The notes beneath the pieces are model-generated. The model searched no databases and was not told the origin of the DNA. It saw nothing but the letters and a program-made list of their open reading frames with translations. From assembly GCF_004923205.2 (NCBI RefSeq), contig NZ_SELD02000018.1:372001-436000 (forward strand): a stretch of DNA of 64,000 bases, in the 5' to 3' direction. This DNA is from Paracoccus aeridis. GTDB taxonomy: Bacteria > Pseudomonadota > Alphaproteobacteria > Rhodobacterales > Rhodobacteraceae. Position 1 is the stretch's first letter. Each line of letters starts with the position of its first letter. The position numbers were made by a program, and so were the translations under genes. Positions 1 through 64,000 of the stretch are shown one piece after another.

Positions 1-241
1 GAACGGTCGTGACAGGCTCATCCTTCGTCCCTTCGGGGTCCGCCGGGATGCTTGCCGAAATCCGCCCCCACGGCAAGGTGGCGGCAGGTCCGCAACCACC
101 GAGCTTTGGCCGGCCGCGCAGGGTGGTGAAATATTTGTTTAAGCCTGCAACGAATTCTGCGGCGGGCCGTTGATGACCGCGCAACATCCCGACCAACGCC
201 CGCAGCGGCGTCCGTCGCAACCGACCGATAGGAACCTACAC

Positions 242-1949
<1,708 letters not shown>

Positions 1950-1974
1950 CCGGCGGCGAGGTCCCCAAGGCTCA

Positions 1975-2007
1975 GGGCCGCCCCTTCCGGGGCGGCCCTT
2001 TCCTTTG
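1975..2007 (+). terminator. Rho-independent terminator after mdh
   Basis: Perfect 10-bp stem GGGCCGCCCC (1975-1984) with GGGGCGGCCC (1989-1998), a TTCC tetraloop, then TTTCCTTT. It implies that sucC has its own promoter in 2008-2198. Confidence 0.88.
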
Positions 2008-2065
2008 GTGCGGACAAACGGAAGGATCGTTTGCCCGAAGCACGGCATGCAAAGGCACATTAACA

Positions 2066-2098
2066 CCGTGATCACACGCGCCGGGCCTGTGATCACGG
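2066..2098 (+). promoter_or_regulatory. Twin palindrome upstream of sucC (candidate operator)
   Basis: CCGTGATCAC (2066-2075) and GTGATCACGG (2089-2098) form a perfect inverted repeat with 13 bases between. Each arm contains the self-complementary octamer GTGATCAC, and the two octamers start 21 bp apart (2068 and 2089), two helical turns. This geometry fits two dimers of a regulator bound on one face of the DNA in the sucC promoter region. The factor is unknown to me. Confidence 0.5.
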
Positions 2099-2132
2099 AA
2101 CCGGGAAAAAGCGCAGCCCTGCCCCAAAAGCC

Positions 2133-2163
2133 GAACGCGCGGCTTTGCTTTGCACGCGCGTTC
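2133..2163 (+). other. Leader hairpin before sucC
   Basis: Perfect 9-bp arms GAACGCGCG (2133-2141) and CGCGCGTTC (2155-2163) with a 13-base loop (2142-2154), ending 35 bases before the sucC ATG. No T-run follows, so it is not a standard terminator. It may be an mRNA-stability or translation-control structure. Confidence 0.4.
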
Positions 2164-2198
2164 TGGCACAGGAACGCCAGTTTCCTTGCGAGGTTCCC

Positions 2199-3392
2199 AT
2201 GAACATCCACGAATACCAGGCCAAGGCGCTGCTGAAGCAATACGGCGCGCCGGTGTCCGAAGGCCGCGCGGTCCTGAACGCCGACGAAGCCGAAGCGAAG
2301 GCGCGCGAGCTGCCGGGTCCGCTTTGGGTCGTCAAGTCGCAGATCCACGCGGGCGGCCGCGGCAAGGGCCGGTTCAAGGAAGCGCAAGCCGGCGAGAAGG
2401 GCGGCGTCCGGCTGGCCAAGTCGGTGGACGAGGTCGTGGAAAACGTCCGCCAGATGCTGGGCGCGACGCTGGTGACGCACCAGACCGGCCCGGCCGGCAA
2501 GCAGGTGAACCGCATCTACCTGGAAGACGGCTCGGACATCGCGCGCGAACTGTATCTCGCGCTGCTGGTGGACCGCTCGTCCTCGCGCATCAGCTTCGTG
2601 GCGTCCACCGAGGGCGGCATGGACATCGAGGAAGTCGCGGCCTCGACGCCCGAGAAGATCGTCAGCTTCTCGGTCGACCCCGCCTCGGGCCTGTCGGACT
2701 TCCACGGCCGCCGCGTGGCCTTCGCGCTGGGGCTGGAAGGCGACCAGGTCAAGCAATGCGTGGCGCTGGTGAAGCTGCTCTTCAAGGCCTTCGTCGAGCG
2801 CGACATGGAGATGCTCGAGATCAACCCGCTGATCGTGACCGAACAGGGCCAGCTTAAGGTCCTGGACGCGAAGGTCAGCTTCGACAACAACGCGCTGTAC
2901 CGCCAGAAGGACGTGATGGCCCTGCGCGACGAGACCGAGGAAGACCCCAAGGAACTCGAGGCGTCGAAATACGACCTGAACTACATCGCGCTGGACGGCG
3001 AGATCGGCTGCATGGTGAACGGCGCGGGCCTCGCGATGGCCACGATGGACATCATCAAGCTGTATGGCGCGGAACCGGCCAACTTCCTCGACGTCGGCGG
3101 CGGCGCGACGAAGGAAAAGGTGACCGAGGCGTTCAAGATCATCACGAGCGATCCGAACGTGAAGGGCATCCTGGTCAACATCTTCGGCGGCATCATGCGC
3201 TGCGACATCATCGCGGAAGGCATCATCGCCGCGGTGAAGGAAGTCGGGCTGAAGGTTCCGCTGGTCGTGCGGCTGGAAGGCACGAACGTGGAGCTGGGCA
3301 AGAAGATCATCGCCGAAAGCGGCCTGAACGTGATCGCGGCGGATGATCTGCGGGACGGGGCCGAGAAGATCGTGAAGGCGGTCAAGGGCTGA
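2199..3392 (+). CDS. sucC: Succinyl-CoA synthetase beta subunit
   Basis: The beta subunit pairs with SucD and makes succinate, CoA and ATP or GTP from succinyl-CoA. The 397-residue length is standard. An N-terminal ATP-grasp domain (from [12 protein letters not shown]; nucleotide loop HAGGRGKGR near residue 50) is followed by a CoA-ligase domain with the [11 protein letters not shown] segment near residue 330. The ATG at 2199 gives the conserved family N-terminus; the upstream SD is weak (AGG at 2191). The usual next gene, sucD, is displaced by an unrelated ORF that begins one base before this gene ends (TGATG). Confidence 0.97.
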
Positions 3393-3907
3393 TGGGTGAC
3401 TCGCCGTCAGAGTATCTGTACCGGTCGGATCTCAAGCGCAGCCATGAATTGGCACTTGAATTGATGTCCTATGGTTCGACGTTATACCCGGCGTTTGATG
3501 GCACTCTGTCTACGGCGATCTCTATCGTAATTCGCAAACTAACTGAATTCGCCCCCTCTGCGAGGCGCATTCTACATATCGAAATTCCTGACGCTAAGAC
3601 GCGAGAGGAACTTGCCACGACCAATCCAAGGTTCAAAACCGAAGGCCATCGGTATCCATATACTCAACTGCCAGTTATATGGGCGTTGAACGGGATCATT
3701 CACGCGAATGATCTTTGGATCAATCATCTTCATGATCCAGAGAATCGTGCGTGGCAGCCAAGCGGAGCCTTTCACTTGGTTGGGTTTGGCTTCGAGACAG
3801 ATCAGCGTCGTGTCGAGCATGTCGATTTGTTTTCGTTTGCTCATGGATTCCTCTCGCGGCCAGGACGATACATGAACGATTTTTTCGATAGAAAGGGGAG
3901 AGGCTGA
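3392..3907 (+). CDS. Orphan low-G+C ORF inserted between sucC and sucD
   Basis: A 171-residue protein that I do not recognise. It has no clear signal peptide or membrane segment. It reads as a soluble mixed alpha/beta protein with aromatic- and His-rich stretches ([30 protein letters not shown]). Two 60-base lines counted inside it give about 50% G+C, against clearly higher values in sucC and sucD, and it uses codons such as ata, tta and agg that its neighbours avoid. Start and stop are fused into the operon: its ATG overlaps the sucC stop and the SD for sucD (GGGGAGAGG) lies in its last codons. Most likely a horizontally acquired gene. The coding call rests on the open frame and the tight junctions, not on homology. 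Confidence 0.65.
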
Positions 3908-3908
3908 A

Positions 3909-4793
3909 ATGGCCATTCTCGTCGACAAGAACACCAAGGTCATCACCCAGGGCATCACCGGCAGCCAGGGGACCTTCCACACCGAGCAGGCGATCGCCTA
4001 TGGCACGCAGATGGTCGGCGGCGTGACCCCCGGAAAGGGCGGCACGACGCATCTGGACCTGCCCGTCTTCAACTCGGTCCACGAGGCCGTGGAGAAGACC
4101 GGCGCGAACGCGTCGGTGATCTACGTCCCCCCGCCCTTCGCGGCGGACTCGATCCTGGAAGCGATCGACGCGCAGGTGCCGCTGATCGTCTGCATCACCG
4201 AGGGCATCCCCGTGCTGGACATGATGAAGGTCAAGCGCGCGCTGGAAGGCTCGTCCTCGCGCCTGATCGGGCCGAACTGCCCCGGCATCATGACCCCCGA
4301 CGAATGCAAGATCGGCATCATGCCCGGCTCGATCTTCAAGCGCGGCCGCGTGGGCGTGGTCTCGCGTTCCGGCACGCTGACCTACGAGGCCGTGAAGCAG
4401 ACCTCGGACGTGGGCCTCGGCCAGTCGTCGGCCGTCGGCATCGGCGGCGACCCGATCAAGGGGATGGAGCATATCGACGTGCTCGAGATGTTCCTCGCCG
4501 ACCCGGAGACCGAGTCGATCATCATGATCGGCGAGATCGGCGGCGCGGCCGAGGAGATGGCGGCGCAGTTCCTCGCGGATGAAAAGAAGGCCGGCCGCTG
4601 GAAGCCGACCGCGGGCTTCATCGCGGGCCGCACCGCGCCCCCCGGCCGCCGCATGGGCCATGCCGGCGCGATCGTGTCGGGCGGCAAGGGCGACGCGGAC
4701 AGCAAGATCGCGGCGATGAAGGAAGCCGGGATCGTGGTCGCCGACAGCCCCGCGGGCCTGGGCGAGGCCGTGCTGAAGGCGATGGGCCGGTAA
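3909..4793 (+). CDS. sucD: Succinyl-CoA synthetase alpha subunit
   Basis: Carries the CoA-binding fold and the histidine that is transiently phosphorylated during the succinyl-CoA to succinate reaction. The 294-residue length is normal. It shows the CoA-binding Rossmann segment near [12 protein letters not shown] (17-28) and the active-site H251 in [11 protein letters not shown]. The start is one base past the stop of the inserted ORF, with GGGGAGAGG as SD. Two tandem hairpins lie between it and sucA. Confidence 0.97.
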
Positions 4794-4810
4794 GGCCGTT
4801 GAACGACGAC

Positions 4811-4873
4811 CCGCCCCCCATACTTAGGGGGCGGACGAACGACAGGGTGCCGGGCCACCGTCCGGCACCGTTT
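4811..4873 (+). terminator. Two tandem hairpins between sucD and sucA (possible attenuator)
   Basis: Hairpin 1: CCGCCCCC (4811-4818) with GGGGGCGG (4827-4834), eight-base loop, no T-run. Hairpin 2: GGTGCCGG (4846-4853) with CCGGCACC (4862-4869), eight-base loop, followed by GTTTC. The second resembles a weak intrinsic terminator, which could lower sucAB expression relative to sucCD or mark an RNA-processing site. Confidence 0.45.
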
Positions 4874-4905
4874 CACAATTCACATCGGGTCAGGGCCCTC
4901 GTGCA

Positions 4906-7878
4906 ATGAACGACCAATCCCCCAACGACGCCTTCCGCGACAGCTCCTTCCTGCAAGGCGCGAACGCGGCCTATGTCGAGCAGCTCTACGGCCAGTGGGC
5001 GAACGATTCGGCGGCGGTCGATGCCGCCTGGGACGAGTTCTTCCGGGGCCTGGGCGACGAGCAGGCGGCCGTCGCGCGCGAGGCGTCGGGGGCGAGCTGG
5101 GCGCGGGCCGACTGGCCGCCGATGCCGTCGGACGAAAACACCGCCGCGCTGACCGGCGAATGGCCGATGGCGTCCGATGCCGTCGCCAAGGAAGCCATCC
5201 GGAAGATCACCGAAAAGGCCGAGGAAAAGGGCGTCACCGCGACCGAGGAGCAGCTGCGCCGCGCCGTCCTCGACAGCATCCGCGCGCTCATGCTGATCCG
5301 CGCCTACCGGATCCGCGGCCACCTGTTCGCCGACCTCGACCCGCTGGGGATGCGCGAAGTGCCCCCCCTGGGCGAGCTGGACCCCGCGACCTACGGCTTC
5401 AGCGCCTCGGACCTGGACCGGCCGATCTTCATCGACAACGTGCTGGGGCTGCAGGTCGCCTCGATCCGCCAGATCGTCGAGCTGATGAAGCGCACCTACT
5501 GCGGCACCTTCGCGCTGCAGTACATGCACATCTCGGACCCCGAGCAGGCGTCTTGGCTGAAGGAGCGGATCGAGGGCTACGGCAAGGAGATTGCCTTCAC
5601 CCAGGAAGGCCGCAAGGCGATCCTGAACAAGCTGGTCGAGGCCGAGGGCTTCGAGAAGTTCCTGCACGTCAAGTACATGGGCACCAAGCGCTTCGGCCTC
5701 GACGGCGGCGAGGCGCTGATCCCGGCGATGGAACAGATCATCAAGCGCGGCGGCGCGCTGGGTGCGAAGGAAGTCACGATCGGGATGCCGCACCGCGGCC
5801 GCCTGTCGGTGCTGGCCAACGTGATGGGCAAGCCGTTCCGCGCCATCTTCCACGAATTCCAGGGCGGCAGCTACAAGCCCGAGGACGTGGACGGGTCGGG
5901 CGACGTCAAGTACCACCTCGGCGCCTCGTCCGACCGCGAGTTCGACGACAACACCGTCCACCTGTCGCTGACCGCGAACCCGAGCCACCTGGAAGCGGTG
6001 GACCCGGTCGTCCTCGGCAAGGCCCGCGCCAAGCAGGACCAGCTGAACGACACCGCCGACCGCTCGTCCGTGATCCCGGTCCTGCTGCACGGCGACGCGG
6101 CCTTCGCGGGCCAGGGCGTCGTGGCAGAGTGCCTTCAGCTTTCGGGGATCCGCGGCCACCGCACCGGCGGCTGCATCCACATCGTCGTGAACAACCAGAT
6201 CGGCTTCACGACGGCGCCGAGCTTCAGCCGCACCTCGCCCTACCCCACCGACATCGCCCTGATGGTCGAGGCGCCGATCTTCCACGTGAACGGCGACGAC
6301 CCGGAGGCGGTCGTCCACGCCGCCAAGGTGGCAACCGAGTTCCGGCAGAAGTTCCACAAGGACGTGGTGCTCGACATCATCTGCTACCGCCGCTTCGGTC
6401 ACAACGAAGGCGACGAGCCGATGTTCACGAACCCGGCGATGTACAAGCAGATCAAGGGCCACAAGACCACGCTGCAGATCTACACCGACCGGCTGGTGAA
6501 GGACGGGCTGATCCCCGAGGGCGAGATCGAGGACATGAAGGCCTCGTTCCAGGCGCACCTGAACCAGGAGTTCGAGGCGGGCAAGAACTTCAAGCCGAAC
6601 AAGGCCGACTGGCTGGACGGGAAGTGGTCGGGCCTCGGGCCGGAAAGCACCGAATACGTGCCCGGCGACACCGGCATCGCGCCCCAGACGATGGCCGAGA
6701 TCGGCGCCGCGCTGACCCGCGTGCCGGACGGGTTCGACATGCACAAGACGGTGACGCGCCTTCTGGACGCCAAGCGCGCCATGTTCGAGAGCGGACAGGG
6801 CTTTGACTGGGCGACGGGCGAGGCGCTCGCGTTCGGGTCGCTCCTGACCGAAGGCAACCCCGTCCGCCTGTCGGGGCAGGACAGCACCCGCGGCACGTTC
6901 AGCCAGCGCCACTCGGCCTTCGTCGACCAGACGACCGAGGAACGCTACTACCCGCTGAACAACATCCGCGAGGGTCAGGCCCGCTACGAGGTCATCGACT
7001 CGATGCTGTCGGAATACGCGGTGCTCGGGTTCGAGTACGGCTACTCGCTGGCCGAGCCGAAGACGCTGACCCTGTGGGAGGCGCAGTTCGGCGACTTCGC
7101 CAACGGCGCGCAGATCATGTTCGACCAGTTCATCTCGTCGGGCGAGAAGAAGTGGCTGCGGATGTCGGGCCTCGTGATGCTCATGCCGCACGGCTACGAA
7201 GGCCAGGGGCCGGAACACTCCAGCGCCCGGCTGGAACGCTGGCTGCAGATGTGCGCCGAGGAGAACTGGATTGTCGCCAACCTGACGACGCCCGCCAACT
7301 ACTTCCACATCCTGCGCCGCCAGCTGCACCGGAAGTTCAGGAAGCCCCTGGTGCTGATGACGCCGAAGTCGCTGCTGCGCCACCCCATGGCGGTCAGCTC
7401 GGCCGACGAGTTCACCACCGGCTCGACCTTCCACCGGGTGCTGGCGGACGACGCCGAGCGCGGCAAGACCGACTTCCAGCTTGTCGCCGACGACAGGATC
7501 CGCCGCGTCGTGATCTGCTCGGGCAAGGTCTACTACGACCTGCTCGCCGCACGGAACGAAGCGGGGCTGAGCGACGTCTACCTGCTGCGGCTGGAACAAT
7601 TCTACCCGTTCCCCAGCCAGTCGATGTCGAAGGAGCTCGAGCGGTTCAAGAACGCCGACGTGGTCTGGTGCCAGGAAGAGCCCAAGAACCAGGGCGGCTG
7701 GTCGTTCGTCGAGCCGAACCTGGAATGGGTGCTGGACCGGATCGGCGCGCGCGCCAGGCGCGCGAGCTATGCGGGCCGCCAGGCCGCCGCGTCGCCCGCG
7801 ACGGGCCTCGCATCGCGCCACAAGGCTGAACAAGAAGCGCTGGTGAACGCCGCGCTGGGACTGGAGAAGCAAGCATGA
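4906..7878 (+). CDS. sucA: 2-oxoglutarate dehydrogenase E1 component
   Basis: Thiamin-diphosphate enzyme that decarboxylates 2-oxoglutarate and succinylates the lipoyl group of SucB in the TCA cycle. At 990 residues it has the typical bacterial E1o length. Seen in order: the N-terminal helix that docks to E2 ([19 protein letters not shown]), the HRGRL segment at H296, the GDAAFAGQG and NNQIGFTT stretches of the ThDP/metal site, and the C-terminal [11 protein letters not shown] signature. The ATG is supported by the conserved N-terminus, although the SD is poor. It overlaps sucB by four bases (ATGA), so the two are translationally coupled. Confidence 0.97.
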
Positions 7879-9590
7879 CCACCGAAGTCCGCGTCCCCGC
7901 TCTGGGTGAAAGCGTCACCGAAGCCACCGTCGCCACGTGGTTCAAGAAGCCCGGCGACAGCGTCGCGGTGGACGAGATGCTGTGCGAGCTGGAAACCGAC
8001 AAGGTCACGGTCGAGGTCCCCTCGCCCGCAGCCGGCGTGCTGGCCGAGATCGTCGCGGCCGAAGGCACGACCGTCGGCCCGAACGGGCTCCTGGCGCAGA
8101 TCGGAGAGGCGGGCGCCGCCTCGGCCGGCGCGACCGCTGCCGCCGCGTCCACCCCTGCCCCGGCCGAGGAACCCCAGCCCGCGCAGGCCGGCTCGGGCTC
8201 GGGCCGGTCGGTCGACGTCATGGTCCCCTCGCTCGGCGAAAGCGTGACCGAGGCGACCGTCGCCACCTGGTTCAAGAAGGCCGGCGACAGCGTCACGCAG
8301 GACGAGATGCTGTGCGAGCTGGAAACCGACAAGGTCTCGGTCGAGGTGCCCGCCCCCGCATCCGGCGTCCTGGCCGAGATCCTGGCCGAGGAAGGCGCGA
8401 CCGTCGACGCGAAGGCCCGCCTTGCCGTCATCACCGAAGGCGGGGCTTCGGCTGGCACGTCTTCGGCAGGTGCGGGCGATGCGGCCGGCGCGGTCGCGGC
8501 TTCCGGCGCGGGCGCCTCGTACGAACAGGGCGCCCAGGGCGGCAACCCGGTCGGCTCCGCCTCGGGGGCCGAGGACGGGGTGTCCGCCGGCGCCGTCGGA
8601 TCGCCCGGCGCCGGGCCCGAACAGATGCTGCCCCGCACGGGCGGGCGCACCGATGTCGAGGATGCGCCGTCCGCGAAGAAGGCGATGGCCGAAAAGGGCG
8701 TGTCGCGCGACCAGGTGCAGGGATCGGGCAAGGACGGCCGGGTGATGAAGGAAGACGTCGCCCGCGCCCCGCAGCCCTCGAACGCGCAACCCTCGAACGC
8801 GCAGGCCTCGAACGCGCAACCCGCCGCGAAGCAGGCTTCCGCACCCGCCCCGGCGCAGGCGCCCCGCGCGCCCTCGAACGCCGAGGACGCGCGCCGCGAG
8901 GAACGGGTCAGGATGACGCGCCTGCGCGCCACCATCGCCCGCCGCCTGAAGGACGCCCAGAACACCGCCGCGATGCTGACCACCTACAACGAGGTGGACA
9001 TGTCGGCGATCATGGAACTTCGGAACGCCTACAAGGACTCCTTCGAGAAGAAGCACAAGGTGAAGCTCGGCTTCATGTCGTTCTTCGTGAAGGCCTGCAG
9101 CCACGCGCTGAAGGAAGTGCCCGAGGTCAACGCCGAGATCGACGGCCAGGACGTCGTCTACAAGAACTTCGTCCACATGGGCGTCGCGGTGGGCACGCCC
9201 ACCGGCCTGGTGGTCCCGATCGTGCGCGACGCCGACCAGAAGTCGTTCGCGCAGATCGAGAAGGAAATCGGCGAGCTCGGCGCGCGGGCGCGCGACGGCA
9301 AGCTGACCATGGCCGACATGCAGGGCGGGACCTTCACCATCTCGAATGGCGGGGTCTACGGCTCGCTGATGTCCTCGCCCATCCTGAACCCGCCGCAGTC
9401 GGGCATCCTGGGGATGCACAAGATCCAGGACCGGCCGGTGGTGGTGAAGGGCGAGATCGTGATCCGCCCGATGATGTACCTGGCGCTGAGCTACGACCAC
9501 CGGATCGTGGACGGCAAGGGCGCGGTGACGTTCCTGGTGCGCGTCAAGGAAGCTCTGGAAGACCCGCGGCGGCTGCTGATGGATCTGTGA
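7875..9590 (+). CDS. sucB: Dihydrolipoyl succinyltransferase E2 with two lipoyl domains
   Basis: Core of the 2-oxoglutarate dehydrogenase complex; transfers succinyl groups to CoA. At 571 residues it is longer than the roughly 400-residue single-lipoyl form because it has two lipoyl domains: 3-80 (lipoyl Lys43 in ETDKVTVE) and about 113-190 (Lys153 in ETDKVSVE). A peripheral-subunit-binding domain follows ([20 protein letters not shown]), then an Ala/Pro/Ser linker with repeats of SNAQ, then the acyltransferase domain ending with the catalytic DHRIVDG. The two lipoyl segments are 330 bp apart and share a 36-base identical stretch (7971-8006 and 8301-8336), indicating tandem duplication. Two-lipoyl SucB proteins occur in other Rhodobacterales. 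Confidence 0.95.
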
Positions 9591-9597
9591 ACATGGC

Positions 9598-9639
9598 GGG
9601 CGGGCGTTCGCCGGGGCCAGCCCCGGCCGACGCCCGCCC
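9598..9639 (+). repeat. Long intergenic hairpin after sucB
   Basis: Arms 9598-9617 and 9620-9639 pair over 20 positions with two mismatches around a two-base loop. There is no T-run. It may protect the 3' end of the sucAB transcript or act as a REP-like element. Confidence 0.55.
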
Positions 9640-9923
9640 GGCTGATGTCCGCGCGGGCAAGCGCGGATAGTTCACGGGCAAGCCGGCAGGTGGCGCGGGG
9701 CGTCCCGGTCGCGCCAGACCGCGGCATCGTTTGGCGTGGGACCGGACGCGATCCCGCTGTCCCCCGAGCCTGCCATCCGGGTATTTCCAAGTTCGGAAAT
9801 CTTCGTGTCTGCGATGTTGCCGTCCGTAGAGAAGCCCCGAAAAAGAACCAGCTGTTCATCACCGCCAACTTTTCTTTCACGACTTTCCCGGATAACACCT
9901 TCCATGACCCGAGGAGGCACGCG
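9640..9923. other. Intergenic stretch, no gene recognised
   Basis: After the sucB hairpin, this part of the 333-base gap shows no convincing coding frame. Base composition falls in 9800-9905 (ttcggaaatc, ttttctttcacg), which probably marks the promoter of the next small gene, but I cannot assign boxes. Confidence 0.4.
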
Positions 9924-10184
9924 ATGACCACCCAGCTTCTCGCCCGCTATGATTTCACCGACCATGCGAAGTTCCGCGCCGCCTTCGACGCCGATGCCGA
10001 GGATCGGGGCCACGCCTCGCTTTCCGTGCTGCAGGTCTGGCGCGAGGGCGCGGGCACCGCATGGGTGCTCTACCAGGTCGCCGATCCGGCGCGGGCACGG
10101 GCCTATCTCGACGGCGCGCAGCAGCTCTTCGCGTCGCAGGGCAGCGTGACCGGATCCGAGTTCCACATGCTCGAGACCGCATGA
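9924..10184 (+). CDS. Small uncharacterised protein between sucB and lpd
   Basis: An 86-residue soluble protein whose alternation of strands and helices (LLARYDFTDHAKFRAAFDAD, LSVLQVWREG, WVLYQVADPARARAYLDGAQ) suggests a small ferredoxin-like or dimeric alpha/beta-barrel fold. I cannot name the family with confidence. The start is well supported: GAGGAGG (9911-9917) is six bases upstream of ATG. It overlaps the following MAPEG gene by four bases (ATGA), so the pair is probably co-translated. It may be co-transcribed with lpd. Confidence 0.75.
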   Translation: MTTQLLARYDFTDHAKFRAAFDADAEDRGHASLSVLQVWREGAGTAWVLYQVADPARARAYLDGAQQLFASQGSVTGSEFHMLETA

Positions 10185-10582
10185 AGCCGGCCCTCACGCC
10201 CGAACTCACCGTCCTCGGCCTCGCCGCGATCCTGCAGGCGGTCCAGATCGCCATCGCGGCGTGGTCGATGAACCGCGACGGGCTGTCGAAATGGAACGCC
10301 GGCCCGCGCGACGCGCAGCCCGACTTCTCGCCCCTCACCGCCCGCCTCCGTCGCGCGGTCGACAACCACTTCGAGGCGCTGGCGTTCTTCATCATCGCCG
10401 TGGTGCTGGTGCAGTCGACCGGATCGAACAGCCGCCTGACCGCGACCTGCGCCTGGATCTATCTCGCGGCGCGCGTGCTCTACATCCCCGCCTACGCCTT
10501 CGGCTGGACGCCGTGGCGCTCGGTGATCTTCGGCCTGGGCTTCGCGGCCACCATGACCATGATCCTGACCTCGCTCTTCTGA
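10181..10582 (+). CDS. MAPEG-family membrane protein
   Basis: A 133-residue integral membrane protein with about four hydrophobic helices ([72 protein letters not shown]). The order and the motif [13 protein letters not shown] match the MAPEG family (glutathione and eicosanoid metabolism in eukaryotes). Bacterial members of this short type have no well-defined reaction. It is translationally coupled to the preceding small gene and sits 79 bases before lpd. Confidence 0.85.
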
Positions 10583-10600
10583 TATCTTCTGTCTGCAAAT

Positions 10601-10632
10601 ATCCCGCGGGGTCCGGGGGCGCGCAGCCCCCG
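10601..10632 (+). repeat. Dispersed GGGGTCCGGGG-type palindrome before lpd
   Basis: The core CGGGGTCCGGGG (10607-10618) is followed by a perfect hairpin CGGGGGC (10614-10620) with GCCCCCG (10626-10632). The same 12-base core occurs in reverse complement at 18028-18039. Palindromes built on this core are, as far as I know, common between genes in Rhodobacteraceae. Confidence 0.5.
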
Positions 10633-10661
10633 CCTGCCCGCCCAGAACAAAGGACGCCCCC

Positions 10662-12047
<1,386 letters not shown>

Positions 12048-12059
12048 TCTCCAGATCGG

Positions 12060-12089
12060 CGCGCCGGACGCTGCGGGCGGACCGGCGCG
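12060..12089 (+). terminator. Possible weak terminator after lpd
   Basis: CGCGCCGG (12060-12067) pairs perfectly with CCGGCGCG (12082-12089) around a 14-base loop. Only a short TTT follows several bases later, so efficiency is doubtful. The rest of the gap to 12293 shows no gene. Confidence 0.35.
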
Positions 12090-12293
12090 TCAAGCTGTTT
12101 GGTGCCAGGGCGCCGCAGCACCACCGCATCTGGTTCCATGCGGTCGGCGGTAAACCGCCAGTTGAAGCGACATTCCGCGCAGAATTTTTCCGTTATTTGA
12201 ATCTTTGTTGCCTTGCGGGCACAGGTTCCGTCATTCCGGGGCATCCCGAACCGGCCCCCCGGGCCGCTTCGTCCCTTCTGAAAGGTAGGACAC

Positions 12294-13583
12294 GTGCTGC
12301 ACAGTCTGTCGAACCGCATGAACGCCGCGCTCGGTCGCTTTCTCCCCGAACAGCGGCTGTTCCTGAAGTCCGATCAGACCACGCGCTTCGTCCGCCTGTC
12401 GCCGATGACGCAGGCCACCGCCCTGGGCGGCACCGCGATCGTGCTGAGCTGGGCGATCCTGGCCAGCTCGATCCTGGTCACCGACGCCGTCAGCGTGGGC
12501 GCCACCGGGCAGGCGGGAACGCGCGCCGCGTTCGAGGACCGGCTGAACGCTCTTGCCGCCGAACGCGACGCCCGCGCGGCTGACGCGCAGGCCGCGCAGG
12601 AGCGCTTTGCCACCGCGCTTGGCCAGGTGTCGCAGATGCAGACTCAGCTCCTCGCCTCGGAAGAACGCCGGCGCGAGCTGGAAGCGGGGCTGGGCGTGGT
12701 GCAGGCGTCGCTTCACGATGCGCTCGCGCAGGGCCAGGCGCAGGGGACCGCCGTGGCCGATGCGGCCGCGCCTGCCGCCGACCGTGCGCAGGAAGTCACC
12801 GCGGCGCTCGACATCCTGTCGGGCGAACTGAAGTCCGCCGCCGTCCGCCAGACCGAGGCGGAGGTCAAGGCCGCCGAGGCGCAGCGCGTGGCGGACGCGG
12901 CCACGACCGAGCGCGACCAGCTCGTCGCCCGCAACGACGAGATCTTCGCGCAGCTGGAAGACGCGGTGGAGATGTCGGTGAAGCCGCTCGACGAGATGTT
13001 CCAGAACGTCGGCGTCGACGGCGAGAAGCTGCTGGAAACCGTGCGCGAGGGCTATTCCGGCCATGGCGGCCCGCTGACGCCGATGGGCTATTCGACCCGC
13101 GGCAACGCCGAGATTTCCGAATCCGAAGCGCGGGCGCAGGAAATCGTCGTGTCGCTGGACAAGGTGAACCGCTACCGCATCGCGGTCAGCAAGCTGCCGC
13201 TGGCGATGCCGGTCAAGAGCGCGTTCCGCTATACCTCGGGCTTCGGCCCGCGCTGGGGCCGCAAGCACGAGGGCATCGACATGGCCGGCCCCGTCAGCAC
13301 CCCGATCTACGCCACCGGCGACGGCGTCGTGATCTACGCCGGCTGGCAGAGCGGCTACGGCAATCTCATCAAGATCAAGCACGAGCTGGGGACCGAGACC
13401 CGCTACGGCCACCTGTCCAAGATTCGGGTCAAGGTCGGGCAAAAGGTGTCGCGCAACAGCCTCATCGGTGATATGGGCAACACCGGCCGCTCGACCGGGC
13501 CGCATCTGCACTACGAGGTGCGTGTGGACGGAAAGGCCGTGAACCCCATGAGCTTCATCAAGGCTGCAGAGAATGTTTTCTAA
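12294..13583 (+). CDS. Membrane-anchored M23 (LytM) peptidoglycan endopeptidase
   Basis: Predicted to cut peptide cross-links of peptidoglycan in the periplasm. It has a GTG start with SD AAAGGTAGGA (12281-12290), a cytoplasmic N-terminus, one membrane helix at about 42-64, an Ala/Glu/Gln-rich coiled-coil stretch (about 75-230), and a C-terminal LytM domain with the zinc and catalytic motifs HEGIDMAG and HLHYE. The length of 429 residues fits bacterial cell-shape endopeptidases. Its last 11 bases overlap the bactofilin start, an arrangement known in several bacteria where the bactofilin scaffold positions the endopeptidase. Confidence 0.92.
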   Translation: MLHSLSNRMNAALGRFLPEQRLFLKSDQTTRFVRLSPMTQATALGGTAIVLSWAILASSILVTDAVSVGATGQAGTRAAFEDRLNALAAERDARAADAQAAQERFATALGQVSQMQTQLLASEERRRELEAGLGVVQASLHDALAQGQAQGTAVADAAAPAADRAQEVTAALDILSGELKSAAVRQTEAEVKAAEAQRVADAATTERDQLVARNDEIFAQLEDAVEMSVKPLDEMFQNVGVDGEKLLETVREGYSGHGGPLTPMGYSTRGNAEISESEARAQEIVVSLDKVNRYRIAVSKLPLAMPVKSAFRYTSGFGPRWGRKHEGIDMAGPVSTPIYATGDGVVIYAGWQSGYGNLIKIKHELGTETRYGHLSKIRVKVGQKVSRNSLIGDMGNTGRSTGPHLHYEVRVDGKAVNPMSFIKAAENVF

Positions 13584-14079
13584 GACCCGCGTGACCGAGC
13601 CCGGCCCCCGTAGCCAACCGACGAACACCTACGAAACGGAAAGCAGCCGCACGATGGACACCGGATACGACCTGCCTGCAGCCCCGACCCGCCGTACCGG
13701 ACCTTCGGTGCTGTCGTCCGACCTGACGGTCAAGGGCGACATCCACACCCAGGGCGACGTCCAGATCGAGGGCACGGTCGAAGGCGACATCCGCGCCCAC
13801 CAGCTGACCGTCGGCGAAAGCGCCACCATCCGCGGCGAGATCGTGGCCGAGGAAATCATTGTGAACGGCCGCGTGGTCGGGCGCGTCCGGGGCCTCAAGG
13901 TCCGCCTGTCGGCCACCGCCCGGGTCGAGGGCGACATCGTCCACAAGACAATCGCGATCGAATCCGGGGCGCATTTCGAAGGCTCGGTCCAGCGCCAGGA
14001 AGACCCGCTGGGCGCCGGCCAGACCCCGAAGCTCGCCGCCCCCGTCTACCTGGACGACGAGGCCGACGAGAACGTCTGA
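13573..14079 (+). CDS. Bactofilin (polymer-forming cytoskeletal protein)
   Basis: A 168-residue bactofilin: a Pro/Thr-rich N-terminal tail (1-45) followed by a right-handed beta-helix of short repeats (SDLTVKGDIHTQGDVQIEG, GDIRAHQLTVGESATIRGEI, and so on), then a disordered C-terminal tail. Such proteins polymerise without nucleotide and localise cell-wall enzymes. The ATG at 13573 lies inside the end of the M23 gene; ATG 13654 is an alternative that would trim only the tail. Coupling to the endopeptidase gene suggests a joint role in cell shape or local wall growth. Confidence 0.93.
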   Translation: MFSKTRVTEPGPRSQPTNTYETESSRTMDTGYDLPAAPTRRTGPSVLSSDLTVKGDIHTQGDVQIEGTVEGDIRAHQLTVGESATIRGEIVAEEIIVNGRVVGRVRGLKVRLSATARVEGDIVHKTIAIESGAHFEGSVQRQEDPLGAGQTPKLAAPVYLDDEADENV

Positions 14080-14100
14080 GCCGAACCTTCCGGCTGACGA

Positions 14101-14129
14101 AAAGGGCGCCGCTGCGGCGCCCTTTCTGA
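14101..14129 (+). terminator. Terminator between bactofilin and the minus-strand genes
   Basis: Perfect 10-bp stem AAAGGGCGCC (14101-14110) with GGCGCCCTTT (14116-14125) around GCTGC. The T-rich tail on both strands means it can end transcription from bactofilin and from the convergent small gene at 14137. Confidence 0.85.
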
Positions 14130-14136
14130 TTTTGCG

Positions 14137-14283
14137 CTAGACCGCCGGTCGCGCGGCGGGTTCCGGCCGCGGCCCCGGGGAGGGATCGGGCGACGGGTCG
14201 GGCGACGGGTCCGGCATCGGCGGCCGGGTCGGGTCGGGGAACGGCGTCGGTTCGCGCAGGCCGCGGATCGTGTCAGCTGTCAT
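14137..14283 (-). CDS. 48-residue Pro/Asp repeat protein
   Basis: A short frame read on the minus strand: MTADTIRGLREPTP at the N-terminus, then a Pro/Asp/Ser repeat in which DPSP occurs three times in tandem, and a Pro/Arg/Ala end (PAARPAV). It ends 8 bases before the shared terminator. A good SD, AAAGGACG, lies five bases before the ATG. I know of no function. The repeat may merely reflect slippage of gggtcgggcgac-type DNA, but SD, start, stop and terminator fit together as a small gene. It lies 72 bases downstream of coaD. Confidence 0.5.
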   Translation of the reverse strand: MTADTIRGLREPTPFPDPTRPPMPDPSPDPSPDPSPGPRPEPAARPAV

Positions 14284-14355
14284 CTCGCGTCCTTTCAGTC
14301 ACCCGGGCAGTTGACGAGGGCCAGTCACGGACAAATTGCAAAGGCCCGCGAGTGG

Positions 14356-14859
14356 TCACGCGCGCTGCGGGTTGAACCGGGCGCGCAGGGATTCGTTCAC
14401 GGCGGGCGTCACGAACTTGCTGACGTCGCCGCCGAGGCGGGCGATTTCCTTGACCAGCTTCGACGCGATCGCCTGGCGGCGCGCGTCGGCCATCAGGAAC
14501 ACCGTCTCGACGCTGGCGTCCAGCGCGCGGTTCATACCGACCATCTGGAACTCGTATTCGAAATCCGCCACCGCGCGCAGGCCGCGCACGATCAGCTGCG
14601 CCCCCACGTCGCGGGCGCAGTCGATCAGCAGGTTCTCGAACGGGTGGACGACGATCTCGCCGCCGAACCTGGCCGTGATCGCGCTGCACTCGGCCTGAAC
14701 CATGGCCACCCGTTCCTCCAGCGGGAACAGCGGCCCCTTGTCGCGGTTGATCGCGACGCCGATCACCAGCCTGTCCACCAGCACCAGCGCACGCTGGATG
14801 ATGTCGACATGACCCAGCGTGATCGGGTCGAATGTGCCGGGATAAAGGCCGATACGCAT
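14356..14859 (-). CDS. coaD: Phosphopantetheine adenylyltransferase
   Basis: Adenylylates 4'-phosphopantetheine to dephospho-CoA, the fourth step of CoA synthesis. The 167 residues begin with the nucleotidyltransferase motif YPGTFDPITLGH (T9, H17) and include the conserved INRDKGPLFPLEERV and the C-terminal SS/K-type region (VSKFVTPAVNESL). The start is at MRIGLYPG (14859); the upstream in-frame ATG would add 19 unconserved residues. Confidence 0.96.
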   Translation of the reverse strand: MRIGLYPGTFDPITLGHVDIIQRALVLVDRLVIGVAINRDKGPLFPLEERVAMVQAECSAITARFGGEIVVHPFENLLIDCARDVGAQLIVRGLRAVADFEYEFQMVGMNRALDASVETVFLMADARRQAIASKLVKEIARLGGDVSKFVTPAVNESLRARFNPQRA

Positions 14860-14952
14860 CACTGTTCCCCATGCCGTCCGGGACGAAGTGGCACCACAAA
14901 CGCGGCGATCATGCAAGCGTGATGCCGCAGCGCGGCGTCGGGACGGGCGGCC

Positions 14953-15390
14953 TCAGCTGCCCATGATCATCCCGGTCAGCGCTTCCTTTTCCGACGCGAG
15001 TTCCTTCAGCCGGGCCGAGACCGCGTCGCCGATCGACACGACGCCGACCATGCGGCCGTCCGCATCGACCACCGGCAGGTGGCGGAAGCGTCCCTCGGTC
15101 ATGCGTTCCAGCACCGCCAGCGCGTCGTCGGCGCAGACGCAGGTCGCGACCTTGCGCGTCATCAACTCGCCGACCGGGCGCGCCATCGGGTCGCCGCCGC
15201 GGGCAAGTTCGCGCACGATGTCGCGTTCCGACAGGATCCCTTCGGGCGTGACCCCGTCGGTCGTCACGACCACCGCCCCGATCCTGCGCTGCGCCATCAC
15301 CTCGACCGCGCGCGAGACGGGATCGCCCGGCGATACCGTCTCGACGTGATCCGGGCCGGACTTCATCGCGAGAATCTGCTTGACGATCAT
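14953..15390 (-). CDS. Two-CBS-domain protein
   Basis: A 145-residue protein made of two CBS domains (about 8-65 and 73-130), ending SIGDAVSARLKELASEKEAL. Stand-alone CBS pairs bind adenine nucleotides and regulate partner proteins, but the partner is unknown here. Motifs seen are GILSERDIVREL and RFRHLPVVDADGRMVGVVSIGD. There is no operon partner closer than about 66 bases. Confidence 0.93.
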   Translation of the reverse strand: MIVKQILAMKSGPDHVETVSPGDPVSRAVEVMAQRRIGAVVVTTDGVTPEGILSERDIVRELARGGDPMARPVGELMTRKVATCVCADDALAVLERMTEGRFRHLPVVDADGRMVGVVSIGDAVSARLKELASEKEALTGMIMGS

Positions 15391-15456
15391 GGCGGTCTTC
15401 CCTTGTCGCAGCCGGAAAGGCGGCTGCCTTTCAGCTTGACGCGAGTTTTCCCTGCG

Positions 15457-16383
15457 TCAAGTCCCCTGCGCCCGGCCTTCCACGCCTTCGGACCGGGCGA
15501 CCTCGCCCTCCAGCCGCGCGACCTCGCGGCGGACGGCGGTCGTGACCTCCTCGGTCAGGCGGGTCAGGCGGCCGGACCGCTTGTCGTCGGCGTGGCGGAT
15601 CAGCCAGAACGCGCGGCTGAGCGACACCTCGCCCGCCAGGACCCGCCGGACACCGGGCGCGAAGCGGATCGCGAAATCGTGGACGATCCCGATCCCCCCG
15701 CCCGCGCGGATCGCCTGCATCTGCACGCTGACCGAGTTCGAGGTCAGCGCCGCCCCCTCGGCCCCCGTCTCGGCGAGGTAGTCGAGCTCGCGGTCGAAGA
15801 TCATGTCGGCGATGTAGCCGATCATCCGGTGCCCGCGCAGGTCCGCGCGCCGCGCGATCGGCGGGTGCCGGGCGAGATAGTCGCGGTGCGCGGCAAGGTG
15901 CAGGCGGTAGTCGGTGATCTTCTGCACCACCGCGCGCCCCGTCTGCGGCGGGCTGACGGCGATCGCCATGTCCGCCTCGCGCCGGGTCAGGTTGAAGACG
16001 CGGGGCAGCGCGACGATCTGCACCTCGAGCCCCGGATGGTCGCGGCACAGCCCCGCCGCGACCTGCGGCAGCAGGTAGTTCGCGCAGCCGTCGGGCGCGC
16101 CGATCCTGAGTTGCCCGGTCAGCGCGCCGGGCTGCGCCAGCGCCTCGCCCGCCTCCTGCGCCGCGCGCTCGGCCGCCTCGGCCGGGGGCACGAGGCGCTG
16201 CCCCTCGGGCGTCAGCGCATAGCCCTGCGGCGTCTTGGCGAACAGGACCCGGCCCAGCCCGCCTTCGAGCCGCGCGATCCGCCGACCGACGGTGGATGCG
16301 TTCATGCCGAGACGCGCGCCGGCCCGCGACAGGCTTTCCGTCCGCGCCACGGCAAGGAACACGCGCAGGTCGTCCCAGTCCAT
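15457..16383 (-). CDS. LysR-family transcriptional regulator divergent from mmsA
   Basis: A 308-residue regulator. The N-terminal winged helix-turn-helix (MDWDDLRVFLAVARTESLSR, then ARLGMNASTVGRRIARLE) is followed by a LysR substrate-binding domain (from about 90, GQLRIGAPDG). It starts 118 bases from the divergent mmsA, the usual geometry for a LysR protein controlling its neighbour, with a candidate palindrome between them. The effector could be a branched-chain or thymine-derived intermediate; this is inferred from position only. Confidence 0.92.
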   Translation of the reverse strand: MDWDDLRVFLAVARTESLSRAGARLGMNASTVGRRIARLEGGLGRVLFAKTPQGYALTPEGQRLVPPAEAAERAAQEAGEALAQPGALTGQLRIGAPDGCANYLLPQVAAGLCRDHPGLEVQIVALPRVFNLTRREADMAIAVSPPQTGRAVVQKITDYRLHLAAHRDYLARHPPIARRADLRGHRMIGYIADMIFDRELDYLAETGAEGAALTSNSVSVQMQAIRAGGGIGIVHDFAIRFAPGVRRVLAGEVSLSRAFWLIRHADDKRSGRLTRLTEEVTTAVRREVARLEGEVARSEGVEGRAQGT

Positions 16384-16402
16384 GCTTCGCCTCTCGGCCC
16401 CC

Positions 16403-16426
16403 TGCAATCGTGCAAAACGCTTTTGC
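16403..16426 (+). promoter_or_regulatory. Palindromic candidate operator between LysR gene and mmsA
   Basis: GCAAAA-CGC-TTTTGC (16412-16426) is a perfect inverted repeat. It overlaps TGCAATCGTGCAA (16403-16415), a TGCAA direct repeat also seen upstream of the acyl-CoA dehydrogenase gene (19633-19648). It sits in the divergent promoter region, about 75 bases before mmsA. Confidence 0.45.
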
Positions 16427-16500
16427 CGGATCGTCGCTTTACCCCGGCAGTTCCGCAAGGCCATGATGCGCGCGAAACCGCAGACAGGAAGGGGGTCGCC

Positions 16501-18000
16501 ATGCGCGCCATTCACCACTGGATCGACGGCAAGCTCACGCCCGGCACGTCGGGCCGCACCGCCGACGTCTACAACCCGGCCACCGGCGAGGTGCAGGCCA
16601 AGGTCGATCTCGCCACCCGCGCCGAAATCGACGCCGCGATCGCAAGCGCGGCCGAGGCGCAGGTGAAGTGGGGCGCCACCAACCCGCAGCGCCGCGCGCG
16701 CGTGATGATGAAGATGGTCGACCTTCTGAACCGCGACATGGACCGGATGGCCGAGATGCTGTCGTCCGAACACGGCAAGACCTTCCCCGACGCCAAGGGC
16801 GACATCCAGCGCGGGCTGGAGGTGATCGAGTTCGCCATCGGCGCGCCGCACCAGCTGAAGGGCGAGTTCATCGACGGCGCCGGCCCCGGCATCGACATGT
16901 ATTCCATGCGCCAGCCGCTGGGCGTCGTGGCCGCCATCACGCCCTTCAACTTTCCCGCGATGATCCCGCTGTGGAAGCTCGGACCCGCGCTCGCGTCCGG
17001 AAACGCGGTGATCCTGAAGCCGTCCGAGCGCGACCCGACCGTGCCGAACATGATCGCCGAGCTGTTCAAGGAAGCGGGCCTGCCCGACGGCGTCCTGCAG
17101 GTCATCCACGGCGACAAGGAAGCGGTCGACGCGCTCTTGGACAGCGACGTGATCCAGGCCGTCGGCTTCGTCGGATCGACCCCGATCGCGCAGTACATCT
17201 ATGAACGCGCGGCCCAGACCGGCAAGCGCGCCCAGTGCTTCGGCGGCGCCAAGAACCACATGATCATCATGCCGGACGCCGACCTCGACCAGGCCGCCGA
17301 CGCGCTGGTGGGCGCAGGCTACGGCGCCGCGGGCGAACGCTGCATGGCCGTGTCGGTCGCCGTTCCCGTGGGCGAGGAGACCGCCGACCGCCTGATCGAG
17401 AAGCTGGTGCCGCGGATCGAGAAGCTGAAGGTCGGCCCCTGGACCGCGGGCAACGACGTGGATTACGGCCCGGTGGTGACCAAGGCCGCGAAGGAAAACA
17501 TCCTGCGGCTGGTGGAAACCGGCGTCGCGCAGGGGGCGGAGCTGGTCGTCGACGGCCGCGACTTCAGCCTGCAGGGCTACGAGGACGGGTTCTTCGTCGG
17601 CCCCCACCTGTTCGACCGCGTCACGCCCGACATGGACATCTACCGCACGGAAATCTTCGGCCCGGTCCTGTCCACCGTCCGCGCCGCGTCCTACGAAGAG
17701 GCGCTGAAGCTGGCGATGGACCACGAATACGGCAACGGCATCGCGATGTTCACCCGCGACGGCGACACCGCCCGCGACTTCGCCAGCCGCGTGAACGTGG
17801 GCATGATCGGGATCAACGTGCCGATCCCGGTGCCGCTGGCGTATTTCACCTTCGGCGGCTGGAAGAAGTCGGGCTTCGGCGACCTGAACCAGCACGGCCC
17901 CGACGCCTTCCGCTTCTACACCCGCACCAAGACGGTGACGAGCCGGTGGCCTTCGGGGATCAAGGAAGGGGCGGCCTTCAACTTCAAGGCGATGGACTGA
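16501..18000 (+). CDS. mmsA: Methylmalonate-semialdehyde dehydrogenase (CoA-acylating)
   Basis: Converts methylmalonate semialdehyde to propionyl-CoA, and malonate semialdehyde to acetyl-CoA, in valine, thymine and uracil catabolism. It is a 499-residue member of the aldehyde dehydrogenase superfamily, with TPFNFPAMIPLW, the NAD-binding GFVGSTPIA and catalytic C281 in GERCMA. The general-base Glu of hydrolytic aldehyde dehydrogenases is absent (QCFGGAKN in place of LELGGK), as expected for the CoA-dependent type. The SD AGGAAGGGGG directly precedes the ATG. The gene is divergent from the LysR gene. Confidence 0.97.
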   Translation: MRAIHHWIDGKLTPGTSGRTADVYNPATGEVQAKVDLATRAEIDAAIASAAEAQVKWGATNPQRRARVMMKMVDLLNRDMDRMAEMLSSEHGKTFPDAKGDIQRGLEVIEFAIGAPHQLKGEFIDGAGPGIDMYSMRQPLGVVAAITPFNFPAMIPLWKLGPALASGNAVILKPSERDPTVPNMIAELFKEAGLPDGVLQVIHGDKEAVDALLDSDVIQAVGFVGSTPIAQYIYERAAQTGKRAQCFGGAKNHMIIMPDADLDQAADALVGAGYGAAGERCMAVSVAVPVGEETADRLIEKLVPRIEKLKVGPWTAGNDVDYGPVVTKAAKENILRLVETGVAQGAELVVDGRDFSLQGYEDGFFVGPHLFDRVTPDMDIYRTEIFGPVLSTVRAASYEEALKLAMDHEYGNGIAMFTRDGDTARDFASRVNVGMIGINVPIPVPLAYFTFGGWKKSGFGDLNQHGPDAFRFYTRTKTVTSRWPSGIKEGAAFNFKAMD

Positions 18001-18012
18001 CCGACCTGCCGG

Positions 18013-18053
18013 TCCCTGGGCTTCGGGCCCCGGACCCCGGGACAGCCCAGGGA
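18013..18053 (+). repeat. Palindrome with GGGGTCCGGGG core between mmsA and the permease gene
   Basis: Perfect 10-bp arms TCCCTGGGCT (18013-18022) and AGCCCAGGGA (18044-18053). The loop holds CCCCGGACCCCG (18028-18039), the reverse complement of the core seen before lpd. It lies between convergent genes and may work as a bidirectional terminator or a dispersed repeat. Confidence 0.5.
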
Positions 18054-18097
18054 AAGGAAGACGGGGGCGGTCCGCGCCGCCCCCGCCCCCGCCCGCG

Positions 18098-19530
18098 TCA
18101 CACCGCGTCCCCGCGCCGCATCATCCAGTAGCTGGCGCCGCCGATCAGCACGCCGAAGAACCAGCCATAGGTGCCCCACCACGCCGGCAGGACGCTGGTG
18201 AAGGTCGGCAGGATGGACGAGAACACCATGCCCACGAACAGCGCCAGGAAGGCCTTGCCGTGAAAGCCGCTGCCGAACCGAAACTCGCCGTTCTCGCGGT
18301 AGAGGTCGGCCACGTTCAGCCGGGTGCGGCGGATCAGGTAGTAGTCCACCATCATGATCCCGAAGATCGGACCCATGGTCGAGCCGATGAAGTTGACGAA
18401 CCGCGCCGCCCCGGTGTCCCACGGCGCCCACGGATACAGGACCAGCGCGATGGCCGCGGCGATCAGCCCGCCGCGCTTGAAGTCGATGCGGCGCGGCGCC
18501 GCGTTGGAAAAGTCGAACGCCGCCGAAACGAAGTTCGCCACCACGTTGATCCCCAGCGTCGCCACTACGAAGGTCAGCGCCGCCAGCAGCGCCAGGAACC
18601 AGCTGTCGAACTTGGCGCTGATCTGGTCGGGGTGCAGCAGCACCTCGCCATAGACGTGGAACGCCGCCGTGGTGGTGACGCCCGCGACCAGGCAGAAGGC
18701 CAGCAGGTTGACCGGCAGGCCCCAGATGTTGCCCACCCGCAGCGCCCGTTCGGACGTGGCGTAGCGCGAGAAGTCGCAGAAATTCAGGTACAGCGCGGCG
18801 AAATACGTGATCCAGGTCGCCGCCACCGCCATCAGCGTCGGCAGGCTGCCGGGCGGCGTGGTGATCCCCGCATCGCGGGTCGCCGCGATCAGCACGTCCT
18901 GCGGGATCTCCGAGCCGAAGCTGAAGCGCAACGATTTCACGACCAGATAGATCGCCAGGATCAGCATCATCAGCCAGACCGCCGGGCCGGCCCAGTCCTG
19001 GAACCTGCGCACCGTTTCCATTCCGCGCTGGATGATCAGCAGCTGCGCCGACCAGACGAGGACATAGCAGATCACCTCGAGCGTCGAGTGGCCGAGCATG
19101 TGGCTCGACTTGTGGAACTCGAGCATCCCGGGCCAGCGGATCATCAGCGCCACCAGCGCCCCCGAGGCTGCCGCCGTCTGGGCGCCGTACCAGAAGCAGG
19201 CCACGAGGCCCCGCACCAGCGCCGGGATGTTCGCGCCGAACGTGCCGAAGGACGACCGCGCCAGCACCGGGAACGGCACGCCTGTCCTGACCCCCGCCAC
19301 GCCCACCAGCGTCATCAGCCAGTAGATGACCAGCGACCCGGCCCGATCGCCAGAACGAAGTTCACGAAGTTCCCGCACAGCAGGAACAGGCTGGCGGCCA
19401 GGTAATAGCCCCACAGCGAATGCACGTCCGAGGTCCAGACGTTGAAGATGGAAAAGGCGCCCCAGCGCCTGTCCTCGGCTGGTGCGAGATCTTCGTTGTA
19501 CAGCGCCGGAGAGGCGCCCTCGATACGCAT
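18098..19530 (-). pseudogene. NCS1-family nucleobase/hydantoin permease, frameshifted
   Basis: NCS1 symporters carry uracil, thymine, cytosine, allantoin or hydantoins across the inner membrane. The N-terminal part (MRIEGASPALYNEDLAPAED through WGYYLAASLFLLCGNFVNF) and the rest (from SLVIYWLMTLVGVAGVRTG, about eleven further helices) lie in different frames. The switch is at about 19337-19346, where the family reads AIGLGSLV. The full span of 1433 bases is one base short of 478 codons, so a single-base deletion explains it. Everything else is intact, which suggests a recent mutation or a sequencing error. Its position next to mmsA fits thymine/uracil use. Confidence 0.85.
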
Positions 19531-19631
19531 GGTCAGGTTCCTGTTCTTGTTTCGTTGTCGGTTTTCATCAGACGCGCCCGGGCGGCCCGCTCGCGGCCCG
19601 GTCGCGGCATTGCTGGCACGGCAGCCGCAGA

Positions 19632-19648
19632 TTGCAATAGTTGTGCAA
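19632..19648 (+). promoter_or_regulatory. TTGCA-N7-TGCAA site upstream of the acyl-CoA dehydrogenase gene
   Basis: Perfect inverted repeat TTGCA (19632-19636) and TGCAA (19644-19648), 51 bases before the dehydrogenase ATG and in the divergent promoter region shared with the permease. TGCAA repeats also occur before mmsA, which suggests a common regulator of the catabolic genes. Confidence 0.4.
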
Positions 19649-19698
19649 CACTGTCCCGCTAGCCGGTAAGCCCGGGCGGGACGCATCGTGGAGGGGAC

Positions 19699-20850
19699 AT
19701 GGATTTCGCACTGACCGAGGAACAGCAGGCCATCTTCGACATGGCCCGCGATTTCGGGGCCGAGCATATCGTCCCCCATTCGCGCGACTGGGAACGCGCG
19801 GGCACGATCCCAAAGGAGCTGTGGCCGCGGATCGCGCAGCTGGGCTTCGGCGGCCTTTACGTGTCCGAGGACTATGGCGGGTCGGGCCTCACGCGCCTTG
19901 ACGCGACGTTGGTGTTCGAGGCGCTGGCGATGGCCGACCCGGCGGTCGGCGCGTTCCTGTCGATCCACAACATGTGCGGCGGGATGATCGACAAGTTCGG
20001 CAAGCCCGAGGACAAGGCCCGCTGGCTGCCCGACCTGTGCAGCATGGAAAAGGTGTTCTCCTACTGCCTGACCGAACCCGGCAGCGGGTCGGACGCCGCC
20101 GCCCTGCGGACCCGCGCCGCCCGCACGAACGAGGGCTGGCGCCTGAACGGGACCAAGGCCTTCATCTCGGGCGGCAGCTATTCCGACGCCTATGTCTGCA
20201 TGGTCCGGACGGGCGAGGACGGGCCGAAGGGCATTTCCACCGTGGTGGTCGAGAACGGGGCTAGGGGGCTGTCGTTCGGCGCGCTCGAGGACAAGATGGG
20301 ATGGCGGGCGCAGCCGACGAGCGAGGTCCAGTTCGACGACTGCGACGTGCCGGCCGAGAACCTGATCGGCGAGGAAGGGCGCGGCTTCAGCTACGCCATG
20401 GCCGGGCTCGACGGCGGGCGGCTGAACATCGCGGCAAGCGCGCTCGGCGGCGCGCAGGCGGCGCTGGACCGGACCGTGGCCTACATGGGCGAGCGGCGCG
20501 CCTTCGGGAAGACTCTCGACCAGTTCCAGGCGCTGCAGTTCAAGCTCGCGGAACTGGAAACCGCGCTGCAATCGGCGCGCGTCTTCCTGCGCCAGGCGGC
20601 GTGGAAGCTGGACCGGAAGGCGCCGGACGCCACCAAGTTCTGCGCGATGGCCAAGCTCTACGTCACCGACCGCAGCTTCGAGGTGGCGAACGACTGCCTG
20701 CAGCTGCACGGCGGCTACGGCTACCTCGCCGATTTCGGGGTCGAGAAGATCGTGCGCGACCTGCGCGTGCACCAGATCCTGGAAGGCACCAACGAGATCA
20801 TGCGCCTGATCGTCAGCCGCGCGCTTCTGTCCGAGCGGGGGCAGGCATGA
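19699..20850 (+). CDS. Acyl-CoA dehydrogenase, probable isobutyryl-CoA dehydrogenase
   Basis: FAD enzyme that introduces a 2,3 double bond into an acyl-CoA; the neighbours point to isobutyryl-CoA to methacrylyl-CoA in valine breakdown. The 383-residue protein has the signature YCLTEPGSGSDAAAL, the FAD/ETF region GGRLNIAASALGGAQ, the C-terminal signature QLHGGYGYLADFGVEKIVRD and the catalytic Glu362 in LEGTNEIMR. It overlaps the next gene by four bases (ATGA). Substrate is inferred from context; other short or branched acyl-CoAs are possible. Confidence 0.92.
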   Translation: MDFALTEEQQAIFDMARDFGAEHIVPHSRDWERAGTIPKELWPRIAQLGFGGLYVSEDYGGSGLTRLDATLVFEALAMADPAVGAFLSIHNMCGGMIDKFGKPEDKARWLPDLCSMEKVFSYCLTEPGSGSDAAALRTRAARTNEGWRLNGTKAFISGGSYSDAYVCMVRTGEDGPKGISTVVVENGARGLSFGALEDKMGWRAQPTSEVQFDDCDVPAENLIGEEGRGFSYAMAGLDGGRLNIAASALGGAQAALDRTVAYMGERRAFGKTLDQFQALQFKLAELETALQSARVFLRQAAWKLDRKAPDATKFCAMAKLYVTDRSFEVANDCLQLHGGYGYLADFGVEKIVRDLRVHQILEGTNEIMRLIVSRALLSERGQA

Positions 20851-21854
20851 ACGACCTGTCCATCCGCAAGGACCGGCGCGCGGGCCGGATCACCTTAACA
20901 CGCCCGCAGGCGCTGAACGCGCTGACGCACGAGATGGCGGTGGCAATCCACCGCGCGCTCGACGACTGGCGGGGCGATCCCGACGTCGCGCTGGTCATCA
21001 TCGACGCCGAGGGCGACCGCGCCTTCTGCGCCGGGGGCGACATCGCGGCGGTCTATCACGCCGGGCGCGCGGGCGATCATGCCGTGGGGCAGGATTTCTT
21101 CGCCGACGAATACCGCATGAACGCGGCCGTCGCGGATTACGAAAAGCCGATCGTCGCCTTCATGCAGGGCTTCGTCATGGGCGGCGGCGTGGGCGTGGGC
21201 GGCCACGCCGGGCACCGGGTGGTGGGCGACACGACGCAGGTGGCGATGCCCGAATCGGGGATCGGGCTGATCCCCGACGTGGGCGGGACGTGGCTCCTGT
21301 CCCGCGCGCCCGGGCGGATCGGGGAATACCTGGGCCTGACCGGCGCGCGGATGGACGCGGGCGACGCGATCCACGCCGGATTCGCCGACATCTACCTGCC
21401 CGAGGCCGAATGGGACGCCGCCAGGGAAATGCTGGCCGACACCGGCGACGTGGCGCAACTGAAGGGCCGCCCCGCGCCCGCGTCGACGCTGGCCGACCGC
21501 GACCTGTCCGCCTTCGGCGGGCGCAGCGTCGAGGAGATCGTGGCAAGCCTCGAACAGCAGGGCGACGAGGGCGCGCTGAAGCCGCTGCGCCGGAACTCCC
21601 CCCTGTCGATGGCGGCGACGCTCGCCATGGTGCGGGCGGCGCGGGGCGACCAGCGGATGCAGGACGCGCTGAGCCGCGAGTACCGCTTCACCCGGCGCGC
21701 GACGGCGCAGTCGGATTTCCTAGAAGGAGTGCGGGCGCAGATCATCGACAAGGACCGGACGCCGGTCTGGGCGGCCGACGCGGGACCGGCGGCGGTCGAG
21801 GCGATGCTGGCGCCCCTGGGCGACGACGAACTGGAATGGGAGGATCGGGCATGA
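20847..21854 (+). CDS. 3-hydroxyisobutyryl-CoA hydrolase (crotonase superfamily)
   Basis: Releases CoA from 3-hydroxyisobutyryl-CoA in valine catabolism. Its 335 residues are longer than a simple enoyl-CoA hydratase, and the HIBCH-type second domain is present. Visible are the oxyanion-hole segment FCAGGDIAAVYHAG, GFVMGGGVGVGGHAGHRV, and the catalytic MPESGIGLIPDVGGTW. Translationally coupled (ATGA) with genes on both sides. An enoyl-CoA hydratase is the alternative, but length and the PDVGGTW motif favour the hydrolase. Confidence 0.9.
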   Translation: MNDLSIRKDRRAGRITLTRPQALNALTHEMAVAIHRALDDWRGDPDVALVIIDAEGDRAFCAGGDIAAVYHAGRAGDHAVGQDFFADEYRMNAAVADYEKPIVAFMQGFVMGGGVGVGGHAGHRVVGDTTQVAMPESGIGLIPDVGGTWLLSRAPGRIGEYLGLTGARMDAGDAIHAGFADIYLPEAEWDAAREMLADTGDVAQLKGRPAPASTLADRDLSAFGGRSVEEIVASLEQQGDEGALKPLRRNSPLSMAATLAMVRAARGDQRMQDALSREYRFTRRATAQSDFLEGVRAQIIDKDRTPVWAADAGPAAVEAMLAPLGDDELEWEDRA

Positions 21855-22729
21855 AGATCGGCTTCATCGGGCTGGGGAACATGGGGGCGCCGATGGCGCG
21901 CAACCTCGCGGCGGCGGGGCACGAGGTGCTGGGCTTCGACCCGGCGGCGGCGGACGTGGAAGGCGTGGCCCCCGCGACCGGCGCGGCCGAGGCGGCGGCG
22001 GGCGCGGACGTGGTGATCACCATGCTGCCGAACGGACAGATATTGAAGTCGGTCGCGGCGCAGGTCATCCCGGCGATGAAGCCGGGCGCGGTGCTGTGCG
22101 ACTGTTCGACCGTCGACGTGGACAGCGCGCGCGACGTGGCGGCGCAGGCCGCGGCGGCGGGGCTGGGGTCGCTGGATGCGCCCGTGTCGGGCGGGATCGG
22201 CGGCGCTGCGGCGGGGACGCTGACCTTCATGGCGGGGGGCAGCGACGACGCGTTCGCGACGGTGCGGCCGCTGTTCGAGATCATGGGCCAGAAGGCGGTC
22301 CATTGCGGCGAGGCGGGGGCGGGTCAGGCAGCGAAGATCTGCAACAACATGATCCTGGGCGCGACCATGGTCGCCACCTGCGAGGCTTTCGCGCTGGCGC
22401 AGAAGCTGGATCTTGATGCGCAGAAGCTGTTCGACGTGGTGTCGACCTCGTCGGGCTCGTCGTGGTCCACCAACGCCTACTGCCCGGTGCCGGGGGTGGG
22501 GCCGAAGTCGCCCGCCGACAACGACTATCGCCCGGGCTTCGCGGCCGAGCTGATGCTGAAGGACCTGCGGCTGTCGCAGCAGGCGGCCGAGTCGGCGGAT
22601 GCCGACACGCCGATGGGCCGGCTCGCGACCGAGCTTTACGCCCGCTTCGTGGAAACCGAGGACGGGCGCGGGCGCGATTTCTCGGCGATGCTGCCGCGCC
22701 TTGCCGCGCGCGGGCGCAACGCGGGCTGA
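21851..22729 (+). CDS. mmsB: 3-hydroxyisobutyrate dehydrogenase
   Basis: Oxidises 3-hydroxyisobutyrate to methylmalonate semialdehyde with NAD+, supplying the MmsA substrate. It is a 292-residue beta-hydroxyacid dehydrogenase with the NAD motif FIGLGNMGAPMARNLAAAGH at 5-24, substrate segment DAPVSGGIGGAAAGTLTFMAGG, and the catalytic Lys in GQAAKICNNM. It is the last gene of the four-base-overlap operon. Its final codons (GRNAG and stop) belong to the first unit of a degenerate tandem repeat that runs on downstream. Confidence 0.95.
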   Translation: MKIGFIGLGNMGAPMARNLAAAGHEVLGFDPAAADVEGVAPATGAAEAAAGADVVITMLPNGQILKSVAAQVIPAMKPGAVLCDCSTVDVDSARDVAAQAAAAGLGSLDAPVSGGIGGAAAGTLTFMAGGSDDAFATVRPLFEIMGQKAVHCGEAGAGQAAKICNNMILGATMVATCEAFALAQKLDLDAQKLFDVVSTSSGSSWSTNAYCPVPGVGPKSPADNDYRPGFAAELMLKDLRLSQQAAESADADTPMGRLATELYARFVETEDGRGRDFSAMLPRLAARGRNAG

Positions 22730-22851
22730 AAGGGCACGCGGGCGCGGCGTGGGCTGACGGGCGCGGGCGCGGCTCGGGCTGAGAGCGCACGTCGGCGCAA
22801 CGCGGGCTCAAAGAGAGCGCAGGCGCGGCGCGGACTTAAAAAGGCGCGCGG
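22714..22851 (+). repeat. Five-copy degenerate tandem repeat at the mmsB 3' end
   Basis: Units of 26-29 bases at 22714-22741, 22742-22767, 22768-22794, 22795-22822 and 22823-22851. Each begins (g)cgc(aa/gg)c, then holds GGGCTGA or a variant (GGGCTCA, GGACTTA), then a GC-rich tail. The first copy contains the mmsB stop codon, so the array looks like stepwise duplication of the gene's end followed by decay. Confidence 0.6.
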
Positions 22852-22868
22852 GCGGGTTTCGGCCCGCC
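22838..22868 (-). terminator. Possible recN terminator
   Basis: On the minus strand GGCGGG (22868-22863) pairs with CCCGCC (22856-22851), and eight bases later comes TTTTT (22842-22838). The gap before the T-run makes this weak. Confidence 0.3.
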
Positions 22869-22882
22869 GCTGTCCCTGCCGC

Positions 22883-24529
22883 CTACCCCTGCCCCAGCAG
22901 CGACCGCGCGGCGTCGCGGGCGGCGGGCGTCACCTGTTCGCCCGCCAGCATCCGCGCCAGTTCCTCGACCCGCTCGCCCTGCGGCAGTTCCTCGACGCGC
23001 GAGGTCGTCATCCCGTCCACTACAGACTTCGCCACCCGGAAATGCCGGCTTCCCAGCGCCGCGACCTGCGGCGAGTGGGTGACGACAAGCACCTGCGCGC
23101 CTTCCGCCAGCCGCGCCAGCCGCCGCCCCACAGCGTCCGCGGTCGCGCCGCCGACGCCGCGGTCGATCTCGTCGAAGATCATCACCAGCGTGTCGCTGCC
23201 GCGCGCCAGGCTGACCTTGAGCGCCAGCAGGAACCGCGACAGCTCGCCCCCCGACGCGATCCGGTCCAGCGGCCCCGCGGGCGCGCCGGGGTTGGTGGCG
23301 ACGGTGAAGGCCACGGCGTCGCGCCCCTCGGGGCCGGGCTCGCCGGCGCTCACGCGGGTCTCGAACACGGCCCGCTCCATCTTCAGGGGCGCAAGCTCCG
23401 CGGCCATGGACTGGTCCAGCCGCCCCGCCGCTTCGACCCGCGCCGCCGTCACGGCGCTGGCGGCGGCGTCATAGGCGGCATCGGCGTCGCGGACCGCGCG
23501 GGCCAGTCCGTCCATCCGCGCCTCGCCCGCGTCGAGCGCGGCGAGCCGCCCCGACAGGTCGTCCGCCAGCGTCGCCAGGTCGTCGGGCAGCACGTCGTGC
23601 TTGCGGGCGAGCGCGCGCAGCGCGAACAGCCGCTCCTCGGTCGCCTCCAGCGTGGCGGGGTCGTAGGACATCGCCGACAGCGCATCCTCGATCCCGCCGG
23701 TCGCCTCGGCCAGTTCGACGATCGCGCGCCCCAGCGCCTCGAGCGGCTCGTCCAGCCGCCCCTCGGCCGTCCCGGCCGCGCCCTCGAGCCAGCGCACCGC
23801 CTCGACCATCGCGCCCTCGGCGCCCTCGCCCGACAGGATCTGCAGCGCCCGCTGCACGTCCGAGCGGATCCGCTCCGCCGCCTGCATCTGCCGGCGCTCG
23901 GTATCCAGCTTCACGTCCTCGCCGGCCTCGGGTGCAAGCTTTTCCAGTTCGGCCACGGCGTGGCGCAGGAAATCTTCTTCCTTGCGCGCAGCCTCGAGCG
24001 CGGCTTCCGCCTCGGCCAGGGCGGCGGCGGCGCGGCGGCGGGCGGTCCACGCCTCGCGCACCGGCGCAAGGTCCAGCCCGGCAAAGGCGTCCAGCAGCGC
24101 GCGGTGGCCGCGCGGGTTCAGCAGGCCGCGGTCGTCGTGCTGGCCGTGAAGTTCCACCAGGCTGTCCGACAGCGCCCGCAGCACCTCGCCCGACACGCGG
24201 CGGTCGTTGACCCAGCCGGTCTTGCGGCCGTCGGCGGCGTTGACGCGGCGCAGGATCAGCTCGTCCCCGGCCTCGATCCCGGCATCGGCCAGCACCCCGC
24301 GCGCGGGGTGTCCGGGGGGCAGGTCGAACACCGCCGTGACCTCGCCCTGCACGGCGCCCGCGCGGACCAGTTCGGCCCGGCCGCGCCAGCCCAGGACGAA
24401 CCCGAGGCAGTCCAGCAGGATCGACTTGCCCGCCCCGGTCTCGCCGGTCAGCACGTTCAGCCCCGGCGCGAATTCCAGCGACAGCCGGTCGATCAGCAGC
24501 ATGTCGCGGATGTCCATCGCGCGCAGCAT
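22883..24529 (-). CDS. recN: DNA repair ATPase RecN
   Basis: SMC-like ATPase acting in double-strand break repair. Its 548 residues have Walker A GETGAGKS (29-36), the LVELHGQHDDRGLL segment near residue 135, a central coiled coil (about 155-345), and C-terminal signature SGGELSRF, Walker B TLVMIFDEIDRGVGG and the HSPQVAALG loop. MLRAMDIRDM is taken as the start; the ATG four codons later (24517) is equally plausible and is closer to the family N-terminus. It lies downstream of bamD, separated by 45 bases. Confidence 0.96.
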   Translation of the reverse strand: MLRAMDIRDMLLIDRLSLEFAPGLNVLTGETGAGKSILLDCLGFVLGWRGRAELVRAGAVQGEVTAVFDLPPGHPARGVLADAGIEAGDELILRRVNAADGRKTGWVNDRRVSGEVLRALSDSLVELHGQHDDRGLLNPRGHRALLDAFAGLDLAPVREAWTARRRAAAALAEAEAALEAARKEEDFLRHAVAELEKLAPEAGEDVKLDTERRQMQAAERIRSDVQRALQILSGEGAEGAMVEAVRWLEGAAGTAEGRLDEPLEALGRAIVELAEATGGIEDALSAMSYDPATLEATEERLFALRALARKHDVLPDDLATLADDLSGRLAALDAGEARMDGLARAVRDADAAYDAAASAVTAARVEAAGRLDQSMAAELAPLKMERAVFETRVSAGEPGPEGRDAVAFTVATNPGAPAGPLDRIASGGELSRFLLALKVSLARGSDTLVMIFDEIDRGVGGATADAVGRRLARLAEGAQVLVVTHSPQVAALGSRHFRVAKSVVDGMTTSRVEELPQGERVEELARMLAGEQVTPAARDAARSLLGQG

Positions 24530-24574
24530 GTCAGATGCCCCCGATCACGTCAGGCGCGCGGGCGATGCCGCGGC

Positions 24575-25429
24575 CTAGAGCCACCTGCCCTGCACGACCT
24601 GCCGATAGACCGCCGTGAGCCAGTTGTTCCCTTCCGGCGTGGCGGTCAGGCCGCGACCCCGCAGCTGCGCATAGGCATCCTGGTAGAAGGGCGAGGACTG
24701 GAAGTTGTGGCCCAGGATCGCACCGGCGGTCTGCGCCTCGTCGGTGAGGCCGAGCGCGAGATACGCTTCCACCAGCCGCATCAGCGCCTCGGGCGTGTGG
24801 GTGGTGGTCTGGTAGTCCTCGACCACGACGCGGAAGCGGTTGACGGCCGCGGTGTGGTTCCCGCGCTTGAGATAGTAGCGCCCGATCTCCATTTCCTTCG
24901 CCGCGAGATGGTCGAAGGCGAGGTCGAACTTGAGGATCGACGAGCGGGCGTATTCGCTGTCGGGATAGGTCTCGATCACGTCGCGCAGGCCCTGCAGCGC
25001 CTGGAAGGTCAGACCCTGGTCGCGGCCGACCTCGTCGATCTGGTCGTAGTAGCTGAGCGCCAGCAGGTACTTGGCATAGGCCTCGTCCTGGTCGCCAGGG
25101 TAAGTGTCGATGAACCGCTGGGCGGCGCCGCGCGCCTCTTCGTATTGCCGGGCGCGGTGATGGCTGAAGGCCTGCATGATGAGCGCGCGCTTGGCCCATT
25201 CTGAATAGGGATACAGCCGCTCGATCTCGCTGAAGTAGTAGATCGCGCTTTCCGGGTTGCGGGTGTTTTCCAGCTCGTATTCGCCGCGCTTGTAGATCTG
25301 CTCGGCGGTGAAGTTCTCGACCGGGGGGCGCGCGCCGGTGGCCGGGCGGGAGCCGTTGCCGCAGGCGACCAGCGTTGCCACCGTCAGGATCAGGGCACCG
25401 CGCCGGGCTGCCGATTTCAAGCCTGCCAT
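24575..25429 (-). CDS. bamD: Outer-membrane assembly lipoprotein BamD
   Basis: Lipoprotein of the BAM complex that folds outer-membrane beta-barrel proteins. The 284-residue protein starts at MAGLKSAARRGALILTVATL, followed by the lipobox LVAC, so the mature protein begins at that Cys. Several tetratricopeptide repeats follow (YKRGEYELENTRNPESAIYY, RALIMQAFSHHRARQYEEAR). Start 25429 is chosen because it gives a proper signal peptide, with AGGATCGGT upstream; a longer frame adds 29 residues that spoil it. It lies between lpxC and recN, as in other Rhodobacterales. Confidence 0.95.
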   Translation of the reverse strand: MAGLKSAARRGALILTVATLVACGNGSRPATGARPPVENFTAEQIYKRGEYELENTRNPESAIYYFSEIERLYPYSEWAKRALIMQAFSHHRARQYEEARGAAQRFIDTYPGDQDEAYAKYLLALSYYDQIDEVGRDQGLTFQALQGLRDVIETYPDSEYARSSILKFDLAFDHLAAKEMEIGRYYLKRGNHTAAVNRFRVVVEDYQTTTHTPEALMRLVEAYLALGLTDEAQTAGAILGHNFQSSPFYQDAYAQLRGRGLTATPEGNNWLTAVYRQVVQGRWL

Positions 25430-25561
25430 ACCGATCCTGCCTGTCACTGAGCGTCCGCCGCCGCCGACCCATCGCGCGGCTCGGCTGTCCCTAGCACACA
25501 TACCAAGGGGGCGCAAAAGCGCAAACGGGTCACCTTTTTGGCAATCCGCACAGACGCATGA

Positions 25562-25593
25562 CGGCCCCGCCGCTGCGGCGCGGGACGGGGCCG
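25562..25593 (-). terminator. Stable hairpin after lpxC
   Basis: CGGCCCCG (25562-25569) pairs perfectly with CGGGGCCG (25586-25593), and the 16-base loop can itself form a short GC stem. No T-run follows at once on the minus strand, so termination is only possible. Otherwise the gap from 25430 to 25631 shows no gene. Confidence 0.35.
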
Positions 25594-25631
25594 CTGCTGC
25601 CGTGTGGTCGCCGCCGGCACGATGGGGCGTG

Positions 25632-26573
25632 TCAGGCGACTGCGGCCCGGGCCTGGGCGGGGGCCGCGTGCGCGGTCACGCCGGCCCCCGGAAGTCGCCC
25701 CTGAAGATCGGGGGTGCAGTCGGTCCATTGCCACGCATCGGGGTCCGCGAACAGCGCCCGCAGCAGGCGGTTCGTCATGCCGTGGCCCGCGCGGTTGCCG
25801 ACGTAGCGCGCGAGCAGCGGCGCGCCCGCCAGCGCGAGGTCGCCCACCGCGTCCAGCATCTTGTGGCGCACCGGCTCGTCCACGTGGCGCAGGCCGCCCG
25901 GCGACAGAACCCGGTCGCCGTCGAAGACGACCGCGTTGAAGTAGGTCCCGCCGAGCGCGAGGCCGTTCGACTGCATCGTCTCGACGTCGGCGCGGCGGCA
26001 GAAGGTGCGGCTGTCCATCAGCTCGCGCACGAAGGCGCCGTTGGCGAGGTCGAGGCGCTTCTTCTGCGCGCCGATCGCCGCGTCGGTGAAGTCGATCGCG
26101 AATTCCATCTCGAGGTGGTCGGCGGGAACGAGGCGGGCATAGGCCTCGCCCTCGCGCACCTCGACGGGCTTGAGGACGCGGATGGCACGGAGGGGGGCGG
26201 CCTGTTCGGCCAAGCCCGCGCCCAGGATGCCCGACACGAACGCCGCAGACGAGCCGTCGAGGATCGGGACCTCGGGGCCGTCAAGCTCGATCCGGGCGTT
26301 GTGGACGCCGGTGCCGGCAAGCGCCGCCATGATGTGCTCGATGGTCGAGACGGTGGCGCCGTCCGCACCCTTCAGCAGCGTGCAGAGCTGCGACGGCACG
26401 ACCGCGTTCCACAGCGCCGGGATGGGCTGCGAGGCGGGAAGGTCGGTGCGGACGAACACGATGCCGTGGCCTGCCGGGGCGGGACGCAGCGCCATGCGCG
26501 CGGGCGCGCCGGAGTGAAGCCCCACGCCCTTGAATTCCACCGCTCTGGCAAGTGTCGTCTGCATTTCAGTCAT
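25632..26573 (-). CDS. lpxC: UDP-3-O-acyl-N-acetylglucosamine deacetylase
   Basis: Zinc enzyme for the committed step of lipid A synthesis. The 313 residues include the zinc ligands H80 (STIEHIMAAL), H237 and D241 (RHKMLDAVGD), and the catalytic H264 (AGHGMTNRLL). The ATG at 26573 (MTEMQTTLARAV) matches the family start; a longer frame back to 26645 adds unconserved sequence. It follows the dcw cluster directly after ftsZ, separated by a terminator and a 241-base gap with an A+T-rich patch likely to hold its own promoter. Confidence 0.96.
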   Translation of the reverse strand: MTEMQTTLARAVEFKGVGLHSGAPARMALRPAPAGHGIVFVRTDLPASQPIPALWNAVVPSQLCTLLKGADGATVSTIEHIMAALAGTGVHNARIELDGPEVPILDGSSAAFVSGILGAGLAEQAAPLRAIRVLKPVEVREGEAYARLVPADHLEMEFAIDFTDAAIGAQKKRLDLANGAFVRELMDSRTFCRRADVETMQSNGLALGGTYFNAVVFDGDRVLSPGGLRHVDEPVRHKMLDAVGDLALAGAPLLARYVGNRAGHGMTNRLLRALFADPDAWQWTDCTPDLQGRLPGAGVTAHAAPAQARAAVA

Positions 26574-26731
26574 TCCCAAGTCTGTCACGACCGATCTGCG
26601 TGCCGGTCTGGGACCTGAAGTAGGACAGCAAAGGCCTTGCAACAATTAACGAATTGTAACGGGGTGAAACATACGCGGGCCGGGGACGAGCAACCAAGGA
26701 CCCTTGCAAGGTCAATGGCCTGCAGGACAAG

Positions 26732-26756
26732 TGAAAGGCCGCCCGAAGGCGGCCTT
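26732..26756 (-). terminator. Rho-independent terminator after ftsZ
   Basis: On the minus strand AAGGCCGCC (26756-26748) and GGCGGCCTT (26743-26735) form a perfect 9-bp stem capped by the stable tetraloop TTCG, followed by TCAC. The TTT at the stem base gives a short U tract. It closes the dcw cluster. Confidence 0.75.
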
Positions 26757-26814
26757 GCGAAGGGCTGGGCGGTGCCGGATCGGTGATCCGGCGCCAGCGT
26801 CCGTGAGCGGGCGT

Positions 26815-28488
26815 TCAGTTTGCCTGGCGGCGCAGGAAGGCCGGGATCTCGACGTTGTCCTCGGCCGAGTCGGGCGAGGCGAGGTCGTCGAAGTCGGCAT
26901 CCGCGGGACGGGCGCGGTTCATCCGGTCGCTCACGCGCTCGGCGATCGAACCCGAGCTTGCGCGCGCCGCGGGCGTCGTGTCGGCGTGGTTCGTCATCCG
27001 CTCGAGCATCCGGCCCAGGCCGGCGATCCGGGACGGGCCGCGCGCGGGTTCGGGCTGCGGCTCGGCCGCGGGGCGCTGGCCGGCGGGACGCTGGGTCGCG
27101 GCGCCTTTCTCGGCGCGGGCCTTTTCGGCGCGGGCGAGGATGCCGGCCAGCCGGTCCTGCGCTTCCGGGCGCTGGCCGCCCGCCGCGCGGGTCGGCGCGG
27201 TGAAGCCACCGGCCGGTTCGTTCAGGCGGTCCGCCAGGCGCGGCTCGGGCCGCAGATCGGGCCGCAGATCGGGACGGTGATCGGCGCGGGGCTCAGACCG
27301 GCTTTCGGTCCGGGCCTCGGCCTCGCGCGGGCTGTAGGCCGGCGCGGGCATGTCGTGGTCGGCGTCGGCTGCCGGCTCGCGGCGGACCGGGGCCTGCTCG
27401 GACACGATCGGGCTGCGGCGCGCGGGGACGGGCTCGTCGTCGATCGCGACCTTGTGGGCGATTGGCGGCGTCTGGGTCAGCGGCTCGCGCAGGCCGCGGC
27501 GCGGGTTTGCCGCCTCGGCCTTGGCCATGTCGATCCCGGTCGCGACGACCGACACGCGGACTGCGCCTTCCATCGACGGATCCAGCGTGGAGCCCACGAT
27601 GATGTTGGCGTCCGGATCGACCTTCTCGCGGATCTTTTCGGCCGCCTCGTCCATCTCGAACAGGGTGAGGTCGTAGCCGCCGGTGATGTTGATCAGCACG
27701 CCCTTGGCGCCGTTGAGGCTGATCTCGTCCAGCAGCGGGTTCGCGATCGCCTTCTCGGCGGCCTCGACGGCGCGGTTGTCGCCGGTGCCCTCGCCCGTGC
27801 CCATCATCGCCTTGCCCATCTCGTCCATCACCGCGCGCACGTCGGCGAAGTCGAGGTTGATGAGGCCCGGGCGGACCATCAGGTCGGTCACGCCCTTCAC
27901 GCCCTGGTAGAGCACGTCATCGGCCATCGCGAAGGCTTCGGTGAAGGTCGTCTTCTCGTTCGCGAGCCGGAACAGGTTCTGGTTCGGGATGATGATGAGC
28001 GTGTCCACGACCTTCTGCAGCGCCTCGACGCCCTCGTCGGCCTGCCGCATCCGCTTCGAGCCTTCGAACTGGAACGGCTTTGTCACGACGCCGACGGTCA
28101 GGATGCCCATCTCGCGCGCGGCCTGGGCGATGATCGGGGCGGCGCCGGTGCCGGTGCCGCCGCCCATGCCCGCGGTGATGAAGCACATGTGCGCGCCCAT
28201 CAGGTGGTCGACGATGTCCTCGATCGTCTCCTCGGCGGCCTTCGCACCGATCGACGGCTTCGCGCCCGCGCCCAGGCCCTCGGTGACCTTGGGCCCCAGC
28301 TGCACGCGCGATTCGGACCGGCTTTGCGCCAGCGCCTGCGCGTCGGTGTTGGCGACCACGAAGGTGACGCCGTCGAGCTGCTTCTCGATCATGTTGTTGA
28401 CCGCATTGCCGCCCGCGCCGCCGACGCCGAAGACGGTGATCCGCGGCCTCAGCTCGTCATCGTCGTTCATCATCAGGTTCAGTGACAT
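26815..28488 (-). CDS. ftsZ: Cell division GTPase FtsZ
   Basis: Tubulin homologue that forms the division ring. Its 557 residues have a globular GTPase core (about 12-330) with [11 protein letters not shown], the tubulin signature GGGTGTG at 109-115, and the synergy-loop region [12 protein letters not shown] long Pro/Arg/Glu-rich linker of about 190 residues follows, then the C-terminal peptide [11 protein letters not shown] that binds FtsA and other partners. The long linker is typical of Alphaproteobacteria. The start [12 protein letters not shown] has family support. It is the last dcw gene, preceded by a 204-base gap with a DnaA box. Confidence 0.97.
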
Positions 28489-28593
28489 CCCCGCTGCCCT
28501 TTCCGCTGCCGCCGGGTCTGGGCGCCCGGTCGAATTCCGCTCTCAAGGTTAATCGTAGTCCGATTCTCGCCCAGCGTCACCTTGAAACGGGGT

Positions 28594-28602
28594 TTATCCA
28601 CA
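28594..28602 (+). promoter_or_regulatory. Perfect DnaA box upstream of ftsZ
   Basis: TTATCCACA (28594-28602) is the exact high-affinity DnaA box, 106 bases upstream of the ftsZ start in the ftsA-ftsZ gap. In Caulobacter DnaA is known to act on the ftsZ promoter; here the role is inferred from the site. Confidence 0.6.
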
Positions 28603-28692
28603 AAATATGGCGTGTGCGCCCGCGACCGTCGGCGGTATGTTGCCCACGCCCCATCATCTGGTGGAAACGGCCTCGGCGGCCCCCACGAGAAG

Positions 28693-30039
28693 TCACCAGT
28701 GGTTGCGGAACCAGCGCGCCACGCGCCGGACGCTGCGCGCGCCGTGGCTGCTGACGGGCATGTCGAAGTCCCACCATTCGTCCTGCGGGTGCGCCGCGAA
28801 CAGCGCGAGCCCCACCGTCGCCGCGTGTCCCGGCGTGGTCATGTTCTGCGCCAGCCCCTGGATCCTCAGCGGCCGCCCGATCCGTACGTTCTGGCCCAGG
28901 ATCCGGGCGGCCAGCGTCTCCAGCCCCGGGATCTGGCTGCCGCCGCCGGTCAGGACGATCTGGCGGCTGGGCATGCAGTCGAAGCCGGCGGCGTCGAGGA
29001 CGGCGCGCACCTCGTCCAGGATCTCCTCGACCCGGGGGCGCATGATGCCGATCAGGTCGGCGCGGCTGACGGCGCGGCGGTCGTGGTCCCAGTCGCCCGC
29101 GTCGGCGCCGGTGCCGCCGTCCACCTGGATCATCTCGCGGTCGTCGCGCCCCGTCGCCTCGATCCCGCCGTGGCGGGTCTTGAGCCACTCGGCCATCTGC
29201 GTGGACACGCGCAGGCCGCGGGCGATGTCCTGGGTGACGAGCTCGCCCCCCATCCGCACCGCGTCGGCGAAGATCATGTGCTTGCGCACGAAGATCGAGA
29301 CGCCGGTGATGCCGCCGCCCATGTCGATGCAGGCGCTGCCGAGTTCCTGTTCGTCCTCGACCAGCGCCGCGCGCCCCGCGACATAGGCGGCCGACGCGAC
29401 CCCGGCCAGTTCCAGGTCGCAGCGCCGGATGCAGTGGACGAGGTTGCCGGCGGCATCCCCGTCGATCGTCAGCGCGTGGACGTCGACCGCCAGCCGGTTG
29501 CCGACGTGGTCGCGCGGGTCCGACAGCCCCGAGCGCCCGTCGACCGCGAAGTTCACCGGCTGCGCGTGCAGCACCTCGCGCCCGCGCCCGAAATCGGGGA
29601 CGTCGCACGCCGCCAGCACCGCGCCGATGTCATGTTCGGTGCACTTGCCGCTGTCGAGCGACACCTCGCCCGCCAGCCCGTAGGACGAGGGGCGCGCGCC
29701 GGACAGGCAGGCGATGACGTGATCCACGCGCACCCCCGCCCGCTTCTGGGCCGACGACACGACCGTGCGGACCGCGCGCTCGGTCTCGGCCATCGTCTCG
29801 ATCTCGCCGTAGCGCATGCCGCGCGACTGGGTCGTCGCCGCGCCGATCACGCGGAAGTTCGACTGCCCCGCCATCGGGCCCACGCCGTCCTCCTCGCGGA
29901 ACTGGCCGGGTCCGTCGAACTGCAGGACGATGCACGACATCTTGGAGGTGCCGATGTCCAGCACCGCCATGACGCCGCGCGCCAGCGCCGCCCGGCGCAT
30001 CTGCCGCATCGCCCGCTGCACCTGGTAAAGATCGCCCAT
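28693..30039 (-). CDS. ftsA: Cell division protein FtsA
   Basis: Actin-like protein that tethers FtsZ to the membrane. It is 448 residues, with the phosphate-1 motif MAVLDIGTSKMSCIV (about 24-38), the SHS2/1C subdomain region, the IDMGGGITGVSIF phosphate-2 motif near residue 240, and adenosine motif VLTGGGSQIPGLE near 365. The C-terminus SVRRVARWFRNHW is an amphipathic membrane-targeting helix. The ATG at 30039 starts 22 residues before the actin fold; the SD is weak. It lies 67 bases after ftsQ. Confidence 0.96.
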   Translation of the reverse strand: MGDLYQVQRAMRQMRRAALARGVMAVLDIGTSKMSCIVLQFDGPGQFREEDGVGPMAGQSNFRVIGAATTQSRGMRYGEIETMAETERAVRTVVSSAQKRAGVRVDHVIACLSGARPSSYGLAGEVSLDSGKCTEHDIGAVLAACDVPDFGRGREVLHAQPVNFAVDGRSGLSDPRDHVGNRLAVDVHALTIDGDAAGNLVHCIRRCDLELAGVASAAYVAGRAALVEDEQELGSACIDMGGGITGVSIFVRKHMIFADAVRMGGELVTQDIARGLRVSTQMAEWLKTRHGGIEATGRDDREMIQVDGGTGADAGDWDHDRRAVSRADLIGIMRPRVEEILDEVRAVLDAAGFDCMPSRQIVLTGGGSQIPGLETLAARILGQNVRIGRPLRIQGLAQNMTTPGHAATVGLALFAAHPQDEWWDFDMPVSSHGARSVRRVARWFRNHW

Positions 30040-30106
30040 CGCCCTGCTCGCGCCCCCTGCCTGTCCGTTGCCTGTCTTCCGTCGCCTGCCGTCTGCCTTC
30101 CGCCGC

Positions 30107-31147
30107 TCAGCCCTTCTTCGAGGACTTGGCCGCCGCGGTCGTCTTGCCCGGCTTCGCGGCGGTCTTGCCGTCGTCCGGTTCGATGATCTTTCCGTCCGGC
30201 CCGATCTCGGGCTCGCCCCGCGCGCGCCGCAGCGTGTTCTGCGCGGTCATCCCGATCCGCACGATCGGCCGGTCGCCGTTGCGCAGGTCCACGACCGCCA
30301 CGTCCCGCGACAGCAGCGTCTGCGTGCGGTCCAGCGCGATCGCGTGTTCCAGCGCCTGCACGGCCCGGTCCTCGGGAAGCATGATCCGCTGGCCGCGGTC
30401 GAGCACCAGGTCCCAGCGCCGCGCGCCCATGCGCTCGAGCCCGCGCACGCGCGGAAGGATCGGCCCGGCCGCCTCGATCAGGGCCAGCGCCTCGGCCGTG
30501 TTGGCGTTCGCGCCCTCGCCCGTGATCATCGGCAGGTCCGGGCGCACGTCGCGCGAGGTGGCGGATGCGACGCGGTGGCCGGTCGCGTCCAGAAGCTCGA
30601 TCCCCCGCGCGTGGCGCCACAGGATCGCGGGCGTGCGCTCGGTCACGACCGCCGACAGGACACCGCCGGGCTCGATCCGCAGCTCGACCTTCTCGACCGC
30701 GTCGAGGTTCATGACCGACGCCCTGAGCGCCTCGAGGTCGATGTCGAAGCTCGATGCGGGCAGCGTCACCGGCAGCATCGCCCGCAGGCCCTTGTCGACC
30801 ACCGGCGAGGCGCCCTCGATCTTCATCGCGTGCACCATGAACTCGTCGCGGGTCTGCACCTTCTCGACCATCGCGGTGACGCTGCCGCTGATCTCGGCCC
30901 GGCGGGTTTCGTCCGACAGGTAGAGCCCGACGACCATCGCCAGCGCGAAGGCGGGGACGCCCAGCCGCAGCACGCGGCGATAGAGCGGGGTGAGCCAGAT
31001 CCGGTTCAGCCGGTAGGCCAGCCGTGACGGCGCCGGGTCGCGGCGCGCGGGCCGGGCCTGCGGCTGCGGGCGGCCGCCGGGGGCGCGGGCGGGCGCGGGC
31101 CGGCCCAGCATGGCCTGGCGCTGGCTGTCGCGGGTCAGGTGCTGCAC
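30107..31147 (-). CDS. ftsQ: Cell division protein FtsQ
   Basis: Bitopic membrane protein linking early and late divisome proteins. It has a basic, Pro-rich cytoplasmic N-terminus, one membrane helix ([16 protein letters not shown]), a POTRA domain and the FtsQ beta domain, with a Lys/Ala-rich C-terminus ([17 protein letters not shown]). The start is set at GTG 31147, which overlaps ddlB by 13 bases, because GGAGGACG precedes it at normal spacing; the alternative ATG at 31111 has no SD and would remove 12 residues (346 against 334 residues). Confidence 0.92.
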
Positions 31148-32070
31148 AGCGCGTCCTCCACGATCCAGCGGCAGAGCGCCGGGAAATCCATGCCCGCCTG
31201 CGCCGCCTGTTCGGGCGCCAGCGAGGTCGGCGTCATGCCGGGCTGGGTGTTGGTTTCCAGCAGGACCAGCCCCGCCAGCCCGCGCGCATCGTCCCAGCGG
31301 AAGTCGGTCCGGCTGAGGCCGCGGCACCCCAAGGCCCGGTGGGCGCGGACGGCGTAATCGAGGCAGGCCGCCGCGATCTCGTCCGGGATCGCGGCCGGGA
31401 CGACATGGCGCGACCCGCCGGCGCGATACTTCGCGTCGTAGTCGTACCAGCCCTCGGTGATGATCTCGGTCACGCCGAGCGCGCGGTCGCCCAGCACGGC
31501 GGTCGTGAGCTCGCGGCCCGGCGCGTAGGCTTCCACCATCACGTGGCCGGGCATGTCGTCGGACAGCTGCGGCGGGCCGTTGTTGTCCTCGCGCACGATG
31601 TAGACGCCGACGGACGACCCCTCGTCGTTTGGCTTGACCACGTAGGGGGCAGGCATGACGTGGCGCGCGCGGACCTCGGCGGCGCAGGCGATGCGGCTTT
31701 CCACGACCGGAAGCCCTGCGTCGCGGAACACCTGCTTGGCGCGGGTCTTGTCCATCGCGAGCGCCGAGGCCAGCACGCCGGAATGCGTGTAGCGCACGCC
31801 CAGCCAGTCCATCAGCCCCTGGACGCGCCCGTCCTCGCCCATCTTCCCGTGCAATGCGTTGAAGACGACGTCGGCGCGCGCGTCGGCCAGCCGCGCGGGC
31901 AGGGTCGCGCCCTGATCCGCATCGAGAATGATCTCGACAACCTGGTAGCCCGCCACCCGCAGCGCCTGCGCGCACTCGCGCCCCGACGACAGCGAAACCT
32001 CGCGCTCGGCCGAGGGTCCGCCCATCAGGACTGCCACGGTGTGGGCCGTCCTGCTCGACTCGCCCGCCAC
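31135..32070 (-). CDS. ddlB: D-alanine-D-alanine ligase
   Basis: ATP-grasp ligase that makes the D-Ala-D-Ala end of the peptidoglycan stem peptide. Its 311 residues include [16 protein letters not shown] near the N-terminus, [36 protein letters not shown] and [15 protein letters not shown]. It uses a GTG start at 32070, with GAGGCG upstream. In the dcw cluster it sits between the inserted hicBA pair and ftsQ. Confidence 0.96.
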
Positions 32071-32251
32071 GTTTTCGCCTCGTTCAGCCCCGGTTGGCCC
32101 GGATGCCTGTGTATGAGCCTTGAAGACCCCGCTGCGCCGTTTGCGGCGCGTTATGAAGGGGATGATAGGGGGAAAGCCGGGATGCGGGAAGGGGCTTTGT
32201 GCGCGACCGGCCCGGTTTTACGGGTTTGCGCGGGTCGGCGCGGGCGGGGGG

Positions 32252-32446
32252 TCAGAAAGCTTTCTTCAGGCCGGCCTGCTTCAGGATACCGTTGGCCGTG
32301 TGCCTCGACTTGGTTCCTTTATCCACCGTGAAGTGGATTCTGGTTCTGGGGCTGTACCAGATCTCGTGATCGCCACTGCCTTCGCGGACGAACTTGCAAC
32401 CTGCCCTCTCAAGCATCGAGATCAGTTCACGATAGAAGCCGGCCAT
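32252..32446 (-). CDS. hicA: HicA-family toxin
   Basis: A 64-residue HicA-like mRNA interferase with a dsRBD-like fold. The family motif GDHEIWYSP (catalytic His27) and the C-terminal KSRHTANGILKQAGLKKAF are clear. Its ATG follows the hicB stop with no gap (TGAATG), so it is co-translated with its antitoxin. Base composition is lower than in the flanking cell-wall genes (32 of 60 bases G+C in 32281-32340). The module sits inside the dcw cluster, an unusual place for a toxin-antitoxin pair. Confidence 0.9.
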   Translation of the reverse strand: MAGFYRELISMLERAGCKFVREGSGDHEIWYSPRTRIHFTVDKGTKSRHTANGILKQAGLKKAF

Positions 32447-32728
32447 TCAGCAGAGGGAGCCGTGCGCACTCAGCACAGCGTGCTGTCGGATATCGAGCTC
32501 GACCCTCGAACTGTCGAACCTGCGACCCAGCAAAGACGCCAGCCAGGCGAACCGCCGCTTCGGCAGCCCGTTCAATTCGATCAATGCCGGAACGGCAGAC
32601 AGCACGTTCTTCGCCAGTGCGTCGAGGTCTTCGCCCTCGACCACCAGGCCGCGAACGTCGTTGCTGGTCCCCACCCACACCTCGGCGTCCGGATCGTACT
32701 GGACGTCAACCACGATTGAAAGACGCAT
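32447..32728 (-). CDS. HicB-like antitoxin (DUF1902 type)
   Basis: A 93-residue protein beginning MRLSIVVDVQYDPDAEVWVG, with the HicB-like ferredoxin fold pattern (VGTSNDVRGLVVEGEDLDALAKNV) found in DUF1902 antitoxins. A good SD (GAGGGGAC) precedes the ATG at 32728; a longer frame to 32782 adds an Arg-rich stretch without an SD. It is immediately upstream of hicA, the usual order for DUF1902-HicA pairs. It presumably binds HicA and may repress its own promoter. Confidence 0.82.
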   Translation of the reverse strand: MRLSIVVDVQYDPDAEVWVGTSNDVRGLVVEGEDLDALAKNVLSAVPALIELNGLPKRRFAWLASLLGRRFDSSRVELDIRQHAVLSAHGSLC

Positions 32729-32821
32729 GCGGATGTCCCCTCGCCGGATAACGACTCTCGCATACACGGCACGACTGAACAACTCGCTAACTTGCGAGCG
32801 GTTGCGACGACGCCGACACCC

Positions 32822-33739
32822 CTACCCCTCGCCCACCCGGATCACCTCCCAGGTCAGCTGGCGCCCCGTCGTCTCGCGCACGCGCGCGCGGACCAGCTCG
32901 CCCAGGCTTTCCAGGTCTGCCGCCGTTGCCGTGCCGGTGTTGATGAGGAAGTTCGGGTGCTTCTCGCTCATCTGCGCGCCGCCGAGGCGATGGCCGCGCA
33001 GGCCCGCGTCCTCGATCAGCTTCCACGCCTTCAGGTCGTGCGTGTCGTCGTCGCGCCCGGTCGAGCTGTAACCCGCCGGGTTGCGGAAGGTCGATCCGGC
33101 GGTGCGGTCCTTCGTGGGCTGGGTCGCGTCGCGGCGGGCGAGCTGGTCGTCCATCCGCGCCGCAAGCCCGGCCGGGTCGCCCGCGGGGCCGCTGAAGGTC
33201 GCGCGGGTCAGCACCCAGCCCTCGGGCAGCGAGGTCGAGCGATAGGCGAAGTCCAGATCGCCCGGCGTCAGCGTCAGCACGGCGCCGTCGCGGGCCACGG
33301 CCTGAACCTCGCACAGCGCGTCCGCGACGTAGGTGCCGTAGCAGCCGGCGTTCATCCGCACCGCGCCGCCGACGCTGCCGGGAATGGTCCGCAGGAAGGT
33401 CAGGTCCACCCCCGCCTCGGCCGCGCGGCGGGCGACGTGGGCGCCGAGCGCCCCCGCCCCCGCCGTGACCCGGTCGCCGTCGACCGAAATCTCGTTGAAG
33501 CCGCGGCCCAGCCGCACCACCACCCCGCGGATGCCGCCGTCGCGCACGATCAGGTTCGACCCCACGCCCATCGGAAACACCTCGATCCGCGGATCGAGGT
33601 CGCGCAGGAAGGATGACAGGTCGTCGAGGTCGGCGGGCTGGAACAGCCAGTCCGCCGGGCCGCCCACCCTGAGCCAGGTCAGATCGGCCAGAGGGCGCCC
33701 CGAAGTCAGCGTGCCGCGCACGGCGGGAAGGTCGGTCAT
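32822..33739 (-). CDS. murB: UDP-N-acetylenolpyruvoylglucosamine reductase
   Basis: FAD/NADPH enzyme that reduces enolpyruvyl-UDP-GlcNAc to UDP-MurNAc. Its 305 residues (type II-like) include the FAD-binding [33 protein letters not shown] and the C-terminal [16 protein letters not shown]. The start is MTDLPAVRG at 33739, preceded by GGAGACC; a longer frame adds 25 Arg-rich residues. It is separated from ddlB by hicBA. Confidence 0.95.
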
Positions 33740-33856
33740 GGCAGGTCTCCTTCGGGCGGAAGCCCGTAGTGGAGCGCGCGGATGCTTGCAACCGCGCAGA
33801 CGGGAAAGGGTCAAGGACGGGGCGGACGGGCATCCGGCCGCGGCAAGGCGCGGGGA

Positions 33857-34096
33857 TCAGGTGTCGTCGAGCCGCCGCAGGGGGCCGGCGAGGATCGCCC
33901 CGCCCAGCAGGAACACCGCGAGACCCGCGGTCGGGCCCCAGCAGAGCGTGAGCCAGCCCAGAAGCGGCACCCCGGCGAAGGTCAGGCACCACAGCGCGGC
34001 GCCCCGCCGGTCGGACCGCATCCGCACGGTCACAAGCGCCGCCACCACCCACAGCAGCGCGGCGCCGACGCAGAGCTGGGGGTGGACGTCGCTCAT
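33857..34096 (-). CDS. DUF2484-family membrane protein
   Basis: A 79-residue protein with about three membrane helices ([52 protein letters not shown]). DUF2484 genes occupy this position between murC and murB in Rhodobacterales dcw clusters; the function is unknown. It overlaps the murC stop by four bases (ATGA). Confidence 0.85.
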
Positions 34097-35517
34097 GCCG
34101 CCCTGACCTGCAGCCGCTCGGGCAGCGCGTTGGCCCAGGACGAGATCGTGCCCGCGCCGAGGCAGACGACCATGTCGCCCGGCCGCGCCTGCTCGCGCAC
34201 CAGCCGCGCCAGTTCGGGTTCGTCCAGAAGCGCACGGGCGTGGCGGTGCCCGTGGGCGATCAGCCCCTGCACCAGGTCGTCGCGGCTGGCGCCCGGGATC
34301 GGTTCCTCGCCCGCGGAATAGACATCGGCGATGGCGACCACGTCGGCCTCGTTGAAGCAGGTGCAGAAGTCGTCGAAGAGGTTCGCGAGCCGCGAGAAGC
34401 GGTGCGGCTGGTGAACGGCGATGACGCGGCCCCTGGTGGCCTGCCGGGCCGCCTTCAGCACGGCGGCGATTTCCACCGGATGATGGCCGTAATCGTCGAT
34501 GATGGTCACGCCGTCGATTTCCGCCACCTTGGTGAACCGCCGCCCGACCCCGCCAAACCTGGCAAGCGCCGCCCGGATCTCATCCTTCTTCATCCCGAGA
34601 TGGCGGGCAACGGCGACGGCCGACAGCGCGTTGGAAACATTGTGGTCGCCCGGCATCGGCAGGGTGCAGCCCTCGATCACCGGCACGATCCCGTCGTCGC
34701 CGCGTTCCGCCTGCAAGGCCACGTCGAAGCACGAGGTGCCGTTCTCGTAGCGCAGGTTCACCGCGCGCACGTCGGCCTGCGCGTTGAAGCCGAAGGTCAC
34801 GACGCGGCGGTCGGTCAGCTTGCCGACCAGCGCCTGCACCTCGGGGTCGTCGGTGCAGCAGACGGCCAGGCCGTAGAAGGGGATCCCCGACGCGAAGTCC
34901 AGGAATCCCTGCCGCAGCCGGTCGAAGCTGCCCCAGTGGTCCATGTGCTCGGGGTCGATGTTGGTGACGATGGCGATGGTCGCGGGCAGGCGGTTGAAGC
35001 TGCCGTCCGATTCGTCGGCCTCGACCACCATCCACTCTCCCGCGCCGGCGCGCGCGTTGGACCCGTAGGCGTGGATGACACCGCCGTTGATGACGGTCGG
35101 GTCGAACCCGCCCGCGTCCAGAAGCGTCGCCACCATCGTCGTGGTCGTCGTCTTTCCGTGCGTCCCGGCGATGGCGATGTTGGACTTGAGACGCATCAGT
35201 TCCGCCAGCATCTCGGCCCGGCGCACCACGGGCAGGCCGCGCAGCCGCGCCTCCTCCAGTTCCGGGTTGCCCTTCTTGATCGCGGTGGAAATGACGACCA
35301 CGCCGGCCTCGCCGATGTTCTCGGCCCGCTGGCCTTCGAACACGCGCGCGCCCAGCTTCTCCAGCCGGTCGGTGATCTTCGACCGCTTCGCGTCCGACCC
35401 CTGCACGTCGTAGCCCAGCGTCATCAGCACCTCGGCGATGCCCGACATGCCGATGCCGCCGATCCCGACGAAGTGGATGGGGCCGAGTTCCCCCGGAAGC
35501 TTGGTGGCTGCGTTCAT
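34093..35517 (-). CDS. murC: UDP-N-acetylmuramate-L-alanine ligase
   Basis: Adds L-Ala to UDP-MurNAc. Its 474 residues have the N-terminal UDP-binding [20 protein letters not shown]-loop GTHGKTT at 118-124, EADESDGSF and [15 protein letters not shown]. It overlaps murG by four bases (ATGA) and the DUF2484 gene in the same way. Confidence 0.97.
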
Positions 35518-36680
35518 GAGCTGATTTCCGTGACGAGGTCGTAAAGGCGGGCCGCCGCGTCGGGGCGGCCCATCGACAGGGCGGCGGACGCCATGCGGCT
35601 TGCGCGGGCGGCGTCGGTGAGGATCGCGTTGAGGTCGCGCGTCAGGCTGGAAATGTCCAGCACCGATTCGGGCAGCACGACCGCGGCGTCCGATTCGGCC
35701 AGCGCGCGCGCGTTCGCGGACTGGTGGTCCCCGGTCGCGGCCGCGAAGGGGATCAGGATCGCGGGGCGGCCGATGACGGTGATCTCGGCCAGCGACGACG
35801 CGCCGGCGCGGCTGACGACGACCTGGCAGCCGGCCATGCGCTCGGGCACGTCGGAAAAGAACGGCTGCACCTCGGCCGCGGCCCCTGCGGCGGCGTAGGC
35901 GGCCGAGACGTCGGCCACGTCCTCGGCCCGCGCCTGGTGGCTTACCTGCAGGCGGGCGCGGATGTCGGGGGGCAGTTCGGCGACGGCCGCGGGGACGGTC
36001 CGGGACAGCACGCGCGCGCCCTGGCTGCCGCCGATCACCAGCAGCCGCAGCGGTCCGTCGTCGGGGGCCGCGTAGGGCGCGGCGGCGCGGTCGAGGATGG
36101 CCTGCCGCACGGGGTTTCCGACATGGACCGCGTCGACGCCGTCCGGCAGGACGGTGGGCCACGTGCCGCAGGCGACCTTGTCGACCCGTGCGGCGAACAG
36201 GCGGTTCACCCGGCCCATGACGCCGTTCTGTTCATGGATCATGCGCGGGATCCGCAGGGTGAGCGCCGCCCCCATCGCGGGGATCGTGGGATAGCCGCCG
36301 AAGCCCACGACGATCGCGGGACGGTCCTTCCGCAGGTCGGCGAGCGCGCGCGTCACGCCCGCGCCGATCCGGAACGGCGCGGCGAACCTGCCCGCGATGC
36401 CGCCCCGCGCGGTCGTGGCCGACGGCACGATCTCGCGCGCGACCTCGGCCGGAAAGCCGCCGGCGTAGCGCGCGCCCCGGTCGTCGGTGGACAGCTTCAC
36501 CCGCCATCCGCCGGCCAGCAGCCGTTCCGCCAGCGCCTGCGCGGGGAACATGTGCCCGCCCGTGCCGCCCGCGGCGATCAGCGCGAGCTTTCCGCCCCCG
36601 TTCACCCGGCCCCCGCTGGCTCCGCCCCCGTTCACCTGGCCCCCGTTCACCTCGTCCTCGTTCACCTCGTCCTCGTTCAC
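35514..36680 (-). CDS. murG: MurG glycosyltransferase (lipid II synthesis) with repeat N-terminus
   Basis: Transfers GlcNAc to lipid I at the inner face of the membrane. The core starts [20 protein letters not shown] and includes [31 protein letters not shown] and [13 protein letters not shown]. Upstream lie six 15-bp repeats encoding [30 protein letters not shown]. Five begin with GTG (36680, 36665, 36650, 36635, 36605) and all carry SD-like purines, so translation may start at several sites. The longest form (388 residues) overlaps the ftsW stop by four bases (GTGA); the shortest corresponds to the usual MurG length. Confidence 0.93.
36591..36680 (-). repeat. Six 15-bp tandem repeats at the murG start
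   Basis: Units read GTGAACGAGGACGAG twice, then GTGAACGGGGGCCAG, GTGAACGGGGGCGGA, GCCAGCGGGGGCCGG and GTGAACGGGGGCGGA. Each unit holds a purine-rich SD-like run followed, 15 bases on, by GTG. The array is in frame with murG and could vary in copy number. Confidence 0.8.
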
Positions 36681-37843
36681 CGTCCCGCGCGCCCCAGCAC
36701 GTCGGCGATGTTGCCCTGCGGCCGGGTCCGGGTCAGCGCCAGCAGCATCCCCATGGCGATGGCCGAGGCGACGATGGACGAGCCGCCATAGCTCACGAAC
36801 GGCAGCGTCATTCCCTTGGCGGGCAGCAGTCGGACCGCGACGCCCATGTTGATCAGCGCCTGCACCCCGAAGGCGCAGGCAAGGCCCGTGCCCGCGATCC
36901 GCGCGAAGGGATCGCGCTCGCCCGTCAGCCGCACCAGCGACCGGGCGACGACGGTCGCGTAAAGAAGGATGATCGCCAGCACCATGATGAAGCCGTATTC
37001 CTCGGCCGCGACCGCGATGATGAAGTCGGTATGCGCGTCGGGAAGCGACCACTTGACCGACCCCTCGCCCACGCCGACGCCGAAGAAGCCGCCCTCCTGG
37101 ATGGCGTTGGTGGCGTAGCCGATCTGCGTGCGCGGATCGATCTCGGGCGACAGGAAGCCGTTGATCCGGCGCGCGAAGTGCTCGGAATTGGCATAGGCGA
37201 ACATGCCCCCTGCCCCGGCCACGCCCGCGGCGGCCAGAAGATACACCAGCGGCGCGCCGGCGACGAAATACATCACGCCCCAGGAAAACAGCACCAGCGA
37301 GGCCTGCCCGAAGTCGGGTTGCAGCGCGAGCATCAGGACCACGGCGAAGGTGGTCGCCGCCGCAAGCGACTTGCCGGGGGGTCCGCCCACCTCCTGGCTC
37401 GCGGCCATGAACCACGCGACCAGCGCCACGAAGCCGGGCTTGAGGAACTCGGACGGCTGGATCGAGGTGAACCCGAGGCTCAGCCACCGCGTCGCGCCCT
37501 TGCCGAAGTCGGTGCCGATCACCGGCAGCGCCACCACGGTCAGGAACGCGACGGCGAAGATCACCACCCCGAGCCTTCGCACCTGCCGCGGCGACATCAT
37601 CGAGATCACCAGCATCACGACCAGCGCGACGCCGCCGAAGATTCCCTGCCGGTTGACATAGTAGAAGCGCGGCAGCCCGTTCTTCTCGGCCAGCGGCACG
37701 GACGCGGCGAGCCCCAGCAGGATCCCGATCGCGAACAGCCCGACCACGCAGGCCAGCGTCCACTTGTCGAGCGTGCGCCACCAGCGTGGAAGAATCGGAT
37801 CGCCCGAACGCACACGCGTCGAGCCGAAGACCATCTCGGTCAT
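36677..37843 (-). CDS. ftsW: Peptidoglycan glycosyltransferase FtsW
   Basis: SEDS-family polymerase of the divisome. Its 388 residues have about ten membrane helices. Conserved segments are [48 protein letters not shown] and the C-terminal [19 protein letters not shown]. The start at 37843 ([15 protein letters not shown]) gives the expected N-terminus; ATG 37834 is an alternative. The 202-base gap to murD holds no recognisable gene. Confidence 0.96.
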
Positions 37844-38045
37844 GGGAGCACCGCCGTCACTGCCTCTGCCTTGCGCCCGTTTTCCGGGTCTGCGGCGAAG
37901 ATAGCGCGGTTGGCCCCGCGAGGCTATCATAGATTGCGTGATGACGCCGCGGCGGGTGCCTGCCTCGAACACGATCTCCTGTCCGGAACATCCCCGCCGG
38001 AGGCGACGGGGCGACCCCGTCCCCGCCGCGCGTCGGCCGGCCGCG

Positions 38046-39446
38046 CTACTTCAGCGCCGCCACCAGCGCCGCGAAGTGTTCGCCGCGTTTCTCGAAGTTC
38101 GGATACTGGTCGAAGCTGGCCGCCGCCGGGGTCAGCAGGACCGTGTCGCCCGGCTCGGCCTCGGCGGCTGCGCGGGCCACGGCGGCGTCCATCGTGTCCA
38201 CGACCTCGTGCGGGGTCCCCGACAGTTGCAAGGCGAAATCGCGGGCCGAATGGCCGATCAGGTAGGCCTTCTTCACGCGGGAAAACAGCGGCGCCAGCGC
38301 GGCGATCCCGCCTTCCTTCCCCATGCCGCCCGCGATCCAGCGGATGTTGTCGAAGGCCAGCAGCGCCTTTTCGGCGGCGTCGGCGTTGGTGGCCTTGCTG
38401 TCGTTGACGAACGCCACGCCGCCGATCTCGGCCACCGTCTGGCTGCGGTGCGGCAGGCCCGCGAAGCTGGCGAACGCCGCCTCGATCTCGCGCGGGGCGA
38501 CGCCCACCGCGCGGGTCGCGGCATAGGCCGCGCAGGCGTTCTGATGGTTGTGCGCGCCCGGCAGCCCCCGGACGCCGCGCAGGTCGATGGACGCGACCTG
38601 CCGCCCCTTGCGGTATTCGGAAAGAAAGCCCTTCCGCGCGAACACCGACCAGCCGAAGCGTTCCAGCTTCTCGTCCACCGAAATGCGGATCACCCGGTCG
38701 TCCTGCGGCGACTGCGCCATCTGCCCGGCAAGATACCGCCCCTCGGCCTCGTCCACGCCGATCACGCAGCGGTCCGGCCCCCCTTCCGAAAACAGCCGCC
38801 GCTTGGCCGCGAAATACCCGCCCATGCCGCCGTGCCGGTCGAGGTGGTCGGGGGAAAGGTTCGTGAACACCGCCACGTCGGGCGTGAGCGCGCGGGCGAG
38901 GTCGGTCTGGTAGGACGACAGTTCCAGCACGACGACCTCGCCGTCCTGCGGCGGGTCCAGCGACAGGACGCCGGTGCCGATGTTCCCGCCCATCTGCGAG
39001 CGCCGCCCGGCCTCGGTGAGGATGTGGTGGATCAGCGCGGTGGTGGTGGACTTCCCGTTCGACCCGGTGACGCAGATCACGCGCGGCGGCGTGTCGAACT
39101 CCTCCCACCCCGAGGTCGCGAAGCTGCGGAAGAACAGGCCGATGTCGTTGTCCACCGGCACGCCCCGCGCGCAGGCCTGCGCGATGGCCGGGTGCGGCGC
39201 GGGGTAGAGATGCGGGATCCCCGGCGAGGTGACGAGCGCGTCGATCCGCTGCTCCCACCCCCGGTCGCGGGTCAGGTCGACGAGCGCCAGCCCCTCGGCC
39301 TCGGCGGCGGCGCGGGTGTCGGCGCTGTCGTCCCAGGCGACGACGTCCGCGCCGCCTGCAACCAGCGCGGCGGCGGTGGCCCGGCCCGAGCGGCCGAGCC
39401 CGAGGACGGCGATGGTCTGGCCGGTGACGCCTTGGACGGGGATCAT
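38046..39446 (-). CDS. murD: UDP-N-acetylmuramoylalanine-D-glutamate ligase
   Basis: Adds D-Glu to UDP-MurNAc-L-Ala. Its 466 residues include [16 protein letters not shown], the P-loop GSNGKST at 128-134, [23 protein letters not shown] and [15 protein letters not shown]. The ATG at 39446 is the natural start. It follows the inserted VOC gene by 126 bases. Confidence 0.97.
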
Positions 39447-39572
39447 GGGCGGCTCCTGTCTGTGCGGCGCGTGGCCGAGTCGGCGTGGTGTAGCAAAACG
39501 GCCGGGGCGATTACCACATCGGGGAAAGGGGGTGAGGGTCGCGCAGGAACGCCTCGGCCGGCGCGCCGCCGA

Positions 39573-39929
39573 TCAGGCACCCAGGCAACGGATCAGGCTG
39601 CCGTCCGGGTCGATGACGGCGAACATGCGAAGCTCGTCAGTCACCAGCTGAATGCCGGATTGAAGGCGCGGGATGCCGGCGCCGGGCAGGCGCAGTTCCG
39701 CGAACTCCGCATGCAGCGCGTCCAGATCATCGGTCCGCAGGCAGGCGCTGAACCAGCTTTCCTCAGGTCGCAGATGGGGATGCGGGAAGAACTCGATGAC
39801 CGCGTCCCCGCGCCTGAGGATCATCCATCCCTCGTCGCGCCACCCTGTCGCGAAGCCCAGCCGCGCGTAGAACGCTTCCGTCACGTCGAAGTCCCGGCTG
39901 GGAAGGTTCGGCGTGCTGTGGATCTTCAC
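39573..39929 (-). CDS. VOC-family protein (bleomycin-resistance-like)
   Basis: A 118-residue protein with a single VOC (vicinal oxygen chelate) unit, resembling bleomycin-binding proteins: MKIHSTPNLPSRDFDVTEAF, FYARLGFATGWRDEGW, IEFFPHPHL, and a C-terminal FAVIDPDGSLIRCLG. It uses a GTG start at 39929 with GAGGTGAGGG upstream, four bases after the mraY stop, so it is in the dcw transcript. It is not a standard dcw gene. Binding of a glycopeptide-type antibiotic is possible but unproven. Confidence 0.87.
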   Translation of the reverse strand: MKIHSTPNLPSRDFDVTEAFYARLGFATGWRDEGWMILRRGDAVIEFFPHPHLRPEESWFSACLRTDDLDALHAEFAELRLPGAGIPRLQSGIQLVTDELRMFAVIDPDGSLIRCLGA

Positions 39930-39933
39930 GCCC

Positions 39934-41019
39934 TCACCTCAGCTTCAGCGTCGACAACCCGATCAGCGCCAGCACCAGCGCTATGATCCAGAAGCGGATC
40001 ACGATCTGCGGCTCGGCCCAGCCCTTCTTCTCGAAGTGGTGGTGGATCGGGGCCATCAGGAACACGCGCTTGCCGGTCCGCTTGAAATAGGCGACCTGGA
40101 TGATGACGCTCAGCGCCTCGACCACGAAAAGGCCGCCGACGATCGCCAGCACCACCTCGTGCTTGACGCAGATCGCGATTGCCCCCAGCGCGCCGCCCAG
40201 CGCGAGCGAGCCGGTGTCGCCCATGAACACCGCCGCGGGCGGGGCGTTGTACCACAGGAACCCCAGGCCCCCGCCGATCAGCGCCGACACGAAGACCAGA
40301 AGCTCGCCAGTTCCGGGAACGAAGTGGACGCCGAGATAGTCCGCGAAGACCTTGTTGCCGACGAGATAGGCGATCACGCCGAAGGTGCCGGCCGCGATCA
40401 TCACCGGGCCGATCGCCAGCCCGTCCAGCCCGTCGGTCAGGTTCACCGCGTTCGCCGCCCCCACGATCACCAGCATCGCGAAGGGGATGAAGAACAGCCC
40501 CAGGTCGATCAGCGCGTTCTTGACGAAGGGCAGCGCCAGCTGCCCCGACAGCGCCGGCGGGTTCGCCTGCGCGACCGCGATCGCGGCCGCGATGCCGACC
40601 GCCAGCCCCAGCGCCATGCGGACCCGGCCCGACACGCCCGCATGGGTGTATTTCTTCACCTTGGCATAGTCGTCCGCGAACCCGATCGCGGCGAAGGCCG
40701 CCGTCACCAGCAGCACGATCCAGACATAGACGTTGTCGAGCCGCGCCCACAGCAGGGTCGAGATCGCCAGCGACGACAGGATCAGGATCCCGCCCATCGT
40801 GGGGGTGCCGCCCTTGTGGACGTGGTCGGGGCCGATCTCGCGCAGGGGCTGGCCCTTCTTCTGCTTGACGCGCAGCCAGTTGATGAGCGGGCGCCCGAAG
40901 ATGAAGCCGAACACCAGCGCCGTGAAGAACGCCGCACCCGCGCGGAAGGTGATGTAGCGGAACAGGTTGAAGATGCCGCCGGCACCTTCCGGCGACAGGT
41001 TCGTGAGCCAGTAGAGCAT
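39934..41019 (-). CDS. mraY: Phospho-N-acetylmuramoyl-pentapeptide transferase
   Basis: Membrane enzyme that makes lipid I from UDP-MurNAc-pentapeptide and undecaprenyl phosphate. Its 361 residues have about ten helices. Conserved parts are [43 protein letters not shown] and [12 protein letters not shown]. It starts six bases after the murF stop. Confidence 0.97.
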
Positions 41020-41025
41020 GCGGGT

Positions 41026-42447
41026 TCAACCTTTCGGAGCGGGCGGTCGCGGGTCGTCCGGGTTGCCCGTGTCTTGTCCAGGCGCGCGCGTCTGACGGCT
41101 TTCGCGGATCGCGTCAACCACGCGCGCGACCTGCGAGCCCTTGGAGCCCTTCACGAACACGACGTCGCCGTCCCGCGCCAGCGCGTCCGCGCGGGCGCAC
41201 AACTCGGCCGCCGTCTCTGTCCAGATGCCGCGCTTCGTCTCGGGCAGCGCGTCCATCAGGTGGCGCATCCGCGGACCGCAGGCGTGGACCAGCGCAACGC
41301 CCTGCAGCGCGGGATGGCCGGCGATATCGGCGTGCAGGCGGTTCTCGTCGGCGCCGAGTTCCAGCATGTCGCCCAGGATCGCGACCTTGCGGCCGTGGAG
41401 CCGGGCCAGCGTGTCCAGCCCCGCGGCGAGGCTGGCGGGGTTCGCGTTGTAGCTGTCGTCCAGGATGGTGATGCCGCCCACCCGTTCCACCCCGCCGCGG
41501 CCCTTGTAGGGCTGCCAGCGGGACAGGTCGGCGGCGGCCTGCCTGACGTCGGCGCCCAGCGCCGAGAGCGCCGCCAGCACGCCCACGGCGTTCATCACGA
41601 AATGCGCGCCCGCGCTCGCCAGCGTGAAGTCGACCGTCTCGCCCAGGATGCGGGCACGGACCTGCGTGGTGCCGTCGGCGGTAACGTCGGATCTCAGCGG
41701 CCTGGCCGCGCCGTCCCGGCCGAAGCCGACGACGATCGCCGCCGCGGCGTCCGCCGCGTCGCGCAGGATCGGGGTGACGGTCAGATCCTCGGGAAGGATC
41801 GCGTGGCCGGCGGGGGCGAGACCTTCCACGATCGCCCCCTTCTCGCGCGCGATGCCTTCGAGGCTGCCGAACGCCTCCATGTGGGCGGGGGCGACGGTCG
41901 TGATCATGGCGACGTGGGGGCGGGCCATGCGGGAAAGCGGCGCGATCTCGCCGGGATGGTTCATGCCGAGTTCGAGGATAGCGAAGTCGGTGTCCCGCGG
42001 CATCCGCGCCAGCGTCAGGGGGACGCCCCAGTGGTTGTTGAGGCTGGCTTCCGCGGCGTGGACCCGGCCCTGCCCCGACAGCGCGGCGGCCGCCATGTCC
42101 TTGGTCGATGTCTTGCCGACGCTGCCGGTGATCGCCAGCACCCGCGCGCCCGTGCGCGCCCGGCCCGCACGGCCCAGCGCCTCGAGCGCGGGCAGCACGT
42201 CGGGGACGATCAGCAGAGGCGCGTCGCCCGACACGCCCTCGGGCACCCGGCTGACGAGCGCGGCGGCGGCACCCTTGTCGAGCGCCTGCGCCACGAAGTC
42301 GTGGCCGTCGCGGGCGTCCTTCAGGGCGACGAACAGGTCGCCCGGCCGGATCGTGCGGGTGTCGATCGAAATGCCGGTCGCGGCCCAGCCGGTCGTCGCC
42401 CGTCCGCCGGTCGCGCCGGCCGCGTCGGCAGAGGTCCAGAGCGTCAT
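41026..42447 (-). CDS. murF: UDP-MurNAc-tripeptide D-Ala-D-Ala ligase
   Basis: Adds D-Ala-D-Ala to the tripeptide precursor. Its 473 residues have the P-loop GSVGKTS at 108-114, [11 protein letters not shown] and [13 protein letters not shown], with a disordered, charged C-terminal extension ([20 protein letters not shown]). It overlaps murE by four bases. Confidence 0.97.
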
Positions 42448-43934
42448 ATCCGGCCGTCCAGCGCCGCCACGGCAACCGACGCCTGTTCGGCGTCGTCGAA
42501 GGGGAACACGTCGCTGCCGACGATCTGCCCGGTCTCGTGGCCCTTGCCCGCGATCAGCAGCGCGTCGCCGGGCTGCAGCGCGTCGACGGCGCGCAGGATC
42601 GCCTCGGCCCGGTCGGCGACCTCGGTCGCGTCGGGGCCCGCACCGGCCATGACCTCGGCCCGGATCGCGGCCGGATCCTCGGTCCGGGGGTTGTCGTCGG
42701 TGATGTAGACCACGTCCGCGAACTGACGCGCGGCTTCCCCCATGAGCGGGCGCTTGCCGCGGTCGCGGTCGCCTCCCGCGCCCAGCACGACGATGATCCG
42801 CCCCATGACGTGCGGGCGCAGCGACTGCAGCGCCGCGACCACCGCGCCGGGCTTGTGCGCGTAGTCCACGAACACCGCCGCGCCGTTCTCGCGCACCGCC
42901 GCAAGCTCCATCCGGCCGCGCACGGTGGTCAGGCCCGGCAGCGCCGCTAGCACCCGGTCCGGCGCGTCGCCCGAGGCGATGCAGAGCCCCGCCGCCGCCA
43001 GCACGTTTTCCGCCTGGAAGCCGCCGATCAGGTTCAGGCGCACCAGATGCGTGCGCCCGTCCATGGAAAAGCGCAGGTCCTGGCCCGTCGCGTCGTAGCG
43101 CTGGCCGAGGATGCGCAGGTCGCAGGCCTCGTCGTGGCCCACGGCCGTCAGGCGCAGGTCGCCGTCCACCGCGATCTCGGCCATCTGCTGGCCGCGGTCG
43201 CTGTCGATGTTGATGACGGCGGTGTCGCCCGGCTGGAGGATGCGGTCGAACAGCAGCGCCTTGGCCGCGAAGTATTCGTCGAAGCCCTCGTGATAGTCGA
43301 GATGGTCCTGGCTGAAGTTCGTGAAGGCCCCCGCGCGCACCCGCACCCCGTCCAGCCGGCGCTGGTCCAAGCCGTGGGACGACGCCTCCATCGCGGCGTG
43401 GGTGACGCCCGCCGCCGCCGCTTCGGCCAGCACGCGGTGCAGCGTCACCGGCTCGGGCGTGGTGTGGGCGAGCTTGGCGGTATGGTCGCCCTCGACCCCC
43501 ATCGTGCCGAGACTGATCGCCTTGTGCCCGAGCGCCTGCCAGATCTGGCGGGTGAAGGTCGCGACCGAGGTCTTGCCGGACGTGCCGGTGACGGCGACGA
43601 CCGTTTCGGGCTGGGCCGCGAACCACAGCGCGGCGGCCCCGGCGAGCGCGGCGCGCGGGTCCTCGGCCACCACCACGGCGGCGCCGGACGCGGCAAGCTC
43701 GGCGGCGGCGATCTGCGCGCCGCGGCGGTCGGTCAGGATCGCTCCGGCGCCTTGGCGCAGGGCATACCGGATGAACTCGCCCCCGTGGGTGGCCGATCCG
43801 GGCAGCGCGGCGAACAGGTGGCCGTCCCGCACGGTGCGGCTGTCGACCGAAAGGCCGGTGATGGTCGGGTCGCGCCCGTCCCTTGCCCGCAAACCCAGCG
43901 CGGACAGAAGCTTGCCGTCACCCGTCACCGTCAC
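42444..43934 (-). CDS. murE: UDP-MurNAc-tripeptide synthetase (meso-DAP adding)
   Basis: Adds meso-diaminopimelate to UDP-MurNAc-L-Ala-D-Glu. Its 496 residues have the P-loop GTSGKTS at 117-123, EASSHGLDQ and the DNPR motif at 414-417 that marks DAP-specific enzymes. It uses a GTG start at 43934; GTG-ACG repeats surround it (43920-43945), and GAGG with six bases spacing favours this GTG over the next in-frame one at 43928. Confidence 0.97.
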
Positions 43935-43990
43935 CCGTCACCTCGTCCCTTCGGTCCGCACGCCCGTCCGTTCGCCGGACCGTCACCTCT

Positions 43991-45796
43991 TCAGTTGGTC
44001 GCGACCTTTAGATCAGCCGGGGTCCGGTTTTCAATCACCGGCAGGTCCGCGTCGGCATGAGGCCGCAGGCCCACGATGGGGGCGAGGCGGCGCACCATCT
44101 CGGCCGCGACCGGGGCCGCCGTCTGCCCCGCCGTGCGCGCCGTGGCCCCGCCCGCGTTCGTGACCGAGGGTTCGTCCAGCGTCACGACCAGAACGTATTT
44201 CGGGTTATCCACCGGGAACATGCTCGCGAAGTTCGAGATGACCTTGCTGTCGTAGTAGCCGCCACCCGGGCGCGGCTTGTCGGCGGTCCCCGTCTTGCCG
44301 GCCACGTCGTAGCCTTCGACCTCGGCCGCCCGCGCGGTGCCGCGGGTGACGACGCCGCGCAGCAGGCCGCGCGCGGTCCGGGCGGCGGGTTCCGACAGCA
44401 CCCGTTCGCCCTGCGGATGGTCGCGGCGGTGGACCAGCGTCGGGCGGACGCGGTGGCCGTCATTCGCGATCGTGGCGTAGGCGGCGGCCAGGTGCAGCGG
44501 GCTCGCCGCAAGGCCGTGGCCGAAGGCGACGGTCGCCGCCGTCACCGCGGGCCAGCGCTGCGGCACCAGCGGCTTGCCGGTCGGCGCCTCGGTCATCTCG
44601 ATCTGCGTCGCCTCGAAGAAGCCGAGGTCCTTCAGGAACTTCTGCTGCCGCTCCGGTCCCAGCATCTGCGCGATCCGCACCGTGCCCACGTTCGAGGACT
44701 TGGCCAGGATGTCCGCCACCGACAGGCTGCCGCCATAGTTGTGGAAATCGTGGATCAGGTACTTGCCGATCTTCATCGGCGAGTTCGCGTTGATCATCGT
44801 GTTGGGGTTGATGAGCTTCTCGTCGATCGCCTGCGCGACCGGGAACAGCTTGAAGGTGGACCCGAGCTCGTACTGGCCCTGCACCGCGCGGTTGAACAGC
44901 GGGCTGTCGGACGGATCGCCCTTCAGCGCGGGGCGGGGGCGGTCGTTGGGGTCGAAGTCGGGCAGGCTCGCCATGGCGAGGACCTCGCCGGTCGCGACCT
45001 CCATCAGCACGCCGGCCGCGCCCTTGGCGTTCATGACGCGCATGCCGTTCGACAGCACCTCCTCCATCGCCGCCTGCGCGGTCAGGTCGATGGACAGGGT
45101 GAGCGGCGCGCCCGCGTTGGCGGGATCGCGCAGCCAGTTGTCGAACGCCTTTTCGACGCCCGCCATGCCCAGCACCTCGGCGCTGCTCACGCCCTCGGCC
45201 CCGAAGGTCGAGCCGCCGAGGATGTGGCTCGCCAGCTGGCCGTTCGGGTAAAGCCGCATCTCGCGCGGGCCGAACAGCAGGCCCGGCTCGCCGATGTCAT
45301 GGACGGCCTGCATCTGTTCGGGCGACAGCTTCTTCTTGATCCAGACGAAGGTGCGCTTGCCGGTGAAGTCCCTGGTCAGCTGCTTCTCGTCGAGGTCGGG
45401 AAAGATCTCGGCCAGCTCGGTCGCGGCCCGGCGCGGGTCCACCATCTGGTGGGGGTGGGCATAAAGCGCGTGGGTGGACAGGTTCGTCGCCAGCACCCGC
45501 CCGCGCCGGTCCACGATGTCGGCGCGCTGCGAGATGATGCGCGCGCCCGTCGTCTGCGCGCGCGGCTCGCTGGGGTCCGAGGACGCGAGCGCGCCCATCC
45601 GCATCCCCACGGCGCCAAAGGCGGCGGTGAAGGCAAAGGTCATCAGCCACAGCCGGAAGGACGCGCGCTTGCGGGTCCTGTCCTGGATCTCGGCATGGCG
45701 GCGGGCGCGGTTCTCGGCCTCGATGTCGTCGGGGTTCTCGCCCGCCTCGCGGGCGCGGAGGATGCGGGCCAGCGGGCGCAGTGGGGTGCGGATCAC
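43991..45796 (-). CDS. ftsI: Division-specific transpeptidase FtsI (PBP3)
   Basis: Penicillin-binding protein that cross-links septal peptidoglycan. Its 601 residues have a cytoplasmic Arg-rich N-terminus, one membrane helix (LWLMTFAFTAAFGAVGM), a dimerisation domain (ISQRADIVDRRGRVLATNL) and the transpeptidase motifs GSTFK (about 310), SSN and KTGTAD. GTG start with SD GGGAG, overlapping the ftsL stop by four bases. Confidence 0.96.
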   Translation of the reverse strand: MIRTPLRPLARILRAREAGENPDDIEAENRARRHAEIQDRTRKRASFRLWLMTFAFTAAFGAVGMRMGALASSDPSEPRAQTTGARIISQRADIVDRRGRVLATNLSTHALYAHPHQMVDPRRAATELAEIFPDLDEKQLTRDFTGKRTFVWIKKKLSPEQMQAVHDIGEPGLLFGPREMRLYPNGQLASHILGGSTFGAEGVSSAEVLGMAGVEKAFDNWLRDPANAGAPLTLSIDLTAQAAMEEVLSNGMRVMNAKGAAGVLMEVATGEVLAMASLPDFDPNDRPRPALKGDPSDSPLFNRAVQGQYELGSTFKLFPVAQAIDEKLINPNTMINANSPMKIGKYLIHDFHNYGGSLSVADILAKSSNVGTVRIAQMLGPERQQKFLKDLGFFEATQIEMTEAPTGKPLVPQRWPAVTAATVAFGHGLAASPLHLAAAYATIANDGHRVRPTLVHRRDHPQGERVLSEPAARTARGLLRGVVTRGTARAAEVEGYDVAGKTGTADKPRPGGGYYDSKVISNFASMFPVDNPKYVLVVTLDEPSVTNAGGATARTAGQTAAPVAAEMVRRLAPIVGLRPHADADLPVIENRTPADLKVATN

Positions 45797-46233
45797 GGCT
45801 GAGTCTCCCTTTCGGCGGGGCGGGATGCGGGGCGGGCGATGGCGGTGCCGGCGGCTGTCCCCGGCGCGGATGCGGCAGCGCCGGGCTGCAACCCGGGCTG
45901 CGGGTCGGTGAAGGCGTCGGGCGCCGGGGGGCCCTGGAATTCGCGCAGCTTCGGGTAGTCGACGTGCGCCACGTCCACGAACTGGCCCGACTGCACCGGG
46001 ACCAGTTGCAGCCGTTCGAAGTTCAGGTCCACGAGGTCGCGCAGCCGCTCGGGCCGGTTCAGATAGGCCCATTCCGCGCGCAGGACACCCAGCTGCTCGC
46101 GCAGGCCCGCGATCTCGTTCTGGATCCCGTTCATCTCGTCGATGGCGGCCTGGGTGCGGTAGTTCTCGCGATAGGCCCAGAAGGCGAGGCCCATCACCGC
46201 GACCACGGTCATCACGTACAGCAGCGCGCGCAT
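45793..46233 (-). CDS. ftsL: Cell division protein FtsL
   Basis: Small bitopic divisome protein: a membrane helix at about 2-20 ([18 protein letters not shown]), a leucine-zipper-like coiled coil (DEMNGIQNEIAGLREQLGVL), then LNRPERLRDLVDLNFERLQL and an Ala/Pro-rich tail. The 146-residue length and the position between rsmH and ftsI support the call, since sequence conservation in FtsL is low. Confidence 0.92.
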   Translation of the reverse strand: MRALLYVMTVVAVMGLAFWAYRENYRTQAAIDEMNGIQNEIAGLREQLGVLRAEWAYLNRPERLRDLVDLNFERLQLVPVQSGQFVDVAHVDYPKLREFQGPPAPDAFTDPQPGLQPGAAASAPGTAAGTAIARPASRPAERETQP

Positions 46234-47201
46234 CAGCCGCCCCCCGGCAGTTGTGGCAGGCCCAGCGTGCGGTCGTCGGCCTGGCCCGGGGCTGCGTCGG
46301 TGCGGACGGCGACGCGCAGGTAGGCCGAGCGGGCGCGGGGGTTCGCGGCAAGCTCGGCCTCGTCCGCGCCGATGGCGCGGCGGAAGGGCAGCGTGAAGGC
46401 GGGTGCGTCCTGCGGCGTCTCGGGCGCGTGGCGGCTGCCGCCGCCCGCCGCGTTGGCGCGGCCCTGCATGAAGCGCTTGACGATCCGGTCCTCGAGCGAA
46501 TGGAAGCTGACGACCGCGAGCCTGCCGCCCGGCACCAGCGCCCGTTCGGCGGCGGCAAGGCCCGCGACAAGCTGGCCGAACTCGTCGTTGACCCAGATCC
46601 GGATCGCCTGGAAGGCGCGGGTCGCCGGGTGGCTCTGCCCCGGTTTCGGGCGCGGCAGGCAGGACTGGACCACGTCGGCCAGCTGCGCGGTGCGGGTCAG
46701 CGGGCGCGCCCTGACGATGGCGCGGGCGATACGCCGGGCCGCGCGTTCCTCGCCGTAGTGGTACAGCACGTCGGCGATGCGGCCCTCGTCGGCGGTGTTC
46801 AGAAGATCCGCCGCCGACGGCCCGCCGCCGCCCATCCGCATGTCGAGCGGCCCGTCGCGCAGGAAGGAAAAGCCGCGCTCGGGCTGGTCGAGCTGCATCG
46901 AGCTGACGCCGAGGTCCAGCACCACGCCGTCCACCGGACCGCCCGCAAGGGTGTCGAGATCGGAAAACGTGCCCTCGACCAGGCGCAGCCGGTCGCCGTG
47001 ATCGCCCGCCCAGGCCCGTGCCATGGCGAAGACCGAAGGATCGCGGTCGATGCCGATCACGCGGTCCGCGCCCGCGTCCAGCAGGCCGCGCGCATAGCCG
47101 CCCGCGCCGAAGGTGCCGTCGACCCAGGTGCCGCGCACGGGCGCCACGGCCGCGAGCAACGGACCGAGCAGCACCGGCACATGGGGTGCCGCGCCGGGCA
47201 T
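46233..47201 (-). CDS. rsmH: 16S rRNA (cytosine1402-N4)-methyltransferase
   Basis: SAM-dependent methylation of C1402 in 16S rRNA. Its 322 residues start [19 protein letters not shown], with the SAM-binding [16 protein letters not shown] and the later [18 protein letters not shown] and [16 protein letters not shown]. It overlaps the mraZ stop (TGATG) and the ftsL start by one base each. Confidence 0.97.
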
Positions 47202-47731
47202 CAGTCGTCGGCCCTCGATTCGGGACGGCGGGCCGGGGCGAGCGGCGGCAGCAGGGAACGCGGGTCGAAGCCTTCGCCCAGTTCCGCGACCAGCGCCTCG
47301 ACCGCGTCGCCCTCGGCCTCGTCGTAGGTTTCGGGGCGCCAGACCTTGAGGTAGTCGCCGGCGGCCACGAAGAAGGCGCGGTCGTCCAGGCCGACCTTCT
47401 CGCGCAGCTTCTGCGGCAGGACGAGACGCCCGTCGGGGTCGATCTCGGCTTCCTCGGCCGCGCCGTGCATGATGGATTCGAGCAGCCGGCGCTCGGGGCT
47501 GCCGCGCTGCATCTGGTCGATCTGGGCGTCGATCTCCTCGATCGCTTCCAGGGTGTAGAGTTCGAGATGGCGCCAGTCCGCCCGGCCGTAGACGATCACG
47601 AGCTGCGGGCGCTTGCCGGTTTCCCAGTCCGGGTCGCAGCTTTCGAAGACGCGGCGGAACTTGGCCGGGATCGAGACGCGCCCCTTGGCGTCGACCTTGA
47701 CCTCTTCCGAGCCTCTGAACCTGCGCGCCAA
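47201..47731 (-). CDS. mraZ: Transcriptional regulator MraZ
   Basis: AbrB-like DNA-binding protein encoded first in dcw clusters, which represses its own operon through TGGGA-type repeats in other bacteria. Its 176 residues have two SpoVT/AbrB-like repeats ([19 protein letters not shown] and [19 protein letters not shown]). The start is TTG 47731, because the family begins [12 protein letters not shown] and GGAAGGACG sits eight bases upstream; longer frames add over 80 unconserved Gly/Arg-rich residues. A 644-base gap with structured leader precedes it. Confidence 0.94.
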
Positions 47732-47761
47732 GCCCGCGTCCTTCCACTGTCCGCCCGTTCC

Positions 47762-47815
47762 GGTCGCCCGAAACGGGAAAGGGCGGATCGGGCCGCTGCC
47801 ACTGCCCGATCCGCC
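47762..47815 (-). terminator. Terminator-like hairpin in the mraZ leader
   Basis: GGCGGATCGGGC (minus strand 47815-47804) pairs perfectly over 12 bp with GCCCGATCCGCC (47793-47782) around a 10-base loop, and is followed by CTTTCCCGTTTC. It lies 51 bases before the mraZ start codon, so it could end most leader transcripts before mraZ. Confidence 0.65.
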
Positions 47816-48174
47816 GCCCTCGTTCCCATCTCTGGGCCCCGAAGTTTCGGGGATCGCCCGGTTCGTCGCGCCATCTGGGGAAGATGCTGCTCGCACGCGA
47901 CCGGGTCGTTTTTCGGAAGAACGGCTGCCTGTATGAAGCCTGCCTTGGCGTGGGGTCTTGGGCGCCCCTTGATCCGCCTTCCGTGAGGAAAGGGATGGCA
48001 TGGGATTTCATGGGAAGCAACGGGTTTGTTCGGGGCGTCAGCGGACGTCGGCAAGAGCGCGCGCGAGAACGTCGCAAGAACATCATCACGCCCCGGTGAT
48101 GCCAGCGGAAGTTGTAGGCTCAGCGCGGAAGCTGCCCACTAGATATTGTGGAGCGGAAATATGTGGCAGAATAG
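47782..48174 (-). ncRNA. Extended mraZ leader, candidate UpsM-type small RNA
   Basis: About 440 bases of non-coding leader separate the MraZ-like box at 48175-48189 from mraZ. No frame in it looks coding. It ends in the terminator-like hairpin at 47815-47782, which would release a leader RNA. In Rhodobacter sphaeroides the dcw cluster has such an extended leader carrying the small RNA UpsM; here the assignment rests on position and structure only, and the 5' end is not fixed. Confidence 0.5.
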
Positions 48175-48189
48175 TCCCACCTTTTCCCG
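48175..48189 (-). promoter_or_regulatory. MraZ-like box, proximal
   Basis: On the minus strand CGGGAAAAGGTGGGA (48189-48175): two GGGA elements ten bases apart, the spacing of MraZ binding repeats (TGGGA-N5). The same 14-base string occurs again at 48323-48310. Confidence 0.5.
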
Positions 48190-48297
48190 AAAGCGCGGAA
48201 AGGTGCCGATGGTGGGAAGGTTGGAGCATGAGGATCACGGAACGGCCCGGCTGGCGCGAACGCTCCTCACGGGTCATCACGCCGCCTTGATTCGGAT

Positions 48298-48324
48298 TCC
48301 CTGCCCCGTTCCCACCTTTTCCCA
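48298..48324 (-). promoter_or_regulatory. MraZ-like box, distal
   Basis: Minus strand TGGGAAAAGGTGGGA (48324-48310), two perfect TGGGA repeats ten bases apart, followed by a degenerate AGGGA at 48302-48298. It lies in the mrp-mraZ gap, 135 bases upstream of the proximal box. Confidence 0.5.
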
Positions 48325-48375
48325 GCCGCAGCGCAGGTCCAGGCAGGCGTCCCTTTCCGTCGCGGGATCGGTCGC

Positions 48376-49503
48376 TCAGCCCATCCCGCCGGCGACCAGC
48401 CGCTCGGCCAGGCGGGCATAGGCGTCGGCCACCGGCCCGCCGGTCGCGGCGACGGGGCGGCCCTCGTCCCCGCCCGTCCGCACCGAAAGATCCAGCGGGA
48501 TCTCGCCCAGGAACGGCAGGCCGCGCGCCTGCGCCTCGGCCGCGACGCCGCCGTGGCCGAACAGGTGTTCCTCGTGCCCGCAGTTGCGGCAGACATAGAC
48601 GGACATGTTTTCGACCAGTCCCAGCACCGGGGTCCGCAGCTTGTCGAACATGTCGATCGCGCGCCGGGCATCGATCAGCGCCACGTCCTGCGGGGTGGAA
48701 ACGATGATCGCGCCCGTCACCTGCGCCTTCTGGCACAGGCTCAGCTGCACGTCGCCGGTGCCGGGCGGCAGGTCGACCAGCAGCACGTCCAGGTCGCCCC
48801 AGTCCACCTGGTTCAGCATCTGCTGCAGCGCGCCCATCAGCATCGGCCCGCGCCAGACCACCGCCTCGCCTTCCTTCATCATCAGGCCCAGCGACATCAT
48901 GGCCAGCCCGTGCGCGCGCACCGGCTGGATCCGGTCGCCTGCGCTCGTCGGGCGCGCGGTCACGCCCAGCATGCGGGGCTGGCTGGGGCCGTAGATGTCG
49001 GCGTCAAGGACGCCCACGCGCCGCCCCGCGCGGGCGAGCGCCACGGCGAGATTCGTGGTGAGGGTGGACTTGCCGACCCCGCCCTTGCCGGACCCGATCG
49101 CGATGATCCGGTCGACGCCGGGGATCGCGAGCGGCCCCGCCTGCGGCGTCGGATGTCGACCGATCCTGAGGTTGGGCGCGGGCGCCCCGGAACCCGCCCC
49201 GGGAACTGCGCCGGAACCCGCCCCGCCGCTTTGCGCGGCGACCGCCGCGGTGCGGCCGGCGGGCGCGGTGGTGACGATCTGGACCGAGGTGACGCCGGGC
49301 AGCGCCTTCAGCAGCGCCTCGGCCTGCGCGCGGGCGGGCTCCAGCGCGCGGGCGAGCTGGGGGTCGGACGCCTCGATCACGAATCGGACGACGCCGTCGC
49401 CGGATACCTGCAGGGCCCGGACCAGGTCGGCCGAAACGAGATTTCCGCCGCCGGGCACCGGAACCGTCGCGAGCGATTCCATGATCCTGTCCTGGGTGGT
49501 CAT
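48376..49503 (-). CDS. mrp: Iron-sulfur cluster carrier ATPase Mrp/ApbC
   Basis: P-loop ATPase that loads Fe-S clusters onto target proteins. Its 375 residues have an N-terminal DUF59-type domain (1-80), a Gly/Ala-rich linker (about 90-112), deviant Walker A GSGKGGVGKST at 137-147, and the cluster-binding CxxC (YVCRNCGHEEHLFG). The start MTTQDRIMESLATV has AGAGG upstream; an upstream in-frame ATG adds 19 unconserved residues. It is transcribed toward mraZ. Confidence 0.95.
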   Translation of the reverse strand: MTTQDRIMESLATVPVPGGGNLVSADLVRALQVSGDGVVRFVIEASDPQLARALEPARAQAEALLKALPGVTSVQIVTTAPAGRTAAVAAQSGGAGSGAVPGAGSGAPAPNLRIGRHPTPQAGPLAIPGVDRIIAIGSGKGGVGKSTLTTNLAVALARAGRRVGVLDADIYGPSQPRMLGVTARPTSAGDRIQPVRAHGLAMMSLGLMMKEGEAVVWRGPMLMGALQQMLNQVDWGDLDVLLVDLPPGTGDVQLSLCQKAQVTGAIIVSTPQDVALIDARRAIDMFDKLRTPVLGLVENMSVYVCRNCGHEEHLFGHGGVAAEAQARGLPFLGEIPLDLSVRTGGDEGRPVAATGGPVADAYARLAERLVAGGMG

Positions 49504-49830
49504 CGGGTGCCTCTGAGTTGAACGGAGTTGCATCGCAGCATCGCAGGCGGGAAACGTCACGTAAAGCGGGGCGATCGGGGTCTGGACGTTGCGTCAAAAG
49601 CATGGCTGGCCGCCGAGACGCTGCTTTGACCAGTCGCGGATCTGTTACCAAGCCCCTGATGAAGCGTCATCACACGTAATGCGGGAACTTGTTCCATGCA
49701 CACAGCGCATGGCTCGTAGGCGTTTTCCGCCATTGTGCACCTGCAGCAAATGGCTCATCTATTGCCCAAGACGAACGCGCCGGATGTCAGCAGACGGAAG
49801 GGCGGGCGGGGCCCGGAAGGGCCGACAGGT
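49504..49830. other. mrp upstream region and small-RNA promoter region
   Basis: No supportable gene. GGAACTTGTTCC (49684-49695) is a perfect 12-base palindrome. An imperfect inverted repeat lies at about 49593-49635 (TCAAAAGCA and TGCTTTGA). GGCCC-GGAA-GGGCC (49810-49823) is a short hairpin just before the array. TTGTGC (49733) with CATCTA 17 bases later is a weak promoter candidate for the array. No DUF1127-like frame was found here. Confidence 0.4.
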
Positions 49831-49832
49831 TA

Positions 49833-49905
49833 CCTGGCCCCTTTCCTCCTCCCTGGGGGTTCAGGCTCGGGCGGCATCCCCTCCTCCCTCCTCGGGGATG
49901 CCGCC
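49833..49905 (+). ncRNA. Anti-SD hairpin unit A (CcsR/cuckoo-like)
   Basis: Hairpin 1: CCTG (49833-49836) with CAGG (49862-49865), extended by CCCC (49838-49841) and GGGG (49855-49858), loop TTTCCTCCTCCCT. Hairpin 2: GGCGGCATCCCC (49870-49881) with GGGGATGCCGCC (49894-49905), perfect 12 bp, loop TCCTCCCTCCTC. Both loops match the anti-Shine-Dalgarno core CCTCC. Two such hairpins per RNA is the cuckoo/CcsR design. Confidence 0.65.
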
Positions 49906-49911
49906 AACTCC

Positions 49912-50020
49912 ATACGCGACGATCCGATCCTCCTCCCCGGATCGACGCGGATCAGGCGGCGGCCCGCTCCTCCTCCCAGGGCCGCCGCCTTCCCTCCCGC
50001 CCTTCGCGGCGGGAAACGGA
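49912..50020 (+). ncRNA. Anti-SD hairpin unit B (CcsR/cuckoo-like)
   Basis: Begins ATACGCGAC. Hairpin 3: GCGACGATCCG (49916-49926) with CGGATCGACGC (49938-49948), one mismatch, loop ATCCTCCTCCC. Hairpin 4: GGCGGCGGCCC (49955-49965) with GGGCCGCCGCC (49979-49989), perfect, loop GCTCCTCCTCCCA. A further hairpin without the motif, CCCGCC (49996-50001) with GGCGGG (50008-50013), follows. Confidence 0.68.
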
Positions 50021-50097
50021 ATACGACGGCCCCTCCTCCTCCCCGGGGTCATCGTCAGCGATGCCGGCCATCTCCTCCCCGGCCGTCATCGCACCCC
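50021..50097 (+). ncRNA. Anti-SD hairpin unit C (CcsR/cuckoo-like)
   Basis: Begins ATACGACGG. Hairpin 5: 50023-50033 with 50045-50055 (one mismatch, one G-U pair), loop TCCTCCTCCCC. Hairpin 6: 50058-50069 with 50081-50092 (one mismatch), loop ATCTCCTCCCC. In hairpin 5 the sides around the mismatch pair correctly on both flanks, which argues for a maintained stem. Confidence 0.65.
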
Positions 50098-50180
50098 ATA
50101 CGCGGCCCCTCCTCCTCCCTGGGCCAGCGTTGTGCGGCGGCGCCTCTCCTCCTCCCCCTCCTGGCGCCGCCGCTTCTTTT
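50098..50180 (+). ncRNA. Anti-SD hairpin unit D (CcsR/cuckoo-like)
   Basis: Begins ATACGCGGC. Hairpin 7: GGCCC (50104-50108) with GGGCC (50121-50125), loop CTCCTCCTCCCT. Hairpin 8: GCGGCGGCGCC (50134-50144) with GGCGCCGCCGC (50163-50173), perfect 11 bp, loop TCTCCTCCTCCCCCTCCT. The T-rich tail of hairpin 8 sets the strand of the array. Confidence 0.68.
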
Positions 50181-50184
50181 CCCC
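50134..50184 (+). terminator. Terminator ending the hairpin array
   Basis: Hairpin 8 (50134-50173) is followed by TTCTTTTCCCC (50174-50184). It would end the array transcript 40 bases before the rlmJ start. Confidence 0.7.
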
Positions 50185-50223
50185 GGCTTCCCTTCGCCTT
50201 GCCCGGCGCGCTATGCGTCGCGG

Positions 50224-51012
50224 ATGTTGTCCTACCAGCACAGCTATCATGCCGGGAACGCGGCGGACCTGCACAAGCACGCGCTGCTGGCAGTCGCGCT
50301 GGAGCGGCTGGCGTCCAAGGACAAGCCCCTCACCTATGTCGAGACGCACGCGGGCCGCGGCCTTTACGACCTGCACGCCCCCGAGGCGCTGCGGACGGGA
50401 GAGGCCGGGGCCGGAATCGTCCGCGCGCTGGATCGCGGCTGGCTGCCGCACGGTCATCCCCTGCTGGGCGCGCTGGACGCGGTACGGACCCGGCATGGCG
50501 CGGCGGCCTATCCCGGATCGCCGCTGATCGCCGCGCATTTCCTGCGGCCGGGCGACGTCGCGCATCTCGCGGAACTGCACCCGCGGGAACACGCGGCGCT
50601 GGCCGGGGTCGCGGGCTTTGCCCACCTGCACCGGCAGGACGGGTTCGAGATGGCGAACGCCCTTCTGCCGCCCACGCCGCGGCGCGGAATGCTGCTGATC
50701 GACCCGAGCTACGAGGTGAAGGCCGACTACGACCGCATTCCCGCCATCATCGGCAAGCTGGCGCGCAAGTGGAACGTCGGCGTGATCGCGCTGTGGTACC
50801 CGATCCTGACCGACGAGCGGCAGGCGGCGATGGTGCGCGCGCTGGCCGCGGCGCACCCGCAGGCGCTGTCGTCCGAGGTGCGGTTCCCGCCGGCGAAGGC
50901 CGGGCACGGGATGGTGGGATCGGGGATGTTCGTCATCAACCCGCCCTACGGGCTGGCCGAGGAGGCCGCGCGGCTGGGGGCGATCTTCGCGGCGGATCAG
51001 GGTCGCGGCTGA
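50224..51012 (+). CDS. rlmJ: 23S rRNA (adenine2030-N6)-methyltransferase RlmJ
   Basis: Methylates A2030 of 23S rRNA. Its 262 residues start MLSYQHSYHAGNAADLHKHA, with the family's YVETHAGRGLYDL (SAM site), LLIDPSYEVKADY (catalytic DPSYE/DPPY-type) and the C-terminal VINPPYGL. The ATG at 50224 gives the conserved family start but has no good SD; the upstream array terminator suggests either read-through or a promoter in 50180-50220. Confidence 0.93.
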   Translation: MLSYQHSYHAGNAADLHKHALLAVALERLASKDKPLTYVETHAGRGLYDLHAPEALRTGEAGAGIVRALDRGWLPHGHPLLGALDAVRTRHGAAAYPGSPLIAAHFLRPGDVAHLAELHPREHAALAGVAGFAHLHRQDGFEMANALLPPTPRRGMLLIDPSYEVKADYDRIPAIIGKLARKWNVGVIALWYPILTDERQAAMVRALAAAHPQALSSEVRFPPAKAGHGMVGSGMFVINPPYGLAEEAARLGAIFAADQGRG

Positions 51013-51195
51013 GCGGCCCGTCAGGGTCGCGCGGACGGGCGCCGCATCCTGCCCGCACAGCGGCCGAGATACGGGCCCGTGCACGCCGGACTTGCACTAC
51101 TCCGCCCGCGCATACGCTGTCGCATCATGGCAGGGCGCGCAAACGCGATCGCCCGCGCGTGAGCCGTGGCGCGAGAGCATCCGCGCCGTCGGATG

Positions 51196-51648
51196 TCACG
51201 CCGGCGCCGGCCGGTAGGTCAGCGTCCCCGCCTGCCCGCCGCCCCCGTCCGACGGGTGGCAGCGGCCGTTCCCGACCGGGATCTCGGCAAAGTCGAACGG
51301 GCTCACGTCCTTCAGGATCGCCACGTTGACGCCGTATTCGTCCGGGTTCGAGCGGCGCTGGTGGTGGGTGTAGATGCCGCAGACCCTGCAGAAGTGATGC
51401 ACCGCCGTCCGGGTGTTGAAGCGGTATTCGGCCAGCTGCTCCGCACCCGCGACGATCGTGATCCCGTCCAGGGGCGCGCTGACCGCGACCGCGCCGCGCA
51501 TCCGGCAGAAGGAACAGTCGCAGCGCCGCGCCGTGCGCAGCCCGTCCGACAGCCGCAGCCGCAGCCGCACCGCGCCGCAGTGGCAGGCGGCGTCGACCTC
51601 GGCCAGGTCGGGGTCGGGACCGCCCGGCAGCAGCCTCGCCCCGGTCAT
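51196..51648 (-). CDS. GFA/CENP-V domain zinc protein
   Basis: A 150-residue protein with the zinc-binding cysteines of the GFA (glutathione-dependent formaldehyde-activating) fold: ACHCGAVRLRL, CDCSFCRMRG and FCRVCGIYTHH. Members bind glutathione adducts, but activity is established for few. It overlaps the upstream hydrolase gene by four bases (ATGA). The 183-base gap between rlmJ and this gene shows GC-rich hairpins but no gene. Confidence 0.9.
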   Translation of the reverse strand: MTGARLLPGGPDPDLAEVDAACHCGAVRLRLRLSDGLRTARRCDCSFCRMRGAVAVSAPLDGITIVAGAEQLAEYRFNTRTAVHHFCRVCGIYTHHQRRSNPDEYGVNVAILKDVSPFDFAEIPVGNGRCHPSDGGGGQAGTLTYRPAPA

Positions 51649-52352
51649 GCCCGGGGCCCGATCTCGATCGCTCGCAGCAGCTCGGGCTCGATCACCTCAA
51701 CACCCGGGAGGCCGTCGCGCAGGGGCCCCGCGTCGGCCGCGAGCATCGGGAAGCTGCGGTAATGGCTCGGGATCACGGTCCTGAAGTCGAAATAGCGTTT
51801 TGCCGCGTAGGCCGCGCGGGCCATGTCCATGGTGAAGTGGCCGCCCGCGCTCAGGATCCCGATGTCGGGCCGGTGCAGGTCGCCCATCCAGTCCATGTCG
51901 GCCATGATGTCGGTGTCGCCGCTGAAATAAATGACGTGCCCCTCGCCCGCGATCATGTAGCCCGCCTCGGCGCCCGTATAGACCGGCTGGCCGTGCCGCC
52001 CCTCGGACGAGGAGGAGTGGCTGGCGGCGACCATCGTCACCTTCGCGCCGTTCAGGTCGACCGTCCCGCCCCGGTTGAAGCCGGTGGCTTCGATCCCTTC
52101 GCTGTTCGTCCACCACGTCATCAGGTCGAAGATCCCGAACACCGGTACGCCCAGCTTCTTCGAAAGCCGCGGCACGTCCCCGGTGTGGTCGAAATGGCCG
52201 TGGGTGACGAGGATGTGGGTCGCGCCCGCAACGGCCTCGTCGTGGCGGTCCTCGGGCATCGACGGGTTCCCGTCCAGCCACGGGTCGATCAGGATCACCG
52301 CGCGCTCGATCTCGATGCGCCAGCTTCCGTGGCCGAGCCAGACAAGTTTCAT
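51645..52352 (-). CDS. Metallo-beta-lactamase-fold hydrolase (UPF0173/UlaG-like)
   Basis: A 235-residue MBL-fold protein starting MKLVWLGHGSWRIEIERAVI, with the metal motif THGHFDHTGD, a later SGDTD and PSHYRSFPML. UPF0173 proteins are predicted metal-dependent hydrolases, related to UlaG lactonases; the substrate is unknown. Translationally coupled with the GFA-type gene downstream and divergent from gatC. Confidence 0.92.
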   Translation of the reverse strand: MKLVWLGHGSWRIEIERAVILIDPWLDGNPSMPEDRHDEAVAGATHILVTHGHFDHTGDVPRLSKKLGVPVFGIFDLMTWWTNSEGIEATGFNRGGTVDLNGAKVTMVAASHSSSSEGRHGQPVYTGAEAGYMIAGEGHVIYFSGDTDIMADMDWMGDLHRPDIGILSAGGHFTMDMARAAYAAKRYFDFRTVIPSHYRSFPMLAADAGPLRDGLPGVEVIEPELLRAIEIGPRA

Positions 52353-52456
52353 CGTTCGCTCCTTCCGGGTCCGGGCCGCGCCGCTTCCAGTCGGGCCAGC
52401 GGCTTGCAGGGTGTCGCACCGGACGGTAAACGCGGGCCAAGCGAAAGGAAAACCGA

Positions 52457-52744
52457 ATGTCGATTGACCCCTCCGAGGCCCGCAAGGTCGCGCATCTGGC
52501 GCGGATCGCGGTTCAGGACGAGGCGCTGCCGGCGCTTGCCGCCGAGCTGAACGGCATCCTGCATTTCATGGAGCAGCTGAACGAGGTCGACGTGACGGGC
52601 GTCGAGCCGATGACGGGCGTCGAGCCGATGCGCCTGAAGCGGCGCGAGGATGTCGTCACCGACGGCGACATGCAGATCCGCATCCTGCGCAACGCCCCGG
52701 ACGCGCGCGAGGGGTTCTTTGCCGTGCCGAAGGTGGTGGAATGA
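52457..52744 (+). CDS. gatC: Asp/Glu-tRNA amidotransferase subunit C
   Basis: Small subunit that stabilises GatA in the transamidation of Glu-tRNA(Gln) and Asp-tRNA(Asn). Its 95 residues start [19 protein letters not shown] and end [10 protein letters not shown] short in-frame duplication is present: GVEPM occurs twice in [12 protein letters not shown], from an 18-base tandem repeat (about 52596-52631). The SD AAAGGAAAA precedes the ATG; the stop overlaps gatA (ATGA). Confidence 0.96.
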
Positions 52745-54219
52745 GCCTGCAGCAGCTGACCATCGCCGAGGCGCGCGACCGCCTGCGCGCGGGCGACGTG
52801 ACCGCGACCGACCTGACCCACGCCTGCCTGTCGGCGATCGACGCGGGGTCGCCGCTGAACGCCTTCGTCCACCACACCCCCGACATCGCGCTGGCGCAGG
52901 CCGAGGCCGCGGACCAGCGCCTGCGCGCGGGCGACGCGCCGTCCATGTGCGGGATCCCGGTCGGGATCAAGGACCTGTTCTGCACGCGGGGCGTGGCCTC
53001 GCAGGCGGCGTCGCGGATCCTCGAAGGGTTCCTGCCCGAATACGAATCCACCGTGACGCAGAACCTGTTCGACGCCGGCGCGGTGATGCTGGGCAAGCTT
53101 AACATGGACGAGTTCGCGATGGGCTCGTCGAACGAGACCAGCGTCTACGGGAACGCCGTGAACCCGTGGAAGTCCGGCGACGCGCCGCTCACGCCCGGCG
53201 GATCGTCGGGCGGGTCTGCCGCCGCCGTGGCCGCCGACCTGTGCCTTGCCGCGACCGGCACCGACACCGGCGGCTCGATCCGCCAGCCCGCCGCCTTCAC
53301 CGGCATCGTCGGGCTGAAGCCGACCTACGGCCGGGTGTCGCGCTGGGGGACGATCGCGTTCGCATCCTCGCTCGACCAGGCCGGGCCGATGACGCGGACG
53401 GTCCGCGACGCGGCGATCATGCTGGGCGCGATGGCGTCCGTCGATCCGAAGGATTCGACCTCGGCCGACCGGCCGGTGCCCGACTACGAGGCGGCGCTGA
53501 CCGGCGACATCCGGGGCAGGCGCATCGGCATCCCGCGCGAATACCGGATGGACGGCATGTCGCCCGAAATCGACGCGCTGTGGAAGCAGGGCGCCGAGAT
53601 GCTGCGCGACGCGGGCGCCGAGATCGTCGACATCAGCTTGCCGCACACGAAATACGCGCTGCCCGCCTATTACGTGATCGCCCCGGCCGAGGCGTCCTCG
53701 AACCTCGCCCGCTACGACGGGGTGCGCTACGGCCGCCGCGCCGCGCTGCACGCGGGCGACGGCGTGACCGAGATGTACGAACGCACCCGCGCCGAGGGCT
53801 TCGGCCCCGAGGTGCAGCGCCGCGTGATGATCGGCACCTACGTGCTGTCGGCGGGCTTCTATGACGCCTACTACAACCTCGCGCGCAAGGTCCGCGCGCT
53901 GATCAAGCGCGACTTCGACGAGGCGTTCGCGGGCGGCATCGACACGATCCTGACGCCCACGACGCCCTCGGCCGCGTTCCCGCTGGGCTCGATGCAGGAC
54001 GCGGACCCGGTCGAGATGTATCTCAACGACGTGTTCACCGTGACGGTGAACCTCGCCGGGCTGCCGGGCCTGTCGGTGCCGGTCGGGCTGAACAGCCAGG
54101 GCCTGCCGCTGGGCCTGCAGCTGATCGGCCGCCCGTGGGACGAGGGCAACCTTCTGAACCACGGCGCGGTGCTGGAAAAGGCGGCCGGGTTCTCTGCGAA
54201 ACCGAAACGCTGGTGGTAG
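52741..54219 (+). CDS. gatA: Asp/Glu-tRNA amidotransferase subunit A
   Basis: Amidase that releases ammonia from glutamine for tRNA-dependent Gln/Asn formation. Its 492 residues carry the amidase triad K77 (GIKDLF), S155 ([13 protein letters not shown]) and S179 ([13 protein letters not shown]). The gene follows gatC with four-base overlap; gatB is not in this window. Confidence 0.97.
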
Positions 54220-54259
54220 GCTGAACCCCGAGCTGCGCCCCGAGCGCGAGGAGAGAGTG

Positions 54260-54973
54260 ATGCGTCGAACGATCCTGATCCCGGCCCTGGTCCCCGTCCT
54301 CGTGCTGGCCGCCTGCGGCGAGAACAGCGGCTGGAACCCGAACTACCGCGCCAACGCGACCCCCTATGGCGACTATCTGCGGACGCGGGAAAGCGCGCTG
54401 ATGGGACGGCGCGGGGAACCGCCGCGGATCGTCCCCGTCACGCTGCCGGTGAAGGCGCCCACGCCCGAGCAGATCGCGGGCCACTCGCTGCGCCCGGTGC
54501 CCGAGGCGACGCTCGCGAAGGTCCGCCGCCCGGCGGGCGCGCCCGCGATCGACCCCTACCCAACCGAGCCGGTCCTGGCGACGGCGCCGGTCGCGAACGG
54601 GAAGGCCGTGGCGGGCAAGGCCGTGGTGGTGACGCCCGTGGCAGTCACGCCGGTGATGAGGGGTCCGGGCACGGTCGCGGTGGCCCCGGTGGCCGCGGCA
54701 CCCGTCGCCGTGGTCCGGTCCGCGCCCACGCTGGACGCCTATGCCCGCGCCAACACGCAGACCCCCGGCACCCGCGTCTACGCCCGCCCGGTGGGCTACG
54801 GCGCCGTAGATGCCAGCCCGCAGTCCTGCGCCGCATACCCCGACCCTGCCGCCGCGCAGGCCGCGTTCCTCGCCCAGGGCGGCCCGGCAGTCGATCCGCT
54901 GGGGCTCGACCCCGACGGTGACGGCTTCGTCTGCGGCTGGGATCCGGCGCGCTACCGCTCCGCCGCAAATTGA
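54260..54973 (+). CDS. Lipoprotein with C-terminal Excalibur-like motif
   Basis: A 237-residue predicted lipoprotein: signal MRRTILIPALVPVLVLAAC with a lipobox at LAAC. A Pro/Val/Ala-rich low-complexity middle follows (about 120-160, with repeated VTPV/VAPVAAAPV). The C-terminus, QSCAAYPDPAAAQAAF and DPDGDGFVCGWD, resembles the calcium-binding Excalibur motif. The ATG at 54260 (SD GGAGAGAG) is preferred over the adjoining GTG 54257. Function unknown; its stop overlaps the amidase start. Confidence 0.85.
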   Translation: MRRTILIPALVPVLVLAACGENSGWNPNYRANATPYGDYLRTRESALMGRRGEPPRIVPVTLPVKAPTPEQIAGHSLRPVPEATLAKVRRPAGAPAIDPYPTEPVLATAPVANGKAVAGKAVVVTPVAVTPVMRGPGTVAVAPVAAAPVAVVRSAPTLDAYARANTQTPGTRVYARPVGYGAVDASPQSCAAYPDPAAAQAAFLAQGGPAVDPLGLDPDGDGFVCGWDPARYRSAAN

Positions 54974-55680
54974 CGTGGCCTTCCCCGAACCACGGAGAGC
55001 GTCGGGGAACACAGCGGCCTGACCTGATCGTCCTGCATTATACCGGCATGGCGGACGCCGCCTCTGCCCGCGCGCGGCTGTGCGACCCGGCGGCCGAGGT
55101 CTCGGCGCACTGGCTTCTGCTGGAGGACGGCACCGCCGAGGCGCTGGTGGCCGAGGATCGGCGCGCGTGGCACGCGGGTGCCGGATCGTGGCGCGGGCGG
55201 GGCGACGTGAACTCCCACTCCATCGGCATCGAGATCGTGAACCCCGGCGACCGCCCGTTTCCCGCCGCGCAGATGGCGGGGCTGGAGCGGCTGCTGCCGG
55301 GGATCATGGATCGCTGGAACATCGGGCCCGAGGGGGTGATCGGCCATTCCGACATGGCGCCGGGCCGCAAGATCGACCCCGGCCCGCGCTTCGACTGGCG
55401 CCGGCTCGCCCGCGCCGGCCTGGCGCTGTGGCCCGTGGAAGCGGACGACGCGCCCGAGCCGCCGCCGCTTGGGGACAGTCTCGACCGGATCGGTTACCCG
55501 CAGGTCGATGCGGCGACGCGGCTGGCCGCGTTCCGCCTGCGCTATCGCCCGGGTGCGAACGGGCCGGAAACGGACCGCGACCGGGCCGTGGCCGCCGCCG
55601 TGGCCCGGCTCGCCAGCGGCCGGAGCGCGGAAACCCAGCCACAAGGCCGGGAAAAATCTGGCCGCACTTCGACGCGTTAA
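54970..55680 (+). CDS. N-acetylmuramoyl-L-alanine amidase (Amidase_2/AmpD-like)
   Basis: Zinc amidase that splits the MurNAc-L-Ala bond in cell-wall recycling. Its 236 residues start at TTG (54970), overlapping the preceding stop as TTGA. Family motifs are LIVLHYTGM (first zinc His), SIGIEIVNPG and VIGHSDMAPGRKIDPG (later zinc His and Asp). No good SD stands before the TTG; coupling to the lipoprotein stop may substitute. The stop codon lies inside a perfect CtrA site. Confidence 0.93.
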   Translation: MTWPSPNHGERRGTQRPDLIVLHYTGMADAASARARLCDPAAEVSAHWLLLEDGTAEALVAEDRRAWHAGAGSWRGRGDVNSHSIGIEIVNPGDRPFPAAQMAGLERLLPGIMDRWNIGPEGVIGHSDMAPGRKIDPGPRFDWRRLARAGLALWPVEADDAPEPPPLGDSLDRIGYPQVDAATRLAAFRLRYRPGANGPETDRDRAVAAAVARLASGRSAETQPQGREKSGRTSTR

Positions 55681-55692
55681 CGACTTGTTAAC
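55677..55692 (+). promoter_or_regulatory. Perfect CtrA-type site before the Hint gene
   Basis: TTAA (55677-55680), seven bases CGACTTG, TTAA (55688-55691) and C fit the CtrA consensus TTAA-N7-TTAAC exactly. It lies 61 bases before the Hint gene ATG and overlaps the amidase stop. CtrA is a master regulator in Alphaproteobacteria and, in Rhodobacterales, controls motility and gene transfer agents. Confidence 0.6.
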
Positions 55693-55752
55693 CAGACCGC
55701 CCCAGTTTCCCGCGGAAAGCGGCCGGAATGGCCAGAGCAGGGGACAGGCACA

Positions 55753-56958
55753 ATGGCCGGCGGCATACAGTACATCACCACCCTGACCTTCCCCGAGCCG
55801 GGGCCCGTCGGCCGCGATATAGGCGCGCCGTCGCTCACGCCGTTCTACCGCAGCAGTTTCCTGGCCAGCGACGCGACGGTGACCAAGACCGCGATCGCGG
55901 ACGAGGACGACTACTTCGAGACACTGGACCACCATCTGGTGCTTCCCGAATCCTACGCCGACGATCCGACGCAGTCGCTCGCGCAGGACACGATGCTGGG
56001 CGGTACGCTTTACCCGGCAGGTCTGCGGATCAGCCTGTTCGACGGCGGCATCTTCGAACAGCTGGGTCCCGAGGGACAGAAGACGGGCAACATGTTCATG
56101 CTGACGGTGCCCTGCCGGATCACGTTCGACGGCATCTACCCGACATCGGTGCAGCTGGGCGATCTCAGCTCGGTGTTCGTCTTTGCCGTGCCGCAAACCG
56201 ACGCCGAGGGCAACACCACCTTGCCGGTGTTCGACCCGAACGCGGAATACACCTGGCGAAAGGACGGCTGGGTCATGGGCGGCGAAGCCTTTCGGCCCTA
56301 CAGCCACAGCCCCGCCGTCCTGGGCGAGGACAACGTGCCCTGCTTCACCACCGGCACGCTGATCGCCTGCGACAGCGGCGATCGCCGGATCGAGACGCTG
56401 GAGCGCGACGACCTCGTCTGCACCCGCGACAACGGGATGCGCCGGATCCGCTGGATCGGGTCGAAGACGCTGGACGCGGCGGCGCTCGACCTGAACCCCG
56501 CGCTTCGCCCGATCCGCATCCGGGCCGGCGCGCTGGGGAAGGGGCTGCCGGAAACCGACCTGACCGTGTCGCCGCAGCACCGGGTGCTGGTCCAGTCCGA
56601 CCTGACCCGCAAGCTCAGCGGCGAATGGCAGGTGCTGGTCGCAGCCAAGCACCTGACCGACATCGAGGGGATCAAGGTGGTGCGCGACGGATCGAGCGTC
56701 ACCTATTGGCACATGCTGTTCGATGGGCACGAGCTGGTCCAGTCGAACGGCGCCTGGACGGAATCGCTCTATGCCGGGCCGGAGGCGATGAAGTCGCTGG
56801 ACAGCGGCGCCCGGCGCGAGATCATGCGCCTGTTCCCCGAACTCGCCGAAACCGGCGTCCCGCGCGATCCGCCCGCCCGCCCCGTCGTGAGCGGGCGCAC
56901 CGGCCGCAAGCTCGGCCGCCATCACGCCCGCAAGAACGTCGCGCTGATCGAGGGCTGA
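55753..56958 (+). CDS. Hint-domain protein
   Basis: A 401-residue protein with an uncharacterised N-terminal half (MAGGIQYITTLTFPEPGPVG to about 195) and a Hint (hedgehog/intein) domain starting at Cys197 (CFTTGTLIACDSGDRRIETL), with LVCTRDNGMRRIRWIGSKTL and VSPQHRVLVQSD (the conserved His block). Such Hint_2 proteins are frequent in Rhodobacterales and are often secreted by type I systems, but no RTX repeats or signal peptide are visible here. No function is proven. A CtrA site is just upstream. Confidence 0.9.
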   Translation: MAGGIQYITTLTFPEPGPVGRDIGAPSLTPFYRSSFLASDATVTKTAIADEDDYFETLDHHLVLPESYADDPTQSLAQDTMLGGTLYPAGLRISLFDGGIFEQLGPEGQKTGNMFMLTVPCRITFDGIYPTSVQLGDLSSVFVFAVPQTDAEGNTTLPVFDPNAEYTWRKDGWVMGGEAFRPYSHSPAVLGEDNVPCFTTGTLIACDSGDRRIETLERDDLVCTRDNGMRRIRWIGSKTLDAAALDLNPALRPIRIRAGALGKGLPETDLTVSPQHRVLVQSDLTRKLSGEWQVLVAAKHLTDIEGIKVVRDGSSVTYWHMLFDGHELVQSNGAWTESLYAGPEAMKSLDSGARREIMRLFPELAETGVPRDPPARPVVSGRTGRKLGRHHARKNVALIEG

Positions 56959-56985
56959 GCCCCCGACCAGCGACCTGTCCGGCGG

Positions 56986-58620
56986 TCAGCGCACCGTGAT
57001 GCGCCCGTCCAGCGCGGGCGCGAACTCCGGGCCCTTGGCGGCGAGATACTCGGCCAGCACGTCGGCGAGATCGGGACCGAAGTCGTAGACGTCGGTCGCC
57101 TTCGTCGCGAAGGCGGTGTAGCCGTCTCCACCGTTGCGCATGTAGTTGTTCGACACGACGCCGTAGGTCGCGGCGGGGTCGATCGGCACCCATCCGTCGC
57201 CGTCACGCACCATCACGTCGGAAATCCGGCTGCCCTCCGCGGCGGCCGGATCGACGGTGTACTTCAGCCCCGCGACCTGGGCAAAGCGCCCCGCGCCTTC
57301 CTCGTACTGGCTCGCGCCGTTTTCCAGCGCGGCGACCACGTCCGCACCGGGCAGTCGGAAGGTGGCGAGCGTGTTCTGGAACGGCAGGACGCTGATCACC
57401 TCGCCCATGGTCACCGGACCCGCATCGATCGCGGCGCGCAGCCCGCCGCCGTTCTGGATCGCGATGGTGACGCCCTGGTTGCGAACCCGTTCCAGCATGG
57501 CGTCGGCGACGACGCTGCCCATCTCGCACTCGCGCGCGCGGCACTGGTCGCGGTCGGCGCCGATGGGCACGGCAAGCTGCGCGACCTGCCGCTGGCGCAG
57601 CTCCTCGAGCGGCTTCGCGAGCTCCGCCACGCGCGCCTTCACGCCCTCGTCCTCGGGGATGCTCGCATCCAGCAGGATCGGCTCGCCCTCGGCTGCGGTG
57701 ACGTTGCCGGCGTCGTCGAAGGTCAGCACGAGATGGCCGAGATAGCGCCCGGCGGTCCCCGCCTGCACGACCGGCACCTGCGCCCCGCCCTCGCCCGCGA
57801 CCATCGTCGGATAGTCGCCCGCCGCATCCTCGTCCCCGGTCTTCAGATAGGTATGCGTGTGCCCGCCGACGACCGCGTCGACACCCGCGACCCTGGCCAT
57901 TTCCTGGTCGCGGTCATAACCCACGTGCGTCAGGGCGATGATCTTGTTCACCCCCTGCGCGGCCAGGTCGGCCGCGGCGGCGGCCAGGCTTTCTGCCTCG
58001 TCCTGGAAGACGACCGAAGGGCCGGGCGAGGCGATCTGCGTCGTCTCGGTCGTGGTGAGGCCGACGATCCCGATCTTCTCGCCGCCCGCGTCCAGCACCG
58101 CGGTCTTCGGCAGCTTGCCCTTCAGCACGTTCGACTGCGACACGTCGATGTTGGTCGACACGACCGGGAAGTCGACCCCGTCCAGCAACACGGCCAGCCC
58201 CTCGGGGCCGTCGTCGAATTCGTGGTTGCCGACCGTCATCGCATCGTAGCCGAGGCGGCCCATCAGCTCGACCGTATCCTTGCCCTTGTAGGTCGAATAG
58301 AACAGCGATCCCTGATACTGGTCGCCCGCATCCAGCAGGATCACCGGCTCGCCCTTCGCCTCCGCCTCCGCGCGGACCCGGGCGATCGCGGTCGCGAGCC
58401 GGGCCGAGCCGCCGAAGCACTCGTTCTTCGCCTGGGTCTCCGCGTCGCAGGTGCTGTCGTACTTGTTGACCGGCTCGACGCGGCTGTGGAAATCGTTGGT
58501 GTGAAGGACGTGCAGCCTGAACTCGGCATGGGCGAGCCCCGCCGACAGCGCAAGCGCGGCGGCGCTGCACGACATCGTGCGAAGGGACATGCGGACGATC
58601 GGGGACATGGTGCGGGACAT
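56986..58620 (-). CDS. Periplasmic 5'-nucleotidase / 2',3'-cyclic phosphodiesterase
   Basis: UshA/YfkN-type secreted phosphoesterase. It has a signal peptide (MSRTMSPIVRMSLRTM, then AAALALSAGLAHA, cleavage after AHA), a metallophosphoesterase domain (HTNDFHSRVEPV, DAGDQYQGS, GNHEFDDG, GGHTHT) and a 5'-nucleotidase C-domain (NGGGLRAAIDAG, VVSNNYMRNGGDGY). 544 residues. The start at 58620 is chosen for SD AGGAGCC; a longer frame to 58653 spoils the signal. Convergent with the Hint gene. Confidence 0.94.
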   Translation of the reverse strand: MSRTMSPIVRMSLRTMSCSAAALALSAGLAHAEFRLHVLHTNDFHSRVEPVNKYDSTCDAETQAKNECFGGSARLATAIARVRAEAEAKGEPVILLDAGDQYQGSLFYSTYKGKDTVELMGRLGYDAMTVGNHEFDDGPEGLAVLLDGVDFPVVSTNIDVSQSNVLKGKLPKTAVLDAGGEKIGIVGLTTTETTQIASPGPSVVFQDEAESLAAAAADLAAQGVNKIIALTHVGYDRDQEMARVAGVDAVVGGHTHTYLKTGDEDAAGDYPTMVAGEGGAQVPVVQAGTAGRYLGHLVLTFDDAGNVTAAEGEPILLDASIPEDEGVKARVAELAKPLEELRQRQVAQLAVPIGADRDQCRARECEMGSVVADAMLERVRNQGVTIAIQNGGGLRAAIDAGPVTMGEVISVLPFQNTLATFRLPGADVVAALENGASQYEEGAGRFAQVAGLKYTVDPAAAEGSRISDVMVRDGDGWVPIDPAATYGVVSNNYMRNGGDGYTAFATKATDVYDFGPDLADVLAEYLAAKGPEFAPALDGRITVR

Positions 58621-58740
58621 GATGGCTCCTGTCGGACTGGCCTGGAAGGACACCCCCTACCATAGCCGCCGCATCCCCATTGTGACAGTCGGGACCGCCG
58701 CGCGCTTGACCACCCCGGCGATGCGCCGCACAACCGCGCC

Positions 58741-59079
58741 ATGATGATCTACAAGATCCTGCGGGCCGGGGAATGGGCCCAGCTGCGCGCGCACGGCGAA
58801 AGCGCCGGCGCGCCGGTGGACGTGGCCGACGGCTTCGTCCACTTCTCCACCGCGCCGCAACTGCCCGAAACGCTGCGCCGCCACTTTGCGGGCGAAGCCG
58901 GCCTGCACCTCATCGCGTGCGATGCCGATGCGTTGGGCGACGCCCTCCGGTGGGAGCCGTCCCGCGGGGGCGCGCTCTTTCCCCATCTCTACCGCGTGCT
59001 GCGGCTGTCCGACGTACGCTTCGACCGACCCGTGGCGCTTGACGCCGACGGCACCCACGACACCGGACCGCTCGCATGA
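58741..59079 (+). CDS. DUF952-family protein
   Basis: A 112-residue protein of the DUF952 family ([52 protein letters not shown]); members are ADP-ribosyltransferase-fold-like and uncharacterised. Tandem ATGs at 58741 and 58744 leave the exact start open. It overlaps pyrD by four bases, an association seen in other Alphaproteobacteria. Confidence 0.9.
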
Positions 59080-60155
59080 ACCCGGTCGAACGCCTGGGGG
59101 TCGCTGCCCTCCACCGCCTGCCGCCCGAGCGCGCGCACGACCTGTCGCTGACGCTCCTCGCACGCGGGCTGGTGCCGCTGCCCGGCGCGCCAGTCACCTC
59201 GCCGCGCCTTCGCACGACCCTCGCGGGGCTGGACCTGCCCAACCCCGTGGGCCTCGCCGCGGGCTATGACAAGAACGCGCGCGCGGTGGACGCGCTGACC
59301 CGCGCCGGCTTCGGCTTCGTCGAGGTGGGCGCCGCCACCCCGCGCCCCCAGCCCGGCAACCCGCAGCCGCGCCTGTTCCGGCTGTCCGCCGACCGCGCCA
59401 TCATCAACCGCTTCGGCTTCAACAACGAAGGCGCCGGCGCGATCCGGGACCGGCTTTCCGCCCGCAGGCGCGGCGACGTGCCCGTGGGCCTCAACATCGG
59501 CGCCAACAAGGACAGCGCCGACCGCGCCGCCGACTTCGCCGAGGTGACGCGCGCCTGCGCGCCGTTCGCCGATTTCCTGACCGTCAACGTCAGCTCCCCC
59601 AACACCGAGAAGCTGCGCGACCTGCAGGGCGCGCAGGCGCTCGCCGCGCTCCTCTCGGGCGTGATCGCCGCGCGGGAAGGTGCGGGCGCGCGGCCGCCCG
59701 TGTTCGTCAAGATCGCCCCCGACATGGACGACACCGCGCTCACGGAACTGGCGGCCGTCGTGCTCGACAGCGGCGTCGATGGCCTGATCGCCACCAACAC
59801 CACCCTGTCGCGGGCCGGGCTGACCGACGCGCACGCGACGGAAACCGGCGGCCTGTCCGGCGCGCCGCTGTTCGACCGCTCGACCCGGGTGCTGGCCAGA
59901 CTCCACCTGCTGACCAGGGGCCGCCTGCCGATCATCGGCGTCGGCGGCATCGGCAGCCCGCAGCAGGCGTGGGACAAGATCGCCGCAGGCGCGACCGCCG
60001 TGCAGATCTATTCGGCGCTGATCTACCAGGGCCTGTCGCTCGCGCCGCGCATCGCACGCGAGCTGGACCGGATGGCCGAGGATGCGGGCCTCGCCCACCT
60101 CTCCGACCTCGCCGGGCGCGACGCCGAACGCTGGGCCGCAATGCCGGCGGCCTAG
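59076..60155 (+). CDS. pyrD: Dihydroorotate dehydrogenase (class 2, quinone-dependent)
   Basis: Membrane-associated FMN enzyme of pyrimidine synthesis that passes electrons to quinone. Its 359 residues have the N-terminal amphipathic helix region, [17 protein letters not shown], the class 2 catalytic NVSSPNT with S174, and [14 protein letters not shown]. It is convergent with cysE, with only 10 bases between stop codons. Confidence 0.97.
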
Positions 60156-60165
60156 TCCGTCAGTC

Positions 60166-61008
60166 TCAGTCCTTCAGCAGCTGGTCCATCGACGTCGACG
60201 GCATGTCGCAGCCCGCGTCGCCCACGACCCGCGCGGGCACCCCCGCGACGGTCTTGCAGCACGGCACGTCCGACAGGACGACCGACCCAGCTGCGATGCG
60301 GCTGTGGTGGCCCACCCGGATGTTGCCCAGGACCTTCGCGCCCGCGCCGATCATCACCCCGTCCTCGATCTTGGGATGGCGGTCGCCGTCTTCCTTGCCG
60401 GTGCCGCCCAGCGTCACGGAATGCAGCATCGACACGTCGTTGCCGACCACCGCGGTCTCCCCGATCACGATCGAATGGGCGTGGTCGATCATCACCCCGG
60501 TCCCGATCCGGGCGCCCGGATGGATGTCCACGCCGAACACCTCCGAGCAGCGCATCTGCACGAAATACGCCATGTCACGCCGGCCGTTGTCCCACAGCCA
60601 GTGCGCGATCCGGTAGGCCTGAAGCGCCTGAAACCCCTTGAAGAACAGCATCGGCTGCATCAGCCGGTGACACGCCGGGTCGCGCTGGAACACCGCCACC
60701 AGGTCCGCCTGCCCTGCCGCCGCGAGCGCCGGCTCGCGCGCATGGGCGTGGTCCGCAATCTCGCGCAGGATCTGCTCGCTCATCTCGTTGGACGCGAGCT
60801 TGAGCGAGAAGCGATAGGCGAGCGCGGCCTGGAACGTCTCGTGGTGCAGCAGGCCTGCGTGGATCAGCGACCCAAGCAGCGGCTCGTTCTGGACCACGCC
60901 CGCCGCCTCGGCCCGGATCCGGGACCACAGCGCCTCGCGGGTCAGGGCCGTGTCCTTCGACGCGCGGTCGTCGTCCAGCGTCACGACCTCGACAACCGAT
61001 CCGTCCAT
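60166..61008 (-). CDS. cysE: Serine acetyltransferase
   Basis: Makes O-acetylserine for cysteine synthesis. Its 280 residues have an N-terminal helical domain and a C-terminal left-handed beta-helix of hexapeptide repeats (DIHPGARIGTGVMIDHAHSI, VIGETAVVGNDVSMLHSVTL, GGTGKEDGDRHPKI). ATG 61008 has SD GAGAGG. It lies next to the gene transfer agent end. Confidence 0.97.
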   Translation of the reverse strand: MDGSVVEVVTLDDDRASKDTALTREALWSRIRAEAAGVVQNEPLLGSLIHAGLLHHETFQAALAYRFSLKLASNEMSEQILREIADHAHAREPALAAAGQADLVAVFQRDPACHRLMQPMLFFKGFQALQAYRIAHWLWDNGRRDMAYFVQMRCSEVFGVDIHPGARIGTGVMIDHAHSIVIGETAVVGNDVSMLHSVTLGGTGKEDGDRHPKIEDGVMIGAGAKVLGNIRVGHHSRIAAGSVVLSDVPCCKTVAGVPARVVGDAGCDMPSTSMDQLLKD

Positions 61009-61048
61009 GGGGAACCTCTCACCTGCGCAGGTCCCCTACTTAAGGTTT

Positions 61049-61078
61049 CCGGGCGCGGATCGAAAGACCCGCACCCGG
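61049..61078 (-). terminator. Hairpin after the GTA gene block
   Basis: CCGGGCGCGG (61049-61058) pairs with CCGCACCCGG (61069-61078), one mismatch, loop of ten. It follows the DUF2793 stop on the minus strand but has no T-run, so it is a weak terminator at best. Confidence 0.35.
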
Positions 61079-61084
61079 CCATTC

Positions 61085-61798
61085 TCAGTTGGGCAGCTTC
61101 AGGTCCAGCCAGTGCGCCGCAAGCCGCACGCGCCCGCCGGAAAACACCCCGCCCGCCGCCGTGAGCTTCAGGGGCGCCGCGCTCCAGTAGGTCATCGGCT
61201 GCGACAGGATCCCGCGCGCCCAGCTGCCCTGTGCCTTGCCCAGGTCCTTCCCGAAGCGGTCCAGCGCACCGTCGGTCCCCAAGCTCCAGGATTGCAGCGT
61301 CCCCGTGATCGGCTCGACCACGCGCGCGGTGCAGCCGATCACCATGGCCCGCGCCGGGATGTAGAGCGTGCTCTCCACCGTCGCGCCGCTTGCGGTCACG
61401 ACCTCGCCCTCGGCCATCCCCGCGATCAGGGCGCTGCCCGCAAGCCCCAGCGACAACGCCCCAAGCACCCACGCCGCACCGTCGTGGACGGCGTTGACAC
61501 CGCGGTCGCGCACGAACGCCTGCTGGCCCATCCGGGGCACCGTGAACACCCAGCCGCCGTTGGCCCCGGTCGCGACCATGCCGGCGCGGTCGGCCCACTC
61601 GTTGACGGCATTGGCGGGAACGCCCCAGCTCAGCCCCTCGAACCCCGCGGCCGGGGGGGTCGTGCGCGACACGCTCTCCAGCGCGAGGTTCACGAGCCCG
61701 TCCAGCCGGACGAGCGCGTCGTTGACGGTGACATGCTTCTGCGCCTGCGCGGGCTGCAGCAGCGGCAGCCCCAGCCGGGCGGTGTTCTGGTCAGGCAT
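61085..61798 (-). CDS. DUF2793 protein at the end of the GTA cluster
   Basis: A 237-residue protein starting MPDQNTARLGLPLLQPAQAQ, the DUF2793 signature that in Rhodobacterales sits at the 3' end of gene transfer agent clusters and in tail-associated proteins. It contains GFEGLSWGVPANAVNEWADR and GLAGSALIAGMAEGEVV. A textbook SD (AGGAGG) precedes the ATG, which overlaps the preceding gene by eight bases. A role in the particle's tail tip or fibre is likely but not shown. Confidence 0.82.
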   Translation of the reverse strand: MPDQNTARLGLPLLQPAQAQKHVTVNDALVRLDGLVNLALESVSRTTPPAAGFEGLSWGVPANAVNEWADRAGMVATGANGGWVFTVPRMGQQAFVRDRGVNAVHDGAAWVLGALSLGLAGSALIAGMAEGEVVTASGATVESTLYIPARAMVIGCTARVVEPITGTLQSWSLGTDGALDRFGKDLGKAQGSWARGILSQPMTYWSAAPLKLTAAGGVFSGGRVRLAAHWLDLKLPN

Positions 61799-64000
61799 TG
61801 ATCGTCCTCCTTGCAAACGGGCCGGGCCCGTACTCGTCCGACAGCTGCGCGACCTCCGCCGCGAAGCTTCCGCCCTGAAGCGCAGCCGCCCAGGCCGCGG
61901 CCGGTACCGTGCAGGCGGGCGTTCCCACGACCTCCTGCCACAGCACCGACCCGTTCCGCATGAGCCGGACGAGGTAGCGTTCCGCCGCCTCGCCCAGCGG
62001 CACGTCCACCCCGTCCCAGCCATCGCCGCCGATCCGGGTGCGCCGGATCCACGACAGCCGCGTGCCCGCCACCCGCAGGTGGCAGGGCGACAGCGGCCTG
62101 AGCCCCGCGCCCGCGAAGGCGTGGCCGATGTGGCGATAGCTCGGGTCCTCGGGCGGGCGCGTGGCCGGGCCGATCCGCCAGTGCCGCATCTGCCCGCGCG
62201 CGGTGGGCGGCAGCACCACCTGCCGCAGCGCCTCGTCCACCACCACGACCACGCTGCCCGCCGGCCACACCTCCGGCATCACCGCGTCCGTCCCGGCCTG
62301 GCCGCGAAGGCGGCGCGAGATTTCCCACACGCCGGGCGAGATCGGCGCCGCGTTCGCGAACTGCAGCAGCTCCCATCCGTCGGGCGTCCCGTTCCCGATC
62401 GCCAGCAGGTTTCCCCCGGCCATGAGCGTTGCATCCGGGATCGACTTCAGCGCCCCGCCCTTCAGCCTGATCCGCAGCGCCGGGCCGCGATCCCACTCGC
62501 CCGCCCGCGCCCCCGCCAGGGGCGACAGCGTCACGCCCATGATCGCGGGCACGGAAAGGTTGACGTTCGGCGCGTAGCCGCCGCCTTCCTCGGTCGAGAC
62601 CCAGGCCGAAACCGCCCCCGGCCAAGGCGTCGCGGTCGCGGCAAGCCACGGCGCGTGCGCCACCTCGTCCCCGCGCAGCAGCGGCAGGTCGAGGAACATG
62701 GGCCAGACCGGCACCGGCGGGTGGAACCGGCGCGCAGTCTCGGCCTCGGGCGGGCGGACGGCGGGGCGATAGACCCCGGGCTCCACCCGCACCGCGTCGA
62801 TGACCAGCGCGCCCGCGCGCTCGACCCGGTCGATCCGCCAGCGCTGCCCGATCCCCGGCCCGTCGCCCAGCGCGATCACGTCGCCGGGGCCAAGCTGCGC
62901 CCTCGACGGCGGCAAGGCCAGCCGTAGCCGGTCCCGCGCCACGCCGGATTCGGCCAGCCAGCGCTCGGCCACGTCCAGCCCCTCGCCGCGCGTCAGCACC
63001 AGCGGCACCTCGCTGTCCGACACGGTGGCCTGGTGCTGCCCTGGCAGCGTCGCCTCGGCCGTCGCGGCGGCATGGTCGCCGCCCGCCGCGACATGGCTCA
63101 GCCGCACCCGGCCCACCAGTTCAGGCGCAGGGGCGCGTGTGATCTCCACCCCGCCGAGCCCGTCGGCTTCGGCCAGGTCGCCGCTGCCGATCGTCGCGGT
63201 CACGCGCGCGCCCCGCATGGCAAACCGCAGCACGCCGTCGCGTTCGGCCGCGTCGAACCCGTAGGCCAGCATCAGCGGCTGCAACGCCGCCCGACCCGTC
63301 TGCCCGCCCTGAAGCGCGTAGCCGCGCACGATCCCCGACAGCGCCGAGGTGTCGAACGCCCGCACCCCCGCCTCGCGGCAGATCGCGGCGACCAGCGCCG
63401 CCAGCGGCATCGCGCCCGCCCGGCCGTTGAGCCAGTGGCCCCGCTCCCACGCGGGCCCGTCCGACCACAGGTCGCCCCGCGCGGGATAGGCGGGATAGGG
63501 CCGCGCATCCCAGGCCCAGACATGCGCGCGCGCCATGTCCACCATCCGGCCGCCGCCCGCCATCGCCGGGTTGTTCGCCGGATCCGACCAGTAGTCGTTG
63601 ACCGCCCGCACATAGGCCGCCTGCAACCCGTCGTCCCGCCGCCCGTCCGAGTAATACGGCAGCATGGATTCCGAGCTCATCGCATCCAGGAACTTGTTGG
63701 GCTGGTTCGTGCCCTTGTCCAGGGCCGCGCAGCCGTATTCCGTGAACCACACCGGCTTCGACCCCGGCACCCAGGCGGTCGGCTTCGCCTGCCGCACGCC
63801 GCCGATCCGCTCGTGATGCGGGTTCCCCCACCAGCCGCGGATGTCCTTGCAGCGCCAGATCCACGGCTCCCCCAGCCCGTCCGTGATCGGCGTGCGGCGC
63901 TGGTGCTCGCGGTGCAGGTCGCTTTCGTAGTACCAGTCGAAATACTCGCCCCCGCAGACGTTGCCGCGCAGATAGGCGGGATCGTCGATCCGCCCGAACC
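61791..64000 (-). CDS. GTA host-specificity/tail-tip protein (gp15-like), 5' end missing
   Basis: Large tail-tip protein of the gene transfer agent, equivalent to orfg15. The frame is open to the right edge, so the N-terminus is outside. The visible 736 residues begin at the end of a TIM-barrel glycosidase-like domain (CKDIRGWWGNPHHERIGGVR, VWFTEYGCAALDKG), continue through a phage-tail-3-type domain (ARAHVWAWDARPYP, LAESGVARDRLRLALPPSRA) and end with the Rcc01698-type C-terminal beta-rich region. The stop overlaps the DUF2793 start. Confidence 0.88.
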   Translation of the reverse strand, partial: FGRIDDPAYLRGNVCGGEYFDWYYESDLHREHQRRTPITDGLGEPWIWRCKDIRGWWGNPHHERIGGVRQAKPTAWVPGSKPVWFTEYGCAALDKGTNQPNKFLDAMSSESMLPYYSDGRRDDGLQAAYVRAVNDYWSDPANNPAMAGGGRMVDMARAHVWAWDARPYPAYPARGDLWSDGPAWERGHWLNGRAGAMPLAALVAAICREAGVRAFDTSALSGIVRGYALQGGQTGRAALQPLMLAYGFDAAERDGVLRFAMRGARVTATIGSGDLAEADGLGGVEITRAPAPELVGRVRLSHVAAGGDHAAATAEATLPGQHQATVSDSEVPLVLTRGEGLDVAERWLAESGVARDRLRLALPPSRAQLGPGDVIALGDGPGIGQRWRIDRVERAGALVIDAVRVEPGVYRPAVRPPEAETARRFHPPVPVWPMFLDLPLLRGDEVAHAPWLAATATPWPGAVSAWVSTEEGGGYAPNVNLSVPAIMGVTLSPLAGARAGEWDRGPALRIRLKGGALKSIPDATLMAGGNLLAIGNGTPDGWELLQFANAAPISPGVWEISRRLRGQAGTDAVMPEVWPAGSVVVVVDEALRQVVLPPTARGQMRHWRIGPATRPPEDPSYRHIGHAFAGAGLRPLSPCHLRVAGTRLSWIRRTRIGGDGWDGVDVPLGEAAERYLVRLMRNGSVLWQEVVGTPACTVPAAAWAAALQGGSFAAEVAQLSDEYGPGPFARRTINA

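Follow-up and report, generated by a model that had tools for sequence, protein, structure and literature searches.

Tandem anti-Shine-Dalgarno hairpins between mrp and rlmJ of Paracoccus aeridis: a probable CcaF1-CcsR small RNA locus without ccaF1

Eight hairpins in four units between mrp and rlmJ

The window analysed here, a 64,000-nucleotide stretch of the Paracoccus aeridis genome, carries a run of eight plus-strand stem-loops between mrp, the divergent upstream neighbour (48376–49503, minus strand), which encodes an ApbC/NBP35-type Fe-S carrier ATPase (PF10609, 326 bits), and rlmJ, the downstream neighbour (50224–51012, plus strand), which encodes a 23S rRNA methyltransferase (PF04378, 159 bits). 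The initial annotation, which had pointed out these stem-loops, placed them before rlmJ, and this holds with the rlmJ start corrected to 50224. CCTCC is present in all eight loops, and in seven of them the delimited loop includes CTCCTCC, the exception being hairpin 2 with TCCTCCCTCCTC; the anti-Shine-Dalgarno motif CCUCCUCCC, or something near it, is found in the loop of every hairpin. Most stems had been called perfect or singly mismatched, and each of the eight indeed has zero or one mismatch. The sequence ATACG lies at 49912, 50021 and 50098 as annotated, and the spacings of 109 and 77 are correct.

The division of the hairpins into four two-hairpin units, also proposed in the annotation, was borne out by a covariance model (R2) with a hand-drawn structure that was made from 28 units of 15 ccaF1-bearing relatives (see below) and included no window sequence; an earlier model (R1) was discarded because its automatic structure paired the anti-Shine-Dalgarno loop bases. 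Across the 64 kb R2 matched the four tandem units of the array and nothing else, all on the plus strand, as follows: unit 1 at 49831–49908 (hairpins 49833–49865 and 49870–49905; 43.1 bits, E = 8e-6), unit 2 at 49915–49994 (hairpins 49915–49949 and 49954–49990; 45.3 bits, E = 3e-6), unit 3 at 50022–50096 (hairpins 50023–50055 and 50058–50092; 60.9 bits, E = 7e-9) and unit 4 at 50099–50177 (hairpins 50104–50125, the core only, and 50134–50173; 71.3 bits, E = 1e-10). The first unit begins at about 49831, the span originally given for the array having been 49833–50184. A further plus-strand hairpin that lacks the motif lies between units 2 and 3 at about 49991–50020 (fold −16.8 kcal/mol). Its presence had been noted as an extra of the second unit, but it is no oddity of that unit: 41 of the 60 Paracoccus arrays compared below have such a hairpin, and in 32 of these 41 it stands exactly four motif hairpins from the array end; from this recurring position it is a regular part of the array, and a role for it in cutting is only a guess.

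The last stem of unit 4, GCGGCGGCGCC/GGCGCCGCCGC, is followed by TTCTTTT and is weakly terminator-like. This is the T-rich tail of the annotation, although it is short and was not reported by our terminator scan, which admits loops of 3–8 only and whose single result was on the minus strand at 49778–49792 (0.5 expected). A 376 nt segment folds at −191.2 kcal/mol, whereas 100 dinucleotide-shuffled versions of it average −143.2 (sd 5.2), which gives z = −9.2, and there are six hairpins scoring at least 20 with CTCCTCC loops versus a mean of 0.03 and a maximum of 1 in 200 shuffles (for CCTCC loops, six versus a mean of 0.33 and a maximum of 2), so the array is not due to chance.

The array is a regular feature of the genus Paracoccus

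A DNA search of 61 Paracoccus genomes matched the array in 60; the sole miss, G017, is 71% complete and was left out. The comparison of gene order in relatives that the annotation had suggested shows that mrp-array-rlmJ is the ordinary Paracoccus location: the rlmJ start is at most 340 nt downstream of the last stem in 59 of the 60 genomes and mrp is upstream of the array in 54, the window being included in both counts. In 49 of the 60 a gene for a DUF1127 protein of about 75 amino acids, ccaF1, lies between the promoter (below) and the array, and it is absent in 11, the window included; both ccaF1 proteins that were scanned matched PF06568. The annotation was thus right that the window has no such gene upstream of the array, but the contrast it drew with known loci, that of an array without a DUF1127 gene and placed before rlmJ, fails, as a DUF1127 gene precedes the array at that very location in 49 of 60 genomes. 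Among 48 named Paracoccus loci with an upstream region, which partly overlap the 60 genomes, 42 have ccaF1 and six do not (P. luteus, P. salipaludis, P. sanguinis, P. chinensis, P. endophyticus and P. solventivorans); two more (L144 and L151) were not counted because their upstream region is missing.

Covariation and RNA family

Absence of support for the stems across relatives had been named as grounds for giving up the annotation's reading; instead, the stems covary. In the alignment of the units used for R2 (A3, from which one of 29 unit references was omitted) 92.3% of cells are standard pairs, double-sided changes are present in 9 of 19 pairs (nine were reached by 2 of 500 shuffles), and the covariation score is 0.342 compared with 0.179 when shuffled (none of 500 as high); sliding one side leaves a score of no more than 0.126. 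The stems are kept as pairs, then, while their sequence varies. Support is weaker for the first hairpin of a unit than for its second: in this alignment the second stem is 98.5% paired and the first 85.3%, the three outer pairs of the first hairpin are unpaired in 9 to 11 of 26–27 sequences, and an automatic consensus fold draws the first hairpin differently and, for unit 1, gives no first stem. An alignment of terminal units with 59 rows (G050 omitted) is 98.6% paired with double changes in 9 of 17 pairs, and the second stem of unit 1, aligned for 53 of the 60 arrays, is 97.6% paired with double changes in 9 of 11 pairs; slid controls gave 0–4 in each case.

The comparison with Rfam that had been recommended gave ar14 and CcsR1 as the best matches, both under their gathering scores. 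The ar14 model (RF02344) matches at 56.4 bits (E = 1.8e-9), 2.4 bits under its gathering score of 58.8, and the array of P. denitrificans at the same locus, with 61.6 bits, is above that cut-off. In the whole window genome the good ar14 matches (56.4, 53.1 and 43.1 bits) are all in the array, the next being 18.0. CcsR1 (RF02791) matches at 37.0 and 35.3 bits (best E = 2.5e-7) and does not reach its gathering score of 65.3, which is passed by 10 of 248 genomes of the family; 205 of the 248 match at E 0.001, a few of them perhaps by chance since one of 14 control genomes also gives a sub-threshold match. These best matches agree with the cuckoo and Rhodobacter sphaeroides CcsR1-4 kind of RNA named in the annotation, which had left the array "homologous or convergent". 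We find it homologous within Rhodobacteraceae, because its synteny is common to the genus and its promoter (below) and covariance model are common to the family; a convergent origin was rejected, as synteny, promoter and the model trained on relatives all agree. The array is most likely of the CcsR/ar14 kind by descent, as judged from these comparisons.

The tandem two-hairpin units with CCUCCUCCC loops resemble the CcaF1-CcsR1-4 operon of R. sphaeroides (RSP_6037; RF02791), from which the window differs in having no ccaF1 and in the low CcsR1 scores above. Adjacent hairpins with anti-Shine-Dalgarno loops and variable stems are likewise found in the alpha-r14 family, for example NfeR1 of Sinorhizobium meliloti (RF02344), but there three hairpins are present in one RNA, here eight in four units, and the bacterial order is a different one. 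The cuckoo RNA family was reportedly defined by Reinkensmeier and Giegerich in 2015. In it, too, the loop motif CCUCCUCCC is reported to be kept while the stems vary (PMC3927594, which precedes the 2015 paper and comes from that group, and PMC10253847).

Might the array RNA remain uncut and act globally as a decoy or sponge whose many loops soak up ribosome binding sites or other RNAs? Arrays with up to 16 similar loops occur within the genus, and a sponge RNA that acts on anti-Shine-Dalgarno sRNAs is reported from Caulobacter (PMC12559287). However, the two-hairpin unit is conserved (R2), of 59 genomes 56 keep ACGC at the border of the last unit and 39 keep ATACG there in full, the smallest arrays without ccaF1 have two or three hairpins, and the R. 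sphaeroides homologue is reported to be cut into discrete RNAs (PMC8625941, PMC7866481). We consider such a sponge quite unlikely, and prefer a precursor that is cut into separate sRNAs.

A conserved promoter block with a predicted LysR-type operator

A sigma70 consensus scan found no promoter in the region of the block described here, which came to light only by comparison. When the 60 upstream regions are aligned, one block is kept whether or not ccaF1 is present: TGCA-N6-GCAT, about 22 bases, TTGTGCA..YGCAGCA, CAT.TT and then, about 7 bases on, an A (57 of 60). Because TTGTG served as the anchor of the rows, its five columns are necessarily 60 of 60; beyond it, GC is present in 60 of 60 and the C-A-T-.-T-T columns in 56 to 60 of 60, genomes without ccaF1 included. 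In the window (all plus strand) the TGCA-N6-GCAT box, TGCACACAGCGCAT, is at 49697–49710, about −71 to −58, and is predicted to be a VtlR/LsrB-type LysR site; the core promoter, placed by comparison, is at 49733–49761, with TTGTGCA..TGCAGCA over the −35 region and a −10-like CATCTA at 49756–49761; and transcription is predicted, from spacing only, to start at about 49768, at the A that is kept in 57 of 60 genomes. The order mrp, promoter, array and rlmJ in the window is as in its ccaF1-bearing relatives.

In the window the box has all 8 of its 8 defined bases, and relative to the predicted start it falls within the roughly −72 to −57 expected of such an operator. At least 6 of the 8 bases are present in 60 of 60 genomes and at least 7 in 52 of 60, compared with 9 of 1200 control windows. 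For NfeR1 (ar14) of S. meliloti the LsrB site is reported to be TGCA-N6-GCAT at −72 to −60 (PMC10746234), and the window box matches this PnfeR1 site in its sequence element and in its predicted distance of about 60–70 nt before the start. The Brucella VtlR box is reported as the 15-base CAATGCAGCCATGCA (PMC12595884), of which 9 bases are present in the window, 7–12 in the 11 genomes without ccaF1 and 7–14 across the genus, with at least 12 in 30 of 60 Paracoccus genomes. Since the long box reaches only 7–12 of 15 there, the short box is the part that is kept in the window and the other ccaF1-less genomes.

The promoter elements of the window also recur outside the genus. A family-wide search supplied 30 loci, of which seven without a detected upstream ccaF1 were omitted from the promoter count; all 23 remaining ccaF1-bearing loci of other Rhodobacteraceae, including all 10 that pass the CcsR1 cut-off, carry the promoter block upstream of ccaF1, and in all 23 the reverse complement of the VtlR box is present with 12–14 of its 15 bases. 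In a background set of 460 windows, a score of 7 of 8 is attained by 18 for the short box, and one of 12 of 15 by 5 for the long box. The LysR site may nonetheless not be the main control, because the R. sphaeroides operon is reported to depend on RpoHI/RpoHII (PMC10253847), in which it differs from the predicted LysR site of the window.

Alternatively, the array could serve chiefly in cis, as a structured leader through which expression of rlmJ is attenuated or delayed. The closeness of rlmJ noted above (the distance from the last stem is exactly 36 in 21 of 60 genomes) and the weakly terminator-like last hairpin would suit a leader, but the array has its own promoter block between divergent genes, with its own coding gene in 49 of 60 genomes, and rlmJ lacks a purine-rich ribosome binding site with which the loops could pair, no GGAGG-like site being found before its ATG in the window sequence. 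The spacing argues in the same direction: the gap between array and rlmJ is 190–337 nt in 13 of the 59 genomes other than G050 (G001 at L052 and G003 at L058, for example), nine of which have a recognisable small ORF of about 70–85 codons in it, and in G050 (L095) and Paracoccus sp. S-4012 (L186) the ccaF1 array lies downstream of mrp about 2 kb from rlmJ, a separation that breaks the array-rlmJ link. We think it very unlikely that the array is mainly a leader. The single gap ORF that was scanned matches PF11160, Hva1_TUDOR.

Absence of ccaF1

Whole-genome searches with a ccaF1 alignment did not find ccaF1 elsewhere in any of the 11 genomes that lack it at the array. The best match in these genomes is a weaker DUF1127 paralogue (28.6–40.1 bits; other rows under 14 bits), and three ccaF1-bearing control genomes gave both ccaF1 at 67–124 bits and the paralogue at 30–38 bits. 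Relocation of ccaF1 was accordingly rejected, as 11 of 11 genomes hold the paralogue only and the controls hold both. The window genome has a single DUF1127 gene (L031), with no array behind it (no R2 match); it is not of the ccaF1 kind, and between the promoter and the array there is no DUF1127 gene.

Because 49 of 60 genomes have ccaF1 at that location, its absence from the window is best read as secondary loss and not as the mark of a separate or convergent array. A tree of rlmJ and mrp places three changes (the window alone, a clade of nine, and G021), two of them forced by well-supported branches; it is built from two proteins by a quick search, with eight rows less than half filled. The nearest relatives of the window, G028 and G037, both carry ccaF1, and the loss in the window's line therefore looks separate from that in the clade of nine. 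Loss of ccaF1 with later regain may also fit this pattern of presence and absence.

Arrays without ccaF1 are smaller, with a median of 5 hairpins (n = 11) compared with 11 in those that have it (n = 49; Mann-Whitney p = 1.5e-6, a value that ignores kinship, nine of the 11 being one clade). The clade of nine has 2–7 hairpins, and the window, G021, G028 and G037 have eight each. The most reduced arrays, those of G002, G013, G020 and G033, consist of three hairpins that begin 2–4 bases from the predicted start and are laid out like NfeR1; the P. chinensis array gives a full-length match to ar14 of 45.8 bits, under the cut-off. That such arrays are relics, decaying and non-functional since ccaF1 was lost, would be in keeping with their shortness and their 7–12 of 15 matches to the long operator motif (30 of all 60 genomes reach at least 12), but this is the least likely of the alternatives, since the window has as many hairpins as its ccaF1-bearing sisters G028 and G037, G021 is also unreduced, R2 finds strong matches in 10 ccaF1-less relatives (best 54–76 bits in each), and the core promoter columns are kept without ccaF1.

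The array family itself is already known, and the annotation named it correctly. Judged by the open-licence literature that we searched, what is new is that array and promoter persist where ccaF1 is, repeatedly, absent; the genus-wide anatomy of the locus is new as well, as are the predicted VtlR/LsrB-type operator and the likely ortholog of its regulator.

A candidate regulator and the DUF1127 paralogues

Since vtlR is reported to lie next to trxB (PMC7486931), and a LysR gene adjoins trxB in other alphaproteobacteria, the reference protein for our search was the LysR protein beside trxB in one such genome, chosen by position and not by name. The window genome has one LysR protein (PF00126, PF03466; C62:73148-74023) that is 51% identical to it over 295 aa, the next being 32%. 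Exactly one protein with 47–53% over nearly its whole length is present in each of 23 genomes (17 Paracoccus and six of other genera), in which no other match exceeds 36% over more than 150 residues. With a positional reference and a one-way search, this protein is likely to be the VtlR/LsrB-like ortholog in the window genome, and its occurrence in 23 of 23 genomes would speak against LsrB being unique to Rhizobiales, as has been stated (PMC11975290). In Rhodobacteraceae the gene does not adjoin trxB: in 13 of 13 genomes the two are well separated or do not share a contig.

The type of regulator predicted here, a LysR protein over anti-Shine-Dalgarno sRNAs and DUF1127 genes, is like that reported for AbcR with VtlR/LsrB in Brucella, Agrobacterium and Sinorhizobium, but AbcR RNAs are not tandem CCUCCUCCC units. 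An attempt to reach lsrB next to abcR by way of the Rfam suhB model failed, the best loci being another locus; suhB matches in alphaproteobacteria (loci L228–L247) are repeatedly beside two recurring protein families. The ar15 model found two sub-threshold matches only in 20 other alphaproteobacterial genomes.

DUF1127 paralogues of the genus carry a similar box. In 14 of 15 paralogues, from 14 genomes, a TGCA-N6-GCAT-like box with 7 or 8 of 8 bases is present, where about a quarter would be expected by chance as estimated from background windows. It is 118–131 bases before the start codon in nine of the 14, and in the other five it falls in the same range when counted from the usual MS.. start (a manual recount). 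The single DUF1127-type gene of the window genome (L031, on C64) has an exact TGCA-N6-GCAT about 122 bases upstream. As predicted sites, these boxes fit VtlR control of DUF1127 genes such as is reported in Brucella (PMC12595884).

Proposed working of the locus

We are confident, short of certainty, that the array is the Paracoccus CcaF1-CcsR (CIN1) locus minus ccaF1, and that it specifies a stress-controlled precursor of anti-Shine-Dalgarno sRNAs. The units, stems, promoter, synteny and gene absence in this reading come from comparison; transcription, processing, the regulator and the targets are what we infer. The conserved promoter with its VtlR/LsrB-like operator would drive a single plus-strand precursor that begins at about 49768 and reaches the hairpin that ends at 50173; RNase E cleavage at the unit borders would release four sRNAs, each roughly 75–80 nt long; each of these would show two C-rich anti-Shine-Dalgarno loops; and the loops would pair with purine-rich ribosome binding sites, so that under stress target mRNAs would be translated less. 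Elsewhere in Paracoccus CcaF1 from the same transcript would tune maturation and turnover, and in the window lineage maturation would run without it. In R. sphaeroides, RNase E is reported to release CcsR1-4 from the ccaF1 transcript, a process in which CcaF1 participates, and the RNAs are reported to act on flhR mRNA and to bind Hfq (PMC8307010, PMC8625941, PMC7866481), and NfeR1 is reported to silence mRNAs through three redundant anti-Shine-Dalgarno loops (PMC7143759).

Whether DUF1127 proteins work by binding RNA or by binding proteins is described as an open puzzle (PMC12501420), and lineages that have the RNAs and promoter but no ccaF1 would make the role of CcaF1 in CcsR maturation directly testable. 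The conserved operator, moreover, would provide a concrete regulator candidate in Rhodobacteraceae, where control by RpoH sigma factors is what has been described, and would connect sRNAs of two bacterial orders that have carried different names and been investigated apart.

A wider reading, which we raise as a real possibility without going so far as to favour it, is that the CcsR arrays of Rhodobacteraceae and NfeR1/ar14 of Rhizobiales belong to one ancient VtlR/LsrB regulon, in both orders of which DUF1127 proteins and RNAs with anti-Shine-Dalgarno hairpins are switched on by a LysR regulator of this type. Paracoccus would then display the evolutionary transition from one form to the other, since ccaF1, probably lost three times, leaves operator and promoter joined to the hairpins when it goes, with the most reduced, three-hairpin arrays in the NfeR1 layout. 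On this wider reading the species without ccaF1 would be natural knock-outs in which CcaF1 is dispensable for keeping functional CcsR-type RNAs.

Candidate targets were sought with the pattern GGGAGGAG-(4-9)-ATG, which occurs at 11 places in the window genome compared with one for the reversed pattern; some of the 11 are probably chance, being very short peptides or inside other frames. Seven of the 11 were scanned for protein family: two DctP-type TRAP binding proteins and one acetoacetyl-CoA reductase pass the cut-offs, two more have sub-threshold matches only (an FAD-dependent oxidoreductase and a partial indolepyruvate ferredoxin oxidoreductase), and two had no family match. The DctP-type candidates may be likened to the transport proteins that are reported as the main predicted targets of NfeR1 (PMC7143759). 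An indolepyruvate ferredoxin oxidoreductase-like gene runs divergently from that of the candidate VtlR/LsrB-like regulator (C62:73007-74023; L315, L341), and its ribosome binding site, GGGAGGAG, is perfectly complementary to the CUCCUCCC of the array loops.
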